Positions 1 to 31,357 of a stretch of DNA of 31,357 bases are shown piece by piece; the stretch's first letter is position 1, and each line of letters opens with the position of its first letter. The translations under genes were made by a program, and so were the position numbers. The stretch is from a virus, in IMG/VR virus record IMGVR_UViG_3300006735_000123, positions 1 to 31,357 of that record; one strand, given 5' to 3'. The notes under the pieces are model-generated. The model saw only the letters and a program-made list of their open reading frames with translations. It ran no database searches and had not been told where the DNA came from.

Positions 1-3000
1 AACGGTCTCCATTCAACGACGATAAAATCCTTGAAGTCTCTGGATCTACCATCGACTCTGATGGTTCGATTGGTGATGCCCATGCCGCATACGCAACCGG
101 GGGTAGAGGATTTACTAATCGAACTGACGGAACTTTCGGTAATGGTTTCCTAGCACTAAACTTTGGGTTCTCGGGTGATGGTTATACAACCACAAATGGA
201 TCTATTGTTTTCCAGTTAGATTCTGAAATTGCACAGGAACTACCCGAAGGTAACCACCACTACGAGATGGAACTTCGTGGAGCAGACCTCAACTCCACTA
301 CAAAACTCGTTAGAGGTTTGTTTATGGTTGCTCCCGGCGGTGAAGCGGGCGCGTTCGGGCAGACTATTGTAAATCTGAGGTCTGATGGTGCGACTGAGGA
401 CGTTGGTGGTGGTGAGGGTGGAAAAGGACAGGCGGCACTTGAGATAGGTGTAACCGCCTCTACAAAACCCAAACCCACTCTCGGTGATGATGTTATCGGC
501 GCCTCAGGTGCAACTACTGAATTCAACAATACACTAGACTACAAGCGTTGGGTAGATGGGGACATCTATGGTTTGGTTATTTTGTCGAATGATGATGATA
601 CCACCAGAGATGACTTCCGTGCAAGGGCAAGAACCCAGAGATATCCATTCCAAGAGCCCACTGGTGTTATGCCGAACTCACACCACACCGGATTCAACGC
701 AGCACCACGACAAACAAACTCACTGGGCAGTGAGGGATTCGCTGGTTACATAATCGGGGCGGGTGCAGCAGGTAAGGTTCCCGATGCTGGCGGAAACATG
801 ATCATCGGGTATGATCATCAATGTGAAGTGATCGATGCACAACCATTTGGTGGTCTGGGACGTACATCTCGCCAGACCAAGAGACCATCAATTACAAAGT
901 TTGTGCATTGGGACGGTAGTCAAGTTCAAGGTTCTAGAGAATATACTTTTGCACATGGATTCAACAATGGAATGTATATTGACAACGAAGGTAAACTAAA
1001 GGCCAACATATCAGTTGGGTATGGCGCTCCCGAACCTGGCGTAGCGACACCAATTGATGATGCTTTATGCTTCTCTGAAATTTATGACCCGAACGGCCCA
1101 TTTTCACTGGATAGCGGTTTCTTCGCTCCCATCGACACACGAATTGGTGAACTGTTCTTCAACTCCGATGATCCAAGGTTTGATCCCGACATCAGAGCAA
1201 TTTCAGTTGCTCGTGCTGCCGATCAAGCGTTGGCTGTTCTCTGTAGTGATGGTGGTATCAGGGTTCTTGCGATAACAGATCCTTCGAGTTTTCCGTCCAA
1301 TAGTCAATACTCCTCTCTTTGTTATTGGGATAAAGATGATGTAGCAGCCGGATTCTTCACAAATGAAGATGGAACTCCCGCCGTAATCGCAAACAACAAT
1401 TTTGCTAGTGTTCAAATTTCAGGTGGTGGTGCAGGTGGTCAGGGAGTTGTTGTCTGGGCAATTGACAAACAGGGGAACTTGTTTGGTGCTGATGTTTGGA
1501 CTCAGGTTGAAAATCAAGTAACGCAGAGTGAGGTGAATAGGGGTCAACGGAGAAAGATGAAACCCATTCCTCCACGGGTTTCTAGCACAACTAATCCAAA
1601 CTGGATGACATTCAAAGAAAAAGCCATGACTGCGACTGCAAATCTGACTTTGCCTGATGGTCTTGGTGAGCAACCCTTCCTTGTCGATCTTTCTGGCAAA
1701 GGTTCATGTCTAAGACCAGATCACGAACTCCATCCTGCTTTCTTGGAAACTGCTGGTGATGGTGATGAATTTGGAGTCGCCAATGGTATGGCTTTTTCCA
1801 TTGCACAAACGATTCGTAGAATCCCCGTTCCTGCCGGTGCGACTGCAAGAATGCGAGCGTTGGAAGTCAAGCCCGGTTATGGGAATGGTGGTTGTGTTCT
1901 GTGTGTTGATGAGACAACCACACCACAACCAACTCTACCATCTGGTATCACAACAGAGGTAGACAGACCTCTATACAAGGCTGAGATTGTTGCGTTGGGT
2001 GCTTTCGGATCAGGTCAAGTCACCGGGCCGGTCAGTCCTCGGGAGGTAGGAGGCGAATCTGCACACCCGGAACTTACAGGCGCGGTTGGGATTCAAAGAC
2101 TACTCGATACACAGGTGAGAAGATACGGATCGTCAGGACCAACAGGAAGTAGTAGCAATACTGGCGGATGGACATATCCTGCAAACACCGAATACGATAA
2201 GGATCTGGAAAAGTATCTCTTTACCGACGAGGATGATAGCGGGAATACATGGTTCTGTCCTCCTGTTGTTGTTAGTCATAGCCGGGCGATGACTGGTATT
2301 ATGACCGGCCAAAACGCTGGTAAAAATAGTATGCAGGCTTTGATTGTATCAAAGCCGTTCTCCTTCCCGCACTTCATGGGTTCTACTTTGATGGCAAGCG
2401 GGACATCTTTTGGAAATGCAACTTATGATGGACCCCCTTTCTCCGATTTCATAGCAACGTCAGGCGGAACAGCGACAGGATTTCCCAAAGGTTGGTGTTG
2501 GAACTCAGGAAGTCCTATATCTGCCAAGTATGACTGTGAGGTAACACCACAGGGAAGTAAGCAAGGAGACGCAATCCCGAGCAGTTTCGATGGGTTCATT
2601 GTCGGTCTGGCAGGTCCAATGACACAAGTCCATGGCATTACCATTGTACAGGGAGAGGAGGAAACGGAATTCCAAATCCACCCAACTGACTTACGAACTC
2701 TGAGTCTCGTCAACGGTATGGGCAATCCACCCGGAGGATTTAGTGGTGCAGTCTATGGATCTGGTAGGGGTACTTATCGTTTCTTCGGAGTGCCCGAAGA
2801 GGGAACCGAGATCACTTTGGACGCAAGTGATCAATACTGCTTCAACTGGTTCAGTCACTACGATCCCGATTATGAGTACAACTACTGGGATCACACACAC
2901 TGTGTGTTCAACAAACAATTCACACATGTGGATGGTGTCACTGCCCCCGGACAAGCAGGTTACATTGAAGGTTCGGGATACGCACAAATCTTCGACTGGA

Positions 3001-3470
3001 ATAAAACAGGATTCTCAGGCGGTTCCACTGCCAATCCGATTTTCTCCCGAGTCCCAGGCGCAAGTCTAGCGTTCCGAGATCGAGTTACTTGGTGGGAGGT
3101 CCAAGGTGATAGTGTTTTCCTAAACATGCAGTCAGGAAGGATCGATTCTTCATCTTATCGAACGATGGACATCGACGCGATGATAGGCGAACCTGCATGG
3201 GCCCCCGTGCTTCCCAAGTCTGCATACAACACCATACCGGAACCCGGACCACTGTGGGACGAACATCGAAACGGACCAGAAAACTATCTGTATCCCGGTG
3301 TCGGTGGACAAAACGCATCAGGCGATACTATTCAATTCGTAGTGAATGGACTTGTCACCTCTGAAGGCGGACACGCTGCGACTGGTGGGGTTACCACTGG
3401 TGGCATTCAAGACATCGTATCATTCAAAGATAGTCGGCCTCCATCAGTTGGTTTTGGCTTGACAATCTAA
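1..3470 (+). CDS. Large probable virion structural protein, 3' part (5' end outside window)
   Basis: The reading frame is open from the first full codon at position 3 to the stop at 3468-3470, so at least 1155 residues are visible and the true start lies upstream. The ATG at 267 is internal. The protein is rich in Gly, Ser, Thr, Asn and Pro, has few Lys, and shows no transmembrane segment and no enzyme motif that I recognise. That composition is typical of phage tail-fibre, whisker or other surface proteins, but I cannot name a family. The C-terminus is Gly-rich (TSEGGHAATGGVTTGG). The next gene's promoter overlaps its last codons, so it probably ends a virion-protein transcription unit. The structural role is inferred from size, composition and phage context only. 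Confidence 0.6.
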   Translation, partial: RSPFNDDKILEVSGSTIDSDGSIGDAHAAYATGGRGFTNRTDGTFGNGFLALNFGFSGDGYTTTNGSIVFQLDSEIAQELPEGNHHYEMELRGADLNSTTKLVRGLFMVAPGGEAGAFGQTIVNLRSDGATEDVGGGEGGKGQAALEIGVTASTKPKPTLGDDVIGASGATTEFNNTLDYKRWVDGDIYGLVILSNDDDTTRDDFRARARTQRYPFQEPTGVMPNSHHTGFNAAPRQTNSLGSEGFAGYIIGAGAAGKVPDAGGNMIIGYDHQCEVIDAQPFGGLGRTSRQTKRPSITKFVHWDGSQVQGSREYTFAHGFNNGMYIDNEGKLKANISVGYGAPEPGVATPIDDALCFSEIYDPNGPFSLDSGFFAPIDTRIGELFFNSDDPRFDPDIRAISVARAADQALAVLCSDGGIRVLAITDPSSFPSNSQYSSLCYWDKDDVAAGFFTNEDGTPAVIANNNFASVQISGGGAGGQGVVVWAIDKQGNLFGADVWTQVENQVTQSEVNRGQRRKMKPIPPRVSSTTNPNWMTFKEKAMTATANLTLPDGLGEQPFLVDLSGKGSCLRPDHELHPAFLETAGDGDEFGVANGMAFSIAQTIRRIPVPAGATARMRALEVKPGYGNGGCVLCVDETTTPQPTLPSGITTEVDRPLYKAEIVALGAFGSGQVTGPVSPREVGGESAHPELTGAVGIQRLLDTQVRRYGSSGPTGSSSNTGGWTYPANTEYDKDLEKYLFTDEDDSGNTWFCPPVVVSHSRAMTGIMTGQNAGKNSMQALIVSKPFSFPHFMGSTLMASGTSFGNATYDGPPFSDFIATSGGTATGFPKGWCWNSGSPISAKYDCEVTPQGSKQGDAIPSSFDGFIVGLAGPMTQVHGITIVQGEEETEFQIHPTDLRTLSLVNGMGNPPGGFSGAVYGSGRGTYRFFGVPEEGTEITLDASDQYCFNWFSHYDPDYEYNYWDHTHCVFNKQFTHVDGVTAPGQAGYIEGSGYAQIFDWNKTGFSGGSTANPIFSRVPGASLAFRDRVTWWEVQGDSVFLNMQSGRIDSSSYRTMDIDAMIGEPAWAPVLPKSAYNTIPEPGPLWDEHRNGPENYLYPGVGGQNASGDTIQFVVNGLVTSEGGHAATGGVTTGGIQDIVSFKDSRPPSVGFGLTI

Positions 3471-3486
3471 TCAAATACCCTATAAT
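3459..3486 (+). promoter_or_regulatory. Sigma70-type promoter for the ribonucleotide reductase operon
   Basis: Both hexamers are perfect consensus: TTGACA at 3459-3464 and TATAAT at 3481-3486, with a 16-nt spacer. The -35 lies inside the last codons of the upstream gene. Transcription would start near 3493, leaving a leader of about 36 nt. The same architecture recurs at 23301, 24188 and 27596. Confidence 0.85.
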
Positions 3487-3528
3487 CATCAGACTAAATA
3501 CCATGCACTCAAAAAGGAAAGTTGTTAC

Positions 3529-5469
3529 ATGAAGAACCTACCGTCATTATATCAAGATTTTATTCATCTCAGTCGTTACTCTCGTTGGTTGCCAGAGGAG
3601 GGTCGTCGTGAGCAATGGGATGAAACTGTGAAGCGGTACTTTGACTTCTTTGAACAACACCTAGAGGACAAGCATAACCATAAGGTATCTAAGAAGGACC
3701 GAAAAGAACTTGAAGATGCAGTGATCAATCTTGAGATCATGCCTTCTATGCGGGCACTAATGACCGCTGGTGAAGCACTCACGAGAGATCATGTTGCTGG
3801 TTACAACTGCTCATACGTTGCGGTAAATCGTATGCGGGCGTTTGATGAGATTCTCTATGTTCTTATGTGTGGTACTGGTGTTGGTTTTTCTGTAGAACGT
3901 GCTGAAGTAGATCAACTTCCTGTTTTGGCTGAGGACTTCCACGATAGCGATACTACTATCGTTGTTGCAGATTCTAAGATTGGATGGTCAAAGGCATACA
4001 AGGAACTCATCGCTCTCCTCATGAACGGTCAGGTTCCAAACTGGGATGTGAGTAAGGTTCGTGCAGCAGGTGAAAGACTCAAGACCTTTGGTGGTCGTGC
4101 TTCTGGTCCCGAACCACTTGTAGACCTATTTGACTTCACGGTGAATACCTTCAAGAAGGCTGCCGGTCGTAGACTCACCACCATCGAGTGTCATGATATC
4201 GTTTGTAAGATCGCTGAGATCGTCGTGGTCGGTGGTGTTCGCCGTTCTGCTCTTATCTCATTGTCATCTCTCATGGATGACCGTATGCGTGATGCAAAGT
4301 CCGGTCAGTGGTGGATGTCAGAACCGCAACGTGCATTGGCAAACAACTCTGCCGTGTACAATGGTGGTCCCACTGAGATTGGTACGTTCATGCGTGAGTG
4401 GATGGCACTCTATGAGTCGAAGAGTGGTGAGCGTGGTATCTTCAATCGAACAGCAAGTAAGAATCAGTGTAAGAGACTCGCTGAGATCCGAGGAGATGGA
4501 CACGTTCATCGTGATTCCGAACATCGCTTTGGAACCAACCCCTGCTCTGAGATTATTCTCCGCGACTGTGAGTTCTGTAATCTAACAGAGGTTGTGTGTC
4601 GTGATGGTGATACTGTGAATGACTTGAAGAGAAAGGTTCGCCTTGCAACGATTTTGGGCACATGGCAGTCAACACTTACCGACTTCCGTTATCTCTCTTC
4701 GTCGTGGAAGAAGAACTGCGAAGAAGAAAGACTTCTTGGTGTTTCTCTCACAGGGATCATGGATTGCGAAACCACTAGACTCGCCAACGCAGAACACTTG
4801 ACTAAGTTGCGTACTATCTGCATCGAGACAAACCGAGAACATGCAAACAAGATCGGTGTCGAGCAGTCTGCTGCTACAACTTGTGTGAAACCATCAGGAA
4901 CGGTTTCTCAGTTGGTAGACGCTGCTTCTGGTATCCACGCAAGACACAATGACTTCTATGTTCGTACTGTTCGTGCAGACAACAAGGATCCTCTGTGTCA
5001 GTTCATGAAGGATGAGGGATTCCCGTACGAACCATGTGCAATGAAACCAGATCATGTCACCGTGTTCTCGTTCCCTATTGCATCACCAAAGGGTTGTGTG
5101 ACACGAACCGACATGACTGCCATTGAGCAGTTGGAGATGTGGTTGCAGTATCAACGACACTGGTGTGAGCATAAGCCTTCTGTTACCATCACGGTCAAGG
5201 AACCCGAGTGGATGGAAGTTGGTGCATGGGTATGGAATCACCTAAATGAATGTTCTGGTATCTCATTCCTTCCGTTCTCGGATCACACATACAAGCAGGC
5301 ACCATATCAAGACTGTGTGGAGTCCGACTATCACGAACTTCGTTCTAAGATGCCCACTGATATTGACTGGACAAAACTCAAGTCATACGAAGAGCAGGAT
5401 AATACGTCTGGAACTCAGACATATGCTTGCTCTGGTGAGTCATGTGAAGTTGTTGATCTAACCTCCTAA
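3529..5469 (+). CDS. nrdJ: Adenosylcobalamin-dependent (class II, monomeric RTPR-type) ribonucleoside-triphosphate reductase
   Basis: Makes deoxyribonucleotides from ribonucleotides in the cytoplasm using B12 (adenosylcobalamin) to generate the thiyl radical. The 646-residue length and motifs fit the monomeric Lactobacillus-type class II enzyme. The first active-site Cys is in YNCSY (C94). The radical site is N337-P-C339-S-E341, followed 11 residues later by the second redox Cys, C350, the same spacing as C408/C419 in the L. leichmannii enzyme. The C-terminal CxxxxC pair (C634, C639 in ACSGESCEVVD) is the usual thioredoxin-facing shuttle. All catalytic residues are present, so it should be active. 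The start follows AAGGA about 10 nt upstream and a consensus promoter. No small subunit or activase is needed or seen. It is shorter than the 739-residue reference, so some loops are trimmed. Confidence 0.95.
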   Translation: MKNLPSLYQDFIHLSRYSRWLPEEGRREQWDETVKRYFDFFEQHLEDKHNHKVSKKDRKELEDAVINLEIMPSMRALMTAGEALTRDHVAGYNCSYVAVNRMRAFDEILYVLMCGTGVGFSVERAEVDQLPVLAEDFHDSDTTIVVADSKIGWSKAYKELIALLMNGQVPNWDVSKVRAAGERLKTFGGRASGPEPLVDLFDFTVNTFKKAAGRRLTTIECHDIVCKIAEIVVVGGVRRSALISLSSLMDDRMRDAKSGQWWMSEPQRALANNSAVYNGGPTEIGTFMREWMALYESKSGERGIFNRTASKNQCKRLAEIRGDGHVHRDSEHRFGTNPCSEIILRDCEFCNLTEVVCRDGDTVNDLKRKVRLATILGTWQSTLTDFRYLSSSWKKNCEEERLLGVSLTGIMDCETTRLANAEHLTKLRTICIETNREHANKIGVEQSAATTCVKPSGTVSQLVDAASGIHARHNDFYVRTVRADNKDPLCQFMKDEGFPYEPCAMKPDHVTVFSFPIASPKGCVTRTDMTAIEQLEMWLQYQRHWCEHKPSVTITVKEPEWMEVGAWVWNHLNECSGISFLPFSDHTYKQAPYQDCVESDYHELRSKMPTDIDWTKLKSYEEQDNTSGTQTYACSGESCEVVDLTS

Positions 5470-5484
5470 ATAAAGAGGGTACAC

Positions 5485-5697
5485 ATGGACGAAAAGAGTT
5501 TCAGAAAGACACTACGTCACATAGGACTCGGAGATACACTCGCAAGTATCATCCATCGTGCTACCTTCGGGAAGGTCCACCCATGCTCCTCTTGTCAGAA
5601 AAGACGAGAGTTGCTGAACGACTTTTTCCCATACAAGGAGAGTAAGGATGAACGAGATGAAGCAAGTGGTGATAGCGGGAGTGGACTACAGTCTTAG
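5485..5697 (+). CDS. Small CxxC protein of unknown function
   Basis: A 70-residue protein with one CSSC motif (C34, C37) followed by QKRRELLN, a pattern seen in short phage proteins that may bind a metal or form a small knuckle. The N-terminus is basic and the C-terminus is Asp/Glu/Ser-rich and probably disordered. The start is preceded by AGAGGG 6 nt upstream. It sits 15 nt after the ribonucleotide reductase stop and overlaps the next gene by 50 nt, so it is probably co-transcribed with both. No function can be assigned. Confidence 0.7.
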   Translation: MDEKSFRKTLRHIGLGDTLASIIHRATFGKVHPCSSCQKRRELLNDFFPYKESKDERDEASGDSGSGLQS

Positions 5698-6238
5698 AGG
5701 ACCAGCCATTTGCATATGGACTGGAGATGATTCTAGGCAGTTCAGTTACAAAGACTGTCAGTTTTACTTTCTAACAGATGTCAAGTCCAAAGCAAAGGTG
5801 TACGAGAGTCGGATCTTTGGTGAGAACTTCATGGAGTACTCATGTGATGAGTCTCGATACGATACTATCTCAGACTGGGCAATGGACAAACTCAGAGGGT
5901 GTGAGGAAGTTGCTATTGAGGGATATGCCTACGGTGCAACCGGCCGTGTTTTCAATATCGCAGAGAACACAGGTATCCTAAAGTACAAACTCTATGATGC
6001 TACCATACCGATTGAAATCATCCCCCCGCAAGCAGTGAAGAAAGTTGCAACGGGTAAGGGCAATGCCAAGAAAGATGCGATGCACGCCGCTTGGTATGCA
6101 GAGACGGGGATCAACCTACAAGGGGCGATCTCTCCGAAGAAGAGTGTTGTAGACTCTCCTGTTTCTGATGTTGTAGATGCGTACTATATCTGCAAGTGTC
6201 TATGGAAGAACATGCAGAAGAGAACGTGGGGCCCTTAG
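5648..6238 (+). CDS. RuvC-like Holliday junction / branch-resolving endonuclease
   Basis: A 196-residue RNase H-fold nuclease of the RuvC type. The first strand VIAGVDYSLRGPA carries the catalytic Asp (D13). The second acidic residue is E91 in AIEGYAYGA. The C-terminal helix PVSDVVDAYYI supplies D174 and D177. The basic stretch GKGNAKKDAM before it (139-144) fits the DNA-binding loop. In phages these enzymes cut branched replication or packaging intermediates. The start ATG overlaps the preceding gene, with AAGGAGAG about 6-10 nt upstream (first ATG preferred over the one at codon 4). The stop TAG overlaps the stop of the converging minus-strand gene by 3 nt, so this is a transcription boundary with no spacer. 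Confidence 0.85.
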   Translation: MNEMKQVVIAGVDYSLRGPAICIWTGDDSRQFSYKDCQFYFLTDVKSKAKVYESRIFGENFMEYSCDESRYDTISDWAMDKLRGCEEVAIEGYAYGATGRVFNIAENTGILKYKLYDATIPIEIIPPQAVKKVATGKGNAKKDAMHAAWYAETGINLQGAISPKKSVVDSPVSDVVDAYYICKCLWKNMQKRTWGP

Positions 6239-6459
6239 AGATCGCCGTTGGTAGACCAATGCTTCTCAGTGAGTCGGTCAACTTGCTCTTCTAACTTGTG
6301 GATATCTTCGCGTTGACGATCAACGTCTTTGCGTAGGTCATCGATCTTCGTTGATAGTTGTGTGACCTTGTGTGAAATATTCCACACGAACCCAACGAGT
6401 CCAAATAGTAGAGCAGTGATAATCGCTTCAGGATCTATTAGACTTTGCAGTACTTCCAC
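6235..6459 (-). CDS. Small membrane protein with one TM helix and a coiled coil (possible lysis accessory)
   Basis: A 74-residue protein. Residues 11-28 (AIITALLFGLVGFVWNIS) form a clear transmembrane helix, and residues 31-66 are a charged heptad-like coiled coil (STKIDDLRKDVDRQREDI). This layout is found in phage small inner-membrane proteins such as spanin-like or holin-regulating proteins, but no family is recognised. It is the last of three consecutive minus-strand membrane proteins, overlaps the preceding gene by 32 nt, and its stop overlaps the stop of the converging RuvC-like gene. Confidence 0.65.
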   Translation of the reverse strand: MEVLQSLIDPEAIITALLFGLVGFVWNISHKVTQLSTKIDDLRKDVDRQREDIHKLEEQVDRLTEKHWSTNGDL

Positions 6460-6679
6460 GGAATTCCCTCCAAGTCAACCAACCAACAATACCAAGAAGA
6501 AGAAGGTATGCCCCGATAGGCAACCACCCCGTGGTTGTCTCAACGGGAATCTGTGCCATCACAGTACCATCATCAAGTGGCGGAATAGATTTCGTTGGGA
6601 CTGATTCTACAATCTTGACGCCATCTTGACATCCAAGGACAATCAGACAACACATCATACTTATCGCGATTCTTTTCAT
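6428..6679 (-). CDS. Small lipoprotein with C-terminal TM helix (unimolecular-spanin-like topology)
   Basis: An 83-residue protein. The N-terminus MKRIAISMMCCLIVLGC is a lipoprotein signal with lipobox VLGC and the acylated Cys at 17. A second hydrophobic segment lies at 52-70 (WLPIGAYLLLLGIVGWLTW). An outer-membrane lipid anchor plus a C-terminal inner-membrane helix is the layout of unimolecular spanins (T1 gp11), which fuse the two membranes at lysis. The stretch between anchors is only about 33 residues, far shorter than T1 gp11, so the assignment is tentative. The start is ATGA-coupled to the upstream gene, and it overlaps the downstream membrane protein. Confidence 0.6.
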   Translation of the reverse strand: MKRIAISMMCCLIVLGCQDGVKIVESVPTKSIPPLDDGTVMAQIPVETTTGWLPIGAYLLLLGIVGWLTWREFRGSTAKSNRS

Positions 6680-7128
6680 CGTGTTTTCCCTACAGCAGCA
6701 CCAAAGTAAAAACCGACAATGGTCACGAGAATCTGTCTATTCTCTTGTGTGAACAAATATCCTCTGATCACTTCAAAGGAGACTGTCTCGGTTGTTCCGA
6801 AAAGACCGAATAGATCAAGTGGTGCGTACTTTCTTTCAGTCAGTTCCACTACCACGGGAATCCCGAAGAATGGTAGAAGAAAGGGAGCGAGGATAGTGCC
6901 AAATAGGATTGCAAGAACGATGACTCTTCGTACCCACTTGCCTGCCTCCACTCCAACACGCTTCACTGCCTCGTTAGCGTGTTCGTTTCTTTTGGTAGAT
7001 GCTTCGATCATTCGGTTGAAGCGTTCTTGTTCGTTCGCTCTCTTCTCGGCCATTGCCTTGAAAAGAAATCCCGTGACGCTGCCGCCAACCAGAGATAGAA
7101 ACTCTGTTGTTAGTAGTCCCTCAAGCAT
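6676..7128 (-). CDS. Multi-TM membrane protein, holin-like candidate
   Basis: A 150-residue protein. A hydrophobic N-terminal segment (5-24) is followed by a charged amphipathic region (27-66). A strong TM helix at 69-95 (RVIVLAILFGTILAPFLLPF) and a C-terminal hydrophobic segment at 131-147 follow. The ribosome binding site GAGG lies 7 nt before the ATG. Together with the two following membrane proteins it forms a possible lysis cassette, but no endolysin is adjacent; the lysozyme-like gene is at 22391 on the other strand. It could equally be an unrelated envelope protein. Confidence 0.6.
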   Translation of the reverse strand: MLEGLLTTEFLSLVGGSVTGFLFKAMAEKRANEQERFNRMIEASTKRNEHANEAVKRVGVEAGKWVRRVIVLAILFGTILAPFLLPFFGIPVVVELTERKYAPLDLFGLFGTTETVSFEVIRGYLFTQENRQILVTIVGFYFGAAVGKTR

Positions 7129-7136
7129 AGTTTACC

Positions 7137-9617
7137 TCACTTGGCTTTGACCGCCGAGTATGCGAATTGAACCAACTTGATAAAGTTGCCCATCTTTGCA
7201 TTGATCTTCTCGACGAACTTCTTCTTGTTCTTATCATTGAGTGCATCATAGACAGTCATAAGTACGTTCGCAGTCATCATATCAACCTTCTGCTTCCCAT
7301 CAGGGAACTTGACAGTCATCATACTCTTATCAGCGACAATCTTCTTGATGTCATCGAATGGTGCTTCCTTGATTACCCAACGATCACGAAGGACAGGAGT
7401 CATGTTTGCTGCAAGGATTTCTACCTCACTAACAGGGAACTCATTGTCGAACGACTCGTTGATTGAAGACACATCATCGATCTCATGACTTTCCTTCATG
7501 GCCATCTTGGTAGCAGTCGCATACATCACTTCGTCTGCCTGATCACCGTAACGTGCCTTGAAGTCATCCTTCTTCTTCTTCATGGACTTGACAATCTTCT
7601 CTCGCTTATCCATCTCAGCGTCAGTCATCTTGTCTTCGAGAGTATCGACAACCTTATCCATCGACTTATTGGGGTCGAGTTTGACCTTCATCTTCTTGCC
7701 CTCTTGCACATCTTCTTGAACCTTTACGACTCCACCAGAAACCCCTTGACTAAAGAATTTATTGAAATCACTCTTGCTCTTGAAAGTCATTTTCACCATA
7801 TTGGGTCGCCCCTCAATTCTTTTATCAAGTTCACTAAACCCTGTCATCGAACCACTATTTTGAAATTCTTTCACTCGGCTCATAAATTTTGTTTTTGACC
7901 CTTTGAATTGAAAAGTAACTTCATATGCCTCGACAATCTGCACATCTTCTTTCTTCATACCGGGATAGGACTTCATGATGAATGCTGCTGCTTTCTTGAC
8001 ATCGCCCTTGAACTTCCTGAGCATGTTGCGAACAAGAGTGCCATCCTGCTCGCCACCCATACGATACCCGTTCTTTTTGAGAATGTCGAAGACCTTCTTA
8101 TCTTCGCTCTTAGCATAGTTCTTCAGCATCTTATCATAATCGGACGATGCCTTTGAGCGTTTCTGAAACATCTCATCATCGAACTTGCCTTCTTCGAGTT
8201 CGGTGTCTTCCTTCTTGTCCTTCTTATCTTTCGCCTTATATCCGCTGGCGAAAGCAGCACGCCGTTGAGCGTCACTTGAGAAACCCTCATCGGTTGACAT
8301 CTTGACTTCTCTTGGTGATACGGCCATGTCGCCTTGGGCCATGCTGATCTTATCATCACGGTTGTACCAGAAGTACTTTACACCGCCCATGTTATCAACA
8401 CTCTTGAAGATGATACGACCAACCTTGGACTTACCCACCACACGGTGTGGACTGGTCACAATGAGAGTCATGGGATCTTTACCCTTGCGAACCGAGGAAT
8501 CGAAGGTGACATCGATCTTGTCGCCCTTCTTGAGTTTCTTGTACATCGCAAGAAGTTGCTTCTGATCGACTGCTTCATCAAGTTCAATGGCTTCATCAAT
8601 CTGCACATCATCCTTGAGATTCATTTCATCCCAACCTTTTAGCCATTGCTTCATTACTTCATTCTTATCTTGACCTTTGGCGAAACCTTTCAATGACACA
8701 AGATTTGGATCTTTGATAGGTACTCGCTTCTTGCCCGCCTTGAATGCGTTTTTCCCAAGCACCAATGCCTGTTTCAGCAATCTAGAGTCGTAGTTTGGAG
8801 TTACGGATTCATCAAGTTCAGTCTCTTCGGTCTGACGGTGTGCCGATAGGGAGACCTTCTTCTGTGCCTTGACTTCCATGCCAGTCTTCTTCTCGAACTG
8901 ACCACCGAACGCCTTGTTGAGTGCCGCTCTTGCTTCGACAACATTCATGGGATTTACCATGATCTTACCCTTTTCGGTGTGGAATCCAATACCCTTCTTC
9001 TTCAAGACCTTCTTGATCTTGTCGATCTCGGGGTAGACATCCTTTGCACGGACGATCTCATCGACCTGAGTTTCTTCCATGACATCTTTTACTTGGAGAT
9101 ACATGTCCGACAGTGGGTCGTAATACTTGCCTGCTTTCTTGTCGTAGTAGTAGACCTGACCAGACTTCTTGCTACGGTATGGTCCCTCAAGACCTTCCTT
9201 CTCACGGTTCGGGAAACGATCTCTATCAATAGGCGTGACAACCATGCCACCCAACTTGCCTTGTGCCTTCATCTTGTTGTAGTGTGCTTTCGCAGACATC
9301 TCTTCAAGATGCTCTTCGATATGCTCTTCTGTCTCTTCCATAAAGTCAACATGCTCTTGAAAGGAAGCGAACAAGCGTTGACCAGCATACTTGCCTTTGA
9401 CATCGGGAATGCCACGCTCACGACGATCTCTCGCGTCGGAGGCACCATCTAGTTTCTTCATGATTCTCTCTGCTGCCTTCTTGTCGAGATCATGGAACAT
9501 ACCGATAGGCCCACGGTCAGTCTGGCGAAGGATGGAGTATGTACCATCCTTACGCTTCTTCATCATGTACTCTTTCTTAGGAGGTGTTCCTCCACGGTCG
9601 TATCGTGCCTCGTCCAT
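7137..9617 (-). CDS. Large basic modular protein with prohead-protease-type sites; candidate internal head polyprotein
   Basis: An 826-residue Lys/Glu-rich protein. Short acidic linkers containing (L/I)-x-E interrupt basic globular segments: HIEEHLEEMS (about 98-107), EETELDES (about 264-271), DDVQIDEAIELDEA (about 335-348), EDTELEEG (about 470-477), EDVQIVEA (about 557-564) and SSINES (about 715). T4-type prohead proteases (gp21) cut after (L/I)-x-E, so the protein may be matured into several basic peptides inside the head; this is inference. No enzyme motif is recognised. The segments between linkers resemble one another only in charge. The start overlaps the stop of the upstream gene, with AAGGA 9 nt before the ATG. 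It lies in a run of candidate head proteins on the minus strand. Confidence 0.7.
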   Translation of the reverse strand: MDEARYDRGGTPPKKEYMMKKRKDGTYSILRQTDRGPIGMFHDLDKKAAERIMKKLDGASDARDRRERGIPDVKGKYAGQRLFASFQEHVDFMEETEEHIEEHLEEMSAKAHYNKMKAQGKLGGMVVTPIDRDRFPNREKEGLEGPYRSKKSGQVYYYDKKAGKYYDPLSDMYLQVKDVMEETQVDEIVRAKDVYPEIDKIKKVLKKKGIGFHTEKGKIMVNPMNVVEARAALNKAFGGQFEKKTGMEVKAQKKVSLSAHRQTEETELDESVTPNYDSRLLKQALVLGKNAFKAGKKRVPIKDPNLVSLKGFAKGQDKNEVMKQWLKGWDEMNLKDDVQIDEAIELDEAVDQKQLLAMYKKLKKGDKIDVTFDSSVRKGKDPMTLIVTSPHRVVGKSKVGRIIFKSVDNMGGVKYFWYNRDDKISMAQGDMAVSPREVKMSTDEGFSSDAQRRAAFASGYKAKDKKDKKEDTELEEGKFDDEMFQKRSKASSDYDKMLKNYAKSEDKKVFDILKKNGYRMGGEQDGTLVRNMLRKFKGDVKKAAAFIMKSYPGMKKEDVQIVEAYEVTFQFKGSKTKFMSRVKEFQNSGSMTGFSELDKRIEGRPNMVKMTFKSKSDFNKFFSQGVSGGVVKVQEDVQEGKKMKVKLDPNKSMDKVVDTLEDKMTDAEMDKREKIVKSMKKKKDDFKARYGDQADEVMYATATKMAMKESHEIDDVSSINESFDNEFPVSEVEILAANMTPVLRDRWVIKEAPFDDIKKIVADKSMMTVKFPDGKQKVDMMTANVLMTVYDALNDKNKKKFVEKINAKMGNFIKLVQFAYSAVKAK

Positions 9618-11473
9618 TACTTGCTTCCTTTCTTGAGCATGGTAATTCTTCTCTTGACTGATGCTGAAGCGAGTTGCTTTTCGACATCTTCTAGTGCAGA
9701 GACAAAGAGGCGTAGAATACCCCTGTCATTTAGAATCTCATAGTAAAGTTTATCTGTGTTTCTATCTGTCATCTTCGATAGTTCTTGAAGACGCTTTGAA
9801 ATCTCTTTGCGGAGGAAGTTGACAGACATGGAACCATACCCACTAACGACTACGTTAGGGTTGTCGGGATCACCGAGGTTATCCAACTGTAGATTGCCAT
9901 TATCGTACCGAACCATCTCGTCAAGTGTGACTTGCTTGATCTTACTTTCGAGTGAATGAAATGATTCCTTCGCGTAAGGTGGATACACATCCAACTCGCC
10001 CTTTGCAAGTGCTTTCGCTGCATCAAGGTGTTCTCCCTTGTCAGCATCGATGACAGGCATACGATTGCGAGGAGGTGCGCCTGCGGGTGGGGTTGCTGAC
10101 TGGATTGCCATGAGGCGTTCTCCGAGAACCTTCTCACCACCGATGCTTTCCAACCACTCGACCGCTGTATCCTTGTCGTAGAACTTGGGGTTCATGTACT
10201 TACCGTGATAGATCGCGTCGAGAGCATCCTTCAACTTCGCTTGGTAAATGTTGAGATCACCACCGCCTGGGTTGCCTCGTCTTGCGTTACCGTACGCATC
10301 ACCCATTGCACGAAGAACGGGGATTAGGTCTTTGATTGGAAGGTCAACTTCAACACCACCGACACGGGCCTTTGGATCATTGAAAGATGTTGCCGCCCAT
10401 CTGTGGTGACCGTCTAGAATACGATTGTCATTCGAGACGATAGAACCAAGATTACCACCCTTGACACCGCCGATGGCCATACCGAGTGACTTACCAAGGT
10501 AGATCGCGTCCTGTGAGGGAAGCAACTTGGAAGCAGGCCATTGAGTCTCGCGTGTGCGAATCACATCGTCCTTTGCATCTCCATCTCGCTTACCCTTGCC
10601 CTTGAAGATCTGTGCGAGGGACCGTGGTAGTGGATCAGGGAACTTATCGAGATCGATGTCTTCTGTGTAGTAATTGTCGGAGACATCACCTTCCATGTCT
10701 CTGTACACTTCTTCTTCATCCTCATCGGGATCGAAGTGGTCATCAGATTCCCAGAACTCATTGACAAGTTCCTCATCGTCTTCTAGTTCGTATGCCTCTT
10801 CGCTCATCGAGTTGCGAGTGTAGATGATACCTCGGATAAGTTGACCCGATGCTGCACCAGACACTTCACCATCGTTGTTGAGCGATACTCCAAATTTCTT
10901 TGCAACTTTATCGATTACTCGAACGACTGAACCTTGATCCATGTCTGAGATATCGAATTGAACCGCTGTGATACCGTTCTTCACATCATCCAACAATGGG
11001 GAGTCATTGAGGATACCGACTGTGCGTCGAAGATCCATAAGGAACTTTGTTGCGTTGGGCATCTCCTCGTATGTTTCCATGTCAAGGAACACAATGAGAC
11101 TCTGAGAGTGGTTGCCGAAGTAGGTCGGATCATAGTAGCGAGAAGCACCTTCGGTCATCACGCTGTTTACCGCTTCATTGATTGCATGAACCCAAGACTC
11201 ACCCATGTTCAATGCTTTACGCTTTCGGATTGACTTCTTACGCTTTCGTAGGATCCCTGCCATTCTACCGCGTCTCTTTCTTGCTGCCTTCTTGGCACCC
11301 TTTGCTCGCTTACGCTTTTCGGATGCAGACATGCGTACCTGTTTGCCGCCGGCCATACGATAACCCAACTTGGTGGTTACCTTCTTGCGGATCTTCTTGC
11401 CACCACGAACAACGACCTTTCGCTTGATCGCTTCTTCAAAATCACCTTCGTTGATGTTATCTTCTTCGCTCAT
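9617..11473 (-). CDS. Candidate internal head/structural protein with Arg/Lys-rich N-terminus and ParB-like segment
   Basis: A 618-residue protein. The N-terminus MSEEDNINEGDFEEA has an early INE site (prohead-protease-like). Residues 17-90 are extremely basic (for example RMSASEKRKRAKGAKKAARK), suggesting DNA contact. An acidic stretch lies at about 225-270. A central block has DNRILDGHHRWAA (about 349-361), the ILDGHHR signature of ParB/Srx-like nuclease or CTPase domains. The C-terminal 250 residues include VTLDEM and are unrecognised. The start is preceded by GGAG. The gene abuts the 826-residue protein with a 1-nt overlap, so the pair is probably co-translated. A role inside the capsid is inferred from basicity and neighbours; the ParB-like motif could instead mean a DNA-processing activity. 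Confidence 0.65.
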   Translation of the reverse strand: MSEEDNINEGDFEEAIKRKVVVRGGKKIRKKVTTKLGYRMAGGKQVRMSASEKRKRAKGAKKAARKRRGRMAGILRKRKKSIRKRKALNMGESWVHAINEAVNSVMTEGASRYYDPTYFGNHSQSLIVFLDMETYEEMPNATKFLMDLRRTVGILNDSPLLDDVKNGITAVQFDISDMDQGSVVRVIDKVAKKFGVSLNNDGEVSGAASGQLIRGIIYTRNSMSEEAYELEDDEELVNEFWESDDHFDPDEDEEEVYRDMEGDVSDNYYTEDIDLDKFPDPLPRSLAQIFKGKGKRDGDAKDDVIRTRETQWPASKLLPSQDAIYLGKSLGMAIGGVKGGNLGSIVSNDNRILDGHHRWAATSFNDPKARVGGVEVDLPIKDLIPVLRAMGDAYGNARRGNPGGGDLNIYQAKLKDALDAIYHGKYMNPKFYDKDTAVEWLESIGGEKVLGERLMAIQSATPPAGAPPRNRMPVIDADKGEHLDAAKALAKGELDVYPPYAKESFHSLESKIKQVTLDEMVRYDNGNLQLDNLGDPDNPNVVVSGYGSMSVNFLRKEISKRLQELSKMTDRNTDKLYYEILNDRGILRLFVSALEDVEKQLASASVKRRITMLKKGSK

Positions 11474-11508
11474 TCTATCTCCAGAGGAATGCTCTTTTAT
11501 GTAGTGGT

Positions 11509-12207
11509 TTACTTCTTCAGGAACTCAGCCGGACCCTTACGCTGGGTGTCTGTTGGGTCAAATGTGTATGGACTTGATGGTAGTGAAGACTTGGGAATCT
11601 TGATCGCCCATGTGGTATCGAATTTACCACCACCGTATCCCTTGTTACTTCGGAATCTAATTTCAGGGGCACATGCAAAGTATGGTAGAGGCAGGCGTGC
11701 AGGGTTCTTACCGAGGTGGAATGCACCATGTCCATCGACTTGAATGTAATACACGCCTTTGTCTGCGTAATACTTGGCAATGATGTCTGGATCGATGTCT
11801 GTGAGGTAGAGATCGCCACCCGTCCGTGCCTGCTTCACACGCATGTCTGAAGTCACCTGTGCCTCTGTCTTCTTACCTAGTGAGATCGGACCCCAGTGAT
11901 TCATGAGATCATCGTCGTATGTGAGTGTCTGAAGGTAGGCGGTAATCGTCTTACTGTTCTTGGTGTCTGCGTACCACTTCTTACCTCTCCAGTGGACTTT
12001 ACCCTGTGCGAAGTCTTTACCGACCTTACCGATCTCTAGATTGTGTTCCTTACCCTTGTGAGTAAAAACAACATCCGCTCGGTTCGTTGAACCTGCGGTC
12101 TTGGTAGTGTTTGCAAAGCCCATTTTGTAGAGACCCTTTTGGATCAACGCCTCATAGTCAAACGCTGCCTTCGCAAATCCCTCGAATAGTTTCTCATATG
12201 ATCTCAT
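11509..12207 (-). CDS. CTS-bearing protein with weak PD-(D/E)XK-like pattern
   Basis: A 232-residue protein. The N-terminus MRSYEKLFEGFAKAAF resembles the short amphipathic capsid-targeting peptides of T4 internal proteins (MKTYQEFIAE type). Residues 42-61 (NRADVVF, then NLEIGK) give D45 and E58-x-x-K61, a loose match to a restriction-endonuclease-fold active site but lacking the usual E-x-K spacing. The rest, including a Pro/Tyr-rich region around 160-180, is unrecognised. It lies between the ATP-grasp fusion (2-nt gap upstream) and the ParB-motif protein (35-nt gap downstream). I infer a packaged virion protein; nuclease activity is speculative. Confidence 0.55.
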   Translation of the reverse strand: MRSYEKLFEGFAKAAFDYEALIQKGLYKMGFANTTKTAGSTNRADVVFTHKGKEHNLEIGKVGKDFAQGKVHWRGKKWYADTKNSKTITAYLQTLTYDDDLMNHWGPISLGKKTEAQVTSDMRVKQARTGGDLYLTDIDPDIIAKYYADKGVYYIQVDGHGAFHLGKNPARLPLPYFACAPEIRFRSNKGYGGGKFDTTWAIKIPKSSLPSSPYTFDPTDTQRKGPAEFLKK

Positions 12208-12209
12208 CT

Positions 12210-14039
12210 TTACCCCAGTGTAAACTTCTTGTTGACGCTAACACTGTAGTTAGCAGAAGAGAGAAATGGCTTACCGACTAGAATCGGGTACACATTGAGT
12301 TTTCGATCTGCAAGGGCAAAGTAAACGTCTGTGTACTCTTTTCGTCCTAGAGTCATATCAAGTTGAACTACTGGACGATTCTCGAACTCACCACCGCCTA
12401 GGTGAATACGCTTGGTCTCTTTCACGGGTAGAGTCATTCGCTTCTTACCCATGAGTAGGAACGATACCTTATCGCCCTTGACCTCGATGTCCTCTGCATG
12501 TACTGCATTGTAACTACCGTTGCCGGTGTCCAGTTTGGCCTTGACCTCAAGTCCTCCGATGGATGCCTTTTCAATGTACCCCACGGTCTGCTCGCTGGAT
12601 CGGTTCGCATCCTGCTGTGTCATGAGTGATACGACATGAGACATCATCCGATCACCGTTGACTGTCTTCTTCTCACCGAAGTACGCACGATACTTGTCTG
12701 CGCCACTGCCTGGTGATCCATTCACCTCAAGGACATAGTGCTTACCACCCACGGTGATATGATCCACACCCACGACACGCCCGCCAGACAACGCTGCAAC
12801 ACGACGAGCCAAATCCTTTTCCTCTTCAGACAAGTCGTATGGTTCGGTGTCGTTACCGAGTGCCTTGTTGGTACGGAAGTCCTTCTTGCCCTTGAGACGC
12901 TTCATGCAGGCGACGATCTTACCATCAGCGACAATGGTACGAACATCGTACTTGATCTTCATGAACTCCTGTAGGATGACTTCAGCATCGTACTTCCAGA
13001 GAGACTGTAGAACGGACTTCAGAGACTGCTCAGAGTCCACCACAGCAACGCCAATACCTTCTGACCCTGTGATAGTCTTCACGACCACAGGGAACTGTCC
13101 ACCAATCTTCTTCAATGCAATCCCGATAGAATCCTCATTGGAGACGAATGCCGTCTTGGGAGTAGAAACCCCGTGACGATCAAGGGTCAACGCCGACGCC
13201 ATCTTGTTCTGACATAGTTGCATCGTCTGAATACCATTCACCATCGACGCACCTGCCTGTTCCAACACCTGCATGATTCCAAGTCCTGCATTGTTGAGAA
13301 TGGCACTACCACGAACAAAGACCACGGTATTGTCTGTCTGTACCGTGATCTTATTACCTTCGCCGTCGTAGTTGTGAATGGTGATGCTGTTGTCCGTTGC
13401 ATCCTCGTCTGCAATGTATGCCTTGTTGACGAGTACGGGAAACGCAGAGAGACCCAACTCAGTGGATACCTTCAGAAGACGCTCTGCTGTGCCTGTGACC
13501 TTCGAGTCCTCTTGTCCAGTCAAGACCAACACGGTAGGTTTGCGTAGACGCCCTTCAGTCGCTTCACGAACGGGAACTCGCTTACGCTTTGCCTTATACC
13601 ATGCAGCAATCAACTCACGAGTATTCGCTGCACCACGAGTCTTCAACTTGAGACTACCATCCTTGATACCCTGAAGTGCTGCCTGAGCGAACTCGAATGG
13701 ATCATCATGCTTACGAATCAACAACGCAAGACTCTCATCAAGGGTATCATCCTCCATGAGCGTACGCATGAAGTCAATCACATCAATGACCTTGAGAACG
13801 TTATCCGCATCTGCCTTTGCAAGAACTCGTGCTACGCCGGGAACACGCAACAACTTATTTGCAAGTGCTGTTGAATCGACATTCACCATACGATTGAGCA
13901 ACCTTACCACAAGAGGCATGTTCATCAATGCCGTTGCGAGAGTAGCAAGACCTACTGCCTCATCAATCTTTCGACGAGAGAAGAGCATATCCGACTGTGG
14001 TTTTTTCTTTTGAAGGTACGACTTCTTGCCCATAACCAT
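12210..14039 (-). CDS. RimK-like ATP-grasp ligase fused to a retropepsin-like domain
   Basis: A 609-residue protein with three parts. Residues 1-160 are helical and unrecognised, with KIDEAVG near residue 26 and TLDESL near 100. Residues about 165-470 are an ATP-grasp domain of the RimK/glutathione-synthetase type: NGIQTMQLCQNKMASALTLD, VVVKTITGSEGIGVAVV, ILQEFM, DVRTIVADGKIVACMKR and VDHITVGGKHYVLEVNGSPG. This would ligate an amino acid, often glutamate, to a protein C-terminus using ATP. Residues about 490-609 are a retropepsin-like domain with D504-T-G, as in the RimK-associated aspartyl protease-like family (RimB). The upstream stop TAA overlaps the first ATG by 1 nt; the second ATG (14033) is better spaced from AGAGGA, so Met3 may be the true start. 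The target is unknown; neighbours suggest virion proteins. Confidence 0.85.
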   Translation of the reverse strand: MVMGKKSYLQKKKPQSDMLFSRRKIDEAVGLATLATALMNMPLVVRLLNRMVNVDSTALANKLLRVPGVARVLAKADADNVLKVIDVIDFMRTLMEDDTLDESLALLIRKHDDPFEFAQAALQGIKDGSLKLKTRGAANTRELIAAWYKAKRKRVPVREATEGRLRKPTVLVLTGQEDSKVTGTAERLLKVSTELGLSAFPVLVNKAYIADEDATDNSITIHNYDGEGNKITVQTDNTVVFVRGSAILNNAGLGIMQVLEQAGASMVNGIQTMQLCQNKMASALTLDRHGVSTPKTAFVSNEDSIGIALKKIGGQFPVVVKTITGSEGIGVAVVDSEQSLKSVLQSLWKYDAEVILQEFMKIKYDVRTIVADGKIVACMKRLKGKKDFRTNKALGNDTEPYDLSEEEKDLARRVAALSGGRVVGVDHITVGGKHYVLEVNGSPGSGADKYRAYFGEKKTVNGDRMMSHVVSLMTQQDANRSSEQTVGYIEKASIGGLEVKAKLDTGNGSYNAVHAEDIEVKGDKVSFLLMGKKRMTLPVKETKRIHLGGGEFENRPVVQLDMTLGRKEYTDVYFALADRKLNVYPILVGKPFLSSANYSVSVNKKFTLG

Positions 14040-14329
14040 TATCCTCTAGTGATATTCAATAGACGTTCAATTGCAAGGTTACACTGAGAGACACGATCAT
14101 GACCTTTCCAAAGAATGTAATCACGCTCAGGATCCTTTTTCAAGTTGACTAGAAGAGGAAGAACGATCTTCTCAATGGAATCCATTGCGTCAGTATTAGA
14201 TTGCACAAGAGAGGACTCCTGTGCTACCTCATCGGTATCAGCAAAGGAGAAACCAAAGTCAAAGACATCGTTATCCCCCGAGATCATGTTCTCGATTTCT
14301 GCTTCGATTGCTTCTCTATCGAATGACAT
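14039..14329 (-). CDS. Conserved-type small phage protein of unknown function
   Basis: A 96-residue acidic protein. The C-terminal half (LPLLVNLKKDPERDYILWKG, then HDRVSQCNLAIERLLNITRG) looks like a short helical module common in marine T4-like phage hypothetical proteins; I do not know its role. AGGAGT precedes the start. Its stop overlaps the start of the ATP-grasp fusion, so translation of the two is probably coupled. The 75 nt upstream (14330-14404) separate it from the zinc-ribbon gene and hold no other gene. Confidence 0.65.
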   Translation of the reverse strand: MSFDREAIEAEIENMISGDNDVFDFGFSFADTDEVAQESSLVQSNTDAMDSIEKIVLPLLVNLKKDPERDYILWKGHDRVSQCNLAIERLLNITRG

Positions 14330-14404
14330 TTGAGTACTCCTGCGGGTCGTATTTGCCCAAAAAGTGTTTTGTTAGTCTAATAAAAAGGGCCATCGCGGTC
14401 GGCA

Positions 14405-14695
14405 TCAGTTGCAGTACCTTGATTTGATGCGGTCCCCATCAGGTGTGCCCTTGATACCGGGACGCTCCGCCATGGCCGACATGGCCTCTTTGAACCCACC
14501 CATGTTGTGCTTGCTGTCTACCCGGTACTTGGTGTCGAGCATCTGTGCCGGTGCCCCCAAGTATTCCTTCACGACACTCCCAACGAGGCCGCACTCAGGA
14601 CATGGGTCACTCAGAGGTAGGTCACGATTCGCGATGGTCTTCATCTCACTGAACTGGTGTTCGCACTTCTCACATTTGAAGTCGTAAATAGGCAT
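14405..14695 (-). CDS. FmdB-family zinc ribbon protein
   Basis: A 96-residue protein starting MPIYDFKCEKCEHQF, the standard opening of FmdB/CxxC-CxxC zinc ribbon regulators. The metal site is C8/C11 with C32/C35 (DPCPECG). The tail is long and Gly/Lys/Met-rich. The start chosen is the Met at 14695, because GGAGG lies 7 nt upstream and the protein then begins exactly like the family; a longer in-frame start 10 codons earlier has no such support. Function in phages is unknown; a DNA- or RNA-binding role is usual speculation. Confidence 0.85.
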   Translation of the reverse strand: MPIYDFKCEKCEHQFSEMKTIANRDLPLSDPCPECGLVGSVVKEYLGAPAQMLDTKYRVDSKHNMGGFKEAMSAMAERPGIKGTPDGDRIKSRYCN

Positions 14696-14757
14696 AGTAA
14701 ATCCTCCATGCCTTATGTAGGTCACGGGAATCCCTCCAAGGGACCAGAAAGTCCCAA

Positions 14758-14811
14758 CCCCTCTGGCCGCCTGCCACGGGGGTATACCCCTCTGGCTGCT
14801 CGCCAGGGGGG
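14758..14811. repeat. Two tandem GC-rich hairpins
   Basis: Two consecutive copies of a 10-nt arm CCCCTCTGGC each fold back on their own 3' arm: 14758-14767 with 14773-14782 (loop CGCCT, one mismatch), and 14787-14796 with 14802-14811 (loop TGCTC, fully paired with one wobble). An A-tract follows. They lie between the diverging zinc-ribbon gene and the VWA operon, so they could insulate the two units. There is no U-run after them on either strand, so a classical terminator is not evident. A smaller hairpin, GGGAC/GTCCC, precedes them at 14740-14755. Confidence 0.6.
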
Positions 14812-14842
14812 ATAAAAAAAGTTGAGAAAATCCCCATTTTTT

Positions 14843-14910
14843 ACCCGTACGGGTTGCATGGGTGGCCAGTTGTGGTACACTGGCCTATGTGGAGATCCCA
14901 CACACAGACC
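14843..14910 (+). promoter_or_regulatory. Palindromic promoter/operator and leader, copy A (VWA operon)
   Basis: TTGCAT (14854-14859) and TACACT (14876-14881) with a 16-nt spacer form a promoter. A perfect 12-bp palindrome ACCCGTACGGGT (14843-14854) overlaps the -35. The inverted repeat GGCCAGT-8 nt-ACTGGCC (14864-14885) spans spacer and -10, and the leader then has a TGTGG/CCACA hairpin. The repeat, the hairpin and the leader text GACCCTAACAGGAACCTAAC recur upstream of the AAA+ gene (copy B), indicating shared control. Confidence 0.7.
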
Positions 14911-14942
14911 ACCCTCGACCCTAACAGGAACCTAACACGACC

Positions 14943-17171
14943 ATGACCACTACCCTCCCCGCCAACGGATTCGCGAAACTCCTCGCCACCGAAAACATCT
15001 CCGTGATGTACGATGGTTCTGCCACCACCGCTACGTTCGACACCGAATCCCGTGTCCTGCGTATGCCTATGTGGAAGGACATGAGTCGTCGTCTCAACGA
15101 TATGCTGATCGGTCACGAAGTTGGCCACGCACTGTTCACCAAGATGTCCGCTGACGATATCGTCACGTTCCTCAAGAGCGTCGATTCCCAGCATATGGAT
15201 CGCGTCATGCAGTATCTCAACGTGGTTGAGGACGCCCGCATTGACCGCCTGATCCAGCGAAAGTTCCCCGGACTCCGTAAGGACTACCGGGCTGGTTACC
15301 CCGAAATGATGGAGCGGGGTTTCTTCGGTCCTATGGATGCGGATCTCGATTCGTACTCACTGGTTGACCGAATCAACCTCAACTACAAGACTGACATGAC
15401 TGTCCCGTTCGATGTTGTCGAACAGGAGTTCATTGCTCGTATCGATGACGTTGAAGATCTCGACGAAGTTCTTGAGATCGTTCGCGATGTCTACGAGTAT
15501 GCACAAGTTCACGATTCCGAAACCGTTACTCCCGACTGGGATATGGATAATGGAATGCCCGGTGATGAAGAGGGTGAAGATCAGCAAGAGTCCGGCCAGG
15601 ATGATACTGGTGGCGCTGAGGGTGCTGACTCCTCTTCGGATGAGGGTGATGATGATAACGCCGGTTCCGGCGAGGGTTCGGACTCTGAGGAGTCCGATGG
15701 TCAAGAAGAGGGTGGTTCCTCTTCTAACAATGCTGGCGACTCGGCTGAGGATGATAGTTCCGAAGCCAAGGGTGAAGGTACTATGGAATCCGCTGCTGAT
15801 GCAGAGGATGACGGTTCCTCAGCCGAGTCGGAGCAGGTATCGGTCCAGAGCAATGGTGCTGGTAACGACGAAGCCCCTCGCGAATCGCAGACGCAGAAGG
15901 CCATGCAGGATGCCCTGAGCAACCTCACCGATGATAGTTACTGGAATGGCCACTCTGGTCAGACTCTTCCCAAGACGATGGATCTCGATAGCATCATCGT
16001 TCCGTTCAGTGAAGCGAAGAAGGATTGGGATGGTTATACTCTTCCCACCGAATCGACCTACGTCAAGGGCCTTCGTGGTTCGGTGACTCAACTGGTCCAG
16101 ATGTTCGAACGCAAGAAGCGTGGTGCGATCTTCTCCAAGCAGCAGGTTGCCAAGACTGGTACAATTGACTGCACCAAGTTGCACACCTACAAGTTCAACG
16201 ACGATATCTTCAAGCGAAACACCATCGTTCCTAACGGTAAGAACCACGGCATTCAGATGCTTATCGACTGGTCGGGTTCGATGGCTGGTAAGCCTCTCAG
16301 TGGATGCGTCAGCCAGGTTATGCTGCTTTCCGCTTTCTGTAAGAAGGCTGGTATTCCTTTCGACTGCTACGCATTCACCAACAACTGTGAGACGGATCGT
16401 CAGACAGGCGAGTACACCGAGTCCCGCAAGGTTGTTGGTGAGATGTTCAACAACGGTGACAAGGAAGAGATCAGCGGATTCCGTTTGATTCAGATCACCT
16501 CATCGACTCTCAACAAGGCAGACTTCGATCTCTCGATGCGTATCCTTGACATGTACCGCGAACACGGTGGTAACAACTACGGTGTGCCGCACCGATGGAG
16601 TCTCTCCGGTACTCCTCTCCACGAAGCCCTTATGGCGATGCGGTATCGCATTCCCGAGTTCCGTGCCCAGTACAATCTCGATGTGGTCACCATGTGTGTC
16701 CTCACCGATGGACAGGGATACTCGTCGTTCCGTCCGGGTAGCCAGCAGACCAAGGTCTTCGACCCGATCACTCGACGTACGTTGATGTACGACAAGAGGA
16801 TCTCTGCGGAGGATTGTCTCGTCGATGCTGTTCGTCAACTCACGGGCTGCAACACGATGGGATTCTTCGCTACTGATACTGACAGCACTGCGGTCCACAT
16901 GGCTGCTCGTAAGAATCCCACCAACTTCGACACTGGTGAGTTCAAGAAGATCTGGCGTACCGAGCGGGCGTACGAAGTCCCGCAGGACGGTCACGATCTC
17001 TACTTCCTGCTCAAGCCTGAAAAGGTTGAGGTTGGTAACGGTCTCGAAGATGCCGTCGCTGGCGATCTCCGTTCGGTTCGTGCCCAGTTCAAGAAGGCTG
17101 CGAAGAACGCTACTGCATCGCGTACCCTTCTGAATCGAATCACTGATGTCCTTGCGGAGAACCTTGTCTGA
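14943..17171 (+). CDS. CobT-like VWA protein with N-terminal HEVGH metalloprotease motif
   Basis: A 742-residue protein. The N-terminal domain carries HEVGHALF (58-65), a HExxH zinc-protease motif, with NVVEDARIDRL after it as a possible third-ligand region. Residues about 190-315 are a very acidic, Ser/Gly-rich linker, as in CobT. A von Willebrand A domain follows, with MIDAS motif D442-W-S-G-S446 and later SGTPLHEAL and CVLTDGQG, all metal-coordinating positions of VWA domains. VWA proteins of this type work with a MoxR/CobS-like AAA+ ATPase, present at 17752 here. Together they probably remodel or process a protein complex. The literal CobT role (cobalt insertion) is unlikely to be needed by a phage. 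It has the palindromic promoter A. Codons are visibly richer in C at third positions than in flanking genes. Confidence 0.85.
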   Translation: MTTTLPANGFAKLLATENISVMYDGSATTATFDTESRVLRMPMWKDMSRRLNDMLIGHEVGHALFTKMSADDIVTFLKSVDSQHMDRVMQYLNVVEDARIDRLIQRKFPGLRKDYRAGYPEMMERGFFGPMDADLDSYSLVDRINLNYKTDMTVPFDVVEQEFIARIDDVEDLDEVLEIVRDVYEYAQVHDSETVTPDWDMDNGMPGDEEGEDQQESGQDDTGGAEGADSSSDEGDDDNAGSGEGSDSEESDGQEEGGSSSNNAGDSAEDDSSEAKGEGTMESAADAEDDGSSAESEQVSVQSNGAGNDEAPRESQTQKAMQDALSNLTDDSYWNGHSGQTLPKTMDLDSIIVPFSEAKKDWDGYTLPTESTYVKGLRGSVTQLVQMFERKKRGAIFSKQQVAKTGTIDCTKLHTYKFNDDIFKRNTIVPNGKNHGIQMLIDWSGSMAGKPLSGCVSQVMLLSAFCKKAGIPFDCYAFTNNCETDRQTGEYTESRKVVGEMFNNGDKEEISGFRLIQITSSTLNKADFDLSMRILDMYREHGGNNYGVPHRWSLSGTPLHEALMAMRYRIPEFRAQYNLDVVTMCVLTDGQGYSSFRPGSQQTKVFDPITRRTLMYDKRISAEDCLVDAVRQLTGCNTMGFFATDTDSTAVHMAARKNPTNFDTGEFKKIWRTERAYEVPQDGHDLYFLLKPEKVEVGNGLEDAVAGDLRSVRAQFKKAAKNATASRTLLNRITDVLAENLV

Positions 17172-17647
17172 TGAATACTGTTGACCAAAATCGAAAAGAC
17201 TTCCTCGCTTTCATTCGAAAGCAACTCACCAAGTGTGGAGTCAAGTTGAACCTTCGTGCATCCAAGAAGCACCTCGATGGTGACTACGGTATGTTCTGTG
17301 AACCAGACATCGGTGGAGAACTGTGTGTCGCAGCCGGGATGTCCAAGGACAAGTTCTTCCACACTCTCGCCCATGAGTACGTTCACTTCCTGCAATGGTT
17401 CTCTGACGATCCTCTCTATCGTGCTTCCCGTGATGATGCTAGGGACTACTATGCCCTTGAGAAAGTCACTGAGGAATCTGCAATCGAGATCCTAGACCAG
17501 TGGGGACTGATCCCCGATTCGGGATGGGATCGAGTCAAGGAATCCAGCGAGAAGTACGTTTGTTCGGTGTTTGTTAGGGGTCCGAGCGTCCGCGTGAGTC
17601 GTAAACCCTTGTCCGATAAGGAGATAAAAAAGTTGAAAAAAAGGTAA
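17171..17647 (+). CDS. Putative zinc metallopeptidase (HEYVH motif)
   Basis: A 158-residue protein with H68-E-Y-V-H72 inside FFHTLAHEYVHFLQW, the helix signature of zincin-type metallopeptidases. Acidic residues in EKVTEESAIEILDQW about 25 residues later could give the third ligand. The C-terminus is Lys-rich. It overlaps the VWA gene by 1 nt (TGATG), so the two are translated together and probably act together. Substrate unknown. It is a second HExxH protein in the same operon, which suggests a dedicated proteolytic or sensing system. Confidence 0.75.
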   Translation: MNTVDQNRKDFLAFIRKQLTKCGVKLNLRASKKHLDGDYGMFCEPDIGGELCVAAGMSKDKFFHTLAHEYVHFLQWFSDDPLYRASRDDARDYYALEKVTEESAIEILDQWGLIPDSGWDRVKESSEKYVCSVFVRGPSVRVSRKPLSDKEIKKLKKR

Positions 17648-17675
17648 AAAAGACGACCCACATACCCCATTTCAC

Positions 17676-17722
17676 GGCCAGTTATGGTACACTGGCCCAT
17701 GTGGCCAGTCCACATTGACCCT
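17676..17722 (+). promoter_or_regulatory. Palindromic promoter/operator and leader, copy B (AAA+ gene)
   Basis: A near-copy of the element at 14864. GGCCAGT (17676-17682) and ACTGGCC (17691-17697) flank the -10 TACACT (17688-17693). A leader hairpin ATGTGG/CCACAT (17700-17716) follows, then the shared leader GACCCTAACAGGAACCTAAC just before the ATG at 17752. Unlike copy A, no good -35 lies 16-17 nt upstream (CCCATT or CCCCAT), so this copy may need an activator. An A-rich tract at 17625-17653 lies upstream. Confidence 0.65.
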
Positions 17723-17751
17723 TTCCCTCTGACCCTAACAGGAACCTAACC

Positions 17752-18999
17752 ATGACCTACACTGCTTCGCAAACCGCTTTCGTCTCTGCTCTCCAGTCCG
17801 CTGCTGCTGCTGGTGAGATCTCCGATCTCTGCAACGCTAACGAGTTGATCAAGGTTGCCAACTCCATTGGTAAAGCCTGTATCCCGTTGTGGGTGCGTCG
17901 AAACGAATCTCTCAAGGCCGGTCGCGGTCTGTGGAACATCAAGCCGCTTCTCGATGGTGATCAGAAGATCAATCCTCTTGACGTTCCGCAATCGTATGCC
18001 CCTGCTCCTGCTGCGACTCCCGCTCCTGCGGTGAAGTCCGCTCCCACCATCCCCACTGCACCGAGTGCCCCAGTGTCCACCGAGTTCACCAACACTACGC
18101 TGGTGCCTTCGAAGATGGATACTTACGTCCCGTGGGGTCACCACACCGATATCGAAACCATTCTCAAGTCGGGCCACTTCGCTCCGATCTTCGTGACTGG
18201 TCTCTCCGGTAACGGTAAGACCACCATGATTGAGCAGGCTTGCGCCCGCCTCAAGCGTGAGTTCTACCGCGTCAACATCACCGCCCAAACTGATGAGGAT
18301 GATCTCCTCGGTGGTTTCCGTCTCATCGATGGTAACACCGTGTGGTGTGATGGTCCCGTGATCCGTGCGATGAAGGCTGGCGGTGTCCTGCTTCTCGACG
18401 AGATCGACCTTGGTGGTCATCTCATGATGTGTCTCCAGCCCGTCCTTGAGGGCAAGGGTGTCTACGTCAAGAAGATCAACGAGTGGGTCCAGCCCGCCGC
18501 TGGTTTCACCATCCTCGCTACTGCGAACACCAAGGGCCAGGGTGACGATACTGGTAAGTTCTCCGGTACGGGCATGATGAACGAAGCCATGCTCGACCGT
18601 TTCCACTTCACGATGGAGCAGCCGTATGCTACTGCTTCCACTGAGCGGAAGATCCTGCTCAAGAACATGTCGAAGTGGAACATGGATATTGCCAAGGACG
18701 GCGATAACTACCAGTTCGCCGACATGCTCACCAAGTGGGCTGATACCATCCGCCAGACTTTCTTGCAGGGTGGTTGCAGCGAGATCATCACCACTCGACG
18801 CTTGGAGCGTATCGTCGAGGCCTTCGCGATCTTCGGTGATCGTATGAAGGCAATCAAGATGTCAGTCGCCCGCTTCGATGAGGAAACTCAGAGCGACTTC
18901 ACCCGTCTCTACGAGAAGATCGATGTCAACGTGTCGATCCCTGAAGAGACTACCACCACCGGGCCCCTCAACGTGGAGAACAACGAATGCCCCTATTGA
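17752..18999 (+). CDS. MoxR/CobS-like AAA+ ATPase
   Basis: A 415-residue AAA+ protein. Residues 1-115 are a variable N-terminal region ending in a Pro/Ala-rich linker. The ATPase core has Walker A GLSGNGKTT (150-158), Walker B LLLDEID (D216, E217), sensor-1 TILATANT, and an arginine-finger-region MLDRFHF. The order and TANT signature fit the MoxR/CobS clade, which partners VWA proteins such as the one at 14943. It probably forms a hexamer that unfolds or remodels a target recruited by the VWA partner. It has its own copy of the operon's palindromic promoter and leader. Members of this clade are common in T4-like marine phages, with no firmly known target. Confidence 0.9.
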   Translation: MTYTASQTAFVSALQSAAAAGEISDLCNANELIKVANSIGKACIPLWVRRNESLKAGRGLWNIKPLLDGDQKINPLDVPQSYAPAPAATPAPAVKSAPTIPTAPSAPVSTEFTNTTLVPSKMDTYVPWGHHTDIETILKSGHFAPIFVTGLSGNGKTTMIEQACARLKREFYRVNITAQTDEDDLLGGFRLIDGNTVWCDGPVIRAMKAGGVLLLDEIDLGGHLMMCLQPVLEGKGVYVKKINEWVQPAAGFTILATANTKGQGDDTGKFSGTGMMNEAMLDRFHFTMEQPYATASTERKILLKNMSKWNMDIAKDGDNYQFADMLTKWADTIRQTFLQGGCSEIITTRRLERIVEAFAIFGDRMKAIKMSVARFDEETQSDFTRLYEKIDVNVSIPEETTTTGPLNVENNECPY

Positions 19000-19178
19000 T
19001 TGATGTAAAGCAGAACGTCCCCGAACTTCCCGACTTTGATCTGGAGTTCGTGGTAGAGCCCACTGAGGAAGAACTCAAGGAAGCGGATGAATGGCCGCCC
19101 TCACAAGATCTTCCCTACGAACCTGAAGACTCATTCGACCTCGACCCTTACGACCGCCCTTCCAACTGGAGCAACTGA
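18987..19178 (+). CDS. Small acidic protein of unknown function
   Basis: A 63-residue, strongly acidic and Pro-rich protein (FVVEPTEEELKEADEWPP, EPEDSFDLDPYDRPS), likely disordered. It overlaps the AAA+ gene by 13 nt and is followed 3 nt later by another gene, which supports it as a real translated member of the operon. No motif is recognised. It may be an adaptor or inhibitor of the AAA+/VWA pair, but only proximity suggests that. Confidence 0.6.
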   Translation: MPLLIDVKQNVPELPDFDLEFVVEPTEEELKEADEWPPSQDLPYEPEDSFDLDPYDRPSNWSN

Positions 19179-19181
19179 CCT

Positions 19182-19589
19182 ATGAACGAAGCCCTCACCG
19201 CCGAAGTCATCCGCAACAACATCAACGCTAAGGACAACCACTGGATCTACCGATCACTTCTCGTCCTGCGTAAGGCCCAGATCGAGGATGCCAAACTCTT
19301 TCGCAAGTCCCTCACTGAATCAACTGGAGACCGTGTAGAGAACCGCAACTCCGCAGGGTACTGGTTGGAATGGATCACCGAGGGACACCTCAACCGTTCG
19401 TCCGACATCTTCGATGTCACAAAGGCACAGGAAGATCGTGAGTTGGATCTCATGAAGAGGAACCTCTCGCGTGAGCATCTCGACAACGCGGTTGCCCTCT
19501 TGACGAATCCCTGTGTGTCTGACTGCATTGCGAACTATGTGAACATGGGCAAGTTCAAGACAACTCAAGATCTGGATACGGTTGCGTAA
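19182..19589 (+). CDS. Helical protein of unknown function
   Basis: A 135-residue protein, mostly helical and charged, with two Cys near the C-terminus (NPCVSDCIANYV). No membrane segment or catalytic motif is visible. It is the last gene of the AAA+ operon, 3 nt after the small acidic gene. The 144-nt gap that follows holds a candidate terminator and the next promoter. Confidence 0.6.
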   Translation: MNEALTAEVIRNNINAKDNHWIYRSLLVLRKAQIEDAKLFRKSLTESTGDRVENRNSAGYWLEWITEGHLNRSSDIFDVTKAQEDRELDLMKRNLSREHLDNAVALLTNPCVSDCIANYVNMGKFKTTQDLDTVA

Positions 19590-19645
19590 GTGCGACCCCC
19601 CTTCCGAACAGTGCCACGGCAAAAAGTCCGGTAAGGTTCCATAGG

Positions 19646-19686
19646 GTCTAGACCCCGCAAGTCATTTTCCCTTCTCAGACTTTTTT
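19646..19686 (+). terminator. Candidate terminator after the AAA+ operon
   Basis: A short stem AAGTC (19659-19663) pairs with GACTT (19678-19682) and is followed by a T-tract reaching 19686. Just upstream is the 12-nt palindrome GGGTCTAGACCC, which could add a second hairpin. The stem is only 5 bp, so strength is uncertain, but it lies between an operon end and a new promoter. Confidence 0.45.
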
Positions 19687-19697
19687 CTCCACACCCC

Positions 19698-19726
19698 TTG
19701 CATCCCTCAAACACTTCTGGTAGAAT
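19698..19726 (+). promoter_or_regulatory. Promoter placing the start codon at or next to +1 (leaderless candidate)
   Basis: TTGCAT (19698-19703), a 17-nt spacer and TAGAAT (19721-19726). Transcription should begin 7-8 nt later, at 19733-19734, and the ATG of the next gene starts at 19734. There is no ribosome binding site before that ATG. The transcript is therefore predicted to be leaderless. Confidence 0.55.
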
Positions 19727-19733
19727 CTTCAAC

Positions 19734-20177
19734 ATGAACATGAAACCGCTGATCAAAGACAACTGGTACAAGAAAGCACCTCACCCGGTGATTCAAAGAT
19801 GTTACCAACTGGCAACATGGGAAGAGAACAAGGGTGCCCACTTCCTTGTCAACACCGAAGCAAGGGAGATCTGGATTCACCGACACACTCCGGGTCTTGA
19901 TGATGTCGTTCGTATCTCTCTGATTCGTGTGGACGAGCATGGTAATGCCCTCTTCAACAGTCCTAACTTCGAACTGAATGTCTTGGAGGGACGAGATCTC
20001 TGGAACGATCATGTTGCTGGAGGGGCACAACACCTGAGACTCTTGGGTGGATCCCCGAACCGATACGACGAATACATTGAACTTGACCCACTAGAATACG
20101 ATGGGTACGAACCCCTGAATGACCCTGTAGTCATGTGTCATGAGATCGAAAACCAAATCGAAATGGAAACAGAATGA
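19734..20177 (+). CDS. Unknown protein, probably from a leaderless mRNA
   Basis: A 147-residue protein (MNMKPLIKDNWYKK...). It is rich in Asp, Glu, His and aromatic residues; the C-terminus ELDPLEYDGYEP...EIENQIEMETE is acidic. No family recognised. A longer in-frame start at 19698 lies inside the promoter and is rejected. ATG 19734 or ATG 19740 is the likely start. It heads a series of overlapping small genes that runs to 21521. Confidence 0.65.
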   Translation: MNMKPLIKDNWYKKAPHPVIQRCYQLATWEENKGAHFLVNTEAREIWIHRHTPGLDDVVRISLIRVDEHGNALFNSPNFELNVLEGRDLWNDHVAGGAQHLRLLGGSPNRYDEYIELDPLEYDGYEPLNDPVVMCHEIENQIEMETE

Positions 20178-20548
20178 ACAACACACAAAACGAAATGATT
20201 GAAGTCCTTCCCAAGTTGGTTCGCTCAGAGATCCGTGATCACCTTCTCAGTAAAGGCATCGCGGAGAAAGTCGAGGTTCATTACACCAACGACACCGAGA
20301 CCTACCGTGCAATGCTCAAATCCAAGTTGATGGAAGAGGCAGGCGAAGTCATCGGAGCGAACACTCGCGATTCCATGCAGGAAGAGATCGGTGACCTTAT
20401 GGAAGTTCTCGACGCACTGATCAAGACCTATGGTCTCAACAAGGCAGACATCGCATCCACGAAGGATGCAAAGCGAGAACGTAGCGGTGGATTCGAATAC
20501 CCCGGAACCATCATGACAGGCATTCAATACACTGGAGATTCACAATGA
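20174..20548 (+). CDS. MazG-like nucleotide pyrophosphohydrolase
   Basis: A 124-residue all-alpha NTP pyrophosphatase-type protein. The metal-binding helices are visible as KLMEEAGEVIGA (E54, E55, E58) and EEIGDLMEVLDAL (E70/E71, D74), the ExxE...ExxD pattern of MazG/HisE-like enzymes. The C-terminal KRERSGGFEYPG matches the KR-x-x-GGF ending of the phage and bacterial predicted phosphoribosyl-ATP-pyrophosphohydrolase-like subgroup. Such enzymes hydrolyse non-canonical or regulatory nucleotides. It overlaps the preceding stop by ATGA coupling. Confidence 0.8.
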   Translation: MNNTQNEMIEVLPKLVRSEIRDHLLSKGIAEKVEVHYTNDTETYRAMLKSKLMEEAGEVIGANTRDSMQEEIGDLMEVLDALIKTYGLNKADIASTKDAKRERSGGFEYPGTIMTGIQYTGDSQ

Positions 20549-20712
20549 AAACACACGGATACGAATGGCTTGTATTCGGACTGCTTCTATGGGTTGCAGT
20601 CATGAATGAATGGTGGTGGATTGCATCACTCACCACATGGACTCTTCTCTTCACTCTTATTCTTGCATTCCTCAAAGGAGCATCGACCCGTGATCTACCA
20701 CCGAACGATTGA
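20545..20712 (+). CDS. Small two-TM membrane protein
   Basis: A 55-residue protein read from an ATG that overlaps the upstream stop (ATGA). It reads MKTHGYEWLVFGLLLWVAVM, then NEWWWIASLTTWTLLFTLIL, then a polar tail ending LPPND. Two hydrophobic helices (about 8-20 and 23-43) are separated by an NEWWW turn. No family is recognised. It overlaps the next gene's GTG start by 23 nt. Confidence 0.6.
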   Translation: MKTHGYEWLVFGLLLWVAVMNEWWWIASLTTWTLLFTLILAFLKGASTRDLPPND

Positions 20713-21058
20713 GAACACTGACACGCACTACAAGACTCTCTGGAGTGATGAGAGTCAGACACGATTCTTCGTGGTCTCTGCGACCGATGATCCTCATATC
20801 GGAGTCAACGAGACCATGTGCTTCGCTTCTGACAGCGAGGGACAGATCATTTCCTGGCGAGACCTTGCAGAGACTCATCCTGCCGTGCGAAGTAACGCGG
20901 AACATGAGACTCTCGCATCACAAGCGTACGACGAGTCCGCGAAGGAAGTCATGGGAATTTCAGGAGGCCGAGCAGAAGAGCGAGACCTCAGAGAATCAAT
21001 GGGCATGGGCCTGTTCAACCACGCATACGCATTGGGTTACATCAAGGAGACTAACTGA
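20690..21058 (+). CDS. Unknown protein with GTG start
   Basis: A 122-residue protein beginning VIYHRTIENTDTHYK. I choose the GTG at 20690 because AAGGAG lies 9 nt upstream and upstream ATG codons in this frame fall inside the membrane-protein gene with no ribosome binding site. The C-terminus (ERDLRESMGMGLFNHAYALG) is helical and Gly/Met-rich. No family recognised. Its stop overlaps the next start. Confidence 0.6.
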   Translation: MIYHRTIENTDTHYKTLWSDESQTRFFVVSATDDPHIGVNETMCFASDSEGQIISWRDLAETHPAVRSNAEHETLASQAYDESAKEVMGISGGRAEERDLRESMGMGLFNHAYALGYIKETN

Positions 21059-21255
21059 TGACCACCAGCACAAGCATTGACCTTACCAACACCATCACTT
21101 GCTACGGACTCTATGAAGTCCACAACGAAGCAGGGTATATCTACGAGAAGCGTCTTGCAGTCTACTCAGACATCGCGGAAGCACGATCAACTGCTCAGTC
21201 TCTTGAGGGACGTATGATGATCGTTCGTGAGATCCCGGTTCTGGAGTCTGCATGA
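21058..21255 (+). CDS. Small unknown protein
   Basis: A 65-residue protein with predicted strand/helix mix (YGLYEVHNEAGYIYEKRLAVYSD...) and no recognised motif. Start and stop both overlap neighbours (ATGA coupling on each side), which is the main support for it being a gene. Confidence 0.6.
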   Translation: MTTSTSIDLTNTITCYGLYEVHNEAGYIYEKRLAVYSDIAEARSTAQSLEGRMMIVREIPVLESA

Positions 21256-21521
21256 TGACTTCCTCTTCGGTTCAAGGAGAACCGTATCTGACCTCCAACG
21301 TGACCACCACGGTCATGCACGGTCTTACGGACTCCTCAGGCAACCATGTGGTTGTCCGTGTGATGAATGATGGCATCTCCGTGTGTTGCGGGGATGCAGA
21401 GTGGAGAGGGAGAGTCGTTGATCTTCTTCCAGAGGTAAACAAAAATGTCCATGAAACAACCGACGAAACTTTATTCAGTCAACATTCCGGCAGCGGCAGC
21501 GGGCGCGTTCCGCGTGGGTAA
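21252..21521 (+). CDS. Small unknown protein overlapping the methyltransferase-like gene
   Basis: An 89-residue protein. The first 63 residues look like a real beta-rich fold (TTTVMHGLTDSSGNHVVVRV...GDAEWRGRVVDLLPEV). The last 25 residues (ETTDETLFSQHSGSGSG...) are encoded inside the next gene in another frame, an unusual 77-nt overlap. The tail may be a by-product of the missing earlier stop. Function unknown. Confidence 0.5.
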   Translation: MMTSSSVQGEPYLTSNVTTTVMHGLTDSSGNHVVVRVMNDGISVCCGDAEWRGRVVDLLPEVNKNVHETTDETLFSQHSGSGSGRVPRG

Positions 21522-22005
21522 ACCCCATCGTCTAGGAGATACTCACTTGTACCACGGGGAGACCTCAATCATGAGCGACCGGGCCTTAGAGTTTGCGGAA
21601 GCGATTCCGTTCCTCGATGCCGCACACGGAGATGTCCTGTGTGCAGGCCTTGGACTTGGTGTGTTGCACAAGGCACTCATGGAGAACGAGAAGGTTCGTT
21701 CAGTCACCATCGTCGAGAAGTATCAGGATGTGATCGACCTTGTGTGGGATCACTGTGAGAAGGATGATCGCTTTCGATTGATCAATGCAGACATCTATGA
21801 TGTTCACTTCGACAAGAACAATGATCTCTTTGACGTTGGTTGGTTCGACTCATGGACATCGGAGACTGGTGAACCAGACAACCCGCTTGATCCTTACAAC
21901 TACCAGAAGGACATGCTAGAGCGTTTCGAACCATTCGTGAAAGAGATGTTCTTCTGGAAGGACTATCGAGAGTGCGATTGGATTGAACAGATTGAACAAG
22001 ATTGA
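21445..22005 (+). CDS. Class I SAM-dependent methyltransferase-like protein (spermidine-synthase-like fold)
   Basis: A 186-residue Rossmann-type protein. Motif I is GDVLCAGLGLGVLHKAL (62-78), then VRSVTIVEKYQDVIDLV supplies the acidic residue (E91) that binds the SAM ribose. RFRLINADIYD is the next motif and DVGWFDSW follows the strand that usually carries the catalytic site. It lacks a clear NPPY/DPPY, so DNA N6-adenine or N4-cytosine activity is not indicated; the substrate is unknown. AGAGG lies 9 nt before the ATG. A tRNA follows 4 nt after its stop. Confidence 0.75.
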   Translation: MSMKQPTKLYSVNIPAAAAGAFRVGKPHRLGDTHLYHGETSIMSDRALEFAEAIPFLDAAHGDVLCAGLGLGVLHKALMENEKVRSVTIVEKYQDVIDLVWDHCEKDDRFRLINADIYDVHFDKNNDLFDVGWFDSWTSETGEPDNPLDPYNYQKDMLERFEPFVKEMFFWKDYRECDWIEQIEQD

Positions 22006-22009
22006 TGAC

Positions 22010-22083
22010 GGCGGTGTAGCCCAATCGGCAGAGGCAATGGATTCAAAATCCATACAGTGTGGGTTCGAGTCCCACCACCGCTA
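22010..22083 (+). tRNA. tRNA-Leu(CAA), with short variable loop
   Basis: A full cloverleaf. Acceptor GGCGGTG pairs with CACCGCT (G-T at the first pair), the D stem is GCC/GGC, the anticodon stem ATGGA/TCCAT has loop TTCAAAA (anticodon CAA, reading TTG), the T arm is GTGGG-TTCGAGT-CCCAC, and the discriminator is A. CCA is not encoded. The variable region is only 5 nt (ACAGT), whereas bacterial leucine tRNAs normally have a long variable arm, so aminoacylation identity is uncertain. Confidence 0.9.
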
Positions 22084-22104
22084 TTGATGATGAAAGGATT
22101 TGAA

Positions 22105-22314
22105 ATGAATTGTTTTGATTGTGGTAACAAGATCCCCGAAGCACGACTGCAAGCGGTTCCCGATACTGAGTATTGTGTGAACTGTGCAGACAAGCACACG
22201 GAACCCGTGGTTGGTAGAATGATCTACAATCACAAGACTGCCGGTGAGGTAATCTTTGCGAGAGGTAAAGAGAACATTCGACGGTTGAATCGAGAGTATG
22301 CAAGGGCCCGTTGA
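22105..22314 (+). CDS. DksA/TraR-type zinc finger protein
   Basis: A 69-residue protein starting MNCFDCGNKIPEARLQAVPD, the DksA/TraR C4 zinc finger: C3 and C6, then C24 and C27 (YCVNC). DksA-family proteins bind the RNA polymerase secondary channel; phage and plasmid mini-forms (TraR type) can alter host transcription without ppGpp. The coiled-coil half of DksA is missing. AAGGA lies 8 nt upstream of this ATG; an earlier in-frame start lies inside the tRNA and is rejected. Confidence 0.85.
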   Translation: MNCFDCGNKIPEARLQAVPDTEYCVNCADKHTEPVVGRMIYNHKTAGEVIFARGKENIRRLNREYARAR

Positions 22315-22394
22315 TGTTGATTGTTCTTCTTCTCGGCTGGATAGCACTCTTTCTCTACTTTACCTACTGCCAATGGAGCGATGAAAACGAATGA
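22314..22394 (+). CDS. 26-residue membrane peptide
   Basis: Reads MLIVLLLGWIALFLYFTYCQ then WSDENE-stop. One hydrophobic helix with an acidic tail. Its ATG overlaps the upstream stop and its stop overlaps the lysozyme-like gene's start, the same ATGA coupling used by the neighbouring genes, which supports translation. It could be a tiny lysis or envelope peptide, given the lysozyme next door. Confidence 0.5.
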   Translation: MLIVLLLGWIALFLYFTYCQWSDENE

Positions 22395-22807
22395 AATATG
22401 TAATGATTGTAATGTTGATGTTGACACTGACCGACCGTGCTACTGCGGTTACCGATAAGGAGATGGATCGTGTACTTGCTGCTATTCGTATTGTTGAGTC
22501 TAACAATAATCCTGATGCTGTGGGCGACTCGGGGAATGCTATCGGCGTTTATCAGATTTGGACTTCTTATTGGAAAGATGCTACTGAACGCAGTGGTATT
22601 GGTGGTGTGTATCTGGATTGCTATAAGCCTGCTTACGCTGATCGTATCGTCCGTGCATACATGGCTAGATACGCAACCGACCGGCGTCTTGGGCGCCCTG
22701 TGACGATGGAAGACATCGCCCGCATTCACAATGGTGGGCCAAACGGATACAAGAAAAAAGCAACTCTCAAGTATTGGGAGAAAGTCAAGAAGGAATTGAA
22801 CCGATGA
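22391..22807 (+). CDS. Secreted lysozyme / lytic transglycosylase-like endolysin
   Basis: A 138-residue protein. Residues 1-19 are a signal sequence (MKYVMIVMLMLTLTDRATA), so export by the host Sec system is likely. The mature part has RIVESNNNPDAVGD (catalytic Glu candidate E36), GNAIGVYQI, and later DIARIHNGGPNGYKK with YWEKV, the pattern of SLT/lysozyme-fold phage muramidases. It would cleave cell-wall glycan from the periplasmic side without needing a holin for transport. It overlaps both neighbours, a 26-residue membrane peptide and a 64-residue two-TM protein, which may form a lysis set. Confidence 0.75.
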   Translation: MKYVMIVMLMLTLTDRATAVTDKEMDRVLAAIRIVESNNNPDAVGDSGNAIGVYQIWTSYWKDATERSGIGGVYLDCYKPAYADRIVRAYMARYATDRRLGRPVTMEDIARIHNGGPNGYKKKATLKYWEKVKKELNR

Positions 22808-22998
22808 AAAGTTTTCTATACGTTTTTCTAATCACATTCGTGGTCGCATTGATCGCGTTTCCCCTCTCTGCTCTGTCATTCTGGTTGGTATCATTCCTCT
22901 TGGATACGCTTGGATACTGGGGAACAGTGGGACTCTCAACGATCATGTGTTGTCTTCGTGTCATCCTTGACAAAAGCATCTGGAAGGAATTCTCTTGA
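22804..22998 (+). CDS. Small two-TM membrane protein, possible holin
   Basis: A 64-residue protein (MKSFLYVFLITFVVALIAF...). Two hydrophobic helices (about 3-31 and 37-52) and a charged C-terminus (RVILDKSIWKEFS), the size and layout of class II holins. It is ATGA-coupled to the lysozyme-like gene, which supports a lysis role. Holins are too diverse to confirm by sequence alone. Confidence 0.6.
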   Translation: MKSFLYVFLITFVVALIAFPLSALSFWLVSFLLDTLGYWGTVGLSTIMCCLRVILDKSIWKEFS

Positions 22999-23291
22999 AT
23001 ATCGAAAACCAACTTGGAACAACTTGCTACATCAGTGATGCTCTAACAGGCATCGAAGTATCTGCTCTACTTGCACACAAGGTTGCAACATCAGACAAAC
23101 TCACAGTGGATAGCATCAACACAACGATTGACATTCTTAGCAATGAAGATGCACAGACAGTGAACAGTTTCGTTGACATTGCATCGGCAACAGGCATGGT
23201 CAGTGAGGAAGAAGAGGAGATTCTCATACACAATCTTCAAGTGATTGATGACAGTCTACAGACGATGGAAGAACGTCTCAGAAATTTTTGA
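22995..23291 (+). CDS. Unknown acidic helical protein (TTG start)
   Basis: A 98-residue protein starting at TTG 22995, which overlaps the upstream TGA. GGAAGGAA lies 7 nt upstream and supports this start. The sequence is acidic and helical (ALLAHKVATSDKLTVDSINT; EEEEEILIHNLQVIDDSLQT) with no motif recognised. Confidence 0.55.
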   Translation: MNIENQLGTTCYISDALTGIEVSALLAHKVATSDKLTVDSINTTIDILSNEDAQTVNSFVDIASATGMVSEEEEEILIHNLQVIDDSLQTMEERLRNF

Positions 23292-23300
23292 TAAAGGGTG

Positions 23301-23328
23301 TTGACACATTCTTATCACAGGGTACAAT
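23301..23328 (+). promoter_or_regulatory. Sigma70-type promoter (TTGACA-16-TACAAT)
   Basis: TTGACA at 23301-23306 and TACAAT at 23323-23328 with a 16-nt spacer. Transcription is expected near 23335, giving an 18-nt leader that holds GGAG just ahead of the ATG at 23353. It drives the unit containing the GroES-like gene. Confidence 0.85.
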
Positions 23329-23352
23329 TACTATTCACAAATGGAGAAACCC

Positions 23353-23616
23353 ATGAATCACAACAGTATCAAATTCCACAGGCTTGGTCACGCAGGAACT
23401 CCAGCAAACCCATGCTTAGACTTCGTTCGGGATGAAGAGGGTAACCCCTCCGTTGCGTTCTCTGGATTCGATTCCAAAGAACAATGTGATGCTTTTGATA
23501 TCACGGATCTTGATCGAGTGATTGAGATGCTCAATGAAGCAAGGGCAATGCTAGACTATGAAAACAAGAAGTCGAATACGCCCGCATTCGATTTCAATAC
23601 ACCGGAGAATTGCTGA
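23353..23616 (+). CDS. Small unknown protein
   Basis: An 87-residue acidic protein (MNHNSIKFHRLGHAGTPANP...), containing DLDRVIEMLNEARAMLD, a likely amphipathic helix. The ATG at 23353 is chosen over 23341 because GGAG (23343-23346) is correctly spaced from it. The stop overlaps the GroES-like start (TGATG). No family recognised. Confidence 0.6.
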   Translation: MNHNSIKFHRLGHAGTPANPCLDFVRDEEGNPSVAFSGFDSKEQCDAFDITDLDRVIEMLNEARAMLDYENKKSNTPAFDFNTPENC

Positions 23617-23942
23617 TGACAGAAGGAATGGAAATCATCTACGACTACGCACCAGAGGACTTTGAACCACATGGAGAGTCTGTAGTAGTCAAGAGAGATG
23701 ATGATGTCGAGAAGACAGAAGCAGGTATTATCTTTCCGAACAACAAGGTCCGGTGGACCGGAACCATCCACGCAATGGGTGATGGTAAGCGTTGCAAGGA
23801 ACTACAGGAAAATGGTCTGATGGACGTTGGTGATCGTGTCGTCGTCTGGCCTGAAAAGTATTACACGGTTGCAGATGATCCAAAGTACATGCTCATGAAC
23901 GTGAACAAAGTCTTGGGTCGTATTCAAAAGGCCTCTTCTTGA
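23616..23942 (+). CDS. GroES-like co-chaperonin
   Basis: A 108-residue Cpn10-fold protein. Seen: ESVVVKRDDDVEKTEAGIIF (the N-terminal strand and mobile-loop region), WTGTIHAMGDGKR (the GxVxAxGxG strand), VGDRVVVWPEKY and a C-terminal MNVNKVLGRI, all in GroES order. It would cap host GroEL; many tailed phages, such as T4 with gp31, encode their own to fold the capsid protein. GroEL is not in this window. The ATG at 23616 has GGAG 8 nt upstream, so a TTG two codons earlier is rejected. Confidence 0.85.
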   Translation: MTEGMEIIYDYAPEDFEPHGESVVVKRDDDVEKTEAGIIFPNNKVRWTGTIHAMGDGKRCKELQENGLMDVGDRVVVWPEKYYTVADDPKYMLMNVNKVLGRIQKASS

Positions 23943-23965
23943 GGTCGAACATAAGGAGGAGCATT

Positions 23966-24160
23966 ATGGCTTCTAAGAACTGCCCTGTTATGGGCGAATG
24001 TGAAAAGGACATCGTGTCCAGTACTCTTGGCAAGATTGGTGTGTGTCGTTCGATGCTCATCACCCTCGCACTTCTGCCCTTTTCTTGGGACGGTGTTGTT
24101 TGGGTTGCCTCTTCACTCAAGTCCGTTTGGGACGCAGCGACTTCCGCAGTCGGTTCCTGA
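23966..24160 (+). CDS. Small unknown protein with a hydrophobic segment
   Basis: A 64-residue protein. AAGGAGG lies 8 nt before the ATG, one of the strongest ribosome binding sites in the window. Three Cys are near the N-terminus (NCPVMGEC...VC), followed by a hydrophobic stretch (SMLITLALLPFSWDGVVWVA) that may insert in or lie on the membrane. No family recognised. Confidence 0.6.
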   Translation: MASKNCPVMGECEKDIVSSTLGKIGVCRSMLITLALLPFSWDGVVWVASSLKSVWDAATSAVGS

Positions 24161-24187
24161 GTGTTGAAAAAACTTTGAGAAAGTCTC

Positions 24188-24215
24188 TTGACAGTGTTGA
24201 CATCGGTGGTACAAT
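24188..24215 (+). promoter_or_regulatory. Sigma70-type promoter of the structured-leader unit
   Basis: TTGACA (24188-24193), 16-nt spacer, TACAAT (24210-24215). A second TTGACA lies at 24197 within the spacer but is too close to the -10. Transcription is expected near 24222, about 248 nt before the coding start of the winged-helix gene. Confidence 0.85.
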
Positions 24216-24221
24216 AACCGT

Positions 24222-24469
24222 GTAACAAAAACAGGAGAGAACTCAAATGTGAGACACACCCTACTATGAATTATGTAAGAAGTAAAATTATTATTATTGA
24301 GTAGGGTGAGACCCTGACCTGTGCGAAAGCACGAACAGTGGTCATCTCTAACCGTCCCTCTAGGGGGAAACCTCTAGACGGACTTTCAAAAAACGCAAAG
24401 ACTTAGGCGACGGAAAGTCAAAGCGTATTTCAACTTTTAGAACTCGTCGCAAATTTTGGAGTATTCATT
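24222..24469 (+). ncRNA. Long structured 5' leader with start-stop and 12-codon mini-ORF (candidate riboregulator)
   Basis: Seen in order: AGGAGAGA (24233-24240) correctly spaced from ATG-TGA (24247-24252); stem CACCCTACT (24257-24265) with AGTAGGGTG (24300-24308), whose loop holds a mini-ORF MNYVRSKIIIIE (24266-24304); TGACC/GGTCA (24315-24319 with 24340-24344) enclosing GTGC-GAAA-GCAC (24321-24332); hairpin CTAGGGG-GAAA-CCTCTAG (24360-24377) flanked by CCGT/ACGG; and a long-range pair GACTTTC (24381-24387) with GAAAGTC (24413-24419). No known riboswitch class is recognised. It precedes a winged-helix gene with GGAG 8 nt before its ATG. Confidence 0.6.
24266..24304 (+). CDS. 12-codon leader peptide candidate
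   Basis: ATG just after the 5' arm of a 9-bp stem, encoding MNYVRSKIIIIE and a TAG that lies in the 3' arm. It has no ribosome binding site of its own, but a strong one serves an ATG-TGA 14 nt upstream, so termination-reinitiation is possible. Four consecutive ATT codons recall attenuator leaders; translation is not proven. Confidence 0.35.
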   Translation: MNYVRSKIIIIE

Positions 24470-24694
24470 ATGACCCGTACCAACACCACTAAGCGTCGAA
24501 TCATGGACTACCTTGCAACTGGTAAGACTCTTACCGCTGCTGAAGCACAGTCCCGATTCGGTTGCGCCAACTTCCGCGCCACCATCAGCGACATCAAGTC
24601 GCAGGTTGAGCGGTACAACAACTGGGCAATTGTTTCCCAGACCACCAAGACCACCGGCAAGAACCGTTACGCCATGGTCTCCCTGAACGGTTGA
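24470..24694 (+). CDS. Winged-helix/HTH DNA-binding protein
   Basis: A 74-residue basic protein (MTRTNTTKRRIMDYLATGKT...). LTAAEAQSRFGCANFRATIS reads as helix-turn-recognition helix, and the C-terminal SQTTKTTGKNRYAMVSL as a wing. This is the small winged-helix domain often found as a stand-alone phage protein. It probably binds DNA as a transcription or architectural factor. It sits behind a long structured leader and is followed by four consecutive hairpins, so its own mRNA looks heavily regulated. Confidence 0.7.
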   Translation: MTRTNTTKRRIMDYLATGKTLTAAEAQSRFGCANFRATISDIKSQVERYNNWAIVSQTTKTTGKNRYAMVSLNG

Positions 24695-24796
24695 GGGACC
24701 GTTCATGGACTCCCCCGCGTGGGGGAACACATGATCAGAGTCATGGCTGATCATGAAAATTAGGTGTGGGTGGGGGCAACCCCATTCACGCTTTTC
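24684..24796 (+). terminator. Cluster of four consecutive hairpins ending in a probable terminator
   Basis: Hairpin 1: TGAACGGT/ACCGTTCA (24684-24705), overlapping the stop codon. Hairpin 2: TCCCCC-GCGT-GGGGGA (24711-24726). Hairpin 3: CATGATCAG/CTGATCATG (24730-24755). Hairpin 4: GTGGGTGGGG-GCAA-CCCCATTCAC (24766-24789), a 10-bp stem with a GNRA loop, followed by CTTTTC, so the last can act as an intrinsic terminator. The first three lack U-tracts and may stabilise the 3' end. Confidence 0.6.
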
Positions 24797-24816
24797 AAAC
24801 TGAAAGAATCAAAACA

Positions 24817-25092
24817 ATGAAAACTACTAAAACAAACTACATCATCGAGTACCATTCAGATATGTTCACCGAGTCTCGTAGAGAGCGGGTGAAGAATAAG
24901 AAAACGGGAAAGATGGAAATAAAGAACATCAAACCCAATCCAGAAACCACCAAGGGTTTCAAGGTTGTTGAGGTTATCAATCCCAACCGAAGCAGTCACA
25001 TGCCCGGCACTTGGTTGACTAAGAAGCAAGTCTTGACACAAACTCAATTCTCAGATGTCGTAGTCAAGACTCCCCGAGAACGGAGATACTGA
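24817..25092 (+). CDS. Small basic unknown protein
   Basis: A 91-residue Lys/Arg/Thr-rich protein (MKTTKTNYIIEYHSDMF...VKNKKTGKMEIKNIK). The start at 24817 is chosen because the longer frame runs through the terminator hairpin. The ribosome binding site is weak (GAAAGAA). It overlaps the next gene by ATGA coupling. No family recognised. Confidence 0.55.
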   Translation: MKTTKTNYIIEYHSDMFTESRRERVKNKKTGKMEIKNIKPNPETTKGFKVVEVINPNRSSHMPGTWLTKKQVLTQTQFSDVVVKTPRERRY

Positions 25093-25271
25093 TGAGTGAT
25101 AAACACGCAGCAGGAAAAGGTAGTCGTTACCGACCTGTGGACCAAGATAAGTATCGAGAAAACTACGAAGCAATTTTCGGAAAGCCAAAGAAGGAAACCA
25201 AGAATGACAGATCCAAAGATTCTAAGACTGACAACCGGCGAAGAGATTCTAAGCAAGACGGAAGAGACTGA
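25092..25271 (+). CDS. Small conserved-type phage protein (GKGSRYRPVD motif)
   Basis: A 59-residue, highly charged protein starting MSDKHAAGKGSRYRPVDQDK then YRENYEAIFGK. The opening GKGSxYRPVDxxKYxxNYxxIF looks like a short conserved protein that I associate with many phage genomes; its function is unknown. The Lys/Asp/Arg-rich tail is probably disordered. Start overlaps the upstream stop; the last 68 nt overlap the next gene. Confidence 0.6.
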   Translation: MSDKHAAGKGSRYRPVDQDKYRENYEAIFGKPKKETKNDRSKDSKTDNRRRDSKQDGRD

Positions 25272-25518
25272 CGCAGGATGGTCCCTAGTGGATCCTGTGA
25301 TCCTAGTCCCCACCGGCGGTAAGGGTCTCGCCCTCGCTCCGTGGCTTCCATATCGTGCTGAGAACAGTGAACTCGTTATCAATGAGAAGAACATCGTGTT
25401 TATCACGACTCCTCATCCTGATCTCATCAAGGAATACGTTGCTGCTACCAGCAAGATCATTACTCCACCGAAATCCGATATCGTTGGAATCGTTGGACCC
25501 GGTATGATTACCGAATGA
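25204..25518 (+). CDS. Conserved-type phage hypothetical (LTTGEEIL protein)
   Basis: A 104-residue beta-rich protein: ILRLTTGEEILSKTEE, then WSLVDPVILVP, LALAPWLPYRAE, and IVFITTPHPDLIKEYVAATS. This pattern of short strands followed by a helix is found in uncharacterised marine phage proteins and suggests an Sm-like barrel, but that is only an impression. The start at 25204 has AAGGA 9 nt upstream; an earlier in-frame ATG (25096) overlaps the previous gene almost fully and is rejected. Two tRNA genes follow within 6 nt. Confidence 0.6.
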   Translation: MTDPKILRLTTGEEILSKTEETDAGWSLVDPVILVPTGGKGLALAPWLPYRAENSELVINEKNIVFITTPHPDLIKEYVAATSKIITPPKSDIVGIVGPGMITE

Positions 25519-25523
25519 CACAT

Positions 25524-25597
25524 GCGCCTGTAACTCAATTGGATAGAGTAACGGCCTTCTAAGCCGTAGGTTACAGGTTCGAGTCCTGTCAGGCGTG
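25524..25597 (+). tRNA. tRNA-Arg(TCT)
   Basis: Cloverleaf complete: acceptor GCGCCTG/CAGGCGT (first pair G-T), D stem ACTC/GAGT, anticodon stem ACGGC/GCCGT with loop CTTCTAA (anticodon TCT, reads AGA), T arm ACAGG-TTCGAGT-CCTGT, discriminator G. CCA is not encoded. It lies 5 nt before tRNA-Lys, so the two are probably cut from one transcript. AGA is rare in many bacteria, a frequent reason for phages to carry this tRNA. Confidence 0.95.
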
Positions 25598-25602
25598 CTG
25601 CC

Positions 25603-25675
25603 GGATCGGTAACTCAATTGGTAGAGTAGCGGGCTTTTACCCCGAAGGTTGGGAGTTCAAGTCTCCCCCGATCCA
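25603..25675 (+). tRNA. tRNA-Lys(TTT)
   Basis: Acceptor GGATCGG/CCGATCC, D stem ACTC/GAGT, anticodon stem GCGGG/CCCGA with one mismatch at the top pair (G27-A43) and loop CTTTTAC (anticodon TTT), T arm GGGAG-TTCAAGT-CTCCC, discriminator A. CCA is not encoded. Position 37 is A as usual for Lys. Confidence 0.93.
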
Positions 25676-25687
25676 TTGGAGATAAAC

Positions 25688-26194
25688 ATGGATTATGATT
25701 TGACTGGTGAAGCGATTGCGTCGAAGACGTACTCCAATCTAAACAAACACACAACCGAACCATACTGGAGAGGATCAGTCTTCGAAGACTTTGCTATGAT
25801 CCGGTCTCCACGATCCCGTGGTGCTGCTGGTGAGAAACTCGTCAGCGATATCTTTGAGTCACACGGACACGCTGTGAAGCGATCACGGACATCTCAGTAT
25901 GACAGACTCATTGCTGGTCATAAGATCGAGATCAAGGTTAGTACAACATGGGATTCCACTCCCAATAACTTCCGATGGTCTCAGATCCGAAACCAACCAT
26001 ACGAGCGAATCGTATTCTGTGGGATCAATGCCAATGAATTGAAACTGTCATGGGCAGAGAAGTCTGATCTAGAGAAGTATGTGTTCAACGATGCACATAG
26101 ACAACACGCAGGTCAAAGAGGGGGTCTTGACATCTACTGGATCGCTGGTAGAATTGAAGACTTCCACTGGATGAGATCAATAGGAGAATTTTGA
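25688..26194 (+). CDS. PD-(D/E)XK-type nuclease
   Basis: A 168-residue protein with a clean restriction-endonuclease-like active site: E49 in GAAGEKLVSDIF, D72 in SQYDRLIAG and E81-I-K83 in HKIEIKVSTTWD, with the following FRWSQIRNQPYERIVFCGI strand-helix. It would cleave DNA using Mg2+. Size and motif order resemble type II-like phage nucleases that may degrade host DNA or process concatemers; the target is unknown. GGAG lies 8 nt before the ATG (25688); a longer frame starts inside tRNA-Lys and is rejected. Confidence 0.8.
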   Translation: MDYDLTGEAIASKTYSNLNKHTTEPYWRGSVFEDFAMIRSPRSRGAAGEKLVSDIFESHGHAVKRSRTSQYDRLIAGHKIEIKVSTTWDSTPNNFRWSQIRNQPYERIVFCGINANELKLSWAEKSDLEKYVFNDAHRQHAGQRGGLDIYWIAGRIEDFHWMRSIGEF

Positions 26195-26463
26195 TGGGTA
26201 CACTAAACGAACATGATGCAGACAAGGGACGTTGTTTCGTGACTTCACGATTCATCGCACCAAACGAATCCGCCCGATTCACATCTGAGTTTGACGCATG
26301 GATTTCTACACAGGGTCAGCGTATGATTGAGAACTGGGTAGGTGAAGGTATGAAGACTCCCAACAAAGAATGGGAGATGATCTACCGCGAGTGGTATGCC
26401 ACAGATGAGTCTGCCGCAGGACGAGAAGAACACAGGGACTTTCTTACAGAAGATCGGAACTGA
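26194..26463 (+). CDS. Small unknown protein
   Basis: An 89-residue acidic, Trp-rich protein (FDAWISTQGQRMIENWVGEG...). TGATG coupling to the nuclease gene, with GGAG 7 nt before the ATG. No motif recognised; coupling suggests it could modulate the nuclease, but this is only proximity. Confidence 0.6.
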   Translation: MGTLNEHDADKGRCFVTSRFIAPNESARFTSEFDAWISTQGQRMIENWVGEGMKTPNKEWEMIYREWYATDESAAGREEHRDFLTEDRN

Positions 26464-26471
26464 AAAGACAA

Positions 26472-26693
26472 ATGACTTTCAAGGAATCTTTACAACGTAG
26501 TTTGGTAAAGGCAATTGGGTTCCGTATTATTGGATTCATCATGTGCTTCCTTATCATAAAGATAGGAAGTGAGAATGACATCCTCCTCGCAATAGAAATA
26601 AATGTATCTGCATTCATTCTGTATTTCGTATACGAACGTATCTGGAACAGTATCAAGTTAGGAAAAGTACAAGATGGCAAAACGAGTGATTGA
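26472..26693 (+). CDS. DUF2061-type small membrane protein
   Basis: A 73-residue protein: RSLVKAIGFRIIGFIMCFLI then LLAIEINVSAFILYFVYERIWN. This matches the DUF2061 layout: an N-terminal RSLxKAxxxRIxG helix and a second helix ending in YxxERxWN, both membrane segments. Function unknown. It overlaps the next gene by 20 nt. Confidence 0.75.
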   Translation: MTFKESLQRSLVKAIGFRIIGFIMCFLIIKIGSENDILLAIEINVSAFILYFVYERIWNSIKLGKVQDGKTSD

Positions 26694-26856
26694 CCAATTT
26701 GACATGGAAGCAGAACGCGAAGGAAACGCGATCAAAGGACATACCGTTATTCGTCGCGGGTGGGGCAAAGGCATCACAAAGCAGCGAAACATGCACAAGC
26801 GTGGAAATGAAATCCTCACGACACGGGTCGTGAACAAACTCAAAGTTTTCAAGTAA
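26674..26856 (+). CDS. Small basic unknown protein
   Basis: A 60-residue, Arg/Lys-rich protein (MAKRVIDQFDMEAEREGNAI...RRGWGKGITKQRNMHKRG) that may bind nucleic acid. The ribosome binding site is GGA at a normal distance. No family recognised. Confidence 0.55.
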   Translation: MAKRVIDQFDMEAEREGNAIKGHTVIRRGWGKGITKQRNMHKRGNEILTTRVVNKLKVFK

Positions 26857-26867
26857 GGAAACAAACA

Positions 26868-27017
26868 ATGGACATGAAGACCTACATCTATCTGCTCACT
26901 GGCATCCTCACCTATTGGGGAATGTGTGCGCCGGACTCTCCGAAGGAATTTGATCTGAACAGAGACGGGTGTGTTGACTGCATGGATCTCATGCAACTGA
27001 TCTGGAATTTCATGTGA
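26868..27017 (+). CDS. 49-residue secreted-type protein with one dockerin-like Ca2+ loop
   Basis: Reads MDMKTYIYLLTGILTYWGMC, then APDSPKEFDLNRDGCVDCMD, then LMQLIWNFM. A hydrophobic N-terminus (about 6-19) is followed by D29-x-N31-x-D33-G-x-x-D37-x-x-D40, the exact calcium-loop spacing of dockerin type I repeats and related EF-hands. Only one repeat is present, whereas dockerins have two. Four Cys are visible. AAGGA (26853-26859) lies 8 nt upstream. It is too short to be a typical dockerin; a fragment or a Ca2+-binding mini-protein is possible. Confidence 0.5.
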   Translation: MDMKTYIYLLTGILTYWGMCAPDSPKEFDLNRDGCVDCMDLMQLIWNFM

Positions 27018-27021
27018 TCAC

Positions 27022-27402
27022 ATGATTGATTGTCTTGAACTATGTGATACGGCGTTTCCTATTGCCAAAGAAATCAATAGGAGTCAAAAGCATGTGTCGT
27101 TTATTCTAGACAGAAAGGGTAAGATAGTTTCGATTGGGACGAACACACGAAAGACACATCCAAAAGCCATGGAACATGGTTATCGCTTCTGTGAATTGCA
27201 CAGCGAATTGGATTGTTACCTTCGTCTTCCTCAGTCTCGTCGCTCTGATAAACTTACTCTAGTAAATTTTAGATTCAATCGGTTTGGGGACATGAGAATG
27301 TCACGACCGTGTACTAAGTGTATGCCTTGGTGTAGGGTAGTTTTTGAACGAATCATATACACCACTGATTATGGATTCGAAGAAGTAAAGGATATAAAAT
27401 GA
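27022..27402 (+). CDS. Small zinc-dependent CDA-fold deaminase
   Basis: A 126-residue protein with the cytidine/deoxycytidylate deaminase zinc site: H60-S-E62 (HSELDC) and P96-C97-x-x-C100 (RPCTKCMPWC). The first half, HVSFILDRKGKIVSIGTNTR, is the core beta-hairpin. It is smaller than dCMP deaminases (about 180-190 residues) and lacks an obvious allosteric or nucleotide-phosphate-binding insert, so its substrate (free nucleoside/nucleotide, or nucleic acid) is unclear. There is no strong ribosome binding site before the ATG. Confidence 0.75.
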   Translation: MIDCLELCDTAFPIAKEINRSQKHVSFILDRKGKIVSIGTNTRKTHPKAMEHGYRFCELHSELDCYLRLPQSRRSDKLTLVNFRFNRFGDMRMSRPCTKCMPWCRVVFERIIYTTDYGFEEVKDIK

Positions 27403-27575
27403 ACGTGAAGCAAATTATCGCAAACACCTGCTATGGACTTGGGTTCGCATCCATCGCACTTTCCGCATACGCATACTCGGCAAGCGGAGTTGATAACGCG
27501 ACCTATCTCGGTCTCTGGGTTCCGTCCTTCATTCTGGTCGGACTGCTCTTCGAAAAGTGGAGTATCGAAGACTAA
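27399..27575 (+). CDS. Small two-TM membrane protein
   Basis: A 58-residue protein: MNVKQIIANTCYGLGFASIA then LSAYAYSASG..., YLGLWVPSFILVGLLFEKWSIED. Two hydrophobic helices (about 12-28 and 36-51). ATGA-coupled to the deaminase gene. No family recognised. Its stop is 20 nt before the -35 of the tmRNA promoter. Confidence 0.6.
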   Translation: MNVKQIIANTCYGLGFASIALSAYAYSASGVDNATYLGLWVPSFILVGLLFEKWSIED

Positions 27576-27595
27576 AAAAAATTGTATAAAGTGGG

Positions 27596-27623
27596 TTGAC
27601 AGAAGTTCGATCCAACATACAAT
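27596..27623 (+). promoter_or_regulatory. tmRNA promoter (TTGACA-16-TACAAT)
   Basis: TTGACA at 27596-27601 and TACAAT at 27618-27623, 16-nt spacer. The expected start (about 27630) coincides with the first base of the helix 2 strand of the tmRNA acceptor piece, so the primary transcript would begin with the acceptor piece. Confidence 0.88.
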
Positions 27624-27629
27624 ACTTAT

Positions 27630-27689
27630 GTCATCGAAGAAGGAATGGATGACTGAAACCACACGGGGGTTCGAATCCCCCCGACTCCA
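27630..27689 (+). ncRNA. ssrA: Permuted tmRNA, acceptor piece (3' part of the tRNA-like domain)
   Basis: Seen: GTCATC (27630-27635) and GACTGA (27651-27656), complementary to helix 2 segments of the coding piece; T arm GGGGG-TTCGAAT-CCCCC (27665-27681); acceptor strand CGACTCC (27682-27688); discriminator A (27689). CCA is not encoded (next bases CTG), so it must be added. There is no 5' tRNA half upstream, only the promoter. The acceptor strand pairs over 7 bp with GGGGTCG at 27912-27918, including G3.U70, the alanine identity pair used by all tmRNAs. In permuted tmRNA genes this piece precedes the coding piece, as here. Confidence 0.88.
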
Positions 27690-27704
27690 CTGAAAGGAAC
27701 GGAT

Positions 27705-27908
27705 ATGGAAAGCAGAGTAGAAAACAAGGGTCGCAAAACAAAGCGTGAAGCGGCACACTACTGGCCTACTAAGGTCCGTTACAAGGGAGAGTCCCATTGG
27801 ATTCTCCTCACCGATACCGAAGTCGTTCGTGCAGCGAAACGTGCGAAGGCGAATCCAGAGGATCGCCCGGGACTTTGGGGACGCATCCGATTGGTGTTTG
27901 GATTCTAA
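27705..27908 (+). CDS. 67-residue basic protein encoded in the tmRNA spacer
   Basis: The gene lies wholly between the tmRNA acceptor and coding pieces. AAGGA (27694-27698) is well spaced from the ATG, and the TAA (27906-27908) ends 3 nt before the coding-piece G-run. The product is basic (MESRVENKGRKTKREAAHYW, then PTKVRYKGESHWILLTDTEV, then VRAAKRAKANPEDRPGLW...). No family is recognised. The stretch ILLTDTEVVRAAKRAKAN has a faint likeness to the LxGxEVKSLRxGKAN core of SmpB, the tmRNA partner, but the rest of SmpB is absent, so I do not claim homology. It would be transcribed from the tmRNA promoter and must be translated before the spacer is removed, or the spacer itself serves as its mRNA. 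Confidence 0.65.
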   Translation: MESRVENKGRKTKREAAHYWPTKVRYKGESHWILLTDTEVVRAAKRAKANPEDRPGLWGRIRLVFGF

Positions 27909-27911
27909 CAG

Positions 27912-28330
27912 GGGGTCGAATGGTTTCGATGGGTCAGTTTGAAAAACTGGAGATGACCGGGAAGGCAACCTACTCGAATCAATGGTTGCAAAACTCAAAC
28001 GCCAATGAAATGCGTATCGCTGCTTGACGCAGCACGGGCGACCTCAGCCTAGGGGAACAAAGAGGTACTCCTCACCTTGGACGAAAGTTCAAGATGAGGG
28101 TTTCAAAACTGAATAGATGAAACATGTGTTGGGACTAATTACCCCGGCACAGGACGGTGACTGAATATTGTTCGTCATGTGATAAAAGGTACTGTCTTCC
28201 CTGTAGTGGGGTGCCAATGCTCAAATGAGTGAGGTAGCGTATAACTAACGCAAGGTAGGTGCGAGTAGGATCAAATTCACTAGCGTGAATCCGAAAGTTG
28301 GTGGTAAATTGTGAGTCCACCCCGTCCACG
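27912..28330 (+). ncRNA. ssrA: Permuted tmRNA, coding piece (5' part, tag and downstream structured region)
   Basis: Seen in order: acceptor strand GGGGTCG (27912-27918); D-loop-like GGTTTCGATGGG (27922-27933); helix 2 segments TCAGTT (27934-27939) and GATGAC (27952-27957), complementary to the acceptor piece; H-type pseudoknot with S1 CGGG/CTCG (27958-27961, 27973-27976) and S2 GCAACC/GGTTGC (27965-27970, 27984-27989); tag from GCC 28001 reading ANEMRIAA then TGA (28025-28027); H5-like hairpin GCTGC-TTGAC-GCAGC (28019-28033) with the stop in its loop. Downstream hairpins include CCTCACCTTGGAC-GAAA-GTTCAAGATGAGG (28070-28099) and ATTCAC-TAGC-GTGAAT (near 28275). The mature 3' end is not determined; about 300 nt after the tag is long for a two-piece tmRNA. 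Confidence 0.85.
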
Positions 28331-28341
28331 ATCTTCAAAGA

Positions 28342-28384
28342 AGGGCCCTGAGTTTGAGATTTTCTCCTCGGGGCCCTCTTTTCA
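28342..28384 (+). terminator. Intrinsic terminator of the tmRNA transcript
   Basis: An 11-bp stem AGGGCCCTGAG (28342-28352) with CTCGGGGCCCT (28367-28377), one T-G pair, then CTTTTC. It ends the tmRNA unit. Confidence 0.85.
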
Positions 28385-28510
28385 ATTATACATAAGGGTG
28401 TACTAGGGCGAACGAACTTCGTTCATGTGCAGGGACGGACCACGGGAATTTCGCTACCTTAGAACCGTCAACAAGAGGCGCCCTCACTTGGTGGGGGCGC
28501 TTCATTATAG
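28385..28510 (+). other. Intergenic segment with three hairpins (possible small RNA or leader)
   Basis: No coding frame is supported. It holds GAACGA-ACT-TCGTTC (28410-28424), an outer pair GACGG/CCGTC (28434-28438 with 28465-28469), and GCGCCCTCAC-TTG-GTGGGGGCGC (28478-28500) followed by TTCATTATA, a terminator-like hairpin with a poor U-tract. It could be a short RNA between two units or the structured leader of the gene at 28532. No promoter with a good -35 is visible. Confidence 0.4.
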
Positions 28511-28531
28511 ATACTGATAGAGGAGAAACCT

Positions 28532-29617
28532 ATGAGCATAAAAAGGTTCCAGACCCACATCAGTGATAATCAAATTCTAAATGAAGGCGCGAGAAGTCGC
28601 GGTGAAGAGATGGAAGAGTTTATTGTTGCCGCTCTAAATGGTGATGATGAACCTATCTCCAAATTCGGCATTGAGACTGGGGCAGGCGAGAGAGTCGTTG
28701 AGCAAATGCCTTTCAAACCAAACAGTGGACAAGCCACCGTTCTCGGTGCTGAAACTATTGAGGTTACACAGAAGTGGGCTAGTTTCTGGGATCCAGACAA
28801 CGTACCGGGATCCACCAAGACCCCCAAGACAGACCTCATAGCGAAGTCAGACAAGATCTCCCTGAAGACCGGAGCGGACGCTCAGTTGATGTCAGGAGGA
28901 CGTAACGAGAGCGTGGCGACCTTCTACGCTGCTGTAGATCTAAGTGGTACGAAACTGGATGCTTTCGGGAAGAAGATCGCGGAAGCAATCGGAGATCTCG
29001 CGCCTTCGAGTATCGCTGCTGGACCGACTAGACAAGAGATCAAGAAAGGCACTGATGCCCTCCTTGTTGCTGCCGATCAGGCCCACAAAGTCTTGACAAA
29101 AGAACTAACCAAGATGTTTGAGGGTAATCCAGAGTTCGCATACTTCTTCATTCGTGAAGCAATGACGGGCGAGACTAAGTTTGGTGGCAATGACGGAACA
29201 TGCACCCACTTCCTAACCTGCGACTTCGATGGAGAGAACGTCCACTACATTCCTGTCACAGACGAGGCATACGTCAGGAAGATTGCAAACAGAGCGAAGG
29301 TTTCTGTTCGCATGAAGTCAGTCAGTGAAAAGAAAAAGGTTGGTGGTAAGAAGACTAAGACTGGACGGTATCGCTACTGGTCCGCAGTTGGCATCCTTGC
29401 AGACAAACTCACAGAAGAGGCAGAGACACTTGAACGTGATGGTGTGTTACTTACGGAAAATGTGGTCAAGAGACTACTCAGTAAGTTCATGAACTTCTTG
29501 AAGAAGTTGGTTTCGAAAATCGTCGAACACATCAAGAAGGGTGCGAAGTACGCACTTGAATTCATGGGACTCCAACCAGAAGTTGAGTTCGTCAACAACA
29601 TCGATTTCAGACCATAA
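28532..29617 (+). CDS. Candidate packaged protein with nuclease-like D...SLK motif
   Basis: A 361-residue protein. The N-terminus MSIKRFQTHISDNQILNEGA looks like a capsid-targeting peptide ending in an LNE prohead-protease site (residues 16-18). D101-LIAKSDKIS-L-K112 then GADAQLMSGG resembles a restriction-endonuclease-like active site (D...x-L-K), a pattern I associate with T4-like marine phage structural proteins. The C-terminus has a basic amphipathic region (LLSKFMNFLKKLVSKIVEHI). It may be placed in the head and injected; nuclease activity is unproven. GAGGAGA precedes the ATG. It starts a unit with the next genes in the same direction. Confidence 0.6.
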   Translation: MSIKRFQTHISDNQILNEGARSRGEEMEEFIVAALNGDDEPISKFGIETGAGERVVEQMPFKPNSGQATVLGAETIEVTQKWASFWDPDNVPGSTKTPKTDLIAKSDKISLKTGADAQLMSGGRNESVATFYAAVDLSGTKLDAFGKKIAEAIGDLAPSSIAAGPTRQEIKKGTDALLVAADQAHKVLTKELTKMFEGNPEFAYFFIREAMTGETKFGGNDGTCTHFLTCDFDGENVHYIPVTDEAYVRKIANRAKVSVRMKSVSEKKKVGGKKTKTGRYRYWSAVGILADKLTEEAETLERDGVLLTENVVKRLLSKFMNFLKKLVSKIVEHIKKGAKYALEFMGLQPEVEFVNNIDFRP

Positions 29618-29627
29618 GGAGATACGG

Positions 29628-29942
29628 ATGTTTCAATTCAATGAATATCTAGAGAAGATAGAACTCTATGAAAAGGTCATGGATGAGATCCAACGTATCG
29701 TCCACGATAAAGGCAAGATGACTCTTTACGGATACAAGACCGCTGGTGCTGCTATGAAAGCCGAGCGGAAGGACGAGAAACCTCTGGTGATCGTTAGTAA
29801 AATGAAGATGGGTGAAAAGATCATCGCAAATAAGAGTGGTAAGAAACTTACTATCCAACCACTTGCAAACAAAGATATGGTAAACGTCTACGACGATAGA
29901 GGAAGAATCATTCTCTACAACGTCTACGACTACGAGTATTGA
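29628..29942 (+). CDS. Small candidate internal head protein
   Basis: A 104-residue protein with N-terminus MFQFNEYLEKIELYEKVMDE, similar in pattern to T4 capsid-targeting peptides and containing (L/I)-x-E (IELYE). The rest is basic and beta-rich (KPLVIVSKMKMGEKIIANKS...) with a Tyr-rich end. Start: AAGGAGA 5 nt before the ATG; a longer frame upstream lies inside the preceding gene and is rejected. Confidence 0.55.
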   Translation: MFQFNEYLEKIELYEKVMDEIQRIVHDKGKMTLYGYKTAGAAMKAERKDEKPLVIVSKMKMGEKIIANKSGKKLTIQPLANKDMVNVYDDRGRIILYNVYDYEY

Positions 29943-29956
29943 TAAGGATTTTGTGA

Positions 29957-30631
29957 ATGCGAAACTTTATGAGACATGTAGAACTCACAGAAGAAACCGC
30001 ACTTGTTGATATGGTGTATGGTGAGGTATCGGTATCTGACTCTGCAAAGATGCACAGACCAATCTCAAACTTCCCTGTATTTTCGGAGATCATCTCAGTA
30101 ATTGATCCTCCCCCGGCAAATGACAGTGATGAGACATATGGAGAGATCATGGAGATGCTTGACATCATCGAACTGTCAAGTGAATCTGAAAAGAATGATT
30201 TCAGTTTCTTTGACAACAAAGTAATCGGACACTACTTCGATTACTGTCGTCAAAACAATCTGAGTTACTCTAAAGATTTAGTCTCATCACTGTATAGGCA
30301 AGTAACCACTCTTTGTCTGAATTTCAAATACAAGTTCAACCGACCGAGACCAGTTCAAGTAGCAAGATCTGTTGGACTACCGTTGAAAGCAGTATACAGT
30401 CGAACCGCTGACAGTCCAGCATATCCGAGTGGTCATGCCTGTCAGAGTAGATTCTTATCTCTTTTCTTCGCAACCCTCCACCCACAACACAGATCTAAGT
30501 TCATTGACCTTGGTGATAGATGTGCTAAGTCCAGAATAACTGGCGGTATTCACTATCCAAGTGATTCGGCCGCAGGGAAAAAACTTGCGGAGGTTTTATT
30601 CTCAAGGCTAGATATTAGCGACCAACTCTAA
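29957..30631 (+). CDS. PAP2-family phosphatase, candidate packaged enzyme
   Basis: A 224-residue protein with all three PAP2 (phosphatidic acid phosphatase / class A acid phosphatase) signatures: K124-x6-R131-P132 in FKYKFNRPRPVQ, P157-S-G-H160 in SPAYPSGHACQSR, and S192-R-x5-H199-x3-D203 in KSRITGGIHYPSD. The catalytic His pair is intact, so phosphatase activity is likely. There is no transmembrane helix, unlike membrane PAP2 lipid phosphatases. The N-terminus MRNFMRHVELTEETA looks like a capsid-targeting peptide with an LTE site. Substrate unknown. No strong ribosome binding site is visible; the start follows AAGGA 12 nt upstream (29944-29948). Confidence 0.8.
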   Translation: MRNFMRHVELTEETALVDMVYGEVSVSDSAKMHRPISNFPVFSEIISVIDPPPANDSDETYGEIMEMLDIIELSSESEKNDFSFFDNKVIGHYFDYCRQNNLSYSKDLVSSLYRQVTTLCLNFKYKFNRPRPVQVARSVGLPLKAVYSRTADSPAYPSGHACQSRFLSLFFATLHPQHRSKFIDLGDRCAKSRITGGIHYPSDSAAGKKLAEVLFSRLDISDQL

Positions 30632-30642
30632 GGAAACCCAAC

Positions 30643-30963
30643 ATGCCCAGAAGTAACAGACCCAACGCAACCGACATCCGATCTATTCAGATCGACAACC
30701 CAAAGACCGTAGGCAACAGTGCGGGGACTAACGCATTCGTCCAAGAACTCGCCGCAGTAACTCTTGAAAGTGGACTTCGCGTCAAAAACGATGATGGGTC
30801 TAGTGCTTTGCTGATTGGTATCACAGGCGCTGCTGTTGCTATCGGAGCAGACACCACTGCTTACAAGTTGAACGCAGGGGAAGAAATCTTTCTAGAAGTT
30901 CGTAACGCCGACTTGGTGTTCATCAAAGGTAACTCCGTACCATTCAGTTTCATGGGTAATTGA
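30643..30963 (+). CDS. Small virion-type protein, paralogue 1
   Basis: A 106-residue protein (MPRSNRPNATDIRSIQIDNP...) with Gly/Ala/Ser-rich beta segments (LESGLRVKNDDGS, ALLIGITGAAVAIGAD, LNAGEEIFLEVRN). It closely parallels the next protein (SNRxNxxDIR...xPKxVGN and the later SG...V-N), so the two are tandem duplicates. Such small beta-rich proteins next to virion genes are often head-decoration or neck proteins; not proven. AAGGAAA lies 8-10 nt upstream of the ATG. Confidence 0.6.
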   Translation: MPRSNRPNATDIRSIQIDNPKTVGNSAGTNAFVQELAAVTLESGLRVKNDDGSSALLIGITGAAVAIGADTTAYKLNAGEEIFLEVRNADLVFIKGNSVPFSFMGN

Positions 30964-31319
30964 TGTCAAGTAGTAACAGGAAAAACTCGGTTGACATTCG
31001 CGGGTATGAAGCACACCACCCCAAGTCTGTTGGTAACAGAGATTCGGGGACAACCATGTCCGCCTTATCTGCGACCTCTCTCACTCTTGATAGTGGAGTT
31101 TTAGTACACAACTCTGCTGGTCAAGCGATCCTTGTTACTCATACCAGTACGAGTGGTCTAGCAGATGGTGACAATCAATTCTCCGGTGGGAATTTCAATA
31201 AGTGTTTCAAACTGAAAGACGGAGAGCAAGTTTTCATGGAGTGCGATAACCTGCAAGATGTTCTTGTCGGACAAACTACAGTCATTGGTTCCGGTTCAAT
31301 TTCATTCGAGGCACACTGA
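30963..31319 (+). CDS. Small virion-type protein, paralogue 2
   Basis: A 118-residue protein (MSSSNRKNSVDIRGYEAHHP...) similar to the preceding one, with matching N-terminal and central segments (LDSGVLVHNSAG, KLKDGEQVFMECDN) and a few extra residues. TGATG overlap with the upstream gene. The role is probably the same as its paralogue. Confidence 0.6.
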   Translation: MSSSNRKNSVDIRGYEAHHPKSVGNRDSGTTMSALSATSLTLDSGVLVHNSAGQAILVTHTSTSGLADGDNQFSGGNFNKCFKLKDGEQVFMECDNLQDVLVGQTTVIGSGSISFEAH

Positions 31320-31328
31320 GGAATAATC

Positions 31329-31357
31329 ATGGCAGATTTTGGAAAAGTTGGCGGTGG
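31329..31357 (+). CDS. Start of next gene (cut by window end)
   Basis: ATG at 31329 with GAGGA 7 nt upstream opens MADFGKVGGG... and runs off the window. Too short to identify; context suggests another virion protein. Confidence 0.5.

Follow-up and report, generated by a model that had tools for sequence, protein, structure and literature searches.

We analyzed a window of 31,357 bases (the whole stretch of DNA given by one IMG/VR virus record). It contains a transcription unit that belongs to a marine tailed phage and that is probably best read as a single unit, ordered as a promoter, the acceptor piece of a permuted, two-piece tmRNA, a protein gene that we call orf67, the coding piece of the tmRNA, a manA-like RNA, and a terminator. 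The features are the following:

27596-27623, + strand: sigma-70-type promoter, TTGACA-16-TACAAT, agreeing with the consensus at 11 of 12 positions.
27629-27689, + strand: acceptor piece of the tmRNA, with helix-2 strands, T arm, acceptor 3' strand (27682-27688) and discriminator A27689; from RF04321, ARAGORN and covariation, the 5' end being a prediction.
27690-27911, + strand: intervening sequence of 222 nt, with boundaries from the acceptor pairing.
27694-27698, + strand: Shine-Dalgarno sequence AAGGA, read from the sequence, 6 nt upstream of the orf67 start codon.
27705-27908, + strand: orf67, the nested protein gene; from homologues in L003 and L267, codon usage, and a chance probability of 0.0006.
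27912-28126, + strand: coding piece of the tmRNA, with acceptor 5' strand (27912-27918), helix 2, pseudoknot 1 (27958-27989), tag and 3' hairpins; from RF04321, ARAGORN and covariation, the 3' end being provisional.
28001-28027, + strand: tag frame, ANEMRIAA and a stop codon, from ARAGORN; the relative L005 has ANDMRIAA.
28127-28331, + strand: manA-like RNA (RF01745), outside a 5' UTR; 49.9 bits, E 5e-12.
28338-28385, + strand: intrinsic terminator of the unit, -25.7 kcal/mol, z -4.3, with CUUUUC after it.

The Rfam model of permuted tmRNA (RF04321) aligns end to end with positions 27629-28027 at 71.3 bits (E 5e-12, for a gathering score of 47), and ARAGORN places a permuted tmRNA at 27598-28118. 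A first-pass annotation, made from the letters of the sequence, had proposed a phage-borne two-piece tmRNA here and had suggested both programs as a check; the two matches, the covariation described below, and the origin of the DNA in a virus record bear this out. The promoter and terminator that it had placed around the tmRNA were also recovered, and a comparable promoter, equally spaced, is found in the relatives L005, L006, L008 and L009. The acceptor stem that it had described forms 7 of 7 pairs between CGACTCC and GGGGTCG, including the G3.U70 wobble. Helix 2 joins the two pieces as it had indicated, by pairing GTCATC (27630-27635) with GATGAC (27952-27957) and GACTGA (27651-27656) with TCAGTT (27934-27939). 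The H-type pseudoknot that it had seen between helix 2 and the tag consists of CGGG (27958-27961) with CTCG (27973-27976) and GCAACC (27965-27970) with GGTTGC (27984-27989), and the tag does end in AA. The T loop TTCGAAT is intact, CCA is not encoded after the discriminator A27689, beyond which orf67 begins, and no group I intron was found in the window at the Rfam threshold.

Other parts of the first-pass annotation have to be revised. The hairpin resembling H5 that it had drawn at the stop codon of the tag folds no better than shuffled sequences (z -0.58). Its second RNA of about 400 nt would take in the manA-like RNA, a separate element that it had overlooked, and a length closer to 210 nt is probable for the mature coding piece. 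What it took for a spacer between the pieces holds orf67, which had escaped it as well. No smpB was recognized in the 31-kb fragment, among the part of its ORFs that was searched.

Relatives of the locus were gathered through the downstream neighbor gene (28532-29617), which gave 21 loci. A permuted tmRNA scored over the cut-off in the same neighborhood in a near-identical twin of the window and in L005, L006, L008, L009, L010, L012 and L013, the scores of L010 and L013 being exactly equal to that of L012. We aligned five sequences (the window, L005, L006, L008 and L009). In the acceptor stem, the T stem and the three helix-2 segments, 94.3% of the cells are paired and 11 of the 28 pairs have changed on both sides, which none of 500 shuffles attained; controls with a slid partner strand gave at most one such pair. 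The pseudoknot is 100% paired in all five sequences, with 3 of its 10 pairs changed on both sides, for a total of 14 out of 38. The doubly changed pairs include seven in the outer and innermost segments of helix 2 and two in its middle segment, while the acceptor stem has one pair compensated in the relatives. For example, GACTGA/TCAGTT of the window is GACCAA/TTGGTC in its near relative L005. The acceptor and helix-2 pairings are thus kept through compensatory changes in homologous phages, a comparison that the first-pass annotation had named as a way to refute its reading. One might still suppose that this copy of the tmRNA is inactive or in decay, and that only the nested gene and the manA-like RNA have been kept. 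The score is modest, with 71 bits compared to 109-144 for L392, L388, L268 and L159, and L390 and L391 offer examples of worn copies. However, the compensatory changes affect helix 2, the T stem, the acceptor stem and the pseudoknot, the tag frame is intact, and the promoter is retained among relatives, all of which makes decay very improbable.

Blastn searches with the window tmRNA, and likewise with two other tmRNA queries, gave no match in 50,697 phage genomes, so that isolates could not be compared. We also looked for a bacterial donor by searching with the sequence of the acceptor piece and discarded the idea: the matches were mostly in Bacteroidetes and included no convincing permuted gene.

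The gene lying between the two pieces, orf67, is a frame of 67 codons that starts with ATG at 27705 and has a TAA ending at 27908, 3 nt short of the coding piece. Its Shine-Dalgarno sequence comes directly after the acceptor piece and its start codon 15 nt past the predicted cleavage site. Several observations indicate that orf67 is a real gene. Free-standing homologues are present in two other phages (L003 5938-6156 and L267 2938-3156), with alignment scores of 82 and 75 for shuffled means near 23 (Z 12.9 and 11.7), and 0 of 5000 shuffles reach the score. The codon usage is within the range of the other genes of the phage and that of the other frames is negative. The chance probability given above is that of an ATG frame with a Shine-Dalgarno sequence in a random segment of the same composition. 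These results, including the Shine-Dalgarno sequence itself, largely refute the notion of a chance frame in a non-coding spacer. That notion is now scarcely credible, even though orf67 has no Pfam match, no useful PHROG match, and no diverged copy in the same position. This last point also means that selection on orf67 is not measurable. ARAGORN found no tmRNA in L003, the family was absent from the bacterial genomes searched, and AlphaFold gave a model of low confidence (pLDDT 56) with at best a beta-beta-alpha core. In L005 the intervening sequence is only 27 nt long, CTTCGAAAAAATGGAAAGCAAGTACAT, in which a likeness to the first codons of orf67 persists, and the simplest reading of the two sequences would be a deletion. 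Hence, orf67 is dispensable in L005, which lacks it yet retains the tmRNA.

To see the layout in other phages, we used a detector with three requirements: a T arm, seven pairs in the acceptor stem, and the 5' end of a tmRNA. It identified 39 distinct intervening sequences in viral contigs, ranging from 5 to 222 nt, the longest being that of the window. Since one of the scans that built the collection looked specifically for a Shine-Dalgarno sequence and ATG after an acceptor end, no frequencies can be read from this set. Another clear example is L330, from the same record as L388, on a 168-kb contig of a phage that is probably T4-like. Its layout is CTCCACCA TAAGGATTGT ATG, 52 codons, TGA T, GGGGGTG: the stop codon of this gene, orf52, is 1 nt short of the coding piece, and the protein is unrelated to that of orf67. 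It is encoded in seven loci, a count that takes in L388 itself and another locus whose protein is identical, and in four of them (L388, L389, L392 and L394) the gene lies inside a permuted tmRNA confirmed by Rfam. In L390 and L391, orf52 is intact between apparent worn remains of the acceptor piece and of the start of the coding piece; a second permuted tmRNA follows the worn copy, with the customary inverted repeat at the ends of its intervening sequence, and the whole tandem arrangement is at 1560-2210 in L390. In L393, orf52 is just upstream of the acceptor piece. The dN/dS values of orf52 (0.06-0.39) and its persistence beside a worn tmRNA indicate that the protein is selected for itself. 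Judging from these arrangements, tandem duplication may move orf52 in and out of the tmRNA gene. There are two weaker cases, a frame led by a Shine-Dalgarno sequence in L268 (same record as L200), which overlaps the coding piece by 60 nt, and a frame of 34 codons in L159. The 167-nt intervening sequence of L186/L190 has no convincing ORF. As a control for nested ORFs in bacteria we turned to one genome group, in which no permuted tmRNA scored above the cut-off.

Two other features of these tmRNAs can be mentioned. In the acceptor piece of L394 (200-235), of the second copy of L390, and of L391, GGCAGTG replaces the T loop TTCGACT, with the acceptor pairing and the tag kept. The permuted tmRNAs of L171, L223, L263, L228, L241 and L245 have unusually long predicted tags of 23-31 residues, e.g., AKSSDTAANNIVAFSRILTREFARTDELVTA, which are possibly artefacts of the reading frame chosen by ARAGORN.

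The sequences directly show the tmRNA with its conserved pairing, the ORF with its homology, and the recurrence of the layout in further phages. Expression, processing, tagging, the competition described below and any role of the protein are inferences from them. In the explanation that we find likely, the two-piece tmRNA would be excised from this marine-phage unit by host enzymes while orf67 is translated. As base pairing in the acceptor stem and in helix 2 joins the pieces, the host tRNA-processing enzymes should excise them: RNase P would cut between 27911 and 27912, and a 3' nuclease followed by CCA addition would act after A27689. Host SmpB and the two-piece tmRNA would then rescue stalled ribosomes, whose products would be tagged with ANEMRIAA. 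Since orf67 has a ribosome-binding site of its own and forms a complete cistron, either the precursor or the excised segment would serve as the template for its protein. If the nested genes in unrelated phages, of which orf52 is under purifying selection, are indeed coding, then one precursor would give three products, two tmRNA pieces and an mRNA.

The start codon of orf67 follows one cleavage site by 15 nt, and 3 nt separate its stop codon from the other, so that a ribosome translating orf67 would sit over the acceptor stem and translation should compete with maturation. To assess this, we computed the pairing of the Shine-Dalgarno sequences with the acceptor stem forced, together with 200 shuffled controls. 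In L388, L392 and L394, all of the orf52 Shine-Dalgarno sequence is taken up in pairs with the final codons of the same gene (probability 1.00), and that of L268 is mostly paired with the end of its intervening sequence (0.79); in both cases 0 of 200 shuffles were as high. For the window, the corresponding value of 0.37 lacks significance, since 26 of 200 shuffles were as high. The codons that form the stem, AAA TCT TTA TGA, are identical in L388, L390, L392 and L394, whereas L393, where the gene is outside the tmRNA, has AAA TCT TCG TGA instead. The putative competition between translation and processing is thus best supported in the phages with orf52. We give about even chances to a simpler account, in which the nested gene is a passenger that landed by insertion or duplication in a tolerant site, and is translated as it would be anywhere, with no functional tie to the tmRNA. 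This would fit L005, which keeps its tmRNA without orf67, the presence of the orf67 homologues and of the L393 orf52 outside tmRNA genes, the wide range of intervening-sequence lengths, and the non-significant occlusion in the window. It accounts less well for a Shine-Dalgarno sequence built into the terminal stem in orf52, for stem codons that are identical in the four loci and not in L393, and for start and stop codons that abut the cleavage sites in unrelated phages. A further proposal, which we hold only tentatively and think rather unlikely, is that the phages use the intervening sequence as a coupled cistron, with the ribosome-binding site and stop codon of the nested gene in the fold needed by the processing enzymes, so that the rescue RNA could not mature while the small protein is being translated, and vice versa. 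The output of tmRNA would then respond to ribosome availability during infection. The layout offers a natural test of the interference between translation and tRNA-type processing.

The tmRNA by itself is of a kind already known in phages. A study of phage Melnitz in 2022 scanned 18,146 phage genomes and reported 53 two-piece tmRNAs, 50 of them marine or aquatic (PMC9004378), which makes that of the window less surprising than the first-pass annotation had claimed. The Melnitz gene is associated with a glutamine riboswitch (PMC9004378). Melnitz, the pelagimyophages and the window have in common that a marine phage carries a permuted tmRNA together with a linked RNA of the riboswitch type. The linked RNA is a glutamine (glnA) riboswitch in the published case and manA-like in the window, and our search of PMC9004378 turned up no mention of either an intervening sequence or a gene within one. 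The permuted tmRNAs of alphaproteobacteria, betaproteobacteria and cyanobacteria (RF04321, RF01849-RF01851) share with ours the swapped order of the pieces, the acceptor-stem G.U, helix 2 across the pieces, the pseudoknot before the tag, and a tag ending in AA. Unlike them, the window has an intervening sequence filled by a protein gene, a short tag of 8 residues, and a manA-like RNA afterward in the same unit. The tmRNA database of 2025 comprises 11,946 permuted sequences; it cites one intervening sequence containing a tRNA-Ala gene and one containing a repetitive element, and the terms "open reading frame" and "ORF" are absent from its main text (PMC11915505). A protein gene is also found inside tmRNA genes bearing group I introns, some with a homing-endonuclease gene (PMC11915505), but there the gene is in a self-splicing intron in the T loop, whereas in the window it is between the two pieces, with no intron or endonuclease recognized. 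We found no report of a protein gene in the intervening sequence of a permuted tmRNA in the literature covered, which excludes subscription papers and supplements. The nested protein gene, recurring with unrelated proteins in other phages and selected where this is measurable, appears to be the new part. The intervening sequence has so far been treated as a throw-away spacer; nested genes would make it a coding site, and show how a phage can fit a protein gene within that of a non-coding RNA.

The manA-like RNA matches RF01745 over the full model (1-192 of 192), with a score slightly below the gathering score of 55.2, and L009 has one at 5658-5881 (45.7 bits, E 1.5e-8), likewise after the tmRNA, closed by a terminator and outside a 5' UTR. 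RNAs of the manA family, with which ours shares its occurrence in a marine phage, are usually in presumed 5' UTRs (compare PMC2864571), and in viral contigs the consensus ones have a median of 49 nt to the next ORF (95 viral loci). In contrast, the copy in the window is closed by the terminator, which is followed by a second hairpin before the ATG at 28532, and the next gene starts 201 nt after the manA-like RNA; this copy is therefore not in a 5' UTR. We considered a general link between manA and tmRNA and ruled it out, as 0 of 120 consensus-manA loci had a tmRNA identified by ARAGORN. As far as tested, the link is thus special to this phage group. A manA-like RNA closing a tmRNA unit bears on what manA RNAs do. 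In L006, L008 and L009, a small basic ORF (MSKMTYREQNDYRRWY...) is present between the tmRNA and the manA-like RNA. An Hsp20 (ibpA-like) gene lies just upstream of the tmRNA in L005 (2491-2904) and is absent at the same place in the window; ibpA is among the gene classes reported under manA RNAs.

Elsewhere in the window, a CobT-like "peptidase" and an ATPase form a pair at 14943-18999. The homologues of the first, at about 32% identity, are mainly in cyanophages, which places the phage among marine T4-like relatives. A protein of 609 aa with RimK-like ATP-grasp and putative zinc-protease domains (PF08443 and PF05618) is encoded at 12210-14039 on the - strand, and a phage GroES-like (Cpn10) gene is found at 23610-23942.
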